A DNA stretch of 64,000 nucleotides from Salinicola peritrichatus (GTDB lineage: Bacteria; Pseudomonadota; Gammaproteobacteria; Pseudomonadales; Halomonadaceae), in NCBI RefSeq assembly GCF_003206715.1, contig NZ_PZJU01000004.1, forward strand, positions 84,067 through 148,066, given 5' to 3'. The notes beneath the pieces were generated by a model. That model did no database searches. It had not been told where the DNA came from and saw nothing but the letters and a program-made list of their open reading frames with translations. Shown one piece after another: positions 1 through 64,000 of the stretch; the stretch's first letter is position 1; each line of letters begins with the position of its first letter. The position numbers were made by a program, and so were the translations under genes.

Positions 1-741
1 ATCGATGCGTTGACGCGTGACACGCTGCGGGCGCTATCGGCTCAGGGGCACGTGATCGCGCTGGCTTCCGGGCGCCACTACCAGGATATCGCCGCGATCC
101 GCCGCCGGTTGGAGATCCCGGCGTGGATCATCAGCAGCAATGGCGCACACGTGCACGATGCCGACGATCGGGTGGTCAGCGAAACCCTGGTGCCGACCGA
201 GCTGGTCAAGGCGCTGGTGGCGCTGCCGAGGCCGGAGTCGGTGCGGCTCAATCTCTATACCCGGGATCGCTGGTTGATCGACGCCGAAGCGCCGGAACTG
301 CTGCCGTTGCATGCGATGACCGGATTTACCTACCAGGTCGACGACATGCGCGATCTTGAGCGTGAACATGTCGGCAAGGTACTCTACATCGGCGAGCCGG
401 CCTTGCTGACGCCGCTCGAACGGACGCTGCGCGAGCGCTACGGCGAGGCGCTGCATATTACCTATTCGGCGGCCGACTCGCTGGAGGTGATGCAGCGGGG
501 CGTCAACAAGGCCACGGCCTTGAGCCGGGCGCTGGCGGCGCTGGATCTGCCGGTGGAAAAGACGCTGGCGTTCGGCGACAACTTCAACGATATCGAGATG
601 TTGACCCTGGCCGGCCACGCCTACGTCGTCTCCAATGCCCATCCCGAGGTGATCGACCAGTTGCCGTTCGCGGAGCGCATCGGCGCCCACCACGAGGCGG
701 CGGTGGCGCAGACGCTGCGTCGGTTCTTCGCTCTCGATTGA
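1..741 (+). CDS. yigL: HAD-family (Cof/YigL-type) phosphatase, 5' end outside the window
   Basis: Cytosolic phosphatase of the HAD superfamily, Cof subfamily. The E. coli relative YigL dephosphorylates pyridoxal phosphate and sugar phosphates. The reading frame is open from the first base, so the first ~25 residues, including the nucleophile DxD motif, lie before the window. Visible: the SGRHY segment (motif II), 'SNGAHVHD' at the cap boundary, 'GVNKATAL' carrying the motif III lysine, and FGDNFNDIEM (motif IV acidic residues). These segments match YigL closely. The visible 246 residues plus ~25 give the normal length of ~270. The substrate is not shown by the sequence. It is followed by a repeat-bearing intergenic region and a convergent operon. 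Confidence 0.85.
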   Translation: MDALTRDTLRALSAQGHVIALASGRHYQDIAAIRRRLEIPAWIISSNGAHVHDADDRVVSETLVPTELVKALVALPRPESVRLNLYTRDRWLIDAEAPELLPLHAMTGFTYQVDDMRDLEREHVGKVLYIGEPALLTPLERTLRERYGEALHITYSAADSLEVMQRGVNKATALSRALAALDLPVEKTLAFGDNFNDIEMLTLAGHAYVVSNAHPEVIDQLPFAERIGAHHEAAVAQTLRRFFALD

Positions 742-800
742 TTAGGGCGGTCTCAGCCTCGATGGCAAGTCTATTTTGGCCGTAGCGGCTGATTTTGGCT

Positions 801-1030
801 CGGCAAGTTCACCACTGGCCTAGCTTTAACCACCCTTTTGCTCGTTATTGTGAAGGGCAAGCCCCTCACACTCCCCCTTTTGACGCCACAGAACGGCAGA
901 CTCTGAACGCTTGATCGCTGAACTCGGGTCGGCGCGAAAGGGCATCCCTGCCCAACGCGCCTCTTGCGACATCCCTGTCGCAAGACCCGGTTCCTCGCTC
1001 ATCGTTCAGCGCCGTTCTGGAGACGTCATT
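801..1030. repeat. Dispersed structured repeat, copy A (diverged)
   Basis: The 742-1083 gap between the HAD gene and ycjF holds a diverged copy of the element seen complete at 36582-36937. The block 841-1030 aligns almost without gaps to 36696-36887. Hairpins: 850-858 with 861-869 (one mismatch) and 963-970 with 977-984 (8 bp, loop ATCCCT). Between them GGCGCG pairs with CGCGCC around an inner GGGCA/TGCCC stem. Two stems differ from copy B by paired changes (T-A to C-G, G-C to A-T), so pairing is preserved. The outer ends are only faintly recognisable here. No gene is seen in this gap. Confidence 0.8.
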
Positions 1031-1083
1031 AAGGTAGAATTCAATGTGGTGGCTTGAGTAGTCTTTGACCGCTCGGGCGGCTC

Positions 1084-2142
1084 TCAATTCGTCTTCGAGG
1101 CGTCGTCCAGGCGCCGCAGTTGCTGCCATACCTCGCGCCGAAGATCGGCCAGTCGGGGCTGTTCGTCGCGTTCGAACGCGACCGGGCGGATGGTGCGCAT
1201 GGCGCGCAGGCCGAGTCGCGCGGTCAGTAGCCCGGCGCCCAGTCCTTGGCCGGCACGGGTCGAGAGCTTGGCGGCCAGATTCATCGACAGCAGATCCATG
1301 CCGGCGTCGCCGATCATCTCGCTGGCGCCGGCGAACGCCATGTTGCGCAGCACTTCCCGAAATAGCCGCAGACGGCTGGCATAACCGAGCTGCAGGCCAT
1401 AGAGCGCGGCGATACGATCGAGCATGGCGATGTTGCGCCAGGCCATCAGCGACATGTCGACCAGCGTCAGCGGGCTGACCGCGACCATCACCGCGGTTTC
1501 CCCCGACATGCGGGTCACCAGGCGGCGGGCGGCCTGGTCGCGTGGGCGCAGCACGTGATGGGCGAGCAGCTCGCGGGTCTCTTGAGCGCTGTGGTGGGAT
1601 TGATGCGCGCGCAGGAACGCCTGCCAATGCGGGTGATCCTTGGACAGCCTCATCTGGCTGCGCAGTTCATCGGCCAGCGCCATGGGGTCGTCGGCGGTGG
1701 AACCGTTGTCGCCATCGACCCATTCGTCGTCGAGTCGCTGACGCAGACGAGCGTGTCGACGCAGCTTGCGCAGTCGCCAGAGTTCGCCGAGCAGCGCCTT
1801 GCCGCCAAGCCCGATCGCCAACAGCCCGACCGCGCTCCAGGCGCCCGCGAGCCAGTCACCGCCGAGCGTCGAGACATAGAGTGTCCGGACGGCTTCGACA
1901 GTGCCCAGACCGAGCGCGCCACCCAGCACCGCGAGCAGCCCCCAGCGCCGCTTCCTGGGCGGTGCGATGGCCGCATCCAGGGCCGGAGAGGAGGCTTCCT
2001 CGGGCTCCGCCATCGGCTCGGAGGCCTGGTCGGGGAGATAGCTGCGCGCGCCTTTCAAGGTTCCATCGGACAAGGCGTCGCCGTCGATGTCGCCAGGCGG
2101 GTCATCGAGCGTGAAACGCTGTCCGGGCCGAGGATCGCTCAT
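1084..2142 (-). CDS. ycjF: YcjF-family inner-membrane protein (DUF697)
   Basis: Membrane protein of the YcjF/TIGR01620 family, usually encoded right after ycjX. Its biochemical role is not established; in E. coli the pair is heat-shock induced next to the psp genes. Starting at the ATG whose A is at 2142 gives 352 residues, close to the 353 of E. coli YcjF. This start forms an ATGA overlap with the ycjX stop and follows a GGGAG sequence, so translational coupling is likely. There is an acidic/proline-rich N-terminus, two predicted membrane segments around residues 65-125, then a basic 'RLRKLRRHARLRQR' stretch and a helical C-terminal domain. An in-frame ATG 24 nt upstream would lie inside ycjX and has less support. 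Confidence 0.88.
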   Translation of the reverse strand: MSDPRPGQRFTLDDPPGDIDGDALSDGTLKGARSYLPDQASEPMAEPEEASSPALDAAIAPPRKRRWGLLAVLGGALGLGTVEAVRTLYVSTLGGDWLAGAWSAVGLLAIGLGGKALLGELWRLRKLRRHARLRQRLDDEWVDGDNGSTADDPMALADELRSQMRLSKDHPHWQAFLRAHQSHHSAQETRELLAHHVLRPRDQAARRLVTRMSGETAVMVAVSPLTLVDMSLMAWRNIAMLDRIAALYGLQLGYASRLRLFREVLRNMAFAGASEMIGDAGMDLLSMNLAAKLSTRAGQGLGAGLLTARLGLRAMRTIRPVAFERDEQPRLADLRREVWQQLRRLDDASKTN

Positions 2143-3530
2143 CTCAGTTTGTCTCCCAATAGCCACTCCAGCGCCGCGTCCATGCGAATATGAGGCAGGG
2201 CGGTATCGCCGCTCCGTGGTGGACGGAAGGCGGTGAAGGCGAAGCCCTGACGCTGCCAGAAGTCGGGGCTGGGCAGCTTGGCCGGAACGTCGCCGGGGTA
2301 GAGCAGCAGCGGTTCGTTATCCAGGCCATGACCGCGCAGCGCGGGCAGCCGTTTGCCGTTGTCCTCGACCTCGCGATTTTCGGTGGCCCGAATCGAGGCC
2401 AGCGAAAAGCCGCGTACCGGCACGTCGGCGTAGCGCAGATCCTTGAGCGGTTCGGCCAGCAGCGCCTCGAGCAGCGCGACCAGATTGGCATGCTGATCCG
2501 GCGTCACGTGGTCGGCCTTGGTGGCGGCGATCGCCAGGCGGTCGATACGCGGCGAGAACAGCCGGTTGAGCAGGCTGCGCTTGCCGTAGTCGAAGCTCTT
2601 CATCAGCGTCGCCAGGGCGCGGGAGAGATCTTCGAAACGTTCCGGACCGGCATTGAGCGCGCCGAGCACGTCGACCAGCACGATCTGGCGGTCGAAGCGA
2701 CGAAAGTGTTCGCGATAGAAGGGCTTGACCACGTGCTGTTGGTAATAGCGAAAGCGCTTGGCCAGCGTCTGGTAGAGGCTCGACGACGGCAAGGCTTCCA
2801 GCGACTGGCGATCTTCCGTATCGATACCGGGGAGCGGGAAGAATTGCAGTACCGGCGCGCCCTGTAGATCACCGGGCAGCAGGAAACGCCCCGGTTGCAG
2901 ATGCGAGAAGCCGGCCGCCCGGGCCTGGCGCAGCGAGGACGCATAGAGGTCGGCGAGCTCGGCCAGGCGTGCCTCGTCGACCGTCTCGTCGGGCCGGTGC
3001 GCGGCGACGGCCCGTCGCCACTCGGCGGCAAAGCGCTGGCGCTCCGGACCCATCGCTTGCATCTGGGCCTCGCTCCAAGCGAGGAAATCATGCTCCAGCA
3101 GCGGCAGGTCGAGCAGCCATTCGCCGGGGTAGTCGATCAGGTCCAGCGTCAGGGTGGCGGTATCGCCCAGCAGGCCGCGGGCTCGCCGGGTCTTGTAGCG
3201 CAGCTGCAGGCGCAGCTCGCTGATGCCGCGGGTGGGCTCCGGCCAGTGGGGCGGTGTCGAGGCCAGCGCCGACATCGCTTCGTCGTAAGGAAAGCGCGGG
3301 ATGCCCAGGTCCGGCTGCGAGACGCGCTGGGCGCCGAGCAGGCGCGATTCCCTGGCCGCTTTCAGCAGGTCGAGGCGGGCATCGATGCCGGCATGGCGCA
3401 GCTGGTTGACCAGTGACGTCAGAAAGGCCGTCTTGCCGGCGCGCGACAGCCCCGTGACGGCCAGGCGCAACTGGCGGTCGCGGCCGCGGTCGATCAGGTT
3501 CTGCAGTTCGTGGGTCAGGTGTCGGCGCAT
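2139..3530 (-). CDS. ycjX: YcjX-family P-loop NTPase (DUF463)
   Basis: Predicted GTPase-like protein of the YcjX (DUF463) family, 463 residues against 465 in E. coli. The P-loop GLSRAGKT lies at residues 27-34 and 'DLIDYPGEWLLDLPLL' near residue 130 resembles a switch II/G3 region. 'AATKADHVT' in the C-terminal half looks like the N/TKxD base-recognition motif. It is cytosolic and probably works with YcjF, encoded next with a 4-nt overlap. The start ATG at 3530 is preceded by AAGAGG at a short distance. The family is linked to envelope and heat stress, but its exact function is unknown. Confidence 0.9.
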   Translation of the reverse strand: MRRHLTHELQNLIDRGRDRQLRLAVTGLSRAGKTAFLTSLVNQLRHAGIDARLDLLKAARESRLLGAQRVSQPDLGIPRFPYDEAMSALASTPPHWPEPTRGISELRLQLRYKTRRARGLLGDTATLTLDLIDYPGEWLLDLPLLEHDFLAWSEAQMQAMGPERQRFAAEWRRAVAAHRPDETVDEARLAELADLYASSLRQARAAGFSHLQPGRFLLPGDLQGAPVLQFFPLPGIDTEDRQSLEALPSSSLYQTLAKRFRYYQQHVVKPFYREHFRRFDRQIVLVDVLGALNAGPERFEDLSRALATLMKSFDYGKRSLLNRLFSPRIDRLAIAATKADHVTPDQHANLVALLEALLAEPLKDLRYADVPVRGFSLASIRATENREVEDNGKRLPALRGHGLDNEPLLLYPGDVPAKLPSPDFWQRQGFAFTAFRPPRSGDTALPHIRMDAALEWLLGDKLR

Positions 3531-3720
3531 CGCCTCTTTTCCGAAGAAAGCCTATCCGCATGTTAACCGAAATGTGCGGGCAAACCGGCAAGGATAGCGA
3601 TGACAACCTGATCGAGGGAAGAGGGAAGAGCTATGGGTTGCGGGCTATGAGCCACGAGCAGGGAGTTGCCAGCCGGAAGCGTCGGCCTTCATGCTACCGA
3701 AGCCGCTCTCGATGAACCAC

Positions 3721-3745
3721 CGAAGCCCCATGGCGTGGGGCTTCG
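3721..3745. terminator. Hairpin, possible terminator downstream of the symporter gene
   Basis: A 10-bp stem (CGAAGCCCCA at 3721-3730 with TGGGGCTTCG at 3736-3745, 5-nt loop) lies between the convergently placed end of the symporter gene and the start of ycjX. It lacks a good T-tract on either strand, so termination is only likely. Confidence 0.45.
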
Positions 3746-3764
3746 GTTGTCGGCGCGGCGAGCG

Positions 3765-5360
3765 TCAGTGGGCGAAAGCGAAGTAGATCGCGAACACCAG
3801 CACCAGCAGCACAATGCCCACCGGTACGGCGCCCTTCCAGGGAGTAAGGTCTACGGCCTTGACGTCCTCGTGCACCCAAGCCTCGCGACGCGGGGCGACC
3901 TTGCCGATCAACAGCATGCCGAGCACCAGTATGACGAACACGCCGGCGACGAAGTGATACTGGTTGGTGAATTCGAGAATGCCGTTGAACGGCGGCACGA
4001 AATAGCCCAGCGCAATCAATATGATGCCGCCGATCAGGCCGAAGATCGCCGCCGCTTCCGGCACCCGCTTGGTCAGCAGGCCGACGATCACCACGGCAAG
4101 GATCGGAATGAAGTAGATGGCGTTCATCGTCTGCAGGTAATCGAACAGGCTGTCCTGGCCGGCCAGCAGCGGGGCGATCGCCATCGAGGCGACAGCCATG
4201 ATCCAGCCGAAGACCTTGCCCGCATTGACCACTTGCTGTTCGCTGGCGTCCTTCTTGAACACCGCCTTGTAGATACCCAGGCTGAACAGGGTCGTGGTGC
4301 TGTTGAGCGCGGAGTTGAACGACGACAGGATGGCACCGACCATGACCGCGGCGAAAAAGCCGGTCAGCCACGGCGGGAGCAAGTGGAAAACCAGGTAGCC
4401 GTAGGCCTGGTCGGCGGCGATGCCATCATCGGCGTAGAGCTGATAGGCGATGATGCCGGGCAGCACCAGGTAGAGCGGACCCAGAAGCTTGAGGAAGCCG
4501 GTCAGCAGGACGCCCTTCTGGCCTTCGGAGAGGCTTCTGGCGGCGAACGTACGCTGGATGATCTGCTGGTTGGTGGCCCAGTAGAACAGGTTGATCAGGA
4601 AGACCCCGGTGAACAGCGTGGGCCAGGGGACTTGCTGATCCGGTCGGCCGAGGGAGTTGAGCCGTCCGGGCTGTGCTTCCTGAATCGCGTGCCAACCGGC
4701 GGCGATGCCGTTGCCGTCACCGACGGCGTTGAGACCGAGATAGACGATCAGGAAGCCGCCGACCAGGAGACCGATCGCATTGATGGTATCGGAGACGGCG
4801 ACCGTGCGCAGGCCACCGAAGAGCGCATAAACCGCACCGATCAAGCCGACCCCCCAGACCGTCAGCCAGAGCAGCGTGGTATTGGACTCGATGCCGGTCA
4901 GCACCGGCAGGTCGAGCATGCCCTGCAGGCCGACGGCGCCGGAGTAGAGAATGATCGGCAATAGGATGACGGCGTAGGCGACCAGGAAGATCACGTTGCA
5001 GATCAGCTGGGTGGTCGGCCCGAATCGCTCCTGCAGCAGCTGCGGCACCGTGGCGATACCGCTGCGTAGGAAGCGCGGCAGGAAGAACAGCGCCAGCAGC
5101 ACCAGCGCGACCACCGCAACCACTTCCCATGCCATGACGCTCAGACCATCGGCGAACGCGGAGCCGTTCAGTCCGACCATCTGCTCGGTCGACAGGTTGG
5201 TCATCAGCAGCGACCCGGCGATCAAGGGGAAGCTGAGATTGCGTCCGGCGAGAAAATAACCGCGCGTATTGCTGAGATCGTCACGGTGCGTGATGCGCCA
5301 AGTGATCAAGGCGACCAATCCCGTGAAGAAGAGAAACGAGATTAGAGTCCATGCATGCAT
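3765..5360 (-). CDS. Sodium:solute symporter, SSS family, SGLT-like
   Basis: Inner-membrane sodium-coupled symporter of the SSS family, 531 residues with about 14 predicted membrane helices. Segments typical of the sugar branch (vSGLT/YidK) are visible: 'YFLAGRNLSFPLIAGSLL' near residue 35, 'NLSTEQMVGLNGSAF' near 57, 'LFGGLRTVAVSDTINA' near 185, and 'FYWATNQQIIQRTFAA' near 265. The substrate is probably a sugar or polyol, but this is inference. The gene stands alone. A hairpin follows it and an AT-rich leader (5361-5480) precedes the start. Confidence 0.85.
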   Translation of the reverse strand: MHAWTLISFLFFTGLVALITWRITHRDDLSNTRGYFLAGRNLSFPLIAGSLLMTNLSTEQMVGLNGSAFADGLSVMAWEVVAVVALVLLALFFLPRFLRSGIATVPQLLQERFGPTTQLICNVIFLVAYAVILLPIILYSGAVGLQGMLDLPVLTGIESNTTLLWLTVWGVGLIGAVYALFGGLRTVAVSDTINAIGLLVGGFLIVYLGLNAVGDGNGIAAGWHAIQEAQPGRLNSLGRPDQQVPWPTLFTGVFLINLFYWATNQQIIQRTFAARSLSEGQKGVLLTGFLKLLGPLYLVLPGIIAYQLYADDGIAADQAYGYLVFHLLPPWLTGFFAAVMVGAILSSFNSALNSTTTLFSLGIYKAVFKKDASEQQVVNAGKVFGWIMAVASMAIAPLLAGQDSLFDYLQTMNAIYFIPILAVVIVGLLTKRVPEAAAIFGLIGGIILIALGYFVPPFNGILEFTNQYHFVAGVFVILVLGMLLIGKVAPRREAWVHEDVKAVDLTPWKGAVPVGIVLLVLVFAIYFAFAH

Positions 5361-5567
5361 AGGAGTGTCCTTGTTGAATGCATCCCAGTGGCGGCTGGGG
5401 TGAAGGTAGCCGCCACGTTACCTGCGGCAGTTTTAGTTAATTAACGACGAAACGCCATTCGCCATTTGTCTGACATAGCCTAGTCAATGTGTAGGCGTTT
5501 GCGCCCGACGCTGAACCTCAGCGGACATTCGCGACGAAACGGGGAGCAAGGCCAGGGCGCACGCCGT

Positions 5568-7124
5568 TCAATCGTCTATCGGCAACTCCGTTGCCGTCAT
5601 CGCAAGGTGGCAACTGCCACTCAGTGCAACGACGTAGGTCGCCTCGAAACGATAGAGGGTGTACCAGGCGCGACGGACAAGCGGTGTGAGCGATTGACAG
5701 CGCGTTTCGAAGCGCCGGCGCAATGCCAGGTCGTCATTGAAATCGAAGGCGGCCGGTAAGCCCCGGCGATAGAGATCCTGATACCCCCACCAGTAAAAGC
5801 CGTCGAGATAGCGGAAGATCAGCTCTTCGATCAATGGATGCGCGGCGATGGCGTTACGCGTTGCGCGGGTATAAGGAAGCGCCCCATCGATAACCAGCGG
5901 TGCCGCCTCGGGCTGTGTGGTGAGGTCGTCGATCAGGCGCATCGACACGTAATCGGCAAACAAGGCTTGCTGGCGCTGAGCGTTGCCGTAGGCATAGGAG
6001 AGCGTCAGCGGCATGCCGAGAGCGACGATGACCAGCGGCCAGCCGGCCCATGGCCAGCGCGAACGACCTATCCAGCGCAGCACGCAGAACAACAGACCCG
6101 CATAGAGCGCGCCGAAGCCGATCATCACCCGCGGCCGCCAGATGGGGTCCGCCAACGCCGCCAGAAAGCCCAGACCCGCTAATGGCAGAAAGAGGATTAC
6201 CAGGATCAGCACCGGCAGCCCCGCCCATTGGCGACGCTTCGAGGTTTCGATGACCAGCCAGATGATCGTCACCGTCGCCAGGCCAAGCACTAGCCACCAC
6301 GTCAGCGAGTCGAGCTGGAGCGCGGCGTAGCGCCAGAAACGCAAGGTCTGTTCAAAGATATTGGCCGGCAGCATCGCGGCGGGCGCGAGCATGCTGTGCG
6401 CCAGGCTATAGTTGCCGCCGACCAGCCAGTTCGATATCCCTTTCGAGAGGAACAGGGCGATGACGCCAATGACCAAGGCGCCAAGTTGCCTGGACCACGC
6501 CGGCCGCCCCGTCTGCGCCACGCTCAGGGCCACGTGAAAGGCGAGCAGAACGAAGTAGACGTTGGCTGCCGGTTGATAGAAAAGCAGCGCGGCGAGTACG
6601 CCGGCACCGCCCGCTGCCCAGCGAAAACGGGCCTGCCAGCGCCTGCCGTCGCGCGGATCCAGGGCACAGGCGATGCCGACCACTGCGCTGGCCAGCGCCA
6701 ACGACATCGGCAGGGCGTCGAAACGGTAGGAGAGGTTCTGTAGAAAGAAAGGCTGTACGACCAGAATCAGCATTGCTACCCAGGCATAGCCGGTATCGAA
6801 TGCCTCGAGACGCCGCCGCCAGAGCAGGATCGCACAGGCCAGCGCGGCTAAACCCAGCCACAGGGGAAGGGGAGCCAGATCGGCTAGGCGAGGCCCGCCG
6901 TTGAGGATCAGCATGACCAGGCTGGAGAGCGGACGACCGTTGGAAACCCAGCCCATTTCACCGTGGAAGCTGCGCCAGATATCGTCGCGGTAGAGGCGGT
7001 CGGCATGGATCAGGGGGTAGCTGAAAACGACCAGATACGCCATTATGCCCAGCCAGCGGCGTAACCGGGGTGTCATCATCATATATTGGGCCCGAATCGA
7101 TACGCATGTCGTGTCATTGTTCAT
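5568..7124 (-). CDS. GtrII-like polytopic glucosyltransferase
   Basis: Large inner-membrane protein with about 11 hydrophobic segments, resembling the Glucos_trans_II (GtrII) family, which moves glucose from a polyprenyl-phosphate donor to a periplasmic glycan. Family signs are 'LYRDDIWRS' followed by 'GWVSNGRPLSS' in the first periplasmic loop. Known members decorate O-antigen with GtrA/GtrB partners, but none is adjacent here. It is divergent from opgG-opgH, so periplasmic glucans are a possible acceptor (inference). The start is uncertain: a GTG at 7133, the ATG at 7124 used here, or a run of three ATGs ~60 nt later. Confidence 0.7.
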   Translation of the reverse strand: MNNDTTCVSIRAQYMMMTPRLRRWLGIMAYLVVFSYPLIHADRLYRDDIWRSFHGEMGWVSNGRPLSSLVMLILNGGPRLADLAPLPLWLGLAALACAILLWRRRLEAFDTGYAWVAMLILVVQPFFLQNLSYRFDALPMSLALASAVVGIACALDPRDGRRWQARFRWAAGGAGVLAALLFYQPAANVYFVLLAFHVALSVAQTGRPAWSRQLGALVIGVIALFLSKGISNWLVGGNYSLAHSMLAPAAMLPANIFEQTLRFWRYAALQLDSLTWWLVLGLATVTIIWLVIETSKRRQWAGLPVLILVILFLPLAGLGFLAALADPIWRPRVMIGFGALYAGLLFCVLRWIGRSRWPWAGWPLVIVALGMPLTLSYAYGNAQRQQALFADYVSMRLIDDLTTQPEAAPLVIDGALPYTRATRNAIAAHPLIEELIFRYLDGFYWWGYQDLYRRGLPAAFDFNDDLALRRRFETRCQSLTPLVRRAWYTLYRFEATYVVALSGSCHLAMTATELPIDD

Positions 7125-7377
7125 GGGGCCCACCGGCGGCGAGCCGGGACTGCGAGGGTAAGGGCTGTGACCCCAGTCTTTCCCTGTCAGCAGTGTAGCG
7201 TATGCTAGACTGCGGCTGTACGAAGCACGGAGGCTTCTCTATCCCGTCCCCGTCGCTCTTCATCGCAAGTTATGACCGCGTTGCCGCTCTTGGGCAGCGT
7301 GGTACCGATTTTCGGCACGGCTTCGAACGGTTTGAGCTTGTTGATACCGGCCAAGATAGTCAGACAGGAGTATTAGA

Positions 7378-8964
7378 GTGAGTGCATCGATCCGGCGAAG
7401 TAACCTTGAAAAACGCAAGGCGCTTCTTCCGGTGGTGGCCCTGACCGGGCTGCTACTTAGCGGTATCGCCCAGAACGTGTTGGCTTTCGGTTTCGACGAT
7501 GTCGCCAAGAAGGCAGAGGATCTTTCCCAGCAGGGTTATAGCGAACCGGAGCGAAACCTCCCCGATGAATTGCGCAACTTGGATTATGCTCAATACGAGC
7601 AGATCCAGTTCAAGCGCGACCGTGACGTCTGGAGCGGTGATGGAATGCCTTTTACGCTGAGCTTCTTCCACGAGGGGATGCACTACGATAGCGCGATTCA
7701 ATTGCACAGCGTGGACGATCAGGGGGAGGTGCACGATTTTGCCTACAATCCAGATGATTTCACCTATGGCAACCTGGAACTGTCCGATGGCGTCAAGAAC
7801 AGCGATGACCTGGGTATTGCCGGCTTCAAGGTGAATTACGCGCTCAACGATGCCGATCGCAAAGACGAGACCATGGTGTTTCTGGGGGCGAGTTACTTTC
7901 GGGTCGTCGGCAAGGATCAGGTCTACGGCGTCTCCGGTCGCGGTCTGGCGGTAGATACCGGCCTGCCTTCCGGCGAAGAATTTCCGCGCTTCAAGGAGTT
8001 CTGGGTCGTCAAACCGAGCCAGAGCAGTCAATACCTGACGATCTTCGCGCTGCTCGATTCGCCCAGTCTCACCGGTGCCTATCGCTTCGTGCTGCGACCC
8101 GGCGCCGATACCGTCGTCGATGTTAAGTCGCGACTGTTCTTGCGTCGTCCGGTCGAGAAGCTGGGCATTGCGCCGCTGACCAGCATGTATCTGTTCGGTC
8201 CCGAGCAGCCTTCTTCCTCTCTCAACTATCGCCCGGCGATTCACGACTCCAATGGTCTCTTGATCAGCGACTCCCAGAATGGCTGGACCTGGCGTCCGTT
8301 GGCCAACCCCGCCAAGTTGATGATCAACGAGCAGACGACACCGCGCCTGCGCGGCTATGGCCTGATGCAACGCGGTCACGACTTCGACGATTATCAGGAT
8401 CTTGAAAGCCGTTACGACCTGCGTCCGAGCGCCTGGATCGAACCCCAGAACGAGTGGGGGGCGGGCAAGATCGAACTGATCCAGATTCCGACGCCCAACG
8501 AGACCAACGACAACATCGTTTCCATGTGGTTGCCGGAATCCGCGCCCGAGCCGGGCTCGCCGCTGGATTACGATTATCGTTTCACCGTCACCAAGAACGA
8601 AAGCCGCTACGTCGACCCGTCACTGGCCTGGGTCGCGCAGACGCGCCGTTCGCAAGGGGAAGTGCGCAAGGACAATCTGGTACGCGAGGCCGATGGTTCC
8701 CTGGCATTCATCGTCGACTTCGATGGGCCTTCGCTCTCCGGGCTCGGCAGCGATGCCAACATCAGTGTCCAGGCCAGTGTCGGCGACAACGGCGAACTGG
8801 TCGACAGCCGCGCCGTGCCCAACCCGGCCACCGGCGGCTGGCGCGTGTTCGTCAAGGTCAAGCGCAGCGACAACAGCCAGTCGTTGGATATCCGTGCCCA
8901 TCTCAACAAGGGAGATCAGCGGGTCTCCGAAACCTGGTACTACCGGTTGCCGGCCAATGGCTGA
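7378..8964 (+). CDS. opgG: Glucans biosynthesis protein G (periplasmic)
   Basis: Periplasmic protein needed to make osmoregulated periplasmic glucans (OPG), thought to act on the nascent beta-1,2 backbone made by OpgH to introduce branches. It has 528 residues against 511 in E. coli MdoG. A Sec signal is visible: basic 'RRSNLEKRK', a hydrophobic core '[18 protein letters not shown]', and cleavage near 'LAFGF', after which '[11 protein letters not shown]' starts the mature MdoG domain. The GTG start follows AGGAG with a 7-nt spacer. opgH begins inside the end of this gene (8-nt overlap), so the two are co-translated. The 7125-7377 leader holds the divergent promoters. OPG levels usually fall at high osmolarity; no known regulator site was recognised. 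Confidence 0.95.
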
Positions 8965-11455
8965 AGCGATGTCCTCACAGCGGTTGGCGTCGGCCGAGCA
9001 TTATCTCGAACGGCTGGCGCTGGAGGCACAGGATCGTGAGGAGCGGCGCAAGCTGTTGGCGAGCGACCTGGACACTCACGACATGGCGACGCTGCATGCG
9101 GCGCTGGGCGGTCACGAGGTGGACCCGGAGGATCCCGCGGCACAGTCGGTTGGGCGCCGGTTGGCGCTGGCCTATGCGGAACCGCCGCTCGCGCCGCCCG
9201 ACGTGTTGACCACCGACGAGCAGGGCATCACCCGGTTGCAGACCGCGCCACCGATGCGGCGAACGCCGCTGGCACCGGAAGCCTGGTCCACCAACCCGTT
9301 CGTGCGTTTCGGTCAGCGCATGAAGAACTGGGCCGATCGCGGTTTCCGCCGACGTCAACGGGAATCCAAGCCGACACCACGTTGGCAGTGGATCGCCACG
9401 GCTCGACGCTGGGTGCTGCTGGTCCTGATCTTCGGCCAGAGCGCCATTGCCGCCAATCAGATGCGAACCGTACTGCCGGGGCAAGGAGAGCAGTGGCTCG
9501 AGATCGCCATTCTCGCCCTGTTCGTATTGCTGTTCGCCTGGGTTTCCGCGGGATTCTGGACAGCGTTGATGGGCTTCTTTCAGTTGCTGCGCGGCAAGGA
9601 CCGCTACGCCATCGATTCGGAAGTCGGCGACGCGCCGATTCCCGATGATGCGCGCACGGCACTGTTGGTCCCCATCTGCAATGAAGACGTTCCCCGGGTT
9701 TTCGCCGGCGTTCGCGCCACCATCGAATCGCTGCGCCATAGCGGTAACGATCGTCACTTCGATGTCTTTATCCTGAGTGATACCTACGATCCCGACATCG
9801 CCATCCAGGAGACTCACGCCTGGCTGACGTTGTGTCGCGATCTGGGGGCCTTCGGCCAGGTCTTCTACCGGCGTCGTCAGCGCCGTGTGAAGCGCAAGAG
9901 CGGCAACCTCGACGATTTCTGTCGTCGCTGGGGGGCGCTATACCGCTACATGCTGGTACTCGATGCCGACAGTGTCATGAGTGGCGCCTGCCTGACGCGC
10001 CTGGTGCAGATGATGGAGGCGCATCCCAGCGCGGGTATCGTGCAGACGGCGCCGAGAGCCTCGGGACGCCTGAATCTCTACGCGCGGATGCAGCAGTTCG
10101 CCACCCGCGTCTATGGGCCGCTGTTTACCGCCGGCCTGCACTTCTGGCAGTTGGGGGAGTCCCACTACTGGGGACACAACGCGATCATTCGTATGGCGCC
10201 GTTCATGCGCCACTGCATGCTGGCGCCGCTGCCCGGCAAGGGCTCGATGTCCGGGGAGATTCTTTCCCACGATTTCGTCGAGGCTGCGCTGATGCGTCGC
10301 GCCGGCTGGGGGGTATGGATCGCCTACGAGCTGGAGGGCAGCTACGAGGAGATGCCGCCCAATCTGCTCGATGAACTCAATCGCGATCGGCGCTGGTGTC
10401 ACGGCAACCTGATGAACTTCAGACTGTTTCTGTCCAAGGGGATTCATCCGGTGCACCGCGCGGTCTTTTTGACCGGGCTGATGTCCTATATCTCGGCACC
10501 GCTATGGTTTCTGTTCCTGGTGTTGTCGACGGCGTTGCTGGCGGTGCATACCCTGAGTACGCCCAACTACTTCCCGGAACCGGGAATGATGTTTCCGGTC
10601 TGGCCGCAGTGGAACCCGACGCTGGCGGTAAGCCTGTTCGGTGCCACGGCGACGCTGCTGTTCCTGCCCAAGGTACTGAGCGTGGTGGTAGTGTGGATCC
10701 AGGGTAGCCGGCAGTTCGGTGGGCCATTCAAGGTACTTCTCAGCATGGTGCTGGAGTCGCTCTTTTCGATGGCCTTGGCTCCGGTGAGAATGCTGTTCCA
10801 TACGCGCTTCGTGTTGACTTCGGTGATGGGGTGGGCGATTCAGTGGCGCTCGCCGTCGCGGGAAAACAGCGATACCACCTGGGGTGACGCGATCCGCAAT
10901 CACTGGAGCCAGACGGTGATCGGTGCCGTCTGGGCGACCGGAGTCTACTTCATGGAGCCGACCTTCCTGTGGTGGTTGTCGCCGATCGTCGGCGCCATGA
11001 TGCTGTCGATTCCGGTGTCGGCACTGTCGAGTCGGGTGTCGTTGGGGAGCGCATGCTTCCGAGCACGCCTGTTCCGGATTCCGGAGGAGACCCATCCGCC
11101 ACGCGTGCTGCGCCGGATGGTGCGTCATCTGCGAAGGATGAATACCGCCGCGCCCACCCCGCATTTCGTGCAGGTCGTGGTCGATCCGGTATCGAACGCG
11201 TTGGCAACGGCATTGGGGACCGCCCGACATGCGCATGCCGAGCCGCTCAGGCGGCGTCGGCAGGAGCGGGTGACTCGAGCCGTCGAGCAGGGACCTGCTT
11301 CGATGAACAATCTCGAGCGGCTGGCGTTCCTGGACGATCCGGTAATGATGTCGCAACTGCATTTCCGCGTCTGGGACGATCCCGGGGCGCATGCGAGCTG
11401 GCACCAGCATGGCTTGCCGTCGCGTGAGTCGCTGCGGGTAGCGTCATTCAATTGA
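8957..11455 (+). CDS. opgH: Glucans biosynthesis glucosyltransferase H
   Basis: Inner-membrane family 2 glycosyltransferase that makes and exports the glucan backbone from UDP-glucose; 832 residues against 847 in E. coli. Catalytic motifs in order: 'SDTYDPD' (274-280), 'LDADS' with DxD at 336-338, and the RRW motif at 478-480, flanked by about eight membrane segments, two before and the rest after the catalytic domain. The frame is open well upstream inside opgG. The ATG at 8957 was chosen because the protein then begins at the family length and overlaps the opgG stop by 8 nt. E. coli OpgH also inhibits FtsZ through its N-terminus; whether that holds here is unknown. Confidence 0.95.
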
Positions 11456-11476
11456 ATAAAAGAAGGCTGTCCCCGG

Positions 11477-11505
11477 AACGGGCCGGTTTTGTTTGTCGGC
11501 CCGTT
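11477..11505 (+). terminator. Hairpin downstream of opgH
   Basis: A 9-bp perfect stem AACGGGCCG / CGGCCCGTT with an 11-nt T-rich loop sits 22 nt after the opgH stop. No T-tract follows, so it may only mark the transcript 3' end. Confidence 0.5.
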
Positions 11506-11611
11506 GCCTTCATGTATCGAAGTTTGCATGAATGGTGGCTACGCTTGGAGAGTCAGCATCGGATTGGCTGCGCAAGATGTTCATCGATAACGGGAATCAA
11601 GGAGTGACGCA

Positions 11612-11854
11612 ATGGGCTTTATTCTGTGGCTGATCATCGGCGGGATCGCCGGTTGGATTGCCGGCAAGATCATGCGCGGTGGCGGTTTCGGCATCTTGGG
11701 CAACATCGGTGTCGGGATCGTCGGCGCAGTGATCGGGGGATTTCTGTTCAGTCTGCTGGGACTCTCCTCCAACGGCTTCATCGGCTCGCTGGTGGTGGCG
11801 ACCATCGGCGCGATCATCCTGCTCTGGGTGGTCGCGAAGATCAAAAAAGCCTAG
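11612..11854 (+). CDS. GlsB/YeaQ/YmgE-family small membrane protein
   Basis: An 80-residue, almost wholly hydrophobic protein of the family formerly called transglycosylase-associated protein (PF04226). It starts 'MGFILWLIIGGIAGWIAGKI', followed by a glycine-rich 'GGGFGILGNIGVGIVGA' and two further membrane segments, ending in KIKKA. The ribosome site AAGGAG precedes the ATG by 7 nt. Members are often stress- or stationary-phase induced, but their function is unknown. It is a single-gene unit with a hairpin (11870-11893) after it. Confidence 0.88.
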   Translation: MGFILWLIIGGIAGWIAGKIMRGGGFGILGNIGVGIVGAVIGGFLFSLLGLSSNGFIGSLVVATIGAIILLWVVAKIKKA

Positions 11855-11869
11855 ATTTTCGATTTGTGT

Positions 11870-11893
11870 GAGGGCCGCGCTAATGCGGCCCTC
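11870..11893 (+). terminator. Hairpin after the GlsB-like gene
   Basis: Perfect 9-bp stem GAGGGCCGC / GCGGCCCTC with a 6-nt loop, 15 nt after the stop codon. The T-tract is poor. Confidence 0.55.
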
Positions 11894-11970
11894 TCATGGG
11901 CATGATCTACGTATCCTTGGCAGGGAATCAGGTACACTAGCGCCTTTTGACGGCCAGGGACCTGCAAGGA

Positions 11971-13251
11971 ATGCCTGATTCAACGACCGCCACGCGCAAG
12001 GAACGATTCATTGGCCTGGAGTGGTTGCGTTTTCTGCTCGGTCTTTACATCGTTATTTTCCACACCCTGCACAACTACCCATCGATTCGTGCCTGGTCGC
12101 ACTTCGTTACCGATATCGGTTTCTTTTCCACCAGCGCCTTCTTCGTGCTTTCGGGTTTCCTGCTGACCCACGTCTACCTCGACGCCAATCAGCGCATGCG
12201 CGAGCCGGCCAAGAGCTTCTGGCTCAAGCGCTTCTCGAATCTCTACCCGATTCATATCGGCTCGTTGATCCTGGCGATGAGCGTCTCGGCACTGGTCGGC
12301 TATCTGGCGATCGCTCCCGGCGATAGCGACATCTCGCTGCGATTCGTGGTCTACGACGTCAACAACGATATCGGTCAGCTCGACTGGAAAAGCCTCAACC
12401 ACACCATGAGTCCGCTGGAAACCGGCATCAATCTGCTGCTCAATTTCACACTGCTGCATGCCTGGAATCCGCTCTACCTGACCTTCAATCCGCCGTCCTG
12501 GTCGATTTCCGCCCTGTTCTTCTTTTACCTGACGTTTCCCTGGCTGGCACCCAGGCTGCGTCGCGTGATGCATCCGCGGCGTGCGATCCTGCTGGTCAAC
12601 CTGATCTACCTGCTGCCGCCGATCGTGGTCATTCTCACCACCGATTACGGCGTACCGGAGACCGGCATTCTTCATCGCAACCCGCTCATCCGGTTGCCGG
12701 AATTCGCCGCTGGCATCCTGCTCTATACTTTCTACGCCCAGCGTAAGGCCAAGGGGCGCTCGATGTCGGCGGGGCAGTGCTGGCTGGCGCTGCTGGGCGT
12801 CGCCGCCAGTATCGCCATCGCGCTTTATCTGCTAGGTCGCGGTCATGCCTGGTACTATGTGTTACACAACGGATTGCTGTTGCCGGCCCAGTTGATACTG
12901 ATCTACGTCGCTGCGCAGTGGGGCGAGCCTCACAGTCGCCGGCTCAAGCGCTGGGCAGCCAGGCTGGGTGGCGCTTCGCTGCCGATGTTTGCGCTTCACG
13001 TGCCGCTCTATGCGGTCTTTTCCCGTGTCGAGCGCGTGCTCTCCGGGCAGCCGGAGCGCTGTCTGACGGATTTTCGGGGTTGTCTGTCTGCGGCCGGCGA
13101 ACTCCATCTCTGGCTCTATCCGTTGTTTCTGCTGCTGACCGTACTCTTCTGTATCGTATTCCAGGAGCAGTTCGTGGTCAGGGTGCGCCGCTTTCTGCTG
13201 CGCCATCTGCTCAGGCAGACCCCGAGCTCTCATACCGACAAGTTGAGCTGA
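11971..13251 (+). CDS. Acyltransferase family 3 membrane protein (OafA/YrhL type)
   Basis: Polytopic inner-membrane O-acyltransferase, about 426 residues with roughly ten membrane helices. 'GLEWLRFLLGLYIVIFHTLHN' near the N-terminus contains the conserved R and H of this family, and 'FFSTSAFFVLSGFLL' is its second hallmark. These proteins move acetyl or succinyl groups onto exported glycans. E. coli OpgC, of the same fold, succinylates periplasmic glucans, and opgGH lie 500 bp upstream, so an OPG-modifying role is reasonable but unproven. The ATG at 11971 has AGGGA 10 nt upstream; a TTG at 11947 is the longer alternative. Confidence 0.82.
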   Translation: MPDSTTATRKERFIGLEWLRFLLGLYIVIFHTLHNYPSIRAWSHFVTDIGFFSTSAFFVLSGFLLTHVYLDANQRMREPAKSFWLKRFSNLYPIHIGSLILAMSVSALVGYLAIAPGDSDISLRFVVYDVNNDIGQLDWKSLNHTMSPLETGINLLLNFTLLHAWNPLYLTFNPPSWSISALFFFYLTFPWLAPRLRRVMHPRRAILLVNLIYLLPPIVVILTTDYGVPETGILHRNPLIRLPEFAAGILLYTFYAQRKAKGRSMSAGQCWLALLGVAASIAIALYLLGRGHAWYYVLHNGLLLPAQLILIYVAAQWGEPHSRRLKRWAARLGGASLPMFALHVPLYAVFSRVERVLSGQPERCLTDFRGCLSAAGELHLWLYPLFLLLTVLFCIVFQEQFVVRVRRFLLRHLLRQTPSSHTDKLS

Positions 13252-13322
13252 GCCGGACGAGAGCGGTTCCGACCTGGACCCCCAGGCCGGGCCTGCCCGT
13301 CGGCGCGAGGAATGCTTTCCGC

Positions 13323-13328
13323 TATACT
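13323..13328 (+). promoter_or_regulatory. Candidate -10 element for the DUF1266 gene
   Basis: TATACT, preceded by GC to give a CTATACT match to the sigma-S/sigma-70 extended -10, lies ~105 nt upstream of the chosen start. No -35 is evident. If used, transcription would begin near 13335, which argues against translation starting at the TTG at 13337. Confidence 0.35.
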
Positions 13329-13432
13329 ATGTCGCCTTGAAATGGGGTCGCCTTGAAATTAGGGCCGCCTCCCCGAACCCAGCCGGCTCTGCTGGTGGCG
13401 GTCGTGTTGTTTTCCGACAAGAGGTCTCTTTT

Positions 13433-15859
13433 TTGCGCGAACTCCTCGTCCAGTGGTGGGCTCAGCAACTGACGCTCTGTGGTTGGCCCAAGGTTGGCGA
13501 TCCCCGCCAGGCGCTTCCGCGCGAACTTGCCCTGGAGCGCCTGGCCTCGCTCGGTATCGGCGAGCGGGACGAGTTCGCCTGGCGGCTGTGGGAAAGCGTA
13601 ACCGATATCCAGGAGCCTTCGCTCTCGCGGTTGGCGTCGCTCGAATTGCTGGCTCTGGGCAGTGTGGCCGGATGGAGCGATCAGCGCACCGAGATGGCAT
13701 GGTTGGCGCATCTGGCTCAGCTGATCGTCGGCGATTGCCCGTCGCTGAGGCGTTGGATCGACGATCTGGCGCGCTTGGACGATCCGGCATTGGATGCGGC
13801 AGGCCATGAACTCGCGCTAGCGGAACGCCAAGGGCGCACAGTGAGTTGGGCGGCGCTGAAGCGTCATGTCGGCGAACGCGACACGGCGATCGTCGAAGCG
13901 CTGTGGAGCGATGACCTCTGGCGTGCCCGAGCCGCCTTTGCTCCCGTACTCCGTTGGCCTTTTTCTCCCGATGAGATCGAGAGCCGAGAGCAGCGCCGCC
14001 TGCTGCGGGAAGAGCTCGAGATCGACGGGAGGGACCAGCTCATCGAGACGCTCCATTGGCTGGCCTGCCAGGGACATCGGCATGGCTGGGAGATGGATGC
14101 GGTGAGATTGGCGCGTGAAGGGGAGCCGGCAGTCCGAGAATGGCTGGCGTCGTTGGGAGATCAGCAGGATTACGGACGGGTACTGGTCCGTTTCCTGGTC
14201 GACGAAGAACCGTTCGAATGGGCGGCCTGGGACTGGCTGCGGCTGATCGATCAAGCCTACCTGGGATTCTGCGCCGGTTGGCTCACGGTCGAAGAAGCGG
14301 AGCATTTTGCCGCTCACGGCGTTGACCTGCTGCAGCAGCGCTATTCGGACTGGCACGCGGTAGCGCATGCCTATCAGCGGGGGCGCAGTTTGTTCGAGGG
14401 CCGGGATCTGCGTCCGGATTTCGATGCCGACTGGGCACGCTTGCTGGAAATGCCCGAGAGCCCGTGGGCTCTGCCGCTGGCCGAGAGTCTCGACGAAGAG
14501 CGGCGCCGAGCTGCACGCCGGACGGTACGGGAGCGCCATGTTTCGCCGGATGCCTGGATCCTGGCGATTGCCGCCGTGCGCGAGCCGGATCTGGTGCAAC
14601 GTCGCCGTCTCGATGAAACGCTTGGAATGACGCGGCGTGAGGATGCCGAGCGTTATCTCGACGATGTGCTGGGGCTGCGGCGCGAGGAGGGAATCTCGGG
14701 GCTGGCCCGTTTCTGGATGCCGGCCCAGGCGCACCATCTCAATCAGCTGGCGGCCGATGCACTGCATGCCGCGGGCGCTTCGTCCGGCGCAGGGGATCGT
14801 GGTCGGCAGCGGCGGTTGGCGAATTGCGCGAACCATGCGGCGACGATCGTGATGGCCGAAAAATATGCCTTCTACCTGCTGATGGCCGCTGACAGCGGGC
14901 GCTATTCCCATGCGGACATCCAGGCACAGGCGCAGTCGTTATGCGATGTATTGAGCCGGTTCTATCCCGATGCGTCGCGACTGCTTGCGGCCTGGTCGGC
15001 GTGGGAAGCGGTGTTGAGCCAGGAGAATGCACCCGAGGAAGGCCCGCTCAAGGACGATATCGATTGGCATCTGCGCGATCCCGGCTCGCCGTTCCACTGG
15101 CTGACGCCGTCGAAGGGACTCACCTGGCACGAGCCCGGGCCACGGCCGACACTGGCACAATTTACCGCTGTCTCTCTTGCCGGTCCGCTCAACGAGGCGG
15201 CATGGCAGATGCCACAGCCGCTGGCGTTCGAGGACCGGCGCGCCCTGCAGGAGTGGATCGAACACCAATATGCGCTGCAGGGGGCGCCAGGGCTCGTCGA
15301 TTTCCTCGATTTCCTGGTCGATGCGGGTGATCGTCAGGAGTACCAGATCAATTACGCTCCCTATACCCTCAACCGTCCGCGGCTGGAAGAGGAGATCGCG
15401 ATCCTCGAGTCGGGAGAATGCGCGGAGGAGGAGCGCATTCACCTGCAGAGGCTGCGACATGTGCGAGACAATGCGTGCCGTTGCAACGACGAGGACCTGA
15501 CCGCCTGGGATATCGCGCAGCTGGTGGATCTGGCCATGGCCGGTCGCCAACTCGACTGGCTCGATGCCGGCGAGCTGGAGCATTATCTCAAGGCGGCAAC
15601 CCGGTTGGCGGAACACCACTACGGCAGCTGGCAGGCCTATGCCGAAGGGCTTTACAGCGGATTCGGGTTCTTTATGGACGACACACCCGAGCGGGAGGCC
15701 TTTCTCGCACGCTTCCGCGAGGCATTGAATGCCTGGCTGACAGCGACGCCGTTGCTGGCGGGGCCGTGGGCCAGTCTCGACTTTCCGGGACGGTCGGGGC
15801 GTCACTGGACGCCCTTGCACGTGGATGTGTTGCCGGGGGAGCCGCACCGTCTGCATTGA
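13433..15859 (+). CDS. Protein with two DUF1266 domains
   Basis: Cytosolic protein of unknown function, 808 residues, acidic and tryptophan-rich, with no signal peptide or membrane helix. Two segments carry the DUF1266 pattern (aromatic 'AWD..R', then 'QRY.SW...Y..G'): one near residues 275-325 ('AWDWLRLIDQAYLGFCAGWL', then 'LLQQRYSDWHAVAHAYQRGR') and one near 690-750 ('TAWDIAQLVDLAMAG', then 'EHHYGSWQAYAEG'). The upstream 'LHWLACQGHRHGWEMD' also fits the family. E. coli YbeR/YbeU are single-domain relatives without known activity. The TTG at 13433 has AGAGG 8 nt upstream; the frame is open back to a TTG at 13337. It stands alone. Confidence 0.75.
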   Translation: MRELLVQWWAQQLTLCGWPKVGDPRQALPRELALERLASLGIGERDEFAWRLWESVTDIQEPSLSRLASLELLALGSVAGWSDQRTEMAWLAHLAQLIVGDCPSLRRWIDDLARLDDPALDAAGHELALAERQGRTVSWAALKRHVGERDTAIVEALWSDDLWRARAAFAPVLRWPFSPDEIESREQRRLLREELEIDGRDQLIETLHWLACQGHRHGWEMDAVRLAREGEPAVREWLASLGDQQDYGRVLVRFLVDEEPFEWAAWDWLRLIDQAYLGFCAGWLTVEEAEHFAAHGVDLLQQRYSDWHAVAHAYQRGRSLFEGRDLRPDFDADWARLLEMPESPWALPLAESLDEERRRAARRTVRERHVSPDAWILAIAAVREPDLVQRRRLDETLGMTRREDAERYLDDVLGLRREEGISGLARFWMPAQAHHLNQLAADALHAAGASSGAGDRGRQRRLANCANHAATIVMAEKYAFYLLMAADSGRYSHADIQAQAQSLCDVLSRFYPDASRLLAAWSAWEAVLSQENAPEEGPLKDDIDWHLRDPGSPFHWLTPSKGLTWHEPGPRPTLAQFTAVSLAGPLNEAAWQMPQPLAFEDRRALQEWIEHQYALQGAPGLVDFLDFLVDAGDRQEYQINYAPYTLNRPRLEEEIAILESGECAEEERIHLQRLRHVRDNACRCNDEDLTAWDIAQLVDLAMAGRQLDWLDAGELEHYLKAATRLAEHHYGSWQAYAEGLYSGFGFFMDDTPEREAFLARFREALNAWLTATPLLAGPWASLDFPGRSGRHWTPLHVDVLPGEPHRLH

Positions 15860-16068
15860 GCGGTTTTTCGATGCCGCGTCCCTGGCGGAGCTTCGCTGCG
15901 CGAGGTTCGAGTCCGCTCCCGGCGATTTTGCGCCGCAGGGCTCGTCAAAGGCTTTTCAATGCCATATGATCCGTTTTGTGCCATGCCCACCAGCGAGACG
16001 CGGCGTGGCTTTTCTCCCAATTTTGATCTGAACGGTCGAGTATCGAGCCGAATGCTGGCCGCTTTGGC

Positions 16069-16094
16069 GGTGACACCTGCGGGCGGGTGTCACC
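16069..16094 (+). other. Strong hairpin in the 15860-16204 gap
   Basis: Perfect 9-bp inverted repeat GGTGACACC / GGTGTCACC with an 8-nt loop, 110 nt upstream of the NlpC/P60 gene. It could be a terminator remnant, a 5' UTR structure or a protein site. The rest of this 345-bp gap holds no recognisable gene; a T-rich patch (15864-15872) follows the DUF1266 stop. Confidence 0.5.
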
Positions 16095-16204
16095 ACCACA
16101 GCGACTCAATTCGCCCGATGGCCCCGCCCAGGCCGCATGTGCCTGGGCGTGTGTCGTATGAGGCGACGCCCATGGCGGCTCACAGGCGAACGAGGTTGCG
16201 CTGA

Positions 16205-16816
16205 ATGCTTAAACGCACGGCCCTGGGGTTGGCACTGGCATGGGTCATTACCGGTTGCTCGACCCCCGCACAACAACAGGTTAATGCACAGTACGCGCTT
16301 CCTCTGGCGCAATCCCGCACCGTTGCCGCTCATGGCGCGTCGAGCGCGCCGCAAACGGCCTTCTCGACGATGCACGATTTCCGTCCGTTGCGCGTCTCGC
16401 CGATGATCATTCGGGAGGCGCTGCTAGACGAGCACCGGCGTTGGGTAGGAACGCCCTATGCGCTGGGAGGCACGACGCATCGCGGGATCGATTGCTCGGC
16501 GCTGATGCAGCACATCTTCACCGAAGCGTTCTCGCTCGAGCTACCGCGAACGACCGGAGAGCAGGTACTGGAAGGCAGTCGAGTGGCGCGTGACCAACTG
16601 AAGGCCGGGGATCTGGTCTTCTTCCGTCCGCCGGGCATTTACAATCACGTCGGCGTCTATGTTGGCGATGGGTATTTTCTGCACGCTTCGACGTCGCAAG
16701 GCGTCAAACTGTCCCGTCTCGACAATGTCTATTGGAAACGCTACTACTGGCAGGCACGCCGGCCGATGGAGCGCACACAGCTGGCGCAGCGGGCCGCGCT
16801 GGCCAGTGAAGGGTGA
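16205..16816 (+). CDS. NlpC/P60-family lipoprotein, Spr/MepS-like peptidase
   Basis: Predicted outer-membrane lipoprotein with a C-terminal NlpC/P60 cysteine peptidase domain. Family members cut D,D cross-links or the gamma-D-Glu-mDap bond in peptidoglycan. The lipobox 'VITGCS' places the lipidated Cys at residue 18. The catalytic triad is visible: Cys97 in 'GIDCSALM', His148 in 'NHVGVYVG' and His160 in 'FLHAS'. The 203-residue length and a linker of ~50 residues match MepS (Spr)-type proteins. In E. coli MepS levels are held down by the Prc/NlpI protease system; no partner gene is nearby. Confidence 0.88.
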   Translation: MLKRTALGLALAWVITGCSTPAQQQVNAQYALPLAQSRTVAAHGASSAPQTAFSTMHDFRPLRVSPMIIREALLDEHRRWVGTPYALGGTTHRGIDCSALMQHIFTEAFSLELPRTTGEQVLEGSRVARDQLKAGDLVFFRPPGIYNHVGVYVGDGYFLHASTSQGVKLSRLDNVYWKRYYWQARRPMERTQLAQRAALASEG

Positions 16817-16872
16817 CTGTCCGTGCAGATTGAAAACGACAAGAAGATTAAAAGAGATTAAAGCGATTCAAG

Positions 16873-16900
16873 AAAAGGGCAGCCGATTGGCTGCCCTTTT
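16873..16900. terminator. Bidirectional rho-independent terminator
   Basis: Perfect 12-bp stem AAAAGGGCAGCC / GGCTGCCCTTTT with a 4-nt GATT loop between two convergent genes. It carries A and T runs on both sides, so it can end the NlpC/P60 transcript on + and the SlyD-like transcript on -. Confidence 0.9.
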
Positions 16901-16936
16901 GCGTCGACGGTGTCGAGAGCGTGCGACCTTCAGCCG

Positions 16937-17419
16937 TCAATGCTGATGACCGCCTTCACCGTGAACGTGACCATGGGAGACTTCTTCCTGGGTCGCTTCG
17001 CGGACATCGGTAATTTCGACATCGAAGTTCAGCTTTTCGCCAGCCAGCGGATGGTTGCCGTCGACGGTCACGGTGTCGCCTTCGACCTTGGTGACGGTGA
17101 CCATCAGCGGGCCTTCCTGGGTCTGCGCCTGGAACTGCATGCCCGGCTGTACTTCGTCGACACCCTGGAACGCATCGCGCGGGACTTCCTGCACCAGCGC
17201 CGGCTGGACCTCGCCGTAGCCTTCGCTGGGCTCGACCGCTACCTTGAGTTTGTCACCATTGGCGCGACCCTCGAGCTGCTTCTCGAGCCCCGGAATGATG
17301 TTGCCCGCGCCGTGTAGATAGGTCAGTGGATCGCGACCCTCTGAACTGTCCAGCACTTCTCCCGCATCGTTGGTCAGTGTGTAGTGGAAGGCGACCACGG
17401 AGTTCTGGGCAATCTGCAT
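16937..17419 (-). CDS. slyD: FKBP-type peptidyl-prolyl isomerase, SlyD-like
   Basis: Cytosolic cis-trans prolyl isomerase and chaperone, 160 residues. It begins 'MQIAQNSVVAFHYTLTNDAG' and has the FKBP core 'YLHGAGNIIPGLEKQLEG' (near 35-52). The insert-in-flap domain holds 'QPALVQEVPRDAF', and the end is the short His-rich tail 'SHGHVHGEGGHQH', where SlyD proteins bind nickel. The tail is shorter than in E. coli SlyD (196 residues), so hydrogenase nickel delivery may be weaker. It shares a bidirectional terminator with the NlpC/P60 gene. Confidence 0.92.
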   Translation of the reverse strand: MQIAQNSVVAFHYTLTNDAGEVLDSSEGRDPLTYLHGAGNIIPGLEKQLEGRANGDKLKVAVEPSEGYGEVQPALVQEVPRDAFQGVDEVQPGMQFQAQTQEGPLMVTVTKVEGDTVTVDGNHPLAGEKLNFDVEITDVREATQEEVSHGHVHGEGGHQH

Positions 17420-17616
17420 CTGAAAAAACCTTTGCGTCTGTGCATGTCTTTCACATCCTAACGTGCCATGGCCTTTCTGTCAGGTCGCGATGGGGGATTC
17501 GCGGCTTGAGGTGCGACCAATTCTTGCGCGGATAGCCGCGGTTGCGCCTCAAGGAGGCTGTGAGTACCCTGCGAAAGAAGAAGAAACCGTGTTCCGAGGG
17601 TGAGGAGAAGTTTGTC

Positions 17617-17904
17617 ATGACCGTGTTCATCGTATGGCTCATAGCCTTCGCCGTCGTGCTATTGCTGGCGCTCAAGGCGTGGGAAGGGGCCTTGGGCAAT
17701 TTGGCCAAGCGCTGGCTTCCTGCCCAGCTCCAGGGAGATCCGGCTCAGGATCGTTGGGTATTCTCCATCGCCTTGGCGGTACTGGGGGCGACCTTCATCG
17801 TCAACCCGATTTCCATGTTGCTGACGCTGATTCTGTTGGCCGTACTCACTTGGATCGGCATGCGTCTGGCCGGCTGGGCGATGCGCAGGGCCAAGCTGCA
17901 CTGA
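17617..17904 (+). CDS. Small membrane protein of unknown function
   Basis: A 95-residue protein with an N-terminal membrane segment ('FIVWLIAFAVVLLLALKAW'), a short polar loop ('QGDPAQDRW') and two closely spaced C-terminal hydrophobic stretches ending in 'GWAMRRAKLH'. No family was recognised. The ATG at 17617 is preceded by GAGGAG with a 9-nt spacer; the frame is open 75 nt further upstream, but that part is lysine-rich without a ribosome site. A rho-independent terminator follows 46 nt after the stop, so it is probably a real single gene. Confidence 0.6.
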   Translation: MTVFIVWLIAFAVVLLLALKAWEGALGNLAKRWLPAQLQGDPAQDRWVFSIALAVLGATFIVNPISMLLTLILLAVLTWIGMRLAGWAMRRAKLH

Positions 17905-17950
17905 CCCCGCTGCGACCGGTCGCAGGCGCGAGAGCGGCTTCAAATGCAAT

Positions 17951-17977
17951 GGGCGATGTCATGGCATCGCCCGTTTT
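17951..17977 (+). terminator. Rho-independent terminator
   Basis: 8-bp stem GGGCGATG / CATCGCCC with a 6-nt loop, followed by GTTTT, between the small membrane protein gene and the convergent lpxR. Confidence 0.75.
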
Positions 17978-17999
17978 GTGACGTTCCGGTCCGAAGCGC

Positions 18000-18986
18000 T
18001 CAGAGCCAGGTCGATAGCGTGATCGAACCGAATTGATCGCTCTCGTCCTGCGACTCGAACTCATGGGTGCGCCACACGGCGCTATAGGTGAGCAGCCAGC
18101 GGTCCCAGGAGAGCGCCAGTCCGAGTTGGGCATCACCAACCCACGGTTTGCGGTCGACCGAGTGGCTGTCTTCGAAGGTATTGCCGTCGAGGAGCATGTT
18201 GTAGGCCATCAGGCGGCCTTCCAGATTGGCGAAAACGTACCAGTTGAAACCGCTGTTCTCCCTGAAGAACACCTGGCTGCCCTGAGAGGGGGAGACGGCT
18301 GGAATGCCGAAGCTCTTGTCGAGACCTTGGCCCAGACGCAGTCCCAGGCCGGATGCGGCATAGGTATACAGATTGCCGAGGGCGAAGCCGACCGACGGAC
18401 CATATTCGGTCTCCAGCGAGCCGAACCGTCCTTGCTTCCACCATGCGGTTTCGTAAGCGACGTTGACGAACGGCTCGTTATTGAGCTGGTTGTGCCAGCC
18501 CTTGGGATCGTCGCTATCAATCAGGTGATGAAAGTTTTTCTGCACGGTCCTGCCGCCGGCGCCGGGACCGACGAGCCCGACATCGAAATAGAGCCCGGTG
18601 GTCCGACGCCAGCCGCTCAACTGCTCGTCATCGAACAGCGAGAGCCCGGCATAGAGAACGCCCGCGTAGGGGCGGTCATCGGCGATCAGATTGCGTTCAT
18701 TGATATCGTTTGGCGTGTAGATCTGCTGACCGAAGCGATAGGAGGCGCCATCGAGAGCGGCCGCGCTCCAACCAGGCAGAGCGTCGGCAAGACTGCGTGT
18801 CCAGTGATCCCGGGACGGCTCGAACGACCAGTCGAGTTCGATGCCGTTGGTATAGTGGCCGTCATCGCCGTGGGCGAAAATGTCGTTTTCCGATTTGAGT
18901 GTCAGAAGACCTTCAGCCCATGCGCTGCTCGAAACCGCCGCCAGCGCGATGAGCGTGGCTGTCCGTGCCCAAGTGTGTCCCTTCAT
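18000..18986 (-). CDS. lpxR: Lipid A 3'-O-deacylase LpxR (DUF2219)
   Basis: Outer-membrane beta-barrel enzyme that removes the 3'-acyloxyacyl group of lipid A, tuning how the LPS is sensed. A Sec signal ends at 'SSSAWA' (cleavage after residue 24). Family motifs: 'SENDIF' with the N34-D35 pair (mature residues 10-11, compare N9/D10 of Salmonella LpxR), 'HYTNGIELDW', 'ADDRPYAGVLYAGLS', and 'GPGAGG..VQ..FHHLI' carrying the probable catalytic His. The chain ends 'SITLSTWL', a C-terminal beta strand. 328 residues is normal. It is a single gene. Confidence 0.9.
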   Translation of the reverse strand: MKGHTWARTATLIALAAVSSSAWAEGLLTLKSENDIFAHGDDGHYTNGIELDWSFEPSRDHWTRSLADALPGWSAAALDGASYRFGQQIYTPNDINERNLIADDRPYAGVLYAGLSLFDDEQLSGWRRTTGLYFDVGLVGPGAGGRTVQKNFHHLIDSDDPKGWHNQLNNEPFVNVAYETAWWKQGRFGSLETEYGPSVGFALGNLYTYAASGLGLRLGQGLDKSFGIPAVSPSQGSQVFFRENSGFNWYVFANLEGRLMAYNMLLDGNTFEDSHSVDRKPWVGDAQLGLALSWDRWLLTYSAVWRTHEFESQDESDQFGSITLSTWL

Positions 18987-19102
18987 GTTTGCGTCTCGTT
19001 CCCTTTTCCCTTTTGTCTCGTTACCTTAAACGAAGCCGGTCTTGCAATACCTACAATAGCGTATGTAAAGGGCGGGTGACACTCGAAATTGGTATCATGC
19101 TA

Positions 19103-19129
19103 ACGAAAACGGCGCCTCTGAGGCGCCGT
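19103..19129 (-). terminator. Rho-independent terminator of slyB
   Basis: 9-bp stem ACGGCGCCT / AGGCGCCGT with a 3-nt loop; read on the minus strand it is followed by TTTTCGTT, 25 nt after the slyB stop codon. Confidence 0.85.
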
Positions 19130-19154
19130 CAGTCTACAGAAATGCGTTGCGTGA

Positions 19155-19622
19155 TCAGTAGGGCGCGACACTGACGCTGGAGCCACTGGCGACCAGGCGA
19201 ACGCGTTGGCCCACCTGCCAGTTGCGATCGGCTTTCTGCACCACGACGACGTTCTGGCCACTGTCCTGACGAATTTCGAGTTCGTAACCATCGACGCGGT
19301 CGGTGGCCTGCTGAATCTTGCTACCGGCGACGGTGCCACCGATAGCGCCGGCGGCGGTCGCGATGGTACGGCCCGAGCCGCCCCCCACCTGATTGCCCAG
19401 CAGCCCGCCAATCACCGCGCCACCGAGGCTGCCGAGAACGCTCTCGTCGTTGCCGCCCTGAATCTGTACCGGACGCACCGACTGAATGGTGCCATAAGTC
19501 ACCGATTGGGCAGTTTCGGCCTGATTGCCGCGATAGACGTCACCGGAGTAGGTCGAGGTGTTGGTACAACCCGCCAGCGCCAGCATGCTCATGGCGAGGG
19601 CTGGGAAAATGAGTCGCTTCAT
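19155..19622 (-). CDS. slyB: SlyB-like glycine-zipper outer-membrane lipoprotein
   Basis: Outer-membrane lipoprotein of 155 residues, the same length as E. coli SlyB. Lipobox 'LALAGC' near residue 20, then a polar linker, a glycine-zipper segment ('GSLGGAVIGGLLGNQVGGGSG', roughly 68-88, then 'GAIGGTVAGSKIQ'), and a small C-terminal beta domain that ends 'GSSVSVAPY'. The ATG at 19622 has AGGAGG 8 nt upstream; a TTG two codons earlier lacks support. SlyB forms oligomers that protect outer-membrane proteins under envelope stress and in E. coli belongs to the PhoPQ regulon; regulation here is unknown. Confidence 0.9.
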   Translation of the reverse strand: MKRLIFPALAMSMLALAGCTNTSTYSGDVYRGNQAETAQSVTYGTIQSVRPVQIQGGNDESVLGSLGGAVIGGLLGNQVGGGSGRTIATAAGAIGGTVAGSKIQQATDRVDGYELEIRQDSGQNVVVVQKADRNWQVGQRVRLVASGSSVSVAPY

Positions 19623-19772
19623 GGTCAATCCTCCTGAAAATCCATCTTTGGCTTCATGCCAAGCATATTAAAACAGTGTTTCCGAACTCGTCCAGCGCTT
19701 CGTCATGGCAGCCGGCCCGGCTACAGTGTAGGAGGCGTTGACGGGCTTTGCCGTGGCCCGCAGTGAGAAACG

Positions 19773-20945
19773 CTAGTCCTCCTCATCGAACCCGCTCAGG
19801 CTGCCGCTGTCGACCAGCGTGGCCAGCAAGCGATCGGCGTCGGGGTACGCAAGCAGTGAGGCATCGATCATCGGGCTCGAGGTCAGGCGTTGCGCCAATG
19901 CCAGATCACAGACCATGGCGTCGCCGTCGACGAACAGCGTGGCGCGGGATTCGTCCAGTTGGCGCCAGGCGAAGCGCGACCCGAGCGTACGGGAAAGTTC
20001 CCCGCCCGCTTCGAGCGCGGCCCGCAATTCTGCCGCCGGGGTCGGTTCCTCGGCGGGCACCAACTGGTCGAGATACTTGGGCTGGGTCATGGCGCGGCCG
20101 AACCACTGCGCGATCTGTTCGGGGCGGTCGATGGCGTCCAGCAACAGCCGGCGTACTCGCTCGACCGCCTGATCGTCGAGCTCGCCGGGACGGGCCGGCG
20201 GCTGCAGATCGGCATCGCCATAACGCTGGCTATCACCGAGCTGCTCGCCGATGTAGTCGGCGAAGGCGGTCACGATCTCGTCGGCCGACGGCGCGCGAAA
20301 ACCGATCGAAAAGGTCAGGCAGTCGTCGGACTGGCTGACGCCGTGATGGGCGACCCCCGGCGGGAGATAGAGCATGTCGCCGGGCTCCAGTACCCAATCC
20401 TGGCCGGCCTGGACCGCGAAGTTCTCGAGAATGCGCAGATCGATTCCCGGGACCAGTCCGGCGTCGGCGCCGGGACTGCCCCCCAGCTGCCAGTGGCGGC
20501 GTCCGCTGGCCTGGAGCAGAAAGACGTCGTACTGGTCGACGTGCGGCCCGACGCTGCCGCCCGGCGGAGCGTAGCTGACCATGATGTCGTCGAGACGCCA
20601 GCGCGGCAGGAAATCGAAGCTTTCGAGCAGTTCGGCCACTTCGGGCACATAGTGATCCACCGCCTGCACCAGCAGCGACCAACCGTTCTCCGGCAGGCGC
20701 GTGAAGGTATCTTCGTCGAACGGGCCGTGGCTGACCTGCCATGCCTTGTCCGGGCCATTCTCTTCCACCAGGCGTGCCTCGACTCCCTCCTCGCAGGCGA
20801 GCCCGGCGAGATCGTCCGGTTCCAGCGGCGAGACGAAGCCGGGCAGGGCACCACGAATCAGCAGCGGTGATTTCTGCCAGTGCCGGCTCAGGAACTGGGC
20901 GGCGCTCAGGCCACCCAGCAATTGTCGTGGCGTGTTGGAGGACAT
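19773..20945 (-). CDS. roxA: Ribosomal protein uL16 3-hydroxyarginine oxygenase
   Basis: Fe(II)/2-oxoglutarate JmjC-type dioxygenase that hydroxylates an arginine of ribosomal protein uL16 (YcfD in E. coli, 373 residues; here 390). The iron ligands are visible in 'GPHVDQYDVF' (His135, Asp137) and in 'GVAHHGVS' (His200 or 201), within the cupin barrel. The C-terminal winged-helix part is present ('RRLLLDAI...FGRAMTQPKY'). The ATG at 20945 has GAGG 10 nt upstream. It is last in a minus-strand cluster nudJ-mnmA-hflD-purB-roxA, close to the E. coli order but without phoPQ between purB and roxA. Confidence 0.92.
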   Translation of the reverse strand: MSSNTPRQLLGGLSAAQFLSRHWQKSPLLIRGALPGFVSPLEPDDLAGLACEEGVEARLVEENGPDKAWQVSHGPFDEDTFTRLPENGWSLLVQAVDHYVPEVAELLESFDFLPRWRLDDIMVSYAPPGGSVGPHVDQYDVFLLQASGRRHWQLGGSPGADAGLVPGIDLRILENFAVQAGQDWVLEPGDMLYLPPGVAHHGVSQSDDCLTFSIGFRAPSADEIVTAFADYIGEQLGDSQRYGDADLQPPARPGELDDQAVERVRRLLLDAIDRPEQIAQWFGRAMTQPKYLDQLVPAEEPTPAAELRAALEAGGELSRTLGSRFAWRQLDESRATLFVDGDAMVCDLALAQRLTSSPMIDASLLAYPDADRLLATLVDSGSLSGFDEED

Positions 20946-21032
20946 GGTTACCACCTCGTTTCGGACGTAGAGGTTGCGGGGCAGCGTGGACGATTGCTTA
21001 CCATACTATGTTCGTCGCTTGTTGCTCGTCGC

Positions 21033-23105
<2,073 letters not shown>

Positions 23106-23109
<4 letters not shown>

Positions 23110-24284
23110 GCCGAACGCTGGCTCCCTGTCGTCGGGGTGAGTGCGGCAGTGGCATCGCCGGCCGTTGCCGTGGCGCGGATCACGGCGCCGCCCAGACAGA
23201 CGTCGCCATCGTAAAGGACCAGCGACTGCCCCGGCGTCACGGCGCGCTGAGCGTCGTCGAAGCACACCTCGAGACCGCCATCGGCCAATATTGCCACCTC
23301 GCAGGGTACGTCCTGCTGGCGATAGCGGGTCTTGGCGCTCAGGCGGGTCTCGATCGGCGGCCGGCCGGAAACCCAGGCCGCCGGCTCGCAGTAGGCGATA
23401 TCGCTGTAGAGCAGCGGATGCTCGCCCTGGACGACGATCAGCACGTTGCGCTCGAGATCCTTGGCGGCGACGAACCACGGGTCCTCGCTGTGATCCTTGA
23501 GCCCGCCGATGCCGAGTCCGCGGCGCTGGCCGAGGGTGTAGTACATCAGCCCCATGTGTTCGCCGACCACGTCGCCTTCTGGCGTTTCGATGCGGCCCGG
23601 CTGGGCCGGCAGGTACTGCTTGAGGAAATCGCTGAAGCGCCGCTCGCCGATGAAGCAGATGCCGGTGGAGTCCTTCTTGCGCGCGGTGGCCAGACCATGG
23701 CGCTCGGCCAGTGCGCGAACTGCGGATTTTTCCAGCTCACCGACCGGAAACAGCGTGCGTGCAATGGCCTCGCCTGGCACGGCATGCAGGAAGTAGCTCT
23801 GATCCTTGTTGGGATCCAGCCCCTTGAGCAACTGTGCCGTGCCGTCATCGACGAGGCGCCGGCGCACATAGTGGCCAGTGGCGATGAGATCCGCTCCGAG
23901 CATTTCGGCATAGTCGAGAAAGACTTTGAACTTGATCTCGCGGTTGCACAGGATATCCGGATTCGGCGTGCGCCCGGCCTGATACTCGGCGAGAAAATGC
24001 TCGAAGACGTTGTCCCAGTACTCGGCGGCGAAATTGGCCGTATGCAGCTTGATGCCCAGGGTGTCGCAGACGGCCTGGGCGTCGGCCAGATCCGTCATCG
24101 CCGTACAGTACTCGGTGCCGTCGTCTTCATCCCAGTTCTTCATGAACAGGCCCTCGACGCGGTAGCCCTGCTCGATGAGCAGCAGGGCGGTCACGGAGGA
24201 ATCGACGCCACCGGACATACCCACGATGACTTTTTCGGCGCCGTCATTCGCGGCGGCATGGGAAGGAGGGCTGACAAGCGTCAT
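23106..24284 (-). CDS. mnmA: tRNA-specific 2-thiouridylase
   Basis: ATP-dependent enzyme that thiolates U34 of tRNA-Glu, tRNA-Gln and tRNA-Lys, taking sulfur from the IscS-TusA-E relay. The PP-loop SGGVDSS is at residues 24-30. The catalytic cysteines are Cys113 in '[10 protein letters not shown]' and Cys210 in '[11 protein letters not shown]'. The ATG at 24284 is preferred over a TTG five codons upstream. It overlaps hflD by 4 nt. Three genes for one of its substrates, tRNA-Glu(UUC), lie at 59.5-60.2 kb. Confidence 0.96.
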
Positions 24285-24447
24285 GGCGATTCTCTGCAAA
24301 TAGAGGCCACGTTCGCCGGACCCAAAGCCCCACGAACGCGTACCGCCTGAATAAATGACCGGCGATTATAGCCGAAAGCGTGTCGCCGCATCGAGTCCAA
24401 CGGCGCTGTCGCCGCGGCGGCGCCCGTGTCGATCGAGATCGCCGTGC

Positions 24448-24897
24448 TCAGCGTTCGCGGATGAGATCCAGCGGAAACCGCCGGCCGTCGCGTACGTCGC
24501 GCAGCCGCTGCATGACCACCGGGCTGCGCAGACGCCTCGCCCGCTCGAGATCGTCGATTTCGTCGAAGGTCAGCCAGTGGGCGCTGACGATGCCTTTGTC
24601 CAGCGGATTGCCGAGGTGCGCCAGCGGCAGTCCGACGAAGGCGTGACTATGGAAGGTGAGGCCGTCCGGGGTCTGATGGACGTAAAGACCTAGGTAATCG
24701 GTGATCGCCACCTGCCAGGCCGACTCCTCGCGCACCTCGCGCTCGGCGGCGCCGACCAGACGCTCGCCGCGCTCCAGGTGACCGGCGGGCTGGTTGAACA
24801 GGCTGAACGGTCCGCCGCGATCCTCCTCGACCATCAGATAACGACCGGCTCGTTCCACGACCACGGCAACGGTCACGCGGGGTGCCCAGCGATTCAT
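24448..24897 (-). CDS. nudJ: Nudix hydrolase NudJ
   Basis: Cytosolic Nudix phosphatase of the NudJ (YmfB) type, which acts on nucleoside tri/diphosphates and HMP-PP in E. coli. The Nudix box reads 'GHLERGERLVGAAEREVREE' (near 40-59), agreeing with Gx5Ex7REUxEE; the final glycine position of the box is Ala. 'NQPAGHLE' and the C-terminal 'RSPVVMQRL' also match E. coli NudJ, which is likewise the neighbour of mnmA. The ATG at 24897 (149 residues) follows AGGAG; a GTG/ATG start 39 nt upstream is less likely. Confidence 0.9.
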   Translation of the reverse strand: MNRWAPRVTVAVVVERAGRYLMVEEDRGGPFSLFNQPAGHLERGERLVGAAEREVREESAWQVAITDYLGLYVHQTPDGLTFHSHAFVGLPLAHLGNPLDKGIVSAHWLTFDEIDDLERARRLRSPVVMQRLRDVRDGRRFPLDLIRER

Positions 24898-25319
24898 GTC
24901 ATCACTCTCCTGACCTCGAGATACCGGCTCGCGCATCGACGCCGCAAGCTTGTGCCGATCATACCCGGTCTGCGTCGTCGAAGACCATTATGCATGCCGG
25001 TGCATCGGCAGCTCTGCGACAGGGAGATCCGGCTCAGGCTGGGGTGTCAGCGGCTCGCGGCGCAAAAAGGCGCCCTGGTGGCTCGCGTGGTGTTGGCGAT
25101 ACGCTCGAGGCAGGACTATTTTTCGAGAGAGGCTTGCATACGGGCCCTATCGGCCGCATCTTCAAGGAACTTCGGGTCTTCAACGGTATCCAATACCTCA
25201 CTGAGTCCCCTCGATGTGCTGAGCCGATGCATCCGGGGATTCATCCTTACTGTGCTTGAAACCGTATGTCAGAAATCGTAGATAGCGTGTTGTCTCACCC
25301 CAAAGGGGGATCGACGCAC
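24898..25319. other. 422-bp divergent intergenic region between nudJ and clpS
   Basis: No convincing gene is seen on either strand; the open frames here lack ribosome sites and family resemblance. It must hold the promoters of the nudJ cluster (minus) and of clpS-clpA (plus). A 19-bp stretch at 25020-25038 repeats one inside the small membrane protein gene at 17731-17749, probably by chance. Confidence 0.5.
25256..25284 (+). promoter_or_regulatory. Candidate clpS promoter
   Basis: TTGAAA (25256-25261), a 17-nt spacer and TAGATA (25279-25284). A start near 25291 would leave a short leader with AAAGGGGGA ahead of the ATG at 25320, supporting that start over the ATG at 25266. Confidence 0.35.
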
Positions 25320-25655
25320 ATGGGTATGACGCGTCCTCCCGAGCCTGGTCATGAAGAACAGGGTGACGTCGCCGAACAGGTGTCGGACCCGCAGCTGGCG
25401 CCGCCACCCATGTACAAGGTCGTGCTATACAACGATGACTACACTCCCATGGAGTTCGTCGTCGAGGTACTGCAGCGATTCTTCGCCATGGATAGCGAAA
25501 AGGCCGTCCAGATCATGCTGGCCGTCCATACCCAGGGCAAGGCGACCTGCGGCATCTTCACGCGAGACGTGGCCGAGACCAAGTGTCATCTGGTCAATGA
25601 ATATGCACGCGAGTGTGAGCATCCATTGCTGTGCGACGTGGATGCGGCGGAGTAG
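25320..25655 (+). CDS. clpS: ClpS, N-degron adaptor of ClpAP
   Basis: Adaptor that binds proteins with N-terminal Leu, Phe, Trp or Tyr and hands them to ClpA. 111 residues from the ATG at 25320, which has AGGGGG 9 nt upstream (106 in E. coli). Core motifs: '[20 protein letters not shown]' with the substrate-pocket NDD, '[21 protein letters not shown]' and '[10 protein letters not shown]'. The flexible N-terminus that engages ClpA is present. A longer start at 25266 lacks a ribosome site. clpA follows 109 nt downstream. Confidence 0.95.
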
Positions 25656-25764
25656 GGAGCGGACGTATCGTCAACGTTTCAACGTTGAGGACTTGCGAAA
25701 CCGCTGTTTGTGCCCGATTGTGAAAGTGCCGACCGACGCCCTCAGTGGCTAAAAGGGGACTGCC

Positions 25765-28032
25765 ATGTTGAGTAAAGAACTTGAACTCACCCTGAACACG
25801 GCCTTCACCGTGGCGCGTTCCAAGCGACACGAGTTTATGACCGTGGAGCACTTGTTGCTGGCGCTTCTCGATAATGCTTCGGCAGCCGATGTGCTGAACG
25901 CCTGTGGGGCGAATCTGGAAAAGCTTCGTGCCGACCTGCAGGATTTCATCAATTCCACGACGCCGCTGATTCCCGAGGACCAGGAGGACCGGGAAACACA
26001 GCCCACGCTGGGCTTCCAGCGCGTGCTTCAGCGTGCCGTCTTCCACGTGCAATCCTCCGGCAAGAGTGAAGTCACCGGCGCCAACGTGCTGGTCGCGATC
26101 TTCTCCGAGCAGGAGAGCCAGGCAGTCTACTTCCTCAAGCAGCAGAGCGTGGCGCGGGTCGATGCGGTGAACTACATCGCCCACGGCATCTCCAAGGTGG
26201 CCGGCCATGGCCAGTCGTCGCAGCAGCCTTCCCAGGAGTCCGAGGACGGCGAGGAAGCGGCGACCGAGAACGGCCAGAGCCCGCTGACCAGCTATGCCAC
26301 CAATCTCAACGAGCAGGCGCGTCTGGGCAAGATCGATCCGCTGATCGGTCGTGACCACGAACTCGAGCGGGTGGTACAGATACTGGCGCGCCGGCGCAAG
26401 AACAACCCGCTACTGGTGGGCGAGGCCGGCGTCGGCAAGACCGCCATCGCCGAGGGCCTGGCCAAGCGGATCGTCGAAGAGGACGTGCCCGACGTCATCG
26501 CCGATGCGGTGGTCTATTCCCTCGACATGGGCGCGCTGCTGGCGGGCACCAAGTATCGCGGTGACTTCGAGAAACGTCTGAAGGGACTGCTGGCCGAGCT
26601 GCGCAAGCAGGACAACTCGATCCTGTTCATCGACGAAATCCACACCGTGATCGGTGCCGGTGCGGCTTCCGGGGGAGTGATGGATGCCTCCAACCTGCTC
26701 AAGCCGCTGCTCTCCTCGGGTGAGTTGCGCTGTATCGGCTCGACCACCTTCCAGGAGTTCCGAGGCATCTTCGAGAAGGACCGGGCGCTGGCGCGCCGTT
26801 TCCAGAAGGTCGACGTGCCCGAGCCTTCCGTCGAAGACACCATCCGCATCCTCAAGGGGTTGCGCGGTCGCTTCGAGGAGCACCATCAGCTGAAATACAC
26901 CGACGGGGCGCTGGAAAGTGCCGCGCGACTGGCCGATCGCTACATCAACGATCGACATCTGCCGGACAAGGCGATCGACGTGATCGACGAGGCCGGAGCG
27001 CATCAGCGGCTGCTGCCGCCAGAGGCGCGTATCGCCACCATCGACACCGACCAGGTCGAAGCCGTGGTCGCCTCGATCGCGCGGATTCCGCCGAAGAGCG
27101 TCTCCAGCTCGGATCGCAAGTTGCTCTCCAACCTGGAGCGTGATCTGAAGATGCTGGTATTCGGTCAGGACGAGGCAATCACCAGCCTGGCAGCGGCGAT
27201 CAAGCTGTCACGCGCCGGTCTCAAGTCGCCAGACAAGCCGGTCGGCAGCTTCCTGTTCGCCGGTCCCACCGGGGTCGGCAAGACCGAGGTGGCGCGGCAG
27301 CTGTCGCACCTGATGGGCATCGACCTGGTGCGCTTCGACATGTCCGAGTACATGGAGCGGCACACCGTGTCACGTCTGATTGGTGCACCGCCGGGCTATG
27401 TCGGTTACGACCAGGGCGGATTGCTGACCGAGGCGATCAACAAGCAGCCGCATTGCGTACTGCTGCTCGACGAGATCGAAAAGGCGCACCCCGAGGTCTT
27501 CAACCTGCTGCTGCAGGTCATGGATCACGGACGCTTGACCGACAACAACGGGCGCGAGGCCGACTTCCGGCACGTGATTATCATCATGACCTCGAATGCC
27601 GGTGCCGAGCAGATCGCGCGTCGTTCGATCGGCTTCCAGACTCAGGACCACTCCACCGATGGTATGGAAGTGATTCGCCGCACCTTCACGCCGGAGTTCC
27701 GCAACCGTCTCGACGGCATCATCCAGTTCCATGGCCTCGAGCCGTCCATCGTGCGCAACGTGGTCGACAAGTTCCTGGTCGAACTGCAGGCACAGCTGGA
27801 CGAGAAACGCGTGCAGCTGGATGTGGACGACGAGGCCCGTGCCTGGCTCGCCGAGAAGGGCTACGATCCGGAGATGGGCGCGCGTCCGATGGCCCGCGTG
27901 ATTCAGGAGAAGCTGAAGAAACCGTTGGCAGAGATGATTCTGTTTGGCGACCTGGCCGAAAACGGTGGCATCGTCCATGTGCGGGTCGAGAACGACGAGC
28001 TGCAACTGGAGACCGAGGCCGAAGTGGCCTAG
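25765..28032 (+). CDS. clpA: ATP-dependent Clp protease ATP-binding subunit ClpA
   Basis: AAA+ unfoldase that feeds substrates into ClpP; 755 residues. There is a double Clp N domain (1-150), a linker with a polar '[20 protein letters not shown]' stretch, a first AAA module with Walker A GEAGVGKT (219-226) and '[14 protein letters not shown]', and a second AAA module with GPTGVGKT (500-507) and '[14 protein letters not shown]'. The C-terminal D2-small domain carries the ClpP-binding loop region. clpP is not in the window. The TAG stop lies within a 29-bp copy of a repeat end (28029-28057), and a strong terminator follows. Confidence 0.97.
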
Positions 28033-28057
28033 GCAAACACTGCCTAAACGTCTGCGC
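28029..28057. repeat. 29-bp match to the MITE-like element end
   Basis: 25 of 29 bases match 52332-52360, the left end of the palindromic element behind pdxB. It overlaps the last codon and the TAG of clpA and runs directly into the clpA terminator stem. It looks like a relic of an insertion that brought or reshaped the gene's 3' end. Confidence 0.6.
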
Positions 28058-28087
28058 CTCGCCATGGCAACATGGCGAGGCGTTTTT
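28056..28087 (+). terminator. Rho-independent terminator of clpSA
   Basis: 11-bp perfect stem GCCTCGCCATG / CATGGCGAGGC with a stable GCAA tetraloop and GTTTTT directly after. Confidence 0.92.
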
Positions 28088-28206
28088 CGATTCGTGTCTT
28101 GTCGATGACGCCCGCCGGATCGGCATACGGTGATCAGGGGCGCTCAAAGGTAGGCGGGAAACATCCCGGCATCAGGGCAGGAGTCTGTGAGGCGTGGTCT
28201 TTCGAC

Positions 28207-28425
28207 TCAGCGTGAACGGTAGACGATACGGCCTTTGGAGAGGTCGTAGGGAGTCAGTTCGACCTTGACCTTGTCGCCGGTCAGGATGCGGATGTAGTTC
28301 TTGCGCATCTTGCCGGAGATGTGAGCGGTCACGACATGGCCGTTTTCCAGCTCGACGCGGAACATGGTGTTGGGCAGCGTGTCGACGACGACGCCTTCCA
28401 TCTCGATATGATCTTCTCGTGCCAT
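28207..28425 (-). CDS. infA: Translation initiation factor IF-1
   Basis: 72-residue S1/OB-fold factor that binds the 30S A site during initiation. The sequence is nearly the textbook one: it begins [19 protein letters not shown], contains '[20 protein letters not shown]' and ends 'RIVYRSR'. It is convergent with clpA, and 166 bp separate its start from the end of bpt, so it has its own promoter there. The order clpA, infA, then aat is conserved in gammaproteobacteria. Confidence 0.97.
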
Positions 28426-28591
28426 ATAGGCGATCCCTCTTCAACGTTTGGTGTTGGACCGCACGGCCGGCGTTCAACGCAATCTGCCGCGAACGGCGGC
28501 ATTGCCATCCACGGTCCCGACGAGTCAGCCCGACCCGGGCCTAAAGTGCGCGATATTATGGGCTATCTTGCTCTGGAAGGCAAAATTCGGC

Positions 28592-29356
28592 TCACGTCAA
28601 GGCGGCGGCCGGCACGACACGCTGCCAGCGACCGCCATTGAGATACTCCAGGGGCTGGTAATCGTGCTTGTAGCGCATTTTCTGACATGCCCGAATCCAG
28701 TAGCCCAGATAGACATGGGGGAGATTGCGCTTACGCGCCAGTTCGACCTGGCTGAGAATGGCGAAGGCGCCGAGCGAGCGGCGTTCGAAGATCGGATCGG
28801 GATCGAAAAAGGTATAAATCGCCGACAGGCCATGGCCCAGCAGGTCAGTGGCCGCGACGGCGATCAGCTGATCGCCGAGCCGGAACTCCAGTAGTTTGGC
28901 GAAGGGGTGGGCCTGGGTCAGGAACATACGGTACTGCTCGCGGCTTGGCGGGAACATGTCGCCATCGGCATGCCGCATGCGAATATAACGTGCATAGAGC
29001 GCGTAGTGCTGCTCGTCGAACTCCGTCGGCCGTAGTCGCAGCGTCAGGTCGCGATTGCGATTCATGAGCTTGCGCTGGGTGCGTGACGGCGTGAAATCCT
29101 CGACCGGAATACGCACCGAGATACAGGCATTGCAGGACTCGCAGTGGGGGCGATAAAGGTTGCCGCCGCTGCGCCGGAAGCCGAGCAGTGTGAGCGCATC
29201 ATAGACATCCGGGGTCGGCGGCTCCTGGGGATCGAGAAATAGTGTCGTTGCCTCCCGGCCAGGGAGATAACTGCACGGATGCGGCACCGTCAGGAAGAAG
29301 CGAAGGTCGCGCGCCTGACGCTGCGGGCTGGAGCTATTCGCACTGTCGCTGCTCAC
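28592..29356 (-). CDS. bpt: Bpt, aspartate/glutamate leucyltransferase
   Basis: Aminoacyl-tRNA-protein transferase that adds Leu from Leu-tRNA to proteins with N-terminal Asp or Glu, making ClpS ligands; it resembles eukaryotic ATE1. Visible: '[18 protein letters not shown]', the Cys pair region '[18 protein letters not shown]', 'DHDY'-like '[14 protein letters not shown]', and '[17 protein letters not shown]' near the end. The GTG at 29356 gives 254 residues, sits behind GGAGAAGAC and overlaps the aat stop as GTGA. An upstream GTG (29374) is possible but less favoured. Confidence 0.93.
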
Positions 29357-30045
29357 GTCTTCTCCGTTGGCCACAAACCGGCCGGACTGGGTACGTTGAC
29401 GTTGCTTTCAAGGTAGTCGATGAACGTCTCTCGGGCGATATCGCGCGCGCCCATGCTGGCCAGGTGTGCGGTATGCATCTGGCAATCGATCAAGGCAAAT
29501 CCATGCCGCTCGAGGCGTTGCGCCAGGTGGACGAGCGCCACTTTGGATGCGTCCGGGCAGCGACTGAACATCGACTCGCCGAAAAACACGCGGCCGAGCG
29601 ACAGGCCGTAGAGCCCGCCGACGAGTTCCCCGTCGCGCCAGACTTCGACGCTATGCGCATGCCCCAGGCCGTGAAGACGACGATAGGCGAGCTGCATGGC
29701 GTCATCGATCCAGGTGCCCTCGGCGCCCGCGCGGATATCCGCACAGTTGTGAATCACCGAGTCGAACGCGCGATCGAAAGTGACATGAAAGCCGCCGTTC
29801 CTGAGTCGTTTGGCGAGACTGCGGCGAATGCGAATTTCGCTTGGAAACAGCACCATCCGCGGGTCGGGCGACCACCACAGTACCGGCTGGCCATCGGCGT
29901 ACCAGGGAAAGATACCGCGCCGGTAAGCGGCCAGCAGCCACTCCGGTGTCAGATCACCGCCTGCGGCCAACAATCCGTCTGGCTCGTCGAGCGCTTCGGA
30001 GACCGGGGGGAAAGCAACGATATGGGGCGGTAGCCAGGGCAACAT
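29353..30045 (-). CDS. aat: Leucyl/phenylalanyl-tRNA-protein transferase
   Basis: Adds Leu or Phe to proteins with N-terminal Arg or Lys, creating ClpS ligands. 230 residues from the ATG at 30045 (234 in E. coli). Motifs: '[20 protein letters not shown]', '[13 protein letters not shown]', '[16 protein letters not shown]', 'GHAHSVEVW', '[16 protein letters not shown]' and '[16 protein letters not shown]'. The frame is open upstream to 30234, but that part has no family match and overlaps the divergent chemoreceptor gene. Cotranscribed with bpt (4-nt overlap). Confidence 0.95.
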
Positions 30046-30187
30046 GCGGTGATCCAAATGGCAGACAGGCATCAGCATAACAATCCGGCCGGTGACATTC
30101 CCGCGACACGTTTTATCTAAAGTCTGACTCAGATTCGTGTCGTTGCTGCCGATAGAGTCACTGACCCCATAATATGTGGAAAGACTC

Positions 30188-32221
30188 ATGGCTTCACTCC
30201 GACAGCGTCTTCGCCATGCCGGCATTGGCACCAAGCTAGCCTTGATCGTGGGGCTGTTGCAGGTGGTGGTTCTGCTGGGCCTGGCTTACGCCATGGTTCA
30301 GGCCAGCACCGGCCAATTGCGCCAGGCCACCGAACACGAACTCAGGACGCAACAGGCTTCGATCGCCGATATGCTGTCACTGTTCGACTACAGTCTGCAG
30401 CAACAGGCCGATCGTTTTCTCGACATTTTTCAAAGCCAGTACATGGGGCGCTATACCCTGGATCCCGATGACCACGTGACGGTGGCGGGGCGCGAGACGC
30501 CGGTACTCAAGGATGGTCTCGAGGTGCTCAATGACAATACCTGGAAGCTCGATCGTTTCACCGAGCAGACCGGCACGCCGGCGACCATTTTTGCCCGCGA
30601 CGGCGACGATTTCGTGCGCATTGCCACGTCGCTCAAAAACGCTGACGGTGAGCGCGCCATGGGCACGCTGCTGGATCGCCAGGGCAAGAGTTACGCCAAG
30701 CTGACGAAAAACGAGCCCTACATCGGCCTGGCCCAGCTTTTCGGCACGCCTTATATCACCAAGTACCAGCCGATCCAGGACGGCGACGGCCAGGTGATCG
30801 GCGCGCTGTTCGTCGGTGTCGACATCAGTGCCGAAATGGGCCAGGTCCAGGATCGCATTCGTAAAATGGCGATCGGCAACGACGGCTACACCATGCTGAT
30901 CTCGGCGGCCGGCGAACATTCGGGCGAGGTGCTCGCCGGTGGACCCTACGAGGGGCAGAACCTGCTTGAAGACGCCCACGCTGACGTTTTTGCTCCGCTC
31001 TTTGCTCAGCATGAAGGGCAGCTCGAATACACCTCCGCCGATCGCGGCGACGAGCGACTGGTGTCCTATACCCGCTATCCGGACTGGCAGTGGGTCGTTG
31101 CCGGCTCGGTCTCGATGGATGAGATCGAGGCCGGCCTGATCACCGCCCGCAATCGTTTTCTGATCGTCGCCCTGGTACTCGCGGGGGGCTTGAGTCTGGC
31201 GCTCTACTGGATATTCAAGCGTCTCGTGACACGTCCGATGAATCGCGCCGTGGCGTTGGCCAGAGCGCTGGCGGAAGGCGATCTGTCGCAGCGTATCGAA
31301 ACGCAACGGCGCGACGAGATCGGTCAGCTGGTGCTGGCGATGAACGGCATCGGTGATGGTCTCGAGCGCATCGTCGGGCAGGTACGTTCCGCCGTCGACG
31401 AAACCGAAAGCCATACTCGGGAACTGGCCACGGGCAACGCCGATCTCGCCTCGCGTACCGAATCCCAGGCTGCCAGTCTCGAGCAGACGGCGGCGAGCAC
31501 AGAAGAGCTCAACGCGACGGTGCGCCAGAACGCCCAGCGCGCCCAGGAGAGCGACGCACAGGCTAGCCGTACCGTGCAGGCTGCCGGCGAGGCGCAGAAA
31601 ACGGTCGAAGCCACCGTGGACGCCATGCAACGTATCGACGAGATGGCGCAGAAGATCGCTGAAGTCGTCGGCGTGATCGACAGCATCGCTTTCCAGACCA
31701 ACCTGCTGGCGTTGAATGCTTCCGTCGAAGCGGCCAGGGCAGGGGAGCAGGGCCGAGGGTTCGCCGTGGTCGCTCAGGAAGTGCGCGGTCTGGCGGAGCG
31801 CTGTGCGACGTCGGCACAGGAAATCAAGGCGCTGATCGGGCGAACCGTCGAAGAGGTCGAGGGCGGAAACCAGCGCGCCGCCGAGGCTGGCGAACGGGTC
31901 TCCGAAATCGTCTCGCAGATCGAGCGTATCAGTACGCTGGTTTCCGAGATCCGGCTGGCTTCCGAAGAGCAATCCCACGGCATCGAACAGATCAACGTCG
32001 CCGTCTCGCAGATCGACGAAACCACCCAAAGCAACGCCGAACTGGTGCGCCAGTCCAACCGCTCGACACAGCAGCTCAGCGAGCAGAGCCGCCGGCTGAC
32101 GGAGACCGTCGCGCTGTTTCGCTTGCGCGCCGGCGCCCAAGTCACCACGACACTGGCGATACCGGCCGAGTCGGCAGCAGCGGATCGCGCCAAGCGTGTC
32201 CTCGCTACCGAGCCGGCTTGA
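30188..32221 (+). CDS. Methyl-accepting chemotaxis protein with Cache-type sensor
   Basis: Inner-membrane chemoreceptor of 677 residues. TM1 is at 17-37 and a periplasmic region of ~285 residues looks like a Cache3-Cache2 fusion ('[20 protein letters not shown]', then '[19 protein letters not shown]'). TM2 is at 324-343, followed by HAMP to ~397. The signalling domain has its hairpin tip at ~507 ('[20 protein letters not shown]') and ends without an NWETF-type methylation tether, so it depends on other receptors or needs no tether. The ligand is unknown; Cache domains of this kind often bind organic acids. The ATG at 30188 is used; a GTG four codons earlier is possible. No che genes are nearby. 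Confidence 0.92.
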
Positions 32222-32444
32222 GCGGGAGCGATACGTCAGCGCGCCGTACGGCACCGGCGGCGCGCCTTTGCCCCCTGTGATGTCAGCGCGGGCCCCGGTA
32301 TGATGGCGGGTTGAGGAAACCGAGCCCGCCGCTGGCCAGCTCGGTGGTTGATCGCCGTTGAGCCGGGCGGAACGGAACGCCGTCGGTGATACGGCAGTTG
32401 ATTGCGCTACGCCACGCCTAACCGGGCGCGAGGGGGTTGACCGT

Positions 32445-35400
32445 TTGAGTGCCAAGAGTTCGGCTAACAAGAGCCGTCGTTCATCTGCGCAAGCCAAGGA
32501 ACAGGCACGACACGTGATCATGCGCCTGCAGGGCGTGACACGTGAGGGTGCCGTCATCCTGTTGCTCGCCATCTGCGTTTTTCTCCTGCTGGCGCTGTTC
32601 AGTTACAACCCGGCCGATCCGGGCTGGTCGCACAGCGGGCCCGATCAGTCGATCGCCAACTGGATGGGGCGCATCGGGGCCTGGCTCTCCGATGTGCTCT
32701 ATTCGCTATTCGGTGCGAGCGCCCTGTGGTGGCCGGGCATGTTCGGCCTGGGGGCGTGGCGCCTCATGCGTCAGCACCAGGTGCAGATCGCCTGGGACCC
32801 GATGTCGCTGGCCGTGCATACCGGTGGCCTGCTGCTGCTATTGATGAGCACGACGACGCTGGGGGACCTGCACTTCTACAATCCCGCCAGCGACCTCCCC
32901 AATCAGGCTGGCGGCATTCTGGGCAAGGGAATCGCCGGCTCGCTGACGCTTCTGGTCGGCATTCACGGCACCACCTTGATCGCGATCGCCGCCTTCATGT
33001 GCGGGTTCACCCTGTTTACCGGCATGTCGTGGCTCACGGTCATGGATGAACTGGGGCGTTCGCTGCATCGGCTTTTCCTCTGGTTGCGCGAACGCACGGC
33101 CGAGCGGCGTGAGGCGCGCGAGCAGCGTCGCGCCGACCGTGAACGTGAAGAAGTGCAGGCCGCGCCTCAGCCCGAAGCCGATGCCGTCGACGATGAACTG
33201 CTCAAGACGGCATGGTGGGCCAAGCTCCTGCCCTGGAAACGGGCCCCTGATCTGGAGCGCTGGGAAGAGGCGCCGAATGAGACGTACACGATGCGTCAGG
33301 AGCCGGCCTGGGAAACCGGCGGCGCCGACAACGGCTCTTCGATGTGGCGCCACGATGGGCGGACCGACATCCCCTGGGACGTGCCGGCACGCACGCCGTC
33401 GGCCAAGCGGCCCGAAGCGGCCTACGTCAATCGCCAGCGGCACGACGAGTCGCGCGAGCCGACGCTGAAGCGCATGCCGGACGAACCGTTCGAAGCGCCG
33501 GCCCCGTCGGTACGTGAAGACGCCGCGCCCGCGGGGAAGGCCTCTGCTGATGAACCGCAAACGTCCGAGCGCATGCCGTTTCGCGCCGATGTCACCCGAC
33601 GCCGCATTCCCGATGCGTTTCAGGCGCCGCCGGCTGGCGATGCCGGCGGAGAAGACGCGGCGGAACCGCAGGCTCCGCTGTCGCCAACCGCCGAAGCCGA
33701 AGCGCCGGGCGATCCGGGACAGCGGCTCTCCGCCGGGGACGAAGATGCACCCGCCCAGCAGTGGGGTATCCGCGCCGAGCGCCATGAGACGGTGACCGAT
33801 TGGCGTCGGGTGGCAGCACCGCGTGCTGACGATGACGCTCCGGAGGCCGCATCAATCAAGGCTGACTGGGCGCCCGATGGCGCTACCGAGCCGACGCCCG
33901 TTGCGCCGACATCGGCAGCGCAACCTGAGGCCGATCGGGACGATGCCGAGGCGGATGGCGGCAGCCGCGCCGCCACGCCGGGCCCGAGTCGCCCACTACC
34001 CGAGATCCGTCGAGAGCCGACCATCGACATCGACGGCGACCATCCGCCGGTGGCCGATGAGCCTGCCCCCGTTTTCGGTGCCTCGACATCGGCATCGCAT
34101 TCGCCTCTTCCGGCGTCGTCGTCCTCGGTATCTCCGGCCGCGACACCGGCGCACGAGGGGCGTGTCGCCACCGCCGACCAGGCGAGGGCAGCGGCCGAGG
34201 ATCAGCCGACGCTGTGGACCGTCGAGCATCTGCAGAGTCAGCGTCCGGTGAGCGACGAGCTGCCGGAGCCGACCGGCAATCTGCCTTCGATCCGGTTGAC
34301 CACCCCGGCCGATCCCGAACAGCCGAACTATACCCCCGAGCAACTGGCGGACATGGCCGAACTGCTGGAGGTGCGGCTGCGCGAATACGGGGTCAAGGCG
34401 GAGGTCGTCGAAACCTGGCCCGGACCGGTCATCACGCGCTTCGAAATTCGGCCGGCGGCGGGGGTGAAGGTCTCCAAGATCAGTAATCTGGCCAAGGATC
34501 TGGCGCGTTCGCTGATGGTCAAAAGCGTGCGCGTGGTCGAGGTCATTCCCGGCAAGCCGACCGTGGGGATCGAAATCCCCAACCCGCATCGGGCGATGAT
34601 CCGCATCCGCCAGGTGCTGGATTCCGACGTCTACCAGCAGGCCGACTCGCCGGTGACCCTGGCACTCGGACACGACATCGGCGGCAAGCCGGTAGTGGCC
34701 AATCTCAACAAGATGCCGCACCTGCTGGTGGCCGGGACTACCGGCTCGGGTAAATCGGTGGGGATCAACACCATGCTGGTATCGATGCTGCTCAAGGCAA
34801 CGCCGGACGAAGTGCGCATGATCATGGTCGATCCCAAGATGCTCGAGCTTTCGGTCTACGATGGCATCCCGCACCTGCTGGCGCCGGTGGTCACCGACAT
34901 GAAGGAGGCCGCCAACGCGTTGCGCTGGTGCGTCGCCGAGATGGAGCGACGCTACAAGTTGATGGCGGCGATGGGGGTGCGCAACATTGCCGGCTTCAAT
35001 GCCAAGCTCGACGAAGCCGAGCGCCACGGCGCCCAGGTGCAGGATCCGTTGTGGGAGCCGCAACCGTGGGAGATGCACGAGCAGCCGCCGACGCTGGAGA
35101 AACTGCCCTACATCGTGGTGGTGATCGACGAATTCGCCGACATGTTCATGATCGTCGGCAAGAAGGTCGAGGAGCTGATCGCGCGTCTGGCGCAGAAGGC
35201 GCGTGCGGCCGGCATCCATCTGATTCTCGCCACACAGCGACCCTCGGTCGACGTCGTCACCGGCCTGATCAAGGCCAATATCCCGACCCGTATGGCGTTT
35301 CAGGTGTCGTCGAAGATCGACTCGCGCACCATTCTCGATCAGGGCGGTGCCGAGAACCTGCTGGGCCACGGCGACATGCTCTATCTGCCCGCCGGCGCCG

Positions 35401-35780
35401 GCATGCCGCAGCGCGTTCACGGCGCCTTCGTCGACGACGACGAGGTGCACCGCATCGTCGAGGACTGGAAGCGTCGCGGCGAGCCGGAATACATCGAGGA
35501 AATCCTTTCTGGAGGCGTTTCCGCCGATGCCCTGGCCGGCCTCGAAGCCGAGGGGAGCGGCGACGGCGAGGATGCCGAGCAGGACGCGCTCTACGATGAG
35601 GCCGTGCAGTTCGTCACCGAGACGCGCCGGGCCTCGATCTCCGCCGTCCAGCGCCGCTTCAAGATCGGCTACAACCGCGCCGCGCGCCTGGTCGAAGCGA
35701 TGGAGCAGGCCGGTGTCGTTTCCTCGATGGGCAACAACGGCTCGCGTGAGGTGTTGGCGCCGCCACCGGTCGGCAACTGA
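32445..35780 (+). CDS. ftsK: DNA translocase FtsK
   Basis: Septum-located DNA pump that clears chromosome ends and activates XerCD at dif; about 1111 residues. There are four to five N-terminal membrane helices (to ~200), then a long acidic/proline-rich linker (~230-640) with little conservation. The RecA-like motor has Walker A GTTGSGKS at 764-771 and '[17 protein letters not shown]' as Walker B. The C-terminal gamma winged helix (~1048-1105, '[20 protein letters not shown]') reads polar KOPS sites. Start: a TTG at 32445 with GGGGG 8 nt upstream gives a family-like N-terminus; the frame is open from a TTG at 32358. The order ftsK-lolA-rarA matches E. coli. Confidence 0.95.
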
Positions 35781-35872
35781 TCCCGACAGATCGGCCGCGG
35801 GCAAGGACTCTGCTCCAAACCCGGCGGCCGTTTTGCTGTCCAACGGACATCGATTCAAGACAAGGAATGCAT

Positions 35873-36529
35873 ATGCGCATGATGAAGACGCTGGCCCTGG
35901 CCGGTTCGATGTTGCTGGCGCCATCGCTGATGGTCCAGACGGCCCATGCTGATCAGGCCTCGGCCGACCGGCTGACGCATCTGCTGGAGCCGCTGAAGAC
36001 CTACTCGGCGGATTTCGAACAGCAGATCCTGGATGCCTCCGGCTCGAGCTTGCAGGACACCAGCGGCCACATGTGGCTCTCGCGTCCGGGGCATTTTCGC
36101 TGGGAAGTCAACGAGCCCTATCGCCAGTTGGTGGTATCCAACGGCGACGAGGTGAGTCTCTACGACCCCGATCTGGAACAGGTCACGATTCAGCCGCTGG
36201 ACGACCGGGTCACCCACACCCCGGCGCTGCTGCTGTCGGGCAGCGCCTCGGAGCTCTCGCAAAACTACGACGTCACCCGTCAGCAGCAGGGGGCGAGCGA
36301 GACCTTCACCCTGGTCCCCAGGGCCAATGACACCTTGTTTGAACAACTGAAGCTGACGTTCTACAGCGAGCAGCTCGGCATGCTGCAGATGACCGACAGC
36401 ACCGGGCAGCGTACTGCGATCGATTTCAACGATGCCGAGAGCAACGTCGACATCGACCCCGTCAAGTTCGAGTTTCAGATTCCGGAAGGGGCTGACGTGA
36501 TTCGCGAGCAATCGCCCGCGGCGCCGTGA
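35873..36529 (+). CDS. lolA: Outer-membrane lipoprotein carrier protein LolA
   Basis: Periplasmic chaperone that carries lipoproteins from LolCDE to LolB. About 218 residues from the ATG at 35873, which has AAGGA 6 nt upstream; another ATG lies two codons earlier. Signal peptide 'MKTLALAGSMLLAPSLMVQT' with cleavage after 'AHA'. Family features are 'LKTYSADFEQQILDASG', 'SGHMWLSRPGHFRWE' and 'YRQLVVSNGDEVSLYDPDL'. Between ftsK and rarA, as in E. coli. The region after it (36530-36974) has no gene but holds the repeat element. Confidence 0.94.
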   Translation: MRMMKTLALAGSMLLAPSLMVQTAHADQASADRLTHLLEPLKTYSADFEQQILDASGSSLQDTSGHMWLSRPGHFRWEVNEPYRQLVVSNGDEVSLYDPDLEQVTIQPLDDRVTHTPALLLSGSASELSQNYDVTRQQQGASETFTLVPRANDTLFEQLKLTFYSEQLGMLQMTDSTGQRTAIDFNDAESNVDIDPVKFEFQIPEGADVIREQSPAAP

Positions 36530-36581
36530 CCGGGTTGCCGCTTTGTCGCCTTGTGGCCACAGGGCAGGATCAGGTGGCCGA

Positions 36582-36937
36582 CAAGGCTACAAATTCGGGC
36601 AGGATCAGCTCACCAGCCAACAAGATCGAATTCGCCATGGCTACAAATTCGAGCAAGGGCAGCTCACCACTGTTGAAGTATTGGCCATCCTTCCGCTCGT
36701 TATTGCGAGGGGCAAGCCCCTCGCGCTCCCCTTTTTGACGCCACAGACGGCGAAACCCTGAACGCCAATCGCCCGCGCTCGGGTCGGCGCGAAAGGGCAT
36801 CCCTGCCCAACGCGCCTCTTGCAACATCCCTGTTGCAAGACCCGGCGCGAGCGATCGTCATTCAGCGCCGTTCTGGAAGGCGTCATTGGGGTGACAAATT
36901 CGATCTTGTTGGTTGATGAGCCGAATTTGTCGCCTTG
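36582..36937. mobile_element. 356-bp non-coding element with inverted ends, copy B
   Basis: Fills the lolA-rarA gap. The outer ends are inverted copies: CAAGGCTACAAATTCGG (36582-36598) faces 36921-36937 with one mismatch, and a 24-nt inner block at 36609-36632 faces 36897-36920 with two mismatches. The left arm is partly duplicated directly at 36639-36668. The core 36696-36887 is shared with copy A at 841-1030. Core hairpins are 36705-36713 with 36716-36724 (9 bp) and 36818-36825 with 36832-36839 (8 bp). No transposase or convincing ORF is inside, and no clear target-site duplication is seen. It is best described as a MITE-like element. Confidence 0.75.
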
Positions 36938-36974
36938 GCAAAAATCCTCAGGAAGACCTGTTCAAGGCCTCCCA

Positions 36975-38327
36975 TCAAGAGCCCTCATCCGCCTGTCGGT
37001 CCAGTTCGGCACGCCATGCCTGCATCTGCTGGAAGCGCTTTTCCTGACCGAACTCGCTGGGATCGTAGAAGCGGGTCTTGGGCAGATTCTCTGGCCAGCA
37101 GTCGTGCCTGCTGCCGGCGGGATAGCCGTCGGGTTCGTTGTGGGCATAGCGATAGCCTTCGCCATAACCCAGTGACGACATCAGCTTGGTCGGGGCATTG
37201 CGCAGGTAGATCGGTACCTCCAGGTCGGGATGCTCGGCGACGAACGCCTTGGCCTGGTTCCAGGCCTGATCGATACGGTTGCTCTTGGGGGCGATCGCCA
37301 GATGGATCGCGGCGTGGGCGATGGCGCGCTGGCCTTCGTAATCGCCGAGGCGAAGATAGGCATCCCACGCGGCGATCACCAGCGGCAGGGCACGCGGGTC
37401 GGCGTTGCCGACATCCTCGGAAGCGATCGCGGCCAGCCGGCGTACCACGTCGAGCGGATCGCCGCCGCCACTGACGAACTGGGCGATATAGAGCAGCGCG
37501 GCGTCCGGTCGCGACGAGCGCACCGATTTGTGAATGGCCGACAGCAGGTCGTAGTAGTGCTCGCCCTGCTTGTCGAAGGCGGCGGCCTGGTGACCAATCA
37601 CCTCGACCACCGCGTCGCAATCCAGATGTTCGCCCTGTTCATCGGTCTTGACGAAGTCGCAGGCAGTCTCGAGCAGCCCCAGCGCCCGGCGGGCATCGCC
37701 GGAAGCCGCTCGCGCCAGGATCGACAGCGCTTCGGCGCTGGCACGGATATGGCGTTCGCCGAGGCCGTGAGTTTCATCGCTCAGGGCGCGCTCGAGCACC
37801 GTGATCAACTCCTCTTCGTCGAGCGGTTTCAACACATAGACGCGGGCCCGCGAGAGCAGCGCCGAATTGACCTCGAAGGAGGGGTTTTCCGTGGTCGCCC
37901 CGACCAGCGTCAGCAGGCCCGACTCCACGTGGGGCAGCAGGGCGTCCTGCTGGCTCTTGTTGAGGCGGTGGATCTCATCGAGGAATAGCAACGTCTGACG
38001 CTCGCGCAGGCGAGCCTCCCGGGCGCGCTCGACCGCGGCACGAATCTCCTTGACCCCGGCCATCACCGCGGAGAGCTGCTCCAGGCGCGCGCCGGAGGCC
38101 TCGGCGAGTATTTCGGCCAACGTCGTCTTGCCGACGCCCGGCGGCCCCCACAAAATCATCGAACGTACGCTGGCGCTCTCCGCCATTCGCCGCAGCGGCT
38201 TGCCCGGACCCACCAGCGCCTGTTGACCGACATAATCCTCCAGCCGTCGCGGACGCATCCGGAAGGCCAGCGGCGCATGATTTTGTGAAGCCCTGTCTCG
38301 GGAATGGTCGGCGGCAAAGAGATCCAT
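36975..38327 (-). CDS. rarA: Replication-associated recombination protein RarA (MgsA)
   Basis: AAA+ ATPase related to clamp loaders and eukaryotic WRNIP1, acting at stalled forks and on single-stranded DNA ends. 450 residues. Walker A GPPGVGKT (61-68), Walker B 'LLFLDEIHR' (113-121), sensor 1 '[20 protein letters not shown]'. The C-terminal tetramerisation part has '[20 protein letters not shown]' and 'YLPxxL'-like '[17 protein letters not shown]'. The ATG at 38327 has GGAAG 5 nt upstream; a TTG nine codons earlier is the alternative. Convergent with ftsK-lolA. Confidence 0.95.
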
Positions 38328-38619
38328 GGCATCTTCCAGGCTTGCTGTCGGCAACGAAAGGGTACATTTCGCTACAACGATTCAGACATTAGGCGTAGAG
38401 CGTTTGGCGAAAAAACCGCTAGGGTATGAAATTCTAGCGCGTCGTTCGTGGTCGGCCCAATCACCATGAGGGATTCGCAGACGGTGTGATAGGGCCTGGT
38501 AATAAACGGTACCGGCAAAAACCGTACAGTTGCGACGTCGATCGCCAAAACAAACACTACAATAGGCTCTTGATGGCGGTGTTCGTCGACACTGCCACTG
38601 CACGGACAGGAGAACTCCC

Positions 38620-39174
38620 ATGCCCATGCTGACTCAATTGCGCCAGGACCATGCCAACATGGCGCGCCTGCTCCACGTGTTGCAACTCAAGCACAAGACG
38701 CTGGCCAGTGGCGAGCGCCCCAACTTCCGGCTGATTCGCGAGGTCGTGGATTACATTCTCGACTATATGCGCGGCTTCACCATTCCGCTGGAACGCATTT
38801 GCAGCAAGCAACTGGTGGCCCGCGAATCGCAGATCGACGAGCTCAGCACTCGTCTGGCCGACGACTATCAGCATCTGCACGTGCAATTGATGCGTCTGTC
38901 GCAGGACATCGACATGATCCTGATGGACGGTGTCATGCCGATGGACAAGTTCGCCGACGATCTCAAGGCGTATCTCGAGGCCCATCGGGCTTATCTGCGT
39001 GCCGAACGCGAGGAGCTCTTTCCGCTGATTCGTGAGCATTTCGACGAGGACGATCTCGCCCGCCTGGCCAGCGAACTCCCGGCGCAGGCCGAATCCGAAC
39101 TCGCCCGCCTGCAGGAAGCCTATCCCGAGCTCTACACCGAGTTCCGCGACGCTCCATCGCCCCTCGCTTCCTGA
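38620..39174 (+). CDS. Hemerythrin-like protein with missing iron ligands
   Basis: 184-residue helical protein resembling the HHE/hemerythrin family: 'LRQDHANMARLLHVLQ' carries the first His (11), and 'YLRAEREELFPLIREHF' resembles the last helix. Aligning by eye with typical members, three of the five histidine ligands appear changed: the HHPLE motif reads TIPLE (54-58), the third-helix EEH reads DDY (81-83) and the fourth-helix His is Tyr125. Glu58 remains. It therefore probably does not hold a normal di-iron site. The ATG follows GGAG. Function unknown. Confidence 0.7.
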   Translation: MPMLTQLRQDHANMARLLHVLQLKHKTLASGERPNFRLIREVVDYILDYMRGFTIPLERICSKQLVARESQIDELSTRLADDYQHLHVQLMRLSQDIDMILMDGVMPMDKFADDLKAYLEAHRAYLRAEREELFPLIREHFDEDDLARLASELPAQAESELARLQEAYPELYTEFRDAPSPLAS

Positions 39175-39382
39175 CACTAGCGTCGTGCCGTTCTGGCACA
39201 TGCCGATACCTGCCCCGACGGTGATCGCGACTGCGCGGTCGCCGTCGCTTGCGTAGAATATGCGCATGAACACCGGCGGTAGAGCGCTATCCCGCGCCGC
39301 GACCGCTCGAGGTCGACATGCCGGCCGTCAGTATCGGCTGACACACTCTCTTTTATTTCCCTTCGTCATCGAGGAGCTTCGT

Positions 39383-40507
39383 TTGGTCATTCCCGTTATC
39401 GAACCGTCGCGTTATGCCGCCCAACTGGAGGCCAAGCGCGAGCGGATCGAGCGACAATTCGCGCCCTTCGCGCCGCCGGCTCTGGAAGTGTTCGCCTCGC
39501 CGTCCGAGCACTATCGCATGCGCGCGGAATTCCGCGTCTGGCACGAAGGCGACGATCTGTTCTATGCCATGTTCGAGCCCGATCCCGACGCGCCCCCACA
39601 GCGAGGTCGAATGGCCCAGCGGATCGTGCGCGTGGACCGCTTCCCGGTCGCCAGCCGACGCATCAACGACCTGATGCCGGTGCTGCTGGAGGCGATCCGC
39701 GACGACTCGCTGATGCGCCGCAAGCTGTTTCAGGTGGAATTTCTCACCACCCTGAGCGGCGAAGCACTGGTCACGCTGATCTACCACAAGCCACTGGACG
39801 AAACGTGGGAAGCAAGAGCGCGCCAGTTGCAGGAAACGCTTGGCGTGTCGCTGATCGGCCGCTCGCGCAAGCAGCGCCTGGTGCTCGATCGCGATCATGT
39901 CTGGGAACGGCTCGAAGTGGATGGGCACGAGTTCGTCTATCAACAGGTCGAGAACAGCTTCACTCAGCCCAATGCCGAGATATGCCGTTCGATGCTGAGT
40001 TGGGCCCGCGACGTCACCCGGGACAGCCACGGCGATCTGGTCGAGCTCTACTGCGGCAACGGCAACTTCACCATTGCCCTGGCGGAAAACTTCCGGCGCG
40101 TCGTTGCTACCGAGATTTCACGCACCTCGGTGGCCTCCGCCCAGGCCAATATCGTAGCCAATGGGCTCGACAACGTGCATGTCACGCGGATGTCGGCGGA
40201 GGAGTTTTCCCAGGCCCTGGCGGGGGAAAAGCAGGGCCGTCGGGTCGCCGCCATGCGGCTCGACGAGTGCGAGTTCTCCACCGTGCTGGTCGATCCGCCG
40301 CGGGTCGGGCTGGATGCCGCAAGTTGCGAGCCGCTGATGCGTTACGAGCGTATCGTCTATATTTCCTGCAATCCCGATACCCTGGCCATCAACCTGACCC
40401 AGTTGACCCAGACGCATCGGATCGCACGAATGGCGCTGTTCGACCAGTTTCCGTGGACCGGCCACTGTGAATGTGGCGTATTGCTGGAGCGCCGCCAGAC
40501 GACCTGA
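39383..40507 (+). CDS. trmA: tRNA (uracil-5-)-methyltransferase
   Basis: SAM-dependent enzyme that makes m5U54 in the T-loop of tRNAs, and m5U341 of tmRNA in E. coli. 374 residues from a TTG at 39383 behind GAGGAG with a 6-nt spacer (366 in E. coli); the frame is open back to 39260. 'QVENSFTQPNAEICRSML' carries the base-binding Gln, 'VELYCGNGNFTIALAENF' is the SAM site, and the catalytic Cys329 is in 'YISCNPDTL'. The end 'ALFDQFPWTGHCECGVLLER' is typical of TrmA. Confidence 0.95.
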   Translation: MVIPVIEPSRYAAQLEAKRERIERQFAPFAPPALEVFASPSEHYRMRAEFRVWHEGDDLFYAMFEPDPDAPPQRGRMAQRIVRVDRFPVASRRINDLMPVLLEAIRDDSLMRRKLFQVEFLTTLSGEALVTLIYHKPLDETWEARARQLQETLGVSLIGRSRKQRLVLDRDHVWERLEVDGHEFVYQQVENSFTQPNAEICRSMLSWARDVTRDSHGDLVELYCGNGNFTIALAENFRRVVATEISRTSVASAQANIVANGLDNVHVTRMSAEEFSQALAGEKQGRRVAAMRLDECEFSTVLVDPPRVGLDAASCEPLMRYERIVYISCNPDTLAINLTQLTQTHRIARMALFDQFPWTGHCECGVLLERRQTT

Positions 40508-40572
40508 ATTTGTCAATAGCCAACGGCGTCGGGCAGTGTTGCCGATGATGCGCAACCGACATGCGCCATGAC

Positions 40573-40630
40573 GAAGCTTCAATTGAATAGGGCGTCCAAG
40601 AGCGCTGGCGTAAGCTTCAACCTATTGAAT
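40573..40630 (+). promoter_or_regulatory. Repeated palindromic motifs upstream of gdhB
   Basis: AAGCTTCAA occurs at 40574-40582 and 40612-40620. The first runs into the perfect palindrome TTCAATTGAA (40578-40587), and ATTGAATAGG (40582-40591) faces CCTATTGAAT (40621-40630) with one mismatch. These sit 40-100 nt before the gdhB start and could be an operator. Confidence 0.4.
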
Positions 40631-40671
40631 GCGACCGCCATGTCGACGGTCGACGTCAGCCGAGGTGATAG

Positions 40672-43600
40672 ATGCAACACGTCGCGATCGAGGGAAAAAC
40701 GGAATTTCTGGAGCAGCTGAGAGAGAGGTTGTCGAAGCGGCTGCCCGAGGAGAAGGTAGCGCGGATTACCGCTTTCGCCGAGGATCTCTACGCCACGGCG
40801 CCGTTCGAGGAGGCCGCCGACCGTCAGTTGGACGACATCTACGGCGCGACGCTCGCGGCCTGGCACTTCATGCGCACCTTCGATCCCGACGACGCCAAGG
40901 TTCGCGTCTTCAATCCCAACTTCGAGGAGCACGGCTGGCAGTCGCCGCATACCGTGGTCGCGGTGTTGCATCGGGACATGCCGTTTCTGGTCGACTCGGT
41001 GCGCATGGAGCTCAATCGTCGCGGCCTGACGCTGCATGCGATCCACAACGCCGTGCTGGCGGTGGAACGCGATGCCCGCCACCATGCGCTGCGTATCACC
41101 GGCACCCGGGCCAAGCAGGCCCCCGAGGGGCGCGAGTCGATCATTCTGATCGAAGTCGACCGCCACACCGATGCCGAAACGCTGGACGATCTCGAACAAG
41201 GACTGCAGGAAGTGCTGCTCGATGTGCGCACCGCGGTCGCCGATTTCGAGCCGATGTGCGACAAGGTGCGCGAGGTCGTCGAAGCGCTGGAGAGCCAGCA
41301 GGCGGGCGGCATCACGGCGGCGGACCGGAAAGAGACGATCGCATTTCTCAAGTGGCTGCTAGACGAGCATTTCACCTTTCTCGGTTACGTCGAGAGCCGT
41401 ATCGTCAGAAGCGGCAAGCAGGTTCGGCGCGAGCGAGTCGACGGCAGCGAACTGGGCGTGTTCAAGCTCGACCAGCCCCGCTACGCCGAGCAGGTGCGTT
41501 TCGAGGCGGGCGACGAAGCGGGGCCAACGCCGGAACTGCTGCGATTCGCCAAGAGTGCCTATCACGCCCGTGTCCATCGACCGACCTATCCCGATCATAT
41601 CGCCGTCACCCGCTACGACCAGAAGGGCAAGGTGATCGGTGAGTGGCGCTTCTTCGGGCTGTTCACCTCGCTGGTCTACAACGAATCGCCGCGTACGGTG
41701 CCGGTATTGCGGCGCAAGGTGCAGGCGGTGATCGATGCCGCCGGAGTCAACCCCAAGGGCCACAACGGCAAGTTGCTGTTGCAGATTCTGGAGGTGCACC
41801 CACGCGACGAGCTGTTCCAGAGCACCATCGAGGAGCTCAGTCGGACCGCTTTCGGTATTCTCAACATTCGTGAGCGTCGCCGGGTGCGACTGTTCATTCG
41901 CGAGGATCGCTGTGGGCAGTTCTACTCCTGCCTGGTGTTCGTGCCGCGCGATATCTTCTCGACCGAACTGCGCCTGCGCATCCAGAACCTGCTGTGCGAG
42001 GAACTCGACGCCAGCTTCGCCGACTTCAATCCGTACCTGTCCGAATCGGTGCTGGCGCGGATCCAGTTCACCTTGCGCTTCAACGGCGACAAGCCGGTCG
42101 ACTTCGACCACCGGGCGCTGGAGAAGAAGGTCATCAATCTGGCCCGCAACTGGCGCGAGGACCTGCATGGCGCGCTGATCGAAAGCTTCGGCGAGGAGCA
42201 GGGCAACCGCCAGGCGCAGGCCTTCCGCGATGCCTTCCCCGGTAGCTACCGCGACGACTTCTCGGCACGTACCGCGACCAATGACATTCGTCATCTGCAG
42301 GAACTCGATGCCGGCGCGCCGATCGGCGTCAGCCTCTATCACCTGGCCGAGAGCGCCGCCGAGAGCGTCAATCTCAAGCTCTACCACCGCGAGACGCCGA
42401 TTCCGCTCTCCGACATGCTGCCGGTGCTCGAGAACCTCGGCCTGCGCGTGATCAGCGAGCGGCCGTACCGTATCGCCACCGAGCGCCAGACCTACTGGAT
42501 TCATGATTTCACCTTCGAGTACCGCGGTGTCGGCGAGGTCGATCTGCGCGGAATGCGCGACAACTTCATCGACGCCTTCACCCGCATTTGGGTTGGCGAC
42601 GCCGAAAACGATAGCTATAACCGTCTGATCATCGGTGCCGGCCTGGATTGGCGTCAGGTGGCGGTGCTGCGGGCCTATGCACGCTATCTGAAGCAATTGC
42701 GCATCGGGCTGGCCCAGGACTACATCGCCAATACGCTGGCGGCATATGCCGACATCACCCGCGGGCTGGCGCGTCTGTTCACGCTGCGGTTCTCCCCCGG
42801 AGAGGAACAGGCGCGGGAGTCGCAGTGCCAGGCCTGCATCGACGAGCTCAACGCCATGCTCGATCAGGTCGCCAGCCTCAACGACGATCTGTTGCTGCGC
42901 CGCTACGTCGACCTGATCCAGGCCACCGTACGCACCAATTTCTTCCAGCCGCGGGAAGATGGTAGCGCCAAGGAATACATCTCGTTCAAGCTCGAGCCGA
43001 GCAAGGTGCCGGGCATGCCCAAGCCGCGGCCGATGTTCGAGGTCTTCGTCTATTCGCCGCGCATGGAAGGCGTCCATCTGCGCGGTGGCAAGGTCGCCCG
43101 CGGCGGTTTGCGCTGGTCCGATCGCAACGAGGATTTCCGCACCGAGATCCTGGGGCTGATGAAAGCGCAGCAGGTGAAGAACTCGGTCATCGTGCCGGTG
43201 GGCGCGAAGGGCGGCTTCATCTGCAAGCGGATGCCGGGAAACGCCGATCGCGACGCCATTCAGACCGAGGGGATCGAATGCTACCGCGTCCTGATCCGCG
43301 GGCTGCTGGATATCACCGATAACCTCGACGGTACCACGGTCGTGCCGCCGCGTTCGGTGGTGCGCCACGATCCCGACGATCCCTACCTGGTGGTCGCCGC
43401 CGACAAGGGCACCGCGACCTTCTCCGACTACGCCAATGCGATATCGCTGGAGTATGACTTCTGGCTGCGCGACGCCTTCGCCTCCGGTGGGGCCCAGGGT
43501 TACGACCACAAGGGCATGGCGATAACCGCCCGTGGCGCCTGGGAGTCGGTCAAGCGGCATTTCCGCGAGATGGGACTGAACACCCAGAAGGAGACCTTCA

Positions 43601-45504
43601 CGGTACTCGGCATCGGCGACATGGCCGGCGACGTGTTCGGCAACGGCATGTTGCTGTCGGATAAGATCCTGCTGGTCGGCGCCTTCAACCACCGCCATAT
43701 CTTCGTCGATCCCAAGCCGGATGCGGCCAAGTCGTTCGCCGAGCGCAAGCGGCTGTTCGACCTGCCGCGTTCGAGCTGGTCCGACTACGACGACAAGCTG
43801 ATCTCCGAGGGCGGCGGAGTGTTCTCACGCGATGCCAAGTCGATTCCGATCTCGGCGCCGATGAAGCAGGCATTTGGCATCAAGGACGACAAGCTGTCGC
43901 CCAACGACCTGATCAACGCCATGCTCAAGTCCAAGGTCGATCTGATCTGGAACGGCGGCATCGGCACCTACGTCAAGGCTTCCAGCGAGAGTCACGCGGA
44001 CGTCGGCGACAAGGCCAACGACGGCCTGCGCATCGACGGGCGCGAGCTCAACTGCCGAGTGGTCGGCGAGGGCGGCAACCTTGGCCTGACCCAGCGCGGA
44101 CGCATGGAGGCGGCGGCAAAGGGCATCCGCGTCAACACCGACTTCATCGACAACGCCGGCGGCGTCAACTGTTCCGATCACGAGGTCAACATCAAGATCC
44201 TGCTCGACGGCATCGTCCAGCGCGGCGACATGACCGAGAAGCAGCGCAATCAGCTGCTGGCCGAGATGACCGACGAGGTGGGCGAGCTGGTGGTGCGCGA
44301 CAACTATCGCCAGACCCAGGCACTGTCGCTCTCCGAGCTGCAGTCGAAAGAGGGGCTGGGGCCGTATCGCCGCTTCATCAACGAGTTGGAAGCCGCCGGC
44401 AGCCTCGATCGCGAGCTGGAATTCCTGCCCAGCGACGAGCAACTGATCGAGCGCGGCAATGCCGATGGCGGTTTGACCCTGCCCGAACTGAGCGTGCTGA
44501 TCTCGTATGCCAAGAGCACGCTGAAGAGCGATCTGATCGCCGCCGACTTGCCGCCCGATCCGCAGTTGCAGCAGTTCGTGACCAAGGCGTTTCCGGCCAC
44601 GCTGGCCGAGCGCTACCCGGACGATCTCAATCAGCATCGACTGAAACGCGAGATCGTGGCGACCCAGATCGCCAACGACCTGGTCGATCACATGGGCGTG
44701 ACCTTCGTGCGCCAGTTGCGCGACTCCACCGGCGCCTCCCGGATGGAGATCGCCCAGGCCTACGTGATCGCCCGCGATAGCTTCGGCCTCAACCGGCTGT
44801 GGGAGCAGATCGAGGCGCTCGACTATCGCGTCGACAGTCAGACCCAATACCGCATGATGCTCGACCTGATGCGCCTGTTGCGTCGTGCCACGCGCTGGTT
44901 CCTGCGCCACCGCGGCTCGCTCAGCATCAAGGAGTGCGTCGAACAGTTCGGGCCGCAATTGAGCCAGTTGCAGGAAGACATCGGTAACCGTCTCAAAGGC
45001 GAGGAGCGCGATACCTGGATCACCCGCCGCGATGAGCTCGTCGAGGCGGGGGTGCCCGAGGCCCAGGCGGCGGTGGTGGCGGCGGCGCCGAGTCTGTACG
45101 CCGGTCTGGGCATCATCCAGGCAGCCCGTGCCAGTGGCGAGAAGATCCAGCGTGTCGCCGAGGTCTACTACGCCATCGGCCAGCGTCTGGAGCTGCCGTG
45201 GATGATGCAGCAGATCAACAGCCTGGAGGTCCGCGACGGTTGGGAAGCCCAGGCGCGGGAGACCTTCCGTGACGACCTGGATCGTCAGCAACTGGCATTG
45301 ACCGTCAAGGTGCTCGGCATGTCCGAGGCCCCGCGCGAGGTCGAGCTTCGGGTCGAGCGCTGGCAGGAACAGCACGCGCCGCTGTTCGAACGCTGGAACG
45401 CGTTGCGGGCCGAGATCAGCACCGGCAGCCAGGTCGGCTTCCCGCTGGTGGCGGTGGCGCTCCGTGAATTGGTCGACCTTGCCGAGAGTGAAAGCGACGG
45501 CTAA
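40672..45504 (+). CDS. gdhB: NAD-specific glutamate dehydrogenase, 180-kDa class
   Basis: Catabolic enzyme that oxidises glutamate to 2-oxoglutarate and ammonium with NAD. 1610 residues, the size of the large Pseudomonas/Streptomyces class. The long N-terminal region (1-780) contains ACT-like regulatory parts. The catalytic core follows: 'GGKVARGGLRWSDRNEDFR' (~805), 'VIVPVGAKGGFICKR' with the active-site Lys (~843) and 'LIWNGGIGTYVKAS' (~1093). The rest is a helical C-terminal domain. The activity feeds carbon from amino acids and glutamate into the TCA cycle, a likely route after osmotic downshift. The start ATG follows CCGAGGTGAT. Repeated motifs precede it. Confidence 0.97.
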   Translation: MQHVAIEGKTEFLEQLRERLSKRLPEEKVARITAFAEDLYATAPFEEAADRQLDDIYGATLAAWHFMRTFDPDDAKVRVFNPNFEEHGWQSPHTVVAVLHRDMPFLVDSVRMELNRRGLTLHAIHNAVLAVERDARHHALRITGTRAKQAPEGRESIILIEVDRHTDAETLDDLEQGLQEVLLDVRTAVADFEPMCDKVREVVEALESQQAGGITAADRKETIAFLKWLLDEHFTFLGYVESRIVRSGKQVRRERVDGSELGVFKLDQPRYAEQVRFEAGDEAGPTPELLRFAKSAYHARVHRPTYPDHIAVTRYDQKGKVIGEWRFFGLFTSLVYNESPRTVPVLRRKVQAVIDAAGVNPKGHNGKLLLQILEVHPRDELFQSTIEELSRTAFGILNIRERRRVRLFIREDRCGQFYSCLVFVPRDIFSTELRLRIQNLLCEELDASFADFNPYLSESVLARIQFTLRFNGDKPVDFDHRALEKKVINLARNWREDLHGALIESFGEEQGNRQAQAFRDAFPGSYRDDFSARTATNDIRHLQELDAGAPIGVSLYHLAESAAESVNLKLYHRETPIPLSDMLPVLENLGLRVISERPYRIATERQTYWIHDFTFEYRGVGEVDLRGMRDNFIDAFTRIWVGDAENDSYNRLIIGAGLDWRQVAVLRAYARYLKQLRIGLAQDYIANTLAAYADITRGLARLFTLRFSPGEEQARESQCQACIDELNAMLDQVASLNDDLLLRRYVDLIQATVRTNFFQPREDGSAKEYISFKLEPSKVPGMPKPRPMFEVFVYSPRMEGVHLRGGKVARGGLRWSDRNEDFRTEILGLMKAQQVKNSVIVPVGAKGGFICKRMPGNADRDAIQTEGIECYRVLIRGLLDITDNLDGTTVVPPRSVVRHDPDDPYLVVAADKGTATFSDYANAISLEYDFWLRDAFASGGAQGYDHKGMAITARGAWESVKRHFREMGLNTQKETFTVLGIGDMAGDVFGNGMLLSDKILLVGAFNHRHIFVDPKPDAAKSFAERKRLFDLPRSSWSDYDDKLISEGGGVFSRDAKSIPISAPMKQAFGIKDDKLSPNDLINAMLKSKVDLIWNGGIGTYVKASSESHADVGDKANDGLRIDGRELNCRVVGEGGNLGLTQRGRMEAAAKGIRVNTDFIDNAGGVNCSDHEVNIKILLDGIVQRGDMTEKQRNQLLAEMTDEVGELVVRDNYRQTQALSLSELQSKEGLGPYRRFINELEAAGSLDRELEFLPSDEQLIERGNADGGLTLPELSVLISYAKSTLKSDLIAADLPPDPQLQQFVTKAFPATLAERYPDDLNQHRLKREIVATQIANDLVDHMGVTFVRQLRDSTGASRMEIAQAYVIARDSFGLNRLWEQIEALDYRVDSQTQYRMMLDLMRLLRRATRWFLRHRGSLSIKECVEQFGPQLSQLQEDIGNRLKGEERDTWITRRDELVEAGVPEAQAAVVAAAPSLYAGLGIIQAARASGEKIQRVAEVYYAIGQRLELPWMMQQINSLEVRDGWEAQARETFRDDLDRQQLALTVKVLGMSEAPREVELRVERWQEQHAPLFERWNALRAEISTGSQVGFPLVAVALRELVDLAESESDG

Positions 45505-45513
45505 GGTGGCTGC

Positions 45514-45535
45514 AGGCCGGGTGGCGCCCCGGCCT
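45514..45535 (+). terminator. Hairpin after gdhB
   Basis: 8-bp stem AGGCCGGG / CCCGGCCT with a 6-nt loop, 9 nt after the stop. No T-tract, so only a possible terminator. Confidence 0.4.
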
Positions 45536-45677
45536 ATGGCAGCGGTGGCCGCTTGCGGTACCCGGCCAGATGAAAACGAATCACAAACGACGCTTGCCGG
45601 GAATCGCTTAAGGTCCCCCGGCGAGCGTCTCTGTTATGCTGTCGCCCATTCGGTCGCAGCCAACGCAGAGAGGCCCC

Positions 45678-46769
45678 ATGAAGCATCGTGTGTTTTCCAC
45701 CCTAGTCGTGGCGTTGAGCCTGGCAGGTACCACCTTGCCAGCCGTCGCGCAGAGCGAAGCGCTGAAGAAGGCGCAGGAAGCAGCCGGTAAGGTTGACCTG
45801 ACCAAATTCTTCAAGTCCAGTTCGGACGCCCGCAGCCAGAGCTTTTTCTTCGGCGACGTGCAGCAGCACCCGTTCACGGTGAATAAAGCCGGTCGCTACC
45901 GTTTTGCCAGCTCCACGCTGCCCGGCGAGTCGCAGGACTACAAGATCACCGCCAAGCTGCTCGATGCCAACGGCAACGTGCTGGCGCGTGGCTCGGGGCT
46001 CGGCAACAGCGGTGGCCTCGAGATGGAGCATCAACTGGAGCCGGGCGACTATACGCTGCAGGTTTCCGGACAGAAATTCGGCACGACCAAGACCGGCGGC
46101 AACAGTTTCAACGTGACCGTGGCCGAACTCGATGCCAGCGGCAATGTCGTCTCCAGCGACGAAGGCGGCGTGGATAACGGCGGCGGCATCATGTTCGGCG
46201 GGCCGGGCACCAGCGGTCGCACTACCGCCTTCGTCGATGGCAAGGACGAAGTCGCCACGCTGAGCGCACCGGGCCGCGAAGCAGCCAATGACGTGGCCGC
46301 GGCCGGTGCGGGAGCCACCGCGACTCAGGCCAACACCGGCGCCGCCGCGACGCCAGGCGCCGATGATCAGCAGACGATCGCGACGCAGGAAGCGCAGAGC
46401 CAGCCACGGGCCGGACGCCCGCCGGAGCCGCAGATGCCCGACGGCTTCGATGAAGTCGTGGCCGACATCCGTATCCTGCAGGAAGGTGAAGTATTGACCT
46501 TCAAGGTGGCTGACACGGGCACGGTTGCGGTGACGAGTTCGACTTTTCCGGGCAACGAAGGCACCTACCGCCTGCAGGCCAGGATTCTCGATGCCGACGG
46601 CAACACCGTCGCCAGCGACGAAGGCTCCATGGCCGACGGCGATTTCGATATCGAGACCGTTCTGCAGCCGGGTCAGTACACGGTCTGGGTCAAGGGGCAG
46701 CGCTTCGGATCGGCGATGAGTGCCGCCAATCGCTATACCCTTCGCGTGCAGCAGCTGGACGCCCAGTAA
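45678..46769 (+). CDS. Exported protein with two similar beta-sandwich domains
   Basis: 363-residue secreted or periplasmic protein of unknown function. Sec signal 'MKHRVFSTLVVALSLAGTTL' with cleavage after 'AVAQ'. Two similar domains (~30-130 and ~265-360) share the pattern 'F.V...G.Y...SSTLPGES.DY...KLLDANGNV' and 'LEPGDYTLQVSGQKFGT', which resembles bacterial pre-peptidase C-terminal (PPC) domains. They are separated by an Ala/Thr/Gln-rich low-complexity linker (~205-255). No catalytic domain is attached. The ATG at 45678 has AGAGAGG just upstream. A rho-independent terminator follows, so it is a single-gene unit. Confidence 0.65.
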   Translation: MKHRVFSTLVVALSLAGTTLPAVAQSEALKKAQEAAGKVDLTKFFKSSSDARSQSFFFGDVQQHPFTVNKAGRYRFASSTLPGESQDYKITAKLLDANGNVLARGSGLGNSGGLEMEHQLEPGDYTLQVSGQKFGTTKTGGNSFNVTVAELDASGNVVSSDEGGVDNGGGIMFGGPGTSGRTTAFVDGKDEVATLSAPGREAANDVAAAGAGATATQANTGAAATPGADDQQTIATQEAQSQPRAGRPPEPQMPDGFDEVVADIRILQEGEVLTFKVADTGTVAVTSSTFPGNEGTYRLQARILDADGNTVASDEGSMADGDFDIETVLQPGQYTVWVKGQRFGSAMSAANRYTLRVQQLDAQ

Positions 46770-46789
46770 GCGCGATCTGGGCGACGATG

Positions 46790-46815
46790 ACCCGGCGCCA
46801 CGGCGCCGGGTTTTT
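46790..46815 (+). terminator. Rho-independent terminator
   Basis: 10-bp stem ACCCGGCGCC / GGCGCCGGGT followed by TTTT, 20 nt after the exported-protein gene. Confidence 0.9.
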
Positions 46816-46907
46816 CGTCTGTACCGGGCGTGGGTTCGTCCCGCTATCCGAGTTGGGCTATACTCGCACGCCGCTCATCTTCCTTTACGTTACCGACGAG
46901 ACCTTTC

Positions 46908-47933
46908 ATGTATCCGGTCGTTCGTTCCCTGCTGTTCCGGCTCGAGCCGGAGAGCGCTCATCGCCTCACGCTGAGCGCATTGGACGTCGCTCACCGCGTG
47001 CATCTGTCCGGTCTGCTCGGCGATACCGACACGAAGTCGACGCCGGCCGCGGTCATGGGGCTGACCTTTCCCAATCGGGTGGGATTGGCGGCGGGTCTGG
47101 ACAAGAATGCCGATCATCTGGATGCCTTGGGTGCGCTCGGTTTCGGCTTCGTCGAAGTGGGCACGGTCACGCCCAAGCCGCAGCAGGGCAACCCGAAACC
47201 GCGCCTGTTCCGGCTGCCCGGCCCGCAGGCGATCATCAATCGCATGGGGTTCAACAACGCCGGCGTGGATCACCTCGTCGCCAATGTGCGCAAGAGCCGC
47301 TATCGCGGCGTGATCGGCATCAATATCGGCAAGAACCTGACCACGCCGGTGGAGCGGGCGGTCGACGATTATCTCGTCTGCCTGCGCAAGGCACACGCCG
47401 CGGCCCACTACGTCACGGTCAATATCTCCTCGCCCAATACGCCCGGGCTGCGCAACCTGCAGTTCGGCGAGCACCTCGATGGCTTGCTCAGCGCACTCAA
47501 GAGCGAAGTGACGCGCCTGGATGCGGAGCATGGACGGCGGGTGCCGCTGGCGGTCAAGATCGCCCCGGACATGACCCGTGACGAGATCGCGCTGGTGGCC
47601 AAGACGCTCGAGGCCAACGCGATCGATGGCGTGATCGCCACCAACACCACCGTTTCGCGGGAAAACGTGGCCGGTATGCCGCATGCCCACGAGGCGGGAG
47701 GGCTGTCCGGGGCGCCGCTGTTCGCGACCTCGACCGCAGTGGTAAGAGAGTTGCGTCGCCTGTTGCCGGATATGCCGATCGTCGGCGCCGGAGGCATCGA
47801 CAGCGGCGTGCGGGCGAGCGAGAAGTGTCAGGCGGGGGCGGATCTGGTACAGCTCTATACCGGCTTCATCTATCGCGGGCCGGAGCTGATCGGCGAGTGT
47901 GTCAGGGCGACGCAGGGCGTCGGCGATAGCTGA
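46908..47933 (+). CDS. pyrD: Dihydroorotate dehydrogenase (quinone), class 2
   Basis: Membrane-associated FMN enzyme that oxidises dihydroorotate to orotate with quinone; 341 residues (336 in E. coli). N-terminal amphipathic helix 'VVRSLLFRLEPESAHRLTL' for membrane contact, 'GLAAGLDKNADHLDAL', 'VEVGTVTPKPQQGNPKPRLF', the catalytic serine region 'NISSPNTPGLRNLQ' (~173) and 'GVIATNTTVSR'. TATACT at 46858-46863 is a plausible -10. The neighbourhood pyrD, rmf, rlmKL is the same as in Pseudomonas. Confidence 0.96.
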   Translation: MYPVVRSLLFRLEPESAHRLTLSALDVAHRVHLSGLLGDTDTKSTPAAVMGLTFPNRVGLAAGLDKNADHLDALGALGFGFVEVGTVTPKPQQGNPKPRLFRLPGPQAIINRMGFNNAGVDHLVANVRKSRYRGVIGINIGKNLTTPVERAVDDYLVCLRKAHAAAHYVTVNISSPNTPGLRNLQFGEHLDGLLSALKSEVTRLDAEHGRRVPLAVKIAPDMTRDEIALVAKTLEANAIDGVIATNTTVSRENVAGMPHAHEAGGLSGAPLFATSTAVVRELRRLLPDMPIVGAGGIDSGVRASEKCQAGADLVQLYTGFIYRGPELIGECVRATQGVGDS

Positions 47934-47957
47934 TCCGGAGGCCGCCGGAACGAAGAC

Positions 47958-47984
47958 GAAAAAGGCCCGCCGTTGGCGAGCCTT
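47958..47984 (-). terminator. Rho-independent terminator of rmf
   Basis: 10-bp stem with one mismatch (47962-47971 with 47975-47984), followed on the minus strand by a run of T, 26 nt after the rmf stop and between convergent pyrD and rmf. Confidence 0.8.
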
Positions 47985-48009
47985 GAGTGATGATGGTGAT
48001 GATTGCAGC

Positions 48010-48219
48010 CTACGTCATCACCACGGGGTTCTTGTGGATGCCCGAAACACCCGTCATTCCGGCCCACTGGTCCCCGCGACCTTCACGCCAACCGCTCATC
48101 CAGTTTTCGCGCAGGTTGATGTCCTGGCTCGGGCATTCGTCGCGTGAGCGACCGGCGACCCCCGCCTTATAGCCGTGCAGATATGCCCGCTGGTTGCGAT
48201 CACGTTTCTGTCGTTTCAT
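48010..48219 (-). CDS. rmf: Ribosome modulation factor
   Basis: Small basic protein that dimerises 70S ribosomes into inactive 100S particles in stationary phase. It begins MKRQKRDRNQRAYLHGYKAG and continues 'GRSRDECPSQDINLRENWMSGWREG', matching E. coli RMF through its length. The C-terminus is about 14 residues longer (69 against 55). AGAGG lies 7 nt before the ATG. The 5' region (48220-48340) has a 10-nt direct repeat ACAGACTGCC at 48265 and 48299 (plus-strand reading), whose meaning is unknown. In E. coli rmf is induced by ppGpp. Confidence 0.95.
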   Translation of the reverse strand: MKRQKRDRNQRAYLHGYKAGVAGRSRDECPSQDINLRENWMSGWREGRGDQWAGMTGVSGIHKNPVVMT

Positions 48220-48472
48220 CGTATGGCCTCTTGTCAGAACAAGTGCATCTCCGTTGGGACAAACACAGACTGCCGGGCGGTGTTCGATGGCCGCTCCAAC
48301 AGACTGCCCGTGAAACCGTCCGGACAGGCTATACGCATGCGTTGTTTCGTAGCTACGTCTGTTAGCTTTAGCCGAAACGAGAAACGATGTCGATAAGCGT
48401 TTTGGCATAAGACCCGACTTCAAGTGCACCCATAGGAATATGACCGTCGTGCGACGATCCAGTGACGCCATC

Positions 48473-50665
48473 ATGAAAGACGATAACTCTCTGTTGAGCC
48501 TTCATATCACCTGCCCTTGGGGTGTCGAGCCGCTGCTGGCCGAGGAGATCGCCGGCCTGGGTGCCGAGATACAAAAAACTACCGTTGCCGGACTGCATGC
48601 GCTGGCCGACCGGCAGACCGCGTATCGCATCTGCCTATGGTCGCGGCTGGCCAATCGCGTCATTCTGACCCTGGGGCGGGAGAGCAGGTGCGACGAGCCG
48701 GCGGCGATCGTCGAAGCGGTCAAGACACTACCCTGGGCCGATTTCCTGCGCGACGGCCGGACCCTGGCGGTCGATTTTCATGGCCAGTCGCCGACGATCC
48801 GGCATACCCGTTTCGGTGCCCAGGTGGTCAAGGACGGCGTGGTCGAGGCGATGCGTCAGGCCGGGCGCGAGCGACCGACGATCGAGCCGCGCCAGCCGGA
48901 CGTACGTCTCTACGCGCATCTGCATCGGGGGCAACTGCTGGTGGGGATCGACCTGGCCGGCGCCAGCCTGCACCAGCGTGGCTACCGGCGCGACGGTGGA
49001 CATGCGCCGCTCAAGGAGAATCTGGCGGCGGCGCTGTTGATGCGGGCGGACTGGCCGGCGCGGGCCAAGCGCGGCGAGCCGCTGGTCGATCCGATGTGCG
49101 GCGCCGGAACGCTGCTGATCGAGGCGGCGATGATCGCGGTCGACATCGCGCCGCAGCTCGACCGGGCGCATTTTGCGTTCGAGCGGCTGGCGGATTACGA
49201 CGTGGCGGCCTGGCGCGAGCTGACCCGTGAAGCGAAGATCAGGGCCGATCTCGGCCGGCGGCGGGCGAAGTCCCGGTTCTGGGGATTCGACCAGAGCCCG
49301 CAGGCGATCGCCGCGGCCCGGAGCAACGCCATGCGTGCCGGCATTCCGGCGCTGATCACGCTGGCCGGCGGTGCGGTGAAGTCGCTAAAGCGTCCACCCG
49401 AGGCCGAGGGTGGCGGGCTGGTCATCACCAATCCGCCTTACGGCGAACGTCTCGGCGAATTGCCGGAGCTGGTCTCGCTCTACGCCGACCTCGGCGAACG
49501 CGTCAAACGCGAGTTCGGCGGCTGGACCCTGGCGCTGTTCACCGGTAACCCGGATCTGGGTCACCGCCTCGGGTTGCGGGCGCACAAGCAGTATGCGCTC
49601 AAGAACGGTCCGCTCGACTGCAAGCTGCTATTGGCCGATGTGTCGCGGCGCGAGGCGGATGATGCCGGCTCGACCGACGTCTCCTCGGCGCCGATGGAGG
49701 CGAGGCTGAGCGAGGGCGCGCGGATGTTCGCCAACCGCCTGCAGAAGAACCGCAAGCGGCTCAACAAGTGGCTCAAGCGGGCGGGAGAGCAGTGCTACCG
49801 ACTGTATGATGCCGACATGCCGGAGTATGCCCTGGCGATCGATGTCTACGGACATCAAATCCACGTTCAGGAGTACGCGCCGCCGAAATCGGTCGATCCG
49901 GCCAAGGCGCAGCGGCGTCTGCTCGATGCCTTGAGCGCGATTCCGGTGGCGCTGGGCATTCGGCCGGAGCAGATCCACTACAAGCAGCGCGAGCGTCAGA
50001 GCGGCAAGGCGCAGTATCGCAAGCAGAGCGACAGCGGCGAGCGTTTCGTGGTCGAGGAAGGATCGGCTCGAGGAGCGCCGGCGAAATTCTGGGTCAATCT
50101 CAAGGATTATCTCGATACCGGACTGTTCCTGGATCACCGGCCGGTACGCCGCCTGCTGCGCGAGCGGGCGGCGGGCAAGCGCTTTCTCAATCTGTTCTGC
50201 TACACCGGCACGGCCACGGTGCATGCCGCCCTCGGCGGTGCCAGCGATAGTCTGAGCGTGGACCTCTCGAACACCTACCTCGACTGGGCACGGGACAACT
50301 TCGCCCTCAACAAGCTCGACCCCAGTCGTCATCGGGTGGTACGCGACGACTGCTTCCACTGGCTGGAGACGGCGGGCGGCAGCTTCGATCTGATCTTCCT
50401 CGACCCGCCGACCTTTTCCAATTCCAAGCGGATGGAGGGCACGCTGGACATTCAGCGCGATCACGCCCGCCTGGTCGCGCTGGCGATGGCACGGCTGGCA
50501 CCGGCGGGAGAACTGATCTTCTCCAACAACCAGCAGCGCTTCAGCCTGGATTCGACATTGGAAGCGGCGTATCGGGTCGAGGAGATCACGGCACAGACTT
50601 ACGACCCGGACTTCACCCGGCGGGCCAATCTGCACCACTGCTTCCGCATACGTCACCGCGATTGA
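48473..50665 (+). CDS. rlmL: Bifunctional 23S rRNA methyltransferase RlmKL
   Basis: Fused enzyme: the N-terminal half (RlmL) makes m2G2445 and the C-terminal half (RlmK) makes m7G2069 of 23S rRNA. THUMP domain in the first ~150 residues ('LLAEEIAGLGAEI', 'SRLANRVILTLGRE'), the RlmL motif 'DPMCGAGTLLIEAAMIA' and catalytic 'ITNPPYGERLGELP'. In the RlmK half, 'FLNLFCYTGTATVHAALGGA' and 'LIFLDPPTFSNSKRMEGTLD'. 730 residues from the ATG at 48473; an ATG at 48440 adds 11 residues. Neither start has a good ribosome site. Confidence 0.94.
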   Translation: MKDDNSLLSLHITCPWGVEPLLAEEIAGLGAEIQKTTVAGLHALADRQTAYRICLWSRLANRVILTLGRESRCDEPAAIVEAVKTLPWADFLRDGRTLAVDFHGQSPTIRHTRFGAQVVKDGVVEAMRQAGRERPTIEPRQPDVRLYAHLHRGQLLVGIDLAGASLHQRGYRRDGGHAPLKENLAAALLMRADWPARAKRGEPLVDPMCGAGTLLIEAAMIAVDIAPQLDRAHFAFERLADYDVAAWRELTREAKIRADLGRRRAKSRFWGFDQSPQAIAAARSNAMRAGIPALITLAGGAVKSLKRPPEAEGGGLVITNPPYGERLGELPELVSLYADLGERVKREFGGWTLALFTGNPDLGHRLGLRAHKQYALKNGPLDCKLLLADVSRREADDAGSTDVSSAPMEARLSEGARMFANRLQKNRKRLNKWLKRAGEQCYRLYDADMPEYALAIDVYGHQIHVQEYAPPKSVDPAKAQRRLLDALSAIPVALGIRPEQIHYKQRERQSGKAQYRKQSDSGERFVVEEGSARGAPAKFWVNLKDYLDTGLFLDHRPVRRLLRERAAGKRFLNLFCYTGTATVHAALGGASDSLSVDLSNTYLDWARDNFALNKLDPSRHRVVRDDCFHWLETAGGSFDLIFLDPPTFSNSKRMEGTLDIQRDHARLVALAMARLAPAGELIFSNNQQRFSLDSTLEAAYRVEEITAQTYDPDFTRRANLHHCFRIRHRD

Positions 50666-50678
50666 TGAAGACCGGCTG

Positions 50679-50726
50679 GGCTTCGTACGAAAAGTCGGCG
50701 GGCGCAGGCAGGTTTCGTACGAAGCC
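50679..50726. repeat. 14-bp perfect inverted repeat between convergent genes
   Basis: GGCTTCGTACGAAA (50679-50692) faces TTTCGTACGAAGCC (50713-50726) across 20 nt. Each arm contains the palindrome TTCGTACGAA. It separates rlmL from the WGR gene and overlaps the latter's stop codon. It may be a terminator without T-tract or a double binding site. Confidence 0.7.
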
Positions 50727-51001
50727 TAATCGAGTAGCGAAAGCTGGGCCACCGCCCGCTTGCCTTCGGGGCTGTCGTCGTCGGTCTCCAGCACCTTGCG
50801 GAAGCCCCTGGCCAGCTGGATATGGGAAAGGTCCTCGAGCCACAGCATGGCTTGCTCGTGGCTGTCGGCGACGGCGTGCTTGAGGCCACCGTACTGGGTA
50901 CCGATCTGGCCCCAGGCGCGGCTGTAGATCCAGTCACCGAACATGTCCTGATGCAGATGCACCAGGACGTAGTCATGCTCACTTTCCCAACGAACGATCA
51001 C
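50726..51001 (-). CDS. Small stand-alone WGR-domain protein
   Basis: 91-residue protein that is little more than a WGR domain, a fold that binds nucleic-acid ends in PARPs and occurs in bacterial MolR-type proteins. Visible: 'LHQDMFGDWIYSRAWGQIGT' (the WGR triplet reads WGQ), then 'HAVADSHEQAMLWLEDL' and 'QLARGFRKVLE'. GTG start at 51001 with AGGAG 5 nt upstream; the upstream open frame to 51112 has no support. No partner gene is adjacent and its role is unknown. Confidence 0.72.
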   Translation of the reverse strand: MIVRWESEHDYVLVHLHQDMFGDWIYSRAWGQIGTQYGGLKHAVADSHEQAMLWLEDLSHIQLARGFRKVLETDDDSPEGKRAVAQLSLLD

Positions 51002-51165
51002 GCGAACTCCTGCTGCGGTTGGCGCCCCCGGCTTGTCCGTGGCGGGTGGCAGGCCTAATATGGCTGCGCCGAGCGTGGCGTGGCATATCGGTGAGGCGCC
51101 GCTCGGTGCCAAGTGCCATTGTAAAGCAAGTCAGTGCTTGGCGCTGAATCGACAAGAGGGTTTCC

Positions 51166-52314
51166 ATGCGCATCCTGGTGGATGAAAACGTCCCGCTGGC
51201 GGAAGAGTTCTTCGGCGAGTTGGGTGAGGTCACGCGCCAGCCCGGCCGTGAAATGACGGCTGCCAGCGTCCGCGATCACGATGTCCTGGTCGTGCGCTCG
51301 ATCACGCGGGTCGACACGTCGCTGATCGACGGCTCCCGGCTCAAGTTCATCGGTACCTGTACCATCGGCACCGACCATGTCGATCTCGAGGCGCTGCACG
51401 AACGCGGCATCGGCTTTGCCAGCGCCCCGGGCAGCAATGCCGATTCGGTGGTCGACTATGTGTTGTCGAGCCTGTTGCTGCTGGCCGAGGAGGATGGCTT
51501 CTCGTTGAGCGGCAAGACGGTCGGCATCGTCGGCGCCGGCAACGTCGGTGGACGCCTGGCGGCGCGTCTCGACAATCTCGATGTCGAATGCCTGATCTGC
51601 GATCCGCCGCGGGCCGAGGCCGAGAATCGCGAGGATTTTCTCGATCTGGATATGCTGATCGAACGCGCCGACATCATCTGTCTGCACACACCGCTGGTCA
51701 GTGACGGTGAGCATGCCACCCATCACTTGATGAATCGGCAGCGTATCGAGGCGCTCAAGCCCGGCAGCGTGCTGATCAATGCCGGCCGTGGAGACTGTCT
51801 CGACGGCCAGGCGCTGCGCGAGCGGCTCGAGCGCGCCCACGACCTGCGTACGGTGCTCGACGTGTGGGAACACGAGCCCGGTATCGACGAGGCGCTGTAC
51901 GAGCTGGTCGATATCGGCACGCCACATATCGCCGGCTACAGCGTCGACGGCAAGATGCTCGGCACCGAGATGATCTACCAGGCGGCGATGCGGCATTTCG
52001 GCCTACCGGCGCGCAAGAAGCTCGGTCAGCTCAAACCTGACCCGTGGCTGCGCAAGATCGTGCTGCATAGCTGGACGCCGCCGCTCGAGGCGCTGTCGCT
52101 GTGCGCCCGCGCCTGTTACGACGTGCGCCGGGACATGTTGGCGTTCGATCGTTATCGTCGTCGCCTGGGCATGGCGGCGGGTTTCGACGCCTACCGCCGC
52201 GAGTATCCGCCGCGGCGCGAGTTCCAGACCCTGCGGGTCGAACTCAAGAAGAACAAGGGCGGGCTGCGCGATGCGCTCGAAGGTTTCGGCTTCAGCGTCA
52301 AGCTGGGCAAGTGA
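51166..52314 (+). CDS. pdxB: Erythronate-4-phosphate dehydrogenase
   Basis: NAD-dependent enzyme of the DXP-dependent pyridoxal-phosphate pathway, oxidising 4-phosphoerythronate; 382 residues. It begins 'MRILVDENVPLAEEFFGELG'. Rossmann motif 'VGIVGAGNVGGRLAARL' (~120-136), the D-isomer dehydrogenase catalytic set with 'NAGRGDCLDGQAL', 'DVWEHEPGID' and 'TPHIAGYSVDGKMLGTEM' (His). The PdxB-specific dimerisation domain is at the C-terminus. GAGGGTTTCC precedes the ATG. Confidence 0.96.
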   Translation: MRILVDENVPLAEEFFGELGEVTRQPGREMTAASVRDHDVLVVRSITRVDTSLIDGSRLKFIGTCTIGTDHVDLEALHERGIGFASAPGSNADSVVDYVLSSLLLLAEEDGFSLSGKTVGIVGAGNVGGRLAARLDNLDVECLICDPPRAEAENREDFLDLDMLIERADIICLHTPLVSDGEHATHHLMNRQRIEALKPGSVLINAGRGDCLDGQALRERLERAHDLRTVLDVWEHEPGIDEALYELVDIGTPHIAGYSVDGKMLGTEMIYQAAMRHFGLPARKKLGQLKPDPWLRKIVLHSWTPPLEALSLCARACYDVRRDMLAFDRYRRRLGMAAGFDAYRREYPPRREFQTLRVELKKNKGGLRDALEGFGFSVKLGK

Positions 52315-52332
52315 AGCCGGCTCACGATCCGC

Positions 52333-52484
52333 TAAGGAAACACTGCATAAATGTCTGCGCAGGCGAATCGCTGCGTTGCGCGGTGCTCGAAGACTCGCCT
52401 AACCCCATGTTATGTCTCGCCTTCTGTGCTCCGTGTGCCTTGCGCTTCAGCCTGCTCGCCGATTTATTCAGCATTCCCCTAAAG
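52333..52484. mobile_element. MITE-like imperfect palindrome
   Basis: About 152 bp, 18 nt after the pdxB stop. The two ends are inverted copies (TAAGGAAACACTGCATAAAT against 52464-52484 read backwards, TTAGGGGAATGCTGAATAAAT), and similarity continues inward through a GCAGGC block and a GC-rich block to near the centre, so the whole can fold into one long hairpin. No coding capacity. Its left 29 bp recur at the clpA stop (28029-28057). No obvious target duplication. Confidence 0.7.
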
Positions 52485-52548
52485 CCCTTGTAAACGCTCT
52501 GGAGCGGCCAGCCCGGCCGGGATCGTGAACGGGGCCTGCATGGACGTC

Positions 52549-53304
52549 TCAGGCGCCCTGGCGTTCCTCGCTCGCGGCGTCCTGCTGTTTGAATTTGCGA
52601 TGTCCATCCTCGCTGGTACCCAACTTCCAGTAGCTCGAAATGTACATTTCACGTTTGTCCACGCCGCGCTCATCGATCAGATGACGGCGCAGTTTGCGCA
52701 TGGCGGAAAATTCGCAGGCGACCCAAATACCCGGCTTGCCCGGCAGCCACTCGGAGTCCTTCAGTGCGTTCAATAAATGCTCGCTGTCGCTGCCGGGATG
52801 CGGATTGATCAGCCAGTCGATGCGCATGCCTGGTGGCAGGTCGAAGGCTTGAATGTCCGCCTCGCTGGTGATCTCGATGATGGCACGGCCCTTGGCGTTC
52901 GCCGACAGGCGCTCCAGGTTGGCGCCGATCGCCGGCAGTGAGGTCATGTCGCCGATCAGCAGGTTCCAGTCGGCATCCTCGGGCAGACGTTTGACCGGCC
53001 CGGGGCCGGCGATCAGGATGGTGTCGCCGGGCTGCGCGTTCGCCGCCCAGGTCGAGGCCGGGCCGCCGTCTTCGTGGAGTACGAAATCCACGTCGATTTC
53101 GCCGTCGCGCTGGCTGCGAACGGTGTAGGTGCGCATGGTATTGCGTTCCTCACCGGGGCGGGGAAAGACCAACTTGATGTGGGCGCTGGGCTGGTCAGCG
53201 GGAAAGGTCGCCATGCTCTCTCCTCCCAGCGTCAGTCGCAGCATGTTTGGTGTGATCCGTTGGCGTGCCAGTACGGTGAACGGACGTGGTGGTGTCTTGG
53301 CCAT
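52549..53304 (-). CDS. Siderophore-interacting FAD protein (ferric-siderophore reductase, ViuB/SIP type)
   Basis: Cytosolic flavoprotein that reduces ferric siderophores to release iron. 251 residues. N-terminal FAD domain with 'RQRITPNMLRLTLGG' and the FAD-binding 'RTYTVRSQRDGEIDVDFVLH', 'GPGPVKRLPEDADWNLLIGD' in the middle, and the C-terminal NAD(P)H-type domain 'WVACEFSAMRKLRRHLIDERG' ending at 'YISSYWKLG', which is diagnostic for this family. Lies 12 nt after marR, so it is cotranscribed and probably regulated by it. Confidence 0.92.
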   Translation of the reverse strand: MAKTPPRPFTVLARQRITPNMLRLTLGGESMATFPADQPSAHIKLVFPRPGEERNTMRTYTVRSQRDGEIDVDFVLHEDGGPASTWAANAQPGDTILIAGPGPVKRLPEDADWNLLIGDMTSLPAIGANLERLSANAKGRAIIEITSEADIQAFDLPPGMRIDWLINPHPGSDSEHLLNALKDSEWLPGKPGIWVACEFSAMRKLRRHLIDERGVDKREMYISSYWKLGTSEDGHRKFKQQDAASEERQGA

Positions 53305-53316
53305 GGTGAATTCCGA

Positions 53317-53739
53317 TTAATGAAGGTTGTCGACCATCAAACGTGACAGACGTACGAAGGTCTCGAGATCGGCGGCATCGAGGCCGGCCGCTAGCCGCTG
53401 GTGGGCGTGGCGTTCGCTCTCATCGATTTGCTCCATGACGCCGTGGCCATGAGCCGTGAGAGCGAGTATCCGGCTGCGGCGATCTTCCGCGTGGGGGCGC
53501 TTGGCAATGATGCCGGCGTCGAGCAGGTCATGCAGTAGCCGGGTGATCTGGGCCTTGTCGCGCTGCGTGCGCTGGGCGATACGCTGGGCGGTGCACGGCG
53601 CCAGGCTACGAATCGCCTTGAGGGTGCGAATGTGGGAGACGGTCAGCGTCAGCCCCGCATCGGCATAGGCCTGGCGCAGGGCGCGCTTATAGGCATGCAT
53701 CAATTGATGCAGGGATTCGCCGATGAGTGTGTCGGGCAT
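53317..53739 (-). CDS. MarR-family transcriptional regulator
   Basis: Winged-helix DNA-binding repressor, 140 residues. The recognition region reads 'TAQRIAQRTQRDKAQITRLL' and the wing 'PHAEDRRSRILALTAHGHGV', with the DRR and TxxG features of the family. ATG at 53739 with AAGG 7 nt upstream. It heads an operon with the siderophore-interacting protein gene. A perfect 15-bp palindrome (53753-53767) directly upstream is a likely autoregulatory operator. The inducer is unknown; the neighbour suggests iron or siderophore-related signals (inference). Confidence 0.9.
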   Translation of the reverse strand: MPDTLIGESLHQLMHAYKRALRQAYADAGLTLTVSHIRTLKAIRSLAPCTAQRIAQRTQRDKAQITRLLHDLLDAGIIAKRPHAEDRRSRILALTAHGHGVMEQIDESERHAHQRLAAGLDAADLETFVRLSRLMVDNLH

Positions 53740-53752
53740 GTCCGAGCCTTCG

Positions 53753-53767
53753 GTTGACAATGTCAAC
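53753..53767 (-). promoter_or_regulatory. Candidate MarR operator
   Basis: GTTGACAATGTCAAC, a perfect 7-bp inverted repeat around one base, 14 nt upstream of the marR ATG. A further half site TGTCAAC is at 53794-53800 and, read on the minus strand, gives TTGACA, a consensus -35, about 25 nt upstream. The palindrome would cover the region of the transcription start. Confidence 0.6.
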
Positions 53768-53884
53768 TAATTGAACGGCACTCTTCGCAGGAATGTCAAC
53801 CATTCTCATCGAGATATTATGCTTCGTGCCGTTCGGCCCGTCAGCCGGTTCTCTACCACCGGAGAGAACGATTGAGGATTTTTC

Positions 53885-55144
53885 TCACGCCGGCTCAGGC
53901 AGGCGTGACGGCAGGCAGCGGCAGCACAACGGATACAGGATGAGAGCCAGCGCAATGCCCACCAACGGCGGAGCCCAGGGAGCGAACCAGGCGCATAGCG
54001 TCGCCAGCGCATAGGCGGCCAGGCCGGGAAGATGAAAGGCGGCCAGTTCGCTCTCCGCAAGCCGCGGGTAGCGTCCACGACGCTGGAACAGATAGTCGGC
54101 GATGATCACACCGCCCAGCGGTGGAATGCAGGTGCCCAGGGCGATCAAGAATGGCACCAGCAGGGCATCCATGCCGGCGATGGCCAGCAGCGTGCCGATT
54201 GCCGCGCCGCCGAGCGTGACCCAGCCGCGCTGGCGGGTGCGCAGCAGATTGCACCCCGCGGCGGCGAAGTTGTAGATGGTGTTGTCCTGCGTGGTCCACA
54301 GATTGAGAAACAGCATGGCCAGTCCGACGGCAGTCAACCCCTGCAGGATCAATACTTCGACGATATCCGGCTGGGCATAGACGAACGCACCGATGGCGCC
54401 GATCAGCACCATCAGTCCGTTGCCGATGAAGAATGCCAGCAGCGTTGCCGACACCGCCTGTCGCGGGGAGCGGGCGAAGCGACTCCAGTTGCTGGCCTGG
54501 GTGGCGCCGGAAACGAAAGTGCCGAAGATGATGGTGATTCCGGCGGCCCAGCCGAGGCTTTCCGTCGGCGAACGCGAGGCCAGCCCTTGCCAGCCGCCAC
54601 CGTCGCGCCAGGCGATGACCATGCTGATCGCGATCAACACGGCCATCGCCGGCACCGCCACGTTGGATAGCAGCGCCAGTCCGCGATAACCGACGAACGC
54701 CGTAAGACAGAAACCGAAGCCGAACAGCACCATCAGCGGTAGCGCCCAGCCAGGCGAGAGATCCAGCGTCGACACCAGTACCTTGGCGATGGTTGCCACG
54801 CCCCAGGCATACCAGCCGACCTGGGTGATACCGAGCAGCAGGTCGGACAGCGCGCTGCCGCGTTCGCCCAGGGCGAAGCGCGCCATCAGCGCGGTACTGA
54901 GCCCCGAGCGGGCGGCGATCCAGGCGATCACGGCGGCGTAGACGCCCAGCAGCAGGTTGCCCACCAGGATCAGCGCCAGCAACTCCTCGAACGCGAAAGC
55001 CGCGCCGAGCTGCCCGCCGGCGAACATGGTCGCGGTGAAGAAGGTGAACCCGAGCAACAGCAGCGCGAGCGAAACATACGGCTTGCGCGCGTCATCGGGG
55101 ACTTCGCTGAGCGGGTAATCGTTATCGGCTTGAGGAAGGGCCAT
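53885..55144 (-). CDS. codB: NCS1-family permease, cytosine permease (CodB)-like
   Basis: Inner-membrane nucleobase:cation symporter with about 12 helices; 419 residues, as E. coli CodB. Matches: 'LLLLGFTFFTATMFAGGQLG', 'LVGNLLLGVYAAVIAWIAAR', 'LARF..GERGSALSDLLLG.TQVGWYAWGV', 'NLWTTQDNTIYNFAAAGCNL' and 'PPLGGVIIADYL'. The ATG at 55144 has GAGG 9 nt upstream; the frame is open upstream to 55261 without support. No cytosine deaminase gene is next to it, so cytosine as substrate is inferred from similarity only. Confidence 0.85.
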   Translation of the reverse strand: MALPQADNDYPLSEVPDDARKPYVSLALLLLGFTFFTATMFAGGQLGAAFAFEELLALILVGNLLLGVYAAVIAWIAARSGLSTALMARFALGERGSALSDLLLGITQVGWYAWGVATIAKVLVSTLDLSPGWALPLMVLFGFGFCLTAFVGYRGLALLSNVAVPAMAVLIAISMVIAWRDGGGWQGLASRSPTESLGWAAGITIIFGTFVSGATQASNWSRFARSPRQAVSATLLAFFIGNGLMVLIGAIGAFVYAQPDIVEVLILQGLTAVGLAMLFLNLWTTQDNTIYNFAAAGCNLLRTRQRGWVTLGGAAIGTLLAIAGMDALLVPFLIALGTCIPPLGGVIIADYLFQRRGRYPRLAESELAAFHLPGLAAYALATLCAWFAPWAPPLVGIALALILYPLCCRCLPSRLPEPA

Positions 55145-55347
55145 GGCGGAGGGCCTCGAAAAGGTCGTTGATGGTTTTGACAAGCAAAGTGCGTGCCGTT
55201 GCCAGCTGGCGGGCATCGCCCCGGCCCGGGGCGAGAGCGCAGTCGACACCTGCACCAGCAAGGGGCGAACGGGATCGATCGGGCAAGAAAAACGCCCCGC
55301 GCGATTGCAAGGATCGGGCAGGGCGTTGGAGACTGCAGCGAGTGCGA

Positions 55348-56250
55348 TCAGTCGCGATAAGCGGACTCTTTCAGCGCGCGGATGCGGTCGTCCAGCGGCG
55401 GGTGGCTGGCGAACAGCTTTTCCATGATCTTGCGCGTCTGGCCGGTGGTGATGGCGAATGCGGTGAGCGAATCCGGCATCTGGTCCGGCTGGTTGGTTTC
55501 GGCCTTCAGTCGCGAGAGTGCGTTGATCATCGCACCGGCGCCGGCGTATCTGGCACCAGCGGCATCGGCGCGATACTCGCGGAAGCGCGAGAACCAGGCG
55601 ACGATGATCGAGGCGACCAGGCCAAACACGATCTCGGCGACGATCACCACCGCGAAATAGCCCATGAAGCCAAGACCGCCGCCATTGTCACGGCCACGCA
55701 GGAAGCCATCGACGACCTGGGCGACCACGCGGGCGAAGAATATCACGAAGGTGTTGAGCACGCCCTGGATCAGCGCCAGGGTGACCATGTCACCGTTGGC
55801 GACATGGCCGATCTCGTGGGCGAGCACTGCGCGCACTTCTTCGGGTCGCATGCGCTCCAGCAGCCCCTGGGAAACGGCGACGAGGGCGTCGTTCTTGTTC
55901 CAGCCGGTAGCGAAGGCGTTGGACTGCTGGGCCGGGAAGATCGCGACTTCCGGCATCTGGATGCCGGCCTGCTGCGAAAGCTCGCGTACCGTGTCGAGCA
56001 GCCATTGTTCAGTGGAATTGCCGGGCTGCTGGATCACCTTTGCCCGGGTGCTCATCTTCGCCATCCACTTGGAGATGAACAGTGATACCAGCGAACCTGC
56101 CATGCCGAACACGAAACTGAAGATCAGCAGGCCGTTCATGTTCATGCCGTTGGCATTGAGATAGGGCTCGACGCCCAGCAGTCGCAGCGTGACGCTGGCG
56201 ACGAGTACCACCGCCAGATTGGTGGCCAGAAACAGGATGATTCGCATCAT
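55348..56250 (-). CDS. htpX: Membrane zinc metalloprotease HtpX
   Basis: Inner-membrane M48 protease that degrades misfolded membrane proteins together with FtsH; 300 residues (293 in E. coli). Two N-terminal membrane helices, '[20 protein letters not shown]', the zinc motif HEIGH in '[15 protein letters not shown]' (~143-148), two further helices ('[17 protein letters not shown]' and '[20 protein letters not shown]') and '[20 protein letters not shown]' with the third ligand Glu region. A heat-shock-like promoter lies upstream. Confidence 0.96.
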
Positions 56251-56361
56251 CGGTCATTACCCTCAGTCGTGGAAGCGTCAATCCCGCCCGAACGAGCCAC
56301 CGTTCGGACGATTGTTCGTTTGCTATCGTTATCGCCCAGTAATCAGGTGGTTATGAACCGT

Positions 56362-56391
56362 TAGATACGACTTTCGCGAATAGGTTTCAAG
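56362..56391 (-). promoter_or_regulatory. Candidate sigma-32-type promoter of htpX
   Basis: On the minus strand CTTGAAA (56391-56385, a perfect sigma-32 -35) is followed after 15 nt by CGTATCTA, a partial match to CCCCATNT. It lies ~115 nt before the htpX start. htpX is heat-shock controlled in E. coli. Confidence 0.5.
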
Positions 56392-56443
56392 GGGGAGGCC
56401 GACTGCGCGGTGCAACCCGTGGCCGGCCAGTCGACGCCTGCAG

Positions 56444-57670
56444 TCACTGACGATAGCGGGAAAGGAAGCGGCCGAATCGATCCAGCGCGTCGCCCAATTG
56501 ATCGGCCCAAGGCAGGGTGACGATGCGGACATGGTCCGGGGTCGGCCAGTTGAAGGCGGTGCCCTGTACCAGCAGGATACGCTCCTGCAGCAGCAGATCG
56601 AGCACCATCTGCGCATCGTCGTGGATCGGGTAGACTTCCGGGTCGAGCCGTGGGAAGGCGTACAGCGCCCCCTTGGGCTTGACGCAGGAGACCCCGGGAA
56701 TCGCGTTGAGCTTGTCGAAAACGACGTCGCGCTGGGCGAGCAGGCGGCCGCCAGGTAGGATCAGGTCGTTGATCGACTGATAGCCACCGAGGCCGGTCTG
56801 GATCGCGTGCTGAGCCGGTACGTTGGCGCATAGCCGCATCGACGCCAGCATGGTCAGGCCCTGGATGAAATCCTCGGCGTTCTGTTTGCCCTGTCCGCCG
56901 GAAAGAATCATCCAGCCGGAGCGGAAGCCGGCACAGCGATAGCTCTTGGAGAGGCCATTCATCGTCACGACGAGCTGATCGTCCTCTGCCAGCGCGCCGG
57001 TGGAAACGTGCTCGACGCCGTCATAGAGAATCTTGTCGTAGATCTCGTCGGAGAATACGACCAGTCCGTGCTGACGTGCGATCGCCAGCAGCTCCTTGAC
57101 CACGGTCGGCGGATAGACCGCTCCGGTAGGATTGTTGGGATTGATCAGCACGATGGCGCGGGTACGCGAGGTGATCTTGTCGCGGACGTCTGCCAGATCC
57201 GGCGACCAGTCGGCATTCTCGTCGCACAGGTAATGCACGGCACGGCCGCTGGAAAGATTGGTCGCGGCCGTCCACAGCGGATAGTCCGGCGAAGGGATCA
57301 GTACCTCGTCGCCGTCATCCAGCAGCGCCTGCATCGCCATGACGATCAGCTCGGAGACGCCGTTGCCGATATAGATGTCCTCGACGCCGACGCCGGGAAT
57401 GCCCTTGCGCTGGCACTCCTGCATGATCGCCTTGCGTGCCGAGTAGAGCCCCTTGGAGTCGCAGTAACCCTGTGCCGTCGGCAGATTGCGCATGACGTCC
57501 TGAAGGATCTCCTCAGGCGCTTCGAATCCGAAGGGCGCGGGATTGCCGATATTGAGTTTGAGAATGCGATGGCCTTCGTCCTCGAGCCGTTTGGCGTGAT
57601 CGAGAACGGGCCCGCGAATGTCGTAGCAGACATTGTCGAGCTTGTGCGATTTCCGAATGGGGCTGTTCAT
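56444..57670 (-). CDS. alaA: Alanine (glutamate-pyruvate) aminotransferase
   Basis: PLP-dependent class I aminotransferase that makes alanine from pyruvate and glutamate. 408 residues (405 in E. coli AlaA), with very high similarity: 'KLDNVCYDIRGPVLDHAKRL', 'LKLNIGNPAPFGFEAPEEIL', 'AQGYCDSKGLYSARKAIMQE', 'INPNNPTGAVYPPTVV', the PLP lysine in 'MNGLSKSYRCAGFRSGWM' and 'GTAFNWPTPDHVRIVTLP'. The ATG at 57670 was chosen by homology over an upstream open frame. Lies between rbgA and htpX on the same strand. Confidence 0.95.
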   Translation of the reverse strand: MNSPIRKSHKLDNVCYDIRGPVLDHAKRLEDEGHRILKLNIGNPAPFGFEAPEEILQDVMRNLPTAQGYCDSKGLYSARKAIMQECQRKGIPGVGVEDIYIGNGVSELIVMAMQALLDDGDEVLIPSPDYPLWTAATNLSSGRAVHYLCDENADWSPDLADVRDKITSRTRAIVLINPNNPTGAVYPPTVVKELLAIARQHGLVVFSDEIYDKILYDGVEHVSTGALAEDDQLVVTMNGLSKSYRCAGFRSGWMILSGGQGKQNAEDFIQGLTMLASMRLCANVPAQHAIQTGLGGYQSINDLILPGGRLLAQRDVVFDKLNAIPGVSCVKPKGALYAFPRLDPEVYPIHDDAQMVLDLLLQERILLVQGTAFNWPTPDHVRIVTLPWADQLGDALDRFGRFLSRYRQ

Positions 57671-57814
57671 GAGGGTTCCGTGTGCTGCACAGCCAAAGTG
57701 TCGGGCGGGTATGAGTCGGCGGGCTGCGTCGCCGATCCACAGCATACCGCCGCGGGGCGGCGGCGCAAGGGCCAGACGTCGGCGATCGTGGGCCAGACTG
57801 TATGGTGTCTCGGA

Positions 57815-58759
57815 TCAGGTTTCCGCAGTGGGGGCGTCGTCCGCGGCCGGGGCGGGAATGTCCTCGGGCAGTTCGAGCGTCAATCGGCCCAGCTTGCCGT
57901 CGCGCAGTTCGTGCAGCAGTACCTCGGCGCCACGATGCAGGTTGATGACGCCGCCGGCCTTCAGGCCGCCGCGCTTGCGCGCGATCTCGCTCATGATCGC
58001 GTGGCCGTCGAAGCCGGCCCTGGCCTGCAGATCGATCAGCTTGGGTCCGTCGGCGTCGACCGCATCGGCATCCGTCGGCGGTGTATAAACGGGCAGATCA
58101 TCGAGTTTATAGCGGCCGCGCAAGGCATCGGGATAGCGCTTGGCCAGCTCGGCGGCGCAGACGATGGCGACGTCGACATACTCGATCGCGGTATCGCGAA
58201 TCGCGCCACTGGCGGCCAGGCGATAGGCGCTGGCCTGGTCCTCGATTTTCGGCCACAACACCCCGGGGGTATCGATCAGCGATACGCGGCCATCGATGCG
58301 GATCTTCTGCTGGCGCTTGGTCACCGCCGGCTCGTTGCCGGTCTTGGCGATCTTGCGCCCGGCCAGCCCGTTGATCAGGGTCGATTTCCCCACATTGGGA
58401 ATGCCCATCACCATCACGCGGGCGTCGCGGTCGGCGCGCACCTGGCTGGCCAACTCGTGACACAGTGCGGGAATCCGCTTGAGTTCGCGGGCCTGGGTCG
58501 TGGTGACGGCCAGCGCGCGGCTGCCCGGCAGGGCGTCGAAGTGCTCGGTCCAGCGCTTCGTCGCCTCGGGATCGGCCAGGTCGGCGCGGGACAGAATCTT
58601 CAGCACCGGCTTGTGCTCGGTCAGGTCGGCCAGCATCGGGTTGCCGCTGGAGTAGGGCAGACGCGCATCGAGCACCTCGATCACGACGTCGATTTCCGGC
58701 AGCGCCTCGGTGATCTGGCGCCGTGCCTTGTTCATGTGTCCGGGATACCAGCCGAGCAT
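57815..58759 (-). CDS. rbgA: Ribosome biogenesis GTPase YlqF/RbgA
   Basis: Circularly permuted GTPase that assists late 50S assembly in Bacillus. 314 residues. G-motif order is permuted: G4-like 'LKILSRADLADPEA' comes first (~50), then the P-loop 'VMGIPNVGKSTLINGLAG' (~117-134), then 'VSLIDTPGVLWPKIED' (G3). It begins 'MLGWYPGHMNKARRQITEAL', typical of YlqF. AGGAG lies 6 nt before the ATG. The last ~60 residues are an acidic extension. A long perfect hairpin lies in its leader. Confidence 0.92.
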   Translation of the reverse strand: MLGWYPGHMNKARRQITEALPEIDVVIEVLDARLPYSSGNPMLADLTEHKPVLKILSRADLADPEATKRWTEHFDALPGSRALAVTTTQARELKRIPALCHELASQVRADRDARVMVMGIPNVGKSTLINGLAGRKIAKTGNEPAVTKRQQKIRIDGRVSLIDTPGVLWPKIEDQASAYRLAASGAIRDTAIEYVDVAIVCAAELAKRYPDALRGRYKLDDLPVYTPPTDADAVDADGPKLIDLQARAGFDGHAIMSEIARKRGGLKAGGVINLHRGAEVLLHELRDGKLGRLTLELPEDIPAPAADDAPTAET

Positions 58760-58805
58760 GCTTTTCTCCTGCCTATCCTTCGAATCGTGCCGAACTCAAC
58801 GTCAA

Positions 58806-58838
58806 GCGGGCGGCCATTCTAGCAGAATGGCCGCCCGC
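58806..58838. other. 15-bp perfect hairpin between msrB and rbgA
   Basis: GCGGGCGGCCATTCT (58806-58820) pairs completely with 58824-58838 over a 3-nt loop, 47 nt upstream of the rbgA start. No T-tract follows on the minus strand, so it may be a structured leader or a transcription/RNase barrier rather than a simple terminator. Confidence 0.7.
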
Positions 58839-58876
58839 CCGAGCCGGGGAAAGAAGTACGGTTTCTTTAGTGCTGT

Positions 58877-58899
58877 TAAACGCGGCTCGTGCAGCCGCG
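58877..58899 (-). terminator. Probable msrB terminator
   Basis: 7-bp stem CGCGGCT / AGCCGCG with a 5-nt loop, followed on the minus strand by TTTAACAG, 23 nt after the msrB stop. Confidence 0.55.
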
Positions 58900-58922
58900 G
58901 TATCGATGTTGACAGGCCTTGG

Positions 58923-59321
58923 CTACTCGCCGGCGTGGAAGGTGATCGCCACCGAGTTGATGCAGTAGCGCTGGCCGGTGGTTTCCGGCGGGCCGTCGGG
59001 GAAGACATGGCCCAGATGGGCGTCGCAACGGCGACAGGTGACCTCGATGCGGCGCATGCCATGGCTGGTGTCGAGATGCTCCTCCACCGAGGCATCGGCC
59101 AGTGGACGATCGAAACTCGGCCAGCCGCAATGCGCCTCGAACTTGTGTTCGTTCTCGAACAGCGGGGCACCGCAGCAGACGCAGTGATAGATGCCCTGTA
59201 CCGGCTCGACCTGATAATCGCCGCTGAACGGGCGCTCGGTGCCTTTCTCGCGGGTGACGTGATACTGCTCGGGGGTGAGCTGTTCGCGCCACTCCGCCTC
59301 GCTCTTGTGTACCTTGCTCAT
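58923..59321 (-). CDS. msrB: Peptide methionine-(R)-S-oxide reductase MsrB
   Basis: Cytosolic repair enzyme that reduces the R-sulfoxide of methionine in proteins. 132 residues. Two CxxC zinc pairs ('[11 protein letters not shown]' and '[20 protein letters not shown]'), the catalytic Cys in '[13 protein letters not shown]', and '[13 protein letters not shown]', in which a second Cys could resolve the sulfenic acid. The ATG at 59321 follows GAGGAG. The combination msrB, alaA, htpX also occurs in Pseudomonas, with rbgA intercalated here. Confidence 0.96.
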
Positions 59322-59425
59322 GGTCGGTCTCCTCATGCATCGACACGCTGCCTGCATTACAGGCCATTTGGTGCTTGCTGACCAGTCCCGATTGGTCCCG
59401 GGTGAATATCGGTGAAATCAGTCGC

Positions 59426-59454
59426 TTGACACCCCAAAATGGCCCCAGTACTAT
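59426..59454 (+). promoter_or_regulatory. Promoter of the tRNA operon
   Basis: TTGACA (59426-59431), a 17-nt spacer and TACTAT (59449-59454), with a GC-rich discriminator ACGCGCC after it, as in stringently controlled stable-RNA promoters. The first tRNA begins 25 nt past the expected start site. Confidence 0.75.
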
Positions 59455-59485
59455 ACGCGCCACCTCGACGGAGACGAGACATTGC

Positions 59486-59561
59486 GTCCCATTCGTCTAG
59501 TGGTCCAGGACACCGCCCTTTCACGGCGGTAACAGGGGTTCGAACCCCCTATGGGACGCCA
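59486..59561 (+). tRNA. gltT: tRNA-Glu (anticodon TTC), copy 1
   Basis: 76 nt with encoded CCA. Acceptor GTCCCAT/ATGGGAC, anticodon loop CTTTCAC, T-arm GGTTCGAACC. Identical to the other two copies in the operon. U34 is a substrate for MnmA, encoded at 23.1-24.3 kb. Confidence 0.98.
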
Positions 59562-59584
59562 CTCGACTTCTTCGAAGGCATGGT

Positions 59585-59659
59585 GCGGGAATAGCTCAGT
59601 GGTAGAGCATCGCCTTGCCAAGGCGAGGGTCGCGAGTTCGAATCTCGTTTCCCGCTCCA
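59585..59659 (+). tRNA. glyV: tRNA-Gly (anticodon GCC), copy 1
   Basis: 75 nt with encoded CCA. Acceptor GCGGGAA/TTCCCGC, anticodon loop TTGCCAA. The T-stem is GCGAG/CTCGT; pair 50-64 is C-G here but G-C in copy 2. Followed directly by two tail repeats. Confidence 0.98.
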
Positions 59660-59664
59660 ATTTT

Positions 59665-59740
59665 AGCGGTACAGGATCGGTATCCGAGGGTCGCGAGCTG
59701 GAACGCCAGCCCGGTCGAATCTCGTTTCCCGCTCCAATTT
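59665..59740 (+). repeat. tRNA-Gly tail repeat, unit 1
   Basis: 76-nt unit in tandem with unit 2. After 20 nt of unrelated spacer it repeats the tRNA-Gly 3' part (variable loop, T-arm and acceptor end with CCA, 59685-59736). A 17-nt insert CTGGAACGCCAGCCCGG (59698-59714) replaces the first T of the T-loop. The insert can form a CTGG/CCAG hairpin. It lacks the 5' half, so it is not a tRNA gene. Confidence 0.85.
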
Positions 59741-59812
59741 AGCGGTACAGGATCGGTATCCGAGAGTCGCGAGCTGGAACGCCAGCCCGGTCGAATCTCG
59801 TTTTTCCGCTCC
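59741..59812 (+). repeat. tRNA-Gly tail repeat, unit 2
   Basis: Second tandem unit, nearly identical to unit 1, but the acceptor end is degraded (TTTTTCCGCTCC, no CCA). Same 17-nt insert. Confidence 0.85.
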
Positions 59813-59821
59813 GACAAATGC

Positions 59822-59897
59822 GTCCCATTCGTCTAGTGGTCCAGGACACCGCCCTTTCACGGCGGTAACAGGGGTTCGAACCCCCTATGGGACGCCA
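59822..59897 (+). tRNA. gltT: tRNA-Glu (anticodon TTC), copy 2
   Basis: Identical 76-nt copy with encoded CCA. Confidence 0.98.
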
Positions 59898-59957
59898 CTT
59901 TCATGGCGCTTGCCATGTCGTCGCGGTCCTTCAGTACCCGGGCTTCGACAACGATAA

Positions 59958-60032
59958 GCGGGAATAGCTCAGTGGTAGAGCATCGCCTTGCCAAGGCGAG
60001 GGTCGGGAGTTCGAATCTCCTTTCCCGCTCCA
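59958..60032 (+). tRNA. glyV: tRNA-Gly (anticodon GCC), copy 2
   Basis: 75 nt, same body as copy 1 but with T-stem GGGAG/CTCCT, a compensatory C-G to G-C swap at pair 50-64. Followed by tail repeat unit 3. Confidence 0.98.
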
Positions 60033-60108
60033 TATCGTGAATTTCTGGAACGGTAGGCGAGGGTCGTGAGCTGGAACGCCAGCCCGGTCGATCTCCTTTC
60101 CCGCTCCA
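60033..60108 (+). repeat. tRNA-Gly tail repeat, unit 3
   Basis: 76-nt unit starting exactly after the CCA of tRNA-Gly copy 2 and ending at its own CCA. It carries the same 17-nt insert. Its 3' T-stem reads CTCC, like the adjacent tRNA copy 2 rather than copy 1. The spacer start TATCGTGA recurs directly after it. Confidence 0.85.
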
Positions 60109-60127
60109 TATCGTGACTTCTTTTTGC

Positions 60128-60203
60128 GTCCCATTCGTCTAGTGGTCCAGGACACCGCCCTTTCACGGCGGTAACAGGGGTTCGAACCCCCTATGGGACG
60201 CCA
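60128..60203 (+). tRNA. gltT: tRNA-Glu (anticodon TTC), copy 3
   Basis: Identical 76-nt copy with encoded CCA; last gene of the operon. No clear terminator follows before the ABC gene. Confidence 0.98.
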
Positions 60204-60378
60204 CTTCCGCTGTTTCTCACTGCGATACCGGGCGTCGAAGCTTTCGGTCACATTAGCGACCCCTTCGTCTGCTAAAGATTGAATCGCAATGAATCGCCCC
60301 CATATTGGCCGGCACTTCTTTCATTCGTAGCGCGTTACATCGTATCGCGTCGTATCACGAACCTGACAGGAATCCCAG

Positions 60379-61362
60379 ATGGCGGAACCGGCACTGTCCA
60401 TCCGCGGGCTGACCAAAGTCTACGGTAATGGTTTCGAGGCCCTGAAAGGCATTGATCTCGATGTCGCTCAGGGCGATTTTTTTGCACTGCTCGGCCCCAA
60501 CGGGGCGGGGAAATCCACCACGCTCGGCATCGTCTGTTCGCTGGTCCAGAAGACCGCGGGGCAGGTGAAGATCTTCGGTATCGATATCGACCAGGATTTC
60601 GCCAGGGCCAAGTACCACCTGGGTGTGGTGCCGCAGGAGTTCAACTTCAGCCAGTTCGAGAAGGTCGAGGACATCATCCTGACCCAAGCGGGCTACTACG
60701 GCATGCCGATGAAGGAGGCCAAGCCGCGTTGCGAACGCCTGCTCAAGGACCTCGGCCTGTGGGACAAGCGCAGTGGCGCCGCGCGGATGCTCTCCGGTGG
60801 CATGAAACGCCGGCTGATGATTGCCCGCGCGCTGATTCATCGCCCGCGCCTGCTGATTCTCGACGAACCCACCGCTGGCGTGGATATCGAGCTGCGTCGC
60901 AGCATGTGGGAGTACATGCGCCGGATCAACCAGGAAGAGGGCACCTCGATCATCCTCACCACGCACTATCTCGAGGAAGCCGAAAGCCTGTGCCGCAATA
61001 TCGCGATCATCAATCGCGGCGAGATCGTCAAGAACACCTCGATACGCGAGCTTCTTACCGAACTCGATACCGAAACCTTCCTGCTCGATCTCGCCGAGCC
61101 GGTCGACGCGGTGCCCCAGGTCGAGGGGTTCGAGGTCGAGCACATCGATGCGCGCCAGTTGGCGTTGTCGGTACGCAAGGGCAGCGATCTCAACGACGCC
61201 TTCCGGCAGCTCTCCGAGCGGGGAGTGCGGGTCGTCTCGATGCGTAACCGCGCCAATCGTCTGGAAGAGCTGTTCGTCTCGATGACCTCTCAGCCCAATG
61301 CCGCCAAAGGCATCGACAGCGCATCCCGGGAATCGATCCAGGTCAAGGAGACGGCGTCTTGA
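60379..61362 (+). CDS. yadG: ABC transporter ATP-binding protein, YadG-like
   Basis: ATPase subunit of a two-gene ABC-2 type exporter; 327 residues. Walker A GPNGAGKST (39-47), signature 'MLSGGMKRRLMIARALIHRP' (LSGGM at ~138), Walker B 'LLILDEPTAGVD' (~157-168) and the H-loop in 'ILTTHYLEEAE'. A C-terminal ~80-residue extension follows, as in drug/polysaccharide export types. AGGA precedes the ATG. The permease gene starts within the stop codon (TTGA overlap). The substrate is unknown. Confidence 0.93.
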   Translation: MAEPALSIRGLTKVYGNGFEALKGIDLDVAQGDFFALLGPNGAGKSTTLGIVCSLVQKTAGQVKIFGIDIDQDFARAKYHLGVVPQEFNFSQFEKVEDIILTQAGYYGMPMKEAKPRCERLLKDLGLWDKRSGAARMLSGGMKRRLMIARALIHRPRLLILDEPTAGVDIELRRSMWEYMRRINQEEGTSIILTTHYLEEAESLCRNIAIINRGEIVKNTSIRELLTELDTETFLLDLAEPVDAVPQVEGFEVEHIDARQLALSVRKGSDLNDAFRQLSERGVRVVSMRNRANRLEELFVSMTSQPNAAKGIDSASRESIQVKETAS

Positions 61363-62132
61363 ACACCCGCCAACTGCTGATTTCGCTCTGGACCATGGTG
61401 GTCAAGGAAGTGCGCCGCTTCGTGCGGATCTGGCCGCAGACGCTGGTGCCGCCGTCGATCACCATGACGATGTACTTCATCATCTTCGGCAACCTGATCG
61501 GTTCCCGCGTCGGCGAAATGCACGGCATCTCGTACATGTCGTACATCGTGCCCGGGCTGATCATGATGTCCGTGATCACCAACAGCTATTCCAATGTCGC
61601 TTCGTCGTTCTTCTCCAACAAGTTCCAGCGCAGCGTGGAGGAGATGATGGTCTCGCCGATGCCCAATTGGGTGATCCTGGCCGGTTTCGTCATCGGTGGC
61701 GCGGCACGGGGGCTTGGCGTCGGGCTGATCGTCACGCTGGTATCGCTGTTCTTCACCGATCTCAGCATTCATCATCCCTTGATGACGCTCGCGGTGGTGG
61801 TGATGACGGCGTTGCTATTCTCGATCGGTGGTTTCGTCAATGCGCTGCTGGCCAAGAAGTTCGACGATATTTCGATCGTGCCGATCTTCGTGTTGACTCC
61901 GCTGACCTACCTCGGTGGCGTGTTCTATTCGATCGACCTGCTGCCGGATTTCTGGCAGAGCGTGTCGATGGTCAACCCGATTCTGTATATGGTGAATGCC
62001 TTCCGCTATGGCATTCTCGGTATTTCCGATATTCCGGTGGCCGGTGCCTTGATTGCCATCGCGGCATTCATTCTGGCGTTCTGGTTCCTGGCGCTGTGGA
62101 TGCTCAACCATGGCAAGGGGATTCGTACGTGA
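61359..62132 (+). CDS. yadH: ABC-2 type permease, YadH-like
   Basis: Inner-membrane permease of 257 residues with six predicted helices, partner of the preceding ATPase. 'MYFIIFGNLIGSRVGEM', 'SYMSYIVPGLIMMSVITNSY', 'SVEEMMVSPMPNWVILAGFV' and 'PLTYLGGVFYSIDLLPDFWQ' are typical ABC-2 segments. TTG start at 61359 with AAGGAG 8 nt upstream, overlapping the yadG stop. It overlaps queF by GTGA, so the three genes are translationally coupled. Confidence 0.92.
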   Translation: MNTRQLLISLWTMVVKEVRRFVRIWPQTLVPPSITMTMYFIIFGNLIGSRVGEMHGISYMSYIVPGLIMMSVITNSYSNVASSFFSNKFQRSVEEMMVSPMPNWVILAGFVIGGAARGLGVGLIVTLVSLFFTDLSIHHPLMTLAVVVMTALLFSIGGFVNALLAKKFDDISIVPIFVLTPLTYLGGVFYSIDLLPDFWQSVSMVNPILYMVNAFRYGILGISDIPVAGALIAIAAFILAFWFLALWMLNHGKGIRT

Positions 62133-62968
62133 ACCAGGACCGTCCGGACACGTTGGCCAATGCCCCGCTCGGGCGGGAATCCGCCTATCCCGAGCGCTAC
62201 GACCCGTCGCTGCTGTTTCCGATCGCTCGCGCGGCCAACCGGGCGCCACTGGGGCTTGTCGACACCGCGTTGCCGTTCATCGGCGAGGACGAATGGTGGG
62301 CCTTCGAGCTTTCCTGGCTTGATCCGCGTGGCAAGCCGGTGGTCGCCGTGGCGCGCTTCCGGCTGCCGGCGGATTCGCCCAGGTTGATCGAGTCCAAGTC
62401 GTGGAAGCTCTACCTCAATAGCTTCAACCAGACGAACTTCGCCGATCGCCAGGCGGTGGTCGAGCATCTCGAGCGGGATCTCGGCGCGGCGGCCGGAGCG
62501 CCAGTCACCGTGGAGCTGTTCGGTGTCGATGACGCCTCGCTGGCGCCCCAGCCGATGCCCGGAGAGTGTCTCGACGAGCTCGAGGTCGATATCGATCGCT
62601 ATACGCCAGCACCGGAACTGCTTATCTGCGATGGCACCGAAGTCGTCGAAGAGACGCTGCACTCCCATCTGCTCAAATCGAATTGTCCGGTGACCGGCCA
62701 ACCCGACTGGGGCAGCGTGCTGATCGCCTACAAAGGGCCACGCGTCGACCGTGCCGCGCTGTTGCGCTACGTGATCTCCTACCGTCAGCATCAGGATTTC
62801 CACGAGCACTGTGTCGAGCACATCTTCGTTGACCTGATGGCGCGCTGCCGTCCGCAAGAGCTTCTGGTGATGGCGCGCTACGTGCGCCGTGGCGGCCTGG
62901 ATATCAACCCGTGGCGCGCCACCCCGGGTTGGACTTCGGAGTTGCCCGTACGATTGCTGCGGCAATAG
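62129..62968 (+). CDS. queF: NADPH-dependent 7-cyano-7-deazaguanine reductase QueF (long type)
   Basis: Reduces preQ0 to preQ1 on the way to queuosine in tRNA (His, Asp, Asn, Tyr). 279 residues, two-domain E. coli type (282). Catalytic Cys186 in 'LLKSNCPVTGQPDWG', with the NADPH motif 'ESKSWKLYLNSFNQT' and 'EHCVEHIFVDLM' in the other half. The GTG at 62129 has AAGGGG 8 nt upstream and overlaps the permease stop; the frame is open far upstream in the wrong context. Whether the exporter relates to deazaguanine metabolism is unknown. Confidence 0.95.
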   Translation: MNQDRPDTLANAPLGRESAYPERYDPSLLFPIARAANRAPLGLVDTALPFIGEDEWWAFELSWLDPRGKPVVAVARFRLPADSPRLIESKSWKLYLNSFNQTNFADRQAVVEHLERDLGAAAGAPVTVELFGVDDASLAPQPMPGECLDELEVDIDRYTPAPELLICDGTEVVEETLHSHLLKSNCPVTGQPDWGSVLIAYKGPRVDRAALLRYVISYRQHQDFHEHCVEHIFVDLMARCRPQELLVMARYVRRGGLDINPWRATPGWTSELPVRLLRQ

Positions 62969-63029
62969 GGGTTTTCCCGTAGAGTCGGGTAACTACCAAA
63001 GGGATTCAGGGTTTGCGAAGGAGTTATTC

Positions 63030-63590
63030 ATGGATGCCATGACACTACTGCATGAGCGCCGCTCGATGGGTAAGCTAACCGGCCCGGCACCCACCGCCGA
63101 GCAGTTGGACGCACTCTACCGCGCCGCATTGCGTGCTCCGGATCACAAAGAGATGACGCCGTACCGGTTCATCGAAATCAGCGGAGAAGGGCTCGATCGG
63201 CTGGGTGAGCTTTTCGCCCAGTCCGATTACCAGGCCAATCCGCATATCGACGACGGCAGCCTGGACGCCGCCCGCAAGAAACCCAAGCGTGCGCCGATGA
63301 TCATCGCCGTGATCGCCAGGATCACCCCCGACCTGCCCAAGGTACCGCCAATCGAGCAAGTCATTTCCGCCGGCTGTGCCGCCCAGGCGATGCTCTACGC
63401 CGCCTATGCCCAAGGGCTGGGAGCAATGTGGCGCACCGGCACCTATGCGCATGACAGGACCGTCTGGCGTGGTCTCGGACTCGACGAGCATGAAGAACTG
63501 ATCGGCTATCTCTACCTCGGCCAGGTGGGAGGTCGTTATCCGGATGCTCCGGCGCGTGATCCGAAGGACTTCGTCGAGCACTGGAACTGA
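63030..63590 (+). CDS. ydjA: Nitroreductase-family flavoprotein, YdjA-like
   Basis: Small FMN-dependent oxidoreductase of the nitroreductase fold, 186 residues (183 in E. coli YdjA). 'LLHERRSMGKLTGPAPTAEQ' with the FMN-binding RRS, 'RAALRAPDHKEMTPYRFIEI', 'SAGCAAQAMLYAAYAQGLGA' and 'YLYLGQVGGRYPD'. The physiological substrate is unknown for the family. AAGGAG precedes the ATG by 8 nt; the longer open frame overlapping queF has no support. Confidence 0.9.
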   Translation: MDAMTLLHERRSMGKLTGPAPTAEQLDALYRAALRAPDHKEMTPYRFIEISGEGLDRLGELFAQSDYQANPHIDDGSLDAARKKPKRAPMIIAVIARITPDLPKVPPIEQVISAGCAAQAMLYAAYAQGLGAMWRTGTYAHDRTVWRGLGLDEHEELIGYLYLGQVGGRYPDAPARDPKDFVEHWN

Positions 63591-63624
63591 TCTCGATGAT
63601 TAAGGCGACAAAAGGAAAAATGGC

Positions 63625-63653
63625 TTGCCATCACGGAGTTAGCTCGCTACCAT
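63625..63653 (+). promoter_or_regulatory. Promoter of tRNA-Ser
   Basis: TTGCCA (63625-63630), a 17-nt spacer and TACCAT (63648-63653) with a GC-rich discriminator, ~45 nt upstream of the tRNA. Confidence 0.6.
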
Positions 63654-63705
63654 GTGCGCCGTTCTGAACGCAGACGCCCATCCGCTGCGAACGGGATGAC
63701 AATGC

Positions 63706-63793
63706 GGAGAGGTGTCCGAGTGGTCGAAGGAGCACGCCTGGAAAGTGTGTAAGTCGAAAGGCTTCGAGGGTTCGAATCCCTCCCTCTCCGCCA
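63706..63793 (+). tRNA. serX: tRNA-Ser (anticodon GGA)
   Basis: 88 nt with encoded CCA and a long class II variable arm. Acceptor GGAGAGG/CCTCTCC, anticodon loop CTGGAAA, T-arm GGTTCGAATCC. Confidence 0.97.
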
Positions 63794-63805
63794 TAGTATT
63801 CTGAG

Positions 63806-63833
63806 AAAAACCGGCTCAAGTGGCCGGTTTTTT
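63806..63833 (+). terminator. Rho-independent terminator of tRNA-Ser
   Basis: Stem AAACCGGC / GCCGGTTT with a 7-nt loop and a six-T run, 12 nt after the tRNA. The last 167 bases of the window (63834-64000) show no gene and are more AT-rich towards the end. Confidence 0.88.
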
Positions 63834-64000
63834 CATGGCTGGAGAAAACCTCCGGAGAGGGACGCGGATGGGAACCCTCCGGTTCGCACCGAGGCACCAG
63901 AACTCGATCTACCGCAACTTTTTAATTTCCAACCGATTAATGAGTCAATTCAGCCTCTTGATTGTCGCGGTCTGGCCGATAATGCAGTGGGGTAAAACCC

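What the first reader, a model, noticed from the sequence alone, without database searches (positions are those of the whole stretch)
59585..60108. tRNA-Gly tails repeated with a hairpin insert at the T-loop
Each tRNA-Gly gene is followed by 76-nt units (two after copy 1, one after copy 2) that repeat the 3' part of the tRNA through CCA. In each, a 17-nt insert CTGGAACGCCAGCCCGG replaces the first base of the T-loop. The T-stem 3' half of each unit agrees with the adjacent tRNA copy (CTCG or CTCC), which suggests local copying or concerted evolution rather than one old duplication. The nearest known parallel is the E. coli tyrT operon, whose repeats carry the last 19 nt of tRNA-Tyr and yield rtT RNA. 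The units could give a small RNA, a decoy for 3'-processing or tRNA-modifying enzymes, or a recombination relic.
Basis: partly seen in the sequence, partly recalled or inferred. Interest (0 to 1): 0.75.

Follow-up and report, generated by a model that had tools for sequence, protein, structure and literature searches.

The report
Mobile hairpin inside tRNA-glycine tail repeats
Behind glycine tRNA genes of salt-loving bacteria lie extra copies of the tRNA's tail whose T-loop carries a 16-letter hairpin, and the same hairpin sits, present or absent with nearly the same edges, inside other dispersed repeats of the genome, so it looks like an extremely small mobile DNA piece whose usual home is tRNA tails.

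Summary
In detail: three tRNA-Gly(GCC) tail units (59660-59736, 59737-59813, 60033-60108), each with CTGGAACGCCAGCCCGG in the T-loop. It is not local. The genus is Salinicola. Units occur in 147 of 221 Halomonadaceae genomes and 20 of about 372 other genomes of the order, two of these behind tRNA-Asp; a class-wide sample hit 2 of 369, both Halomonadaceae. Units follow their own tRNA's T-stem (98 of 129 identical, 1 crossed): local copying. The insert pairs with GGUCG, replacing the T-arm by a hairpin kept through paired changes. It is present or absent at two sites of one MITE (40 copies: 24 both, 4 and 7 one, 5 neither) and at one site of another, whose empty copy lies in this window at 52336-52478. 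Y1 (REP-type) transposases were not found in three cassette-rich relatives. Best reading: rtT-like tRNA-tail repeats as home of a minimal mobile hairpin. Function and mover are unproven; expression was not testable.

The parts
59585..59659 (+). tRNA-Gly(GCC), copy 1 (T-stem GCGAG/CTCGT)
   Evidence: ARAGORN and Rfam RF00005
59660..59736 (+). tail unit 1: 5' arm, then tRNA-Gly 3' part with cassette, ending CTCCA
   Evidence: covariance model R1, 82.3 bits (the unit is among those the model was built from)
59699..59714 (+). 16-nt hairpin cassette TGGAACGCCAGCCCGG (flanked C and TC) in unit 1
59689..59716 (+). predicted hairpin GGUCG-CGA-GCUGG-AACG-CCAGC-C-CGGUC that replaces the T-arm in unit 1
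   Evidence: RNAalifold and pair counts on 42 units
59737..59813 (+). tail unit 2 (degenerate end CTCCG)
   Evidence: R1 65.5 bits
59775..59790 (+). 16-nt hairpin cassette in unit 2
59958..60032 (+). tRNA-Gly(GCC), copy 2 (T-stem GGGAG/CTCCT)
60033..60108 (+). tail unit 3, T-stem letters CTCC like copy 2
   Evidence: R1 79.7 bits
60072..60087 (+). 16-nt hairpin cassette in unit 3
52336..52478 (+). MITE-A copy (inverted ends GGAAACACTGCATAAAT / ATTTATTCAGCATTCCC) with an EMPTY cassette site between 52386 (C) and 52387 (TC)
   Evidence: filled partner in the same genome is L205

Best explanation
The units are tandem copies of the 3' part of tRNA-Gly(GCC) plus its downstream flank, formed and re-copied locally inside tRNA operons. 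In an ancestor a 16-nt hairpin cassette (TGGNNCGCCAGCCCGG) entered the T-loop of such a tail, between a pyrimidine and TC; a related insert standing one or two bases earlier in other families may be a second event. The cassette is a dispersed element: it occupies, or leaves empty, sites of the same kind (C^TC) in MITEs of Salinicola, and occupies the same sites in Modicisalibacter. In the tail it pairs CGRUC with the GGUCG of the variable region, so that the T-arm is replaced by another hairpin; in many units the 5' arm is also predicted to pair with the acceptor strand and the CCA. The most likely role of the unit is therefore a self-folded spacer cut out during tRNA maturation, kept because it is copied with the tRNA and because the hairpin keeps the tail from acting as a tRNA. 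Shown: anatomy, distribution, filled/empty sites, paired changes. Inferred: movement of the cassette, the order of events, and the spacer role.
For: Filled and empty sites at MITE-B site 1 (ATCGGC^TCAAAAT, difference 16 nt) and site 2 (GTAAAC^TCCG; 16 nt in, 2 nt lost), 40 distinct copies, and at MITE-A (empty in the window; filled in L205 of the same genome, 16 in and 1 lost, and in L040 of a genus mate, exactly 16). A MITE-A query with the cassette left out, written before any empty copy was known, brought up the empty copy in the window. C^TC flanks in 65 of 69 contexts outside tails and 88 of 105 in tails, related copies included. Replacement hairpin: 98.6% of 420 cells paired, against 85.2% for the T-stem helix. 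Stem: 202 of 227 units fit a hairpin pattern, and in all 202 the four stem pairs hold, 40 of them with letters other than CTGG/CCAG; the pattern itself fixes two of the four pairs, so only two could have failed. 5' arm: in 71 units mean z -0.81 against shuffled 5' arms, 23 of 71 below -1; acceptor strand paired with the 5' arm 0.60 against 0.46 shuffled. Local copying. In G018, G030 and G055 the exact cassette matches (2, 3, 6) all lie in one tail cluster each, so tails do not need the MITEs.
Against: No expression data. Folding of tRNA plus unit predicts, against the harmless-spacer idea, that the tRNA's 5' acceptor strand pairs with the unit (mean 0.83 over 66 units) rather than with its own partner (0.10); natural units are only slightly better than units without cassette (0.04) or with shuffled 5' arm (0.03). 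Wholly shuffled units also disturb the fold (own partner 0.23 and 0.19), so the model may be of little use here. MITE-A, -B and -C share a core around site 1 (my reading), so these may be one ancestral site, and the MITE-A flank (TCGAATC) resembles the T-loop; independent sites may be as few as three or four. No enzyme that moves the cassette was found. The preference for loop edges that I saw at first did not survive a control. Units were collected by hairpin-like patterns, which favours kept stems. In family f43 the loose pattern has 9-17 matches per genome against 3-5 for the control, mostly inexact and not read.
Confidence: 0.55

Rival explanations
1. Functional small RNA: the unit is processed from the tRNA precursor (cuts after both CCA ends) to a stable hairpin RNA that binds a tRNA-modifying or tRNA-processing enzyme, or acts as a sponge.
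For: Wide conservation (147 of 221 family genomes), stem kept by paired changes, loop ending CG in 201 of 202 pattern-fitting units, restriction to tRNA-Gly and tRNA-Asp although Glu, Cys and Leu lie in the same operons (sample chosen by Gly tails).
Against: Units vary from 0 to 7 per tRNA-Gly gene (66 of 259 genes with none), 10 of 24 genera gave no hit, unit 2 here has a decayed end (CTCCG), the same hairpin sits in MITEs that are not tRNA tails, and no Rfam family other than tRNA reaches its gathering score.
Confidence: 0.25
2. The insert was spread not by an enzyme but by template switching or gene conversion between hairpins during replication, the MITEs doing the long-distance transport.
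For: MITE-A, -B and -C share a core; tRNA-Asp and tRNA-Gly share GGTCGCGAGTTCGA in the Asp-tail genomes, perhaps enough for conversion; tandem expansion of hairpin modules in both tails and MITE-B; no Y1 transposase match in G006, G010, G112.
Against: MITE-B site 2 has flanks (GTAAAC/TCCG) unlike the other sites, yet the same cassette edge; L193 is a further context (AAACGACC/TCCTTTCC), without a known empty copy.
Confidence: 0.3
3. Relic of integration: tRNA tails are old attachment-site halves of integrative elements, and the hairpin is the scar of a MITE that landed in one and was deleted.
For: tRNA 3' ends are usual attachment sites (recalled); [quoted passage not shown] passage in PMC5518125).
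Against: G018, G030 and G055 have tails while their exact cassette matches all lie in the tails; cassette edges alike in tails and MITEs; the operon lies between an msrB-like gene and an ABC-transporter-like gene (my reading of the translations), and among the ORFs listed there I saw none that I would call an integrase; no profile search was made.
Confidence: 0.08

Closest known systems
tyrT tail repeats / rtT RNA of Escherichia coli (details recalled, and as the finding states them)
   Same: Tandem repeats behind a tRNA gene, each holding the 3' end of that tRNA; in several genomes outside Halomonadaceae they are interleaved with terminator-like hairpins (my reading).
   Different: Other tRNA (Gly, Asp), unit about 76 nt, hairpin cassette in the T-loop, no rtT match up to E = 5.
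REP elements and REPINs with RAYT transposases (PMC3733652, PMC3116915; passages read)
   Same: Short dispersed palindromes that fold into a hairpin.
   Different: No GTAG or CGTC tag; smaller (16 nt against 20-40 bp in the abstract of PMC3733652); no Y1 transposase match in three genomes with 30-50 cassette matches; sits in MITEs and tRNA tails.
Small dispersed repeats (SDR) of cyanobacteria and Rickettsia palindromic elements
   Same: Very small dispersed hairpins nested in other sequences (recalled; SDR are named in a passage of PMC3116915, Rickettsia RPE in passages of PMC3733652).
   Different: Different sequence and taxa; I saw nothing of the original SDR paper.
[quoted passage not shown]
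   Same: MITE-A, -B, -C carry the cassette.
   Different: The cassette is an insertion inside them, not the MITE itself.

Membership tests
rtT RNA / tyrT repeat | Match to the family's covariance model in Rfam | tested here: not met
   cmscan of 59640-60125 up to E = 5 lists no rtT
rtT RNA / tyrT repeat | Repeats behind a tRNA gene that hold the tRNA 3' end | tested here: met
rtT RNA / tyrT repeat | Stable RNA released from the repeats | not testable with these tools
   needs RNA data
REP / REPIN | GTAG or CGTC tag at one end (PMC3733652) | tested here: not met
   cassette plus flanks C...TC hold neither tag on either strand (sequences)
REP / REPIN | RAYT (Y1 transposase) in the genome beside repeats | tested here: not met
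   PF01797 gave no match in G006, G010, G112 (50, 30, 46 cassette matches at <= 1 mismatch, control 2, 4, 3); the one match in G000 has no cassette in its 3366-nt locus
Small dispersed mobile hairpin (SDR-like) | Present/absent with the same edges at several sites | tested here: met
   exact at MITE-B site 1, 2 nt lost at site 2
Small dispersed mobile hairpin (SDR-like) | Movement seen in one lineage over time | not testable with these tools
   needs population or evolution-experiment genomes
tRNA gene | Foldable cloverleaf | tested here: not met
   ARAGORN and Rfam call no tRNA in the units

The most novel reading that the evidence does not exclude
A 16-nt hairpin is itself a mobile element, among the smallest known, that enters DNA at C^TC and uses the T-arm of tRNA-tail repeats as a family-wide reservoir from which it has spread into MITEs, moved in trans by an enzyme that is not a known REP transposase.
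Probability: 0.3. Interest if true: 0.8.

Novelty: new variant of a known kind. Interest (0 to 1): 0.6.

Why it matters
It links two things that are usually studied apart, tRNA-tail repeats and short dispersed palindromes, and gives empty and filled sites for the question of how the smallest repeats move. It also warns that tRNA operons of a large bacterial family carry tRNA mimics that could disturb tRNA sequencing and annotation.

Tried and rejected
Decoy for T-arm enzymes: weakened, since the T-arm helix is worse kept than the replacement hairpin. RAYT-driven REP: not supported at this sensitivity (8 of the 14 genomes do have some Y1 match, G000 included). Insertion always at the edge of a hairpin loop: looked good on nine contexts, but 5 of 9 and 6 of 8 YTC positions in MITE-A and MITE-B are such edges in the RNA fold, so dropped. 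Self-sealing of the tail to protect the tRNA: direction right, size small, absolute prediction against it. Whole-unit shuffles of six units gave weak z-scores, -0.4 to -1.6. Paper searches of the held library listed no paper that describes these units or the cassette, as far as titles and abstract starts show; beyond the listings I saw only passages of PMC3733652, PMC5518125, PMC3116915 and PMC7657543. One pattern search was mis-spaced and useless.

Full report
Observation. The window holds a tRNA operon Glu-Gly-[unit][unit]-Glu-Gly-[unit]-Glu. Each unit starts right after the CCA of tRNA-Gly(GCC) or of the previous unit, has about 30 nt of its own sequence, and then repeats the tRNA from the variable region to the 3' end, with CTGGAACGCCAGCCCGG in place of the first T-loop base. 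The second unit ends CTCCG; the third has lost one A of the loop and has GTGAG for GGGAG.

Where it lives. In genus mates the unit follows tRNA-Gly both in the Glu-Gly operon and in the Gly-Cys operon. A covariance model of the unit's 3' part (R1) was used at E <= 1e-7, a level that tRNA-Gly itself does not reach in the printed rows (best 2.6e-6). It hits 147 of 221 Halomonadaceae genomes, 14 of 24 genera, 16 of the 18 genus members included. Of the two misses in the genus, G007 has a tail with another, composite insert (L025), and in G002 I saw no unit at the locus read (L026). In the order, 390 genomes were searched, 18 of them listed as this family; outside it 20 genomes reach that level, in five families (f6 6, f38 7, f43 5, f29 1, f37 1; my count from the table). 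Among named records outside the family I read Thalassolituus (2 records), Saccharospirillum impatiens and an Alcanivorax MAG. In the class sample 2 of 369 genomes hit, both Halomonadaceae. The searches of over 40 genomes used stricter filters, so weak matches are lost.

Variants outside the family. There the units often lie between terminator-like hairpins (CCA-AATT-hairpin-T-run-unit-CCA; my reading). In f43, f29, f37 and some f6 loci the insert is of the form CCGGNGCGCCGGCCGG and stands one or two bases earlier, before a TTCGA or TTGA loop (L128-L131, L138): perhaps a separate event. I take f43 for the Alcanivorax family from the likeness of L123 and L312. In G405 and G423 the CTGG cassette sits in tails of tRNA-Asp; L288 (S. 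impatiens) shows the same tails as G423 and is probably the same genome. In the loci fetched, which were chosen by Gly tails or cassettes, tail copies follow 170 of 261 tRNA-Gly, 3 of 5 tRNA-Asp, 2 of 228 tRNA-Glu (both doubtful: broken Glu copies), 1 of 14 tRNA-Ser (not looked at), and none of 45 Cys, 44 Leu, 15 Ala, 4 Val, 1 Met. With a looser rule 224 of 251 Gly tail copies show the hairpin; of the other 27 some have a variant hairpin and some look like chance.

Local copying. In 129 first units the four T-stem letters equal those of the tRNA in front in 98, match another tRNA type in 1, and are neither in 30. On 227 distinct tRNA-unit pairs five letters agree in 167. Units per tRNA-Gly gene: 0 in 66, 1 in 158, 2 in 24, 3 in 8, 4 in 2, 7 in 1 (259 genes).

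Structure. RNAalifold on 42 units, which I picked from 61 distinct 3' parts, gives GGUCG-NGA-GCYGG-AACG-CCRGY-C-CGRUC: 98.6% of 420 cells paired, 3 pairs with changes on both sides, covariation score 0.195 against 0.145 shuffled and at most 0.070 when slid. The structure was derived from the same alignment, and the rows were collected by a hairpin-like pattern, so both numbers lean its way. The T-stem helix holds 85.2%. Of 227 units 202 fit a stricter hairpin pattern; in all 202 the stem pairs (CTGG/CCAG 162, CCGG/CCGG 36, others 4; two of the four pairs are fixed by the pattern), the loop ends CG in 201, and positions 26 and 30 go together (C with G 128, T with A 66, other 8), a coupling I cannot explain. 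The 5' arms, although different, pair with the acceptor strand more than shuffled arms do (71 units; 12 longer ones left out of 83; related units count separately).

The insert is a dispersed cassette. The own genome has 48 matches within two mismatches, 2 for the reversed control. Reading about 35 of them showed three MITE-like families, and also a few inexact matches in other sequence (L208-L210). MITE-A has ends GGAAACACTGCATAAAT. MITE-B has ends GTACGAAAA; 37-48 matches to it were reported in 11 of 18 genus genomes, 1-24 in the other 7 (at most 40 first-look candidates scored). MITE-C resembles A. In MITE-B the cassette is present or absent at two sites: of 40 distinct copies, all from this genus, 24 have both, 4 only site 1, 7 only site 2, 5 neither (my count on the alignment; copies were partly picked by length, so these are not frequencies). 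Site 1 differs by 16 nt (L177 against L144); site 2 gains 16 and loses 2. Querying the fetched loci with a cassette-less MITE-A then brought up a real empty copy in this very window at 52336-52478. Its site GCGCGGTGC^TCGAAGACTCGCC is filled in L205 of the same genome (one A fewer) and, by exactly 16 nt, in L040 of a genus mate. In one search the hits that span the site were 17 filled and 2 without cassette (window, L065; my count of printed rows), but most loci there had been fetched because of the cassette. Tandem second modules occur in MITE-B and in tails.

Which home is older. With a loose pattern at <= 1 mismatch, matches (reversed control) were G000 45 (1), G006 50 (2), G010 30 (4), G112 46 (3); G018 7 (1), G030 7 (3), G055 8 (0), G071 5 (0), G435 1 (0); f43 genomes 9-17 (3-5), of which 0 or 1 exact each; G405 23 (5), not read (32 genomes). 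In G018, G030 and G055 the exact matches all lie in the tail clusters. So tails exist where the MITE copies do not, and I read tails as the older home; this is inference.

How it may work. I commit to a mobile hairpin lodged in rtT-like tail repeats, which as RNA is a folded spacer removed in tRNA maturation. The mover is unknown: PF01797 (Y1 transposase) has no match in G006, G010 and G112; G000 has one, beside what I read as a TnpB-like frame, without cassette in its locus. Folding of tRNA plus unit contradicts the harmless-spacer idea as far as it goes: the 5' acceptor strand pairs with the unit at 0.83, its own partner at 0.10 (66 usable of 70 units sampled from 129), while the tRNA alone folds properly (0.95 for both own tRNAs). 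Tertiary contacts and folding during transcription are not in that model.

Known things. In the window no Rfam family but tRNA reaches its gathering score, and a permissive scan of 59640-60125 added only sub-threshold matches, none of them rtT. REP elements carry GTAG or CGTC tags (PMC3733652, passages) and RAYTs (PMC3116915, passages); neither is met. The E. coli tyrT parallel is recalled, not read.

Noticed in passing
window 52336-52478: MITE-A copy with inverted ends and an empty cassette site.
   Followed up: yes
window 52480-52530: Shortly behind that MITE: CTCTGGAGCGGCCAGCCCGGCC (printed), a possible degenerate cassette with a five-base loop, or chance.
   Followed up: no
L124, L131 (family f43): A tRNA-Glu copy is broken in its T-arm by a different palindromic repeat; tRNA T-arms may attract several palindromes.
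   Followed up: no
L284, L112, L125, L135, L298: Second kind of tRNA-Gly tail: only about TCCCGCTCCA at the end of another repeat with TCGCTGCGCTC or TCGCTTCGCTC, without the cassette.
   Followed up: partly
L116, L125, L129, L132, L133: Upstream of units outside Halomonadaceae lies an inverted copy of part of the tRNA T-arm (e.g. GTTCAACTCCCGACC A GGGTCGTGAG), so GGTCG has two possible partners (my reading).
   Followed up: no
tail units, alignment A1 columns 26 and 30: C..G or T..A in 194 of 202 units; also T..A in a MITE-B copy (L189), but C..A in another (L149). No pairing between the two in the consensus fold explains it.
   Followed up: partly
L105: A unit standing between two terminator-like hairpins behind the last tRNA-Gly (my reading).
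   Followed up: no
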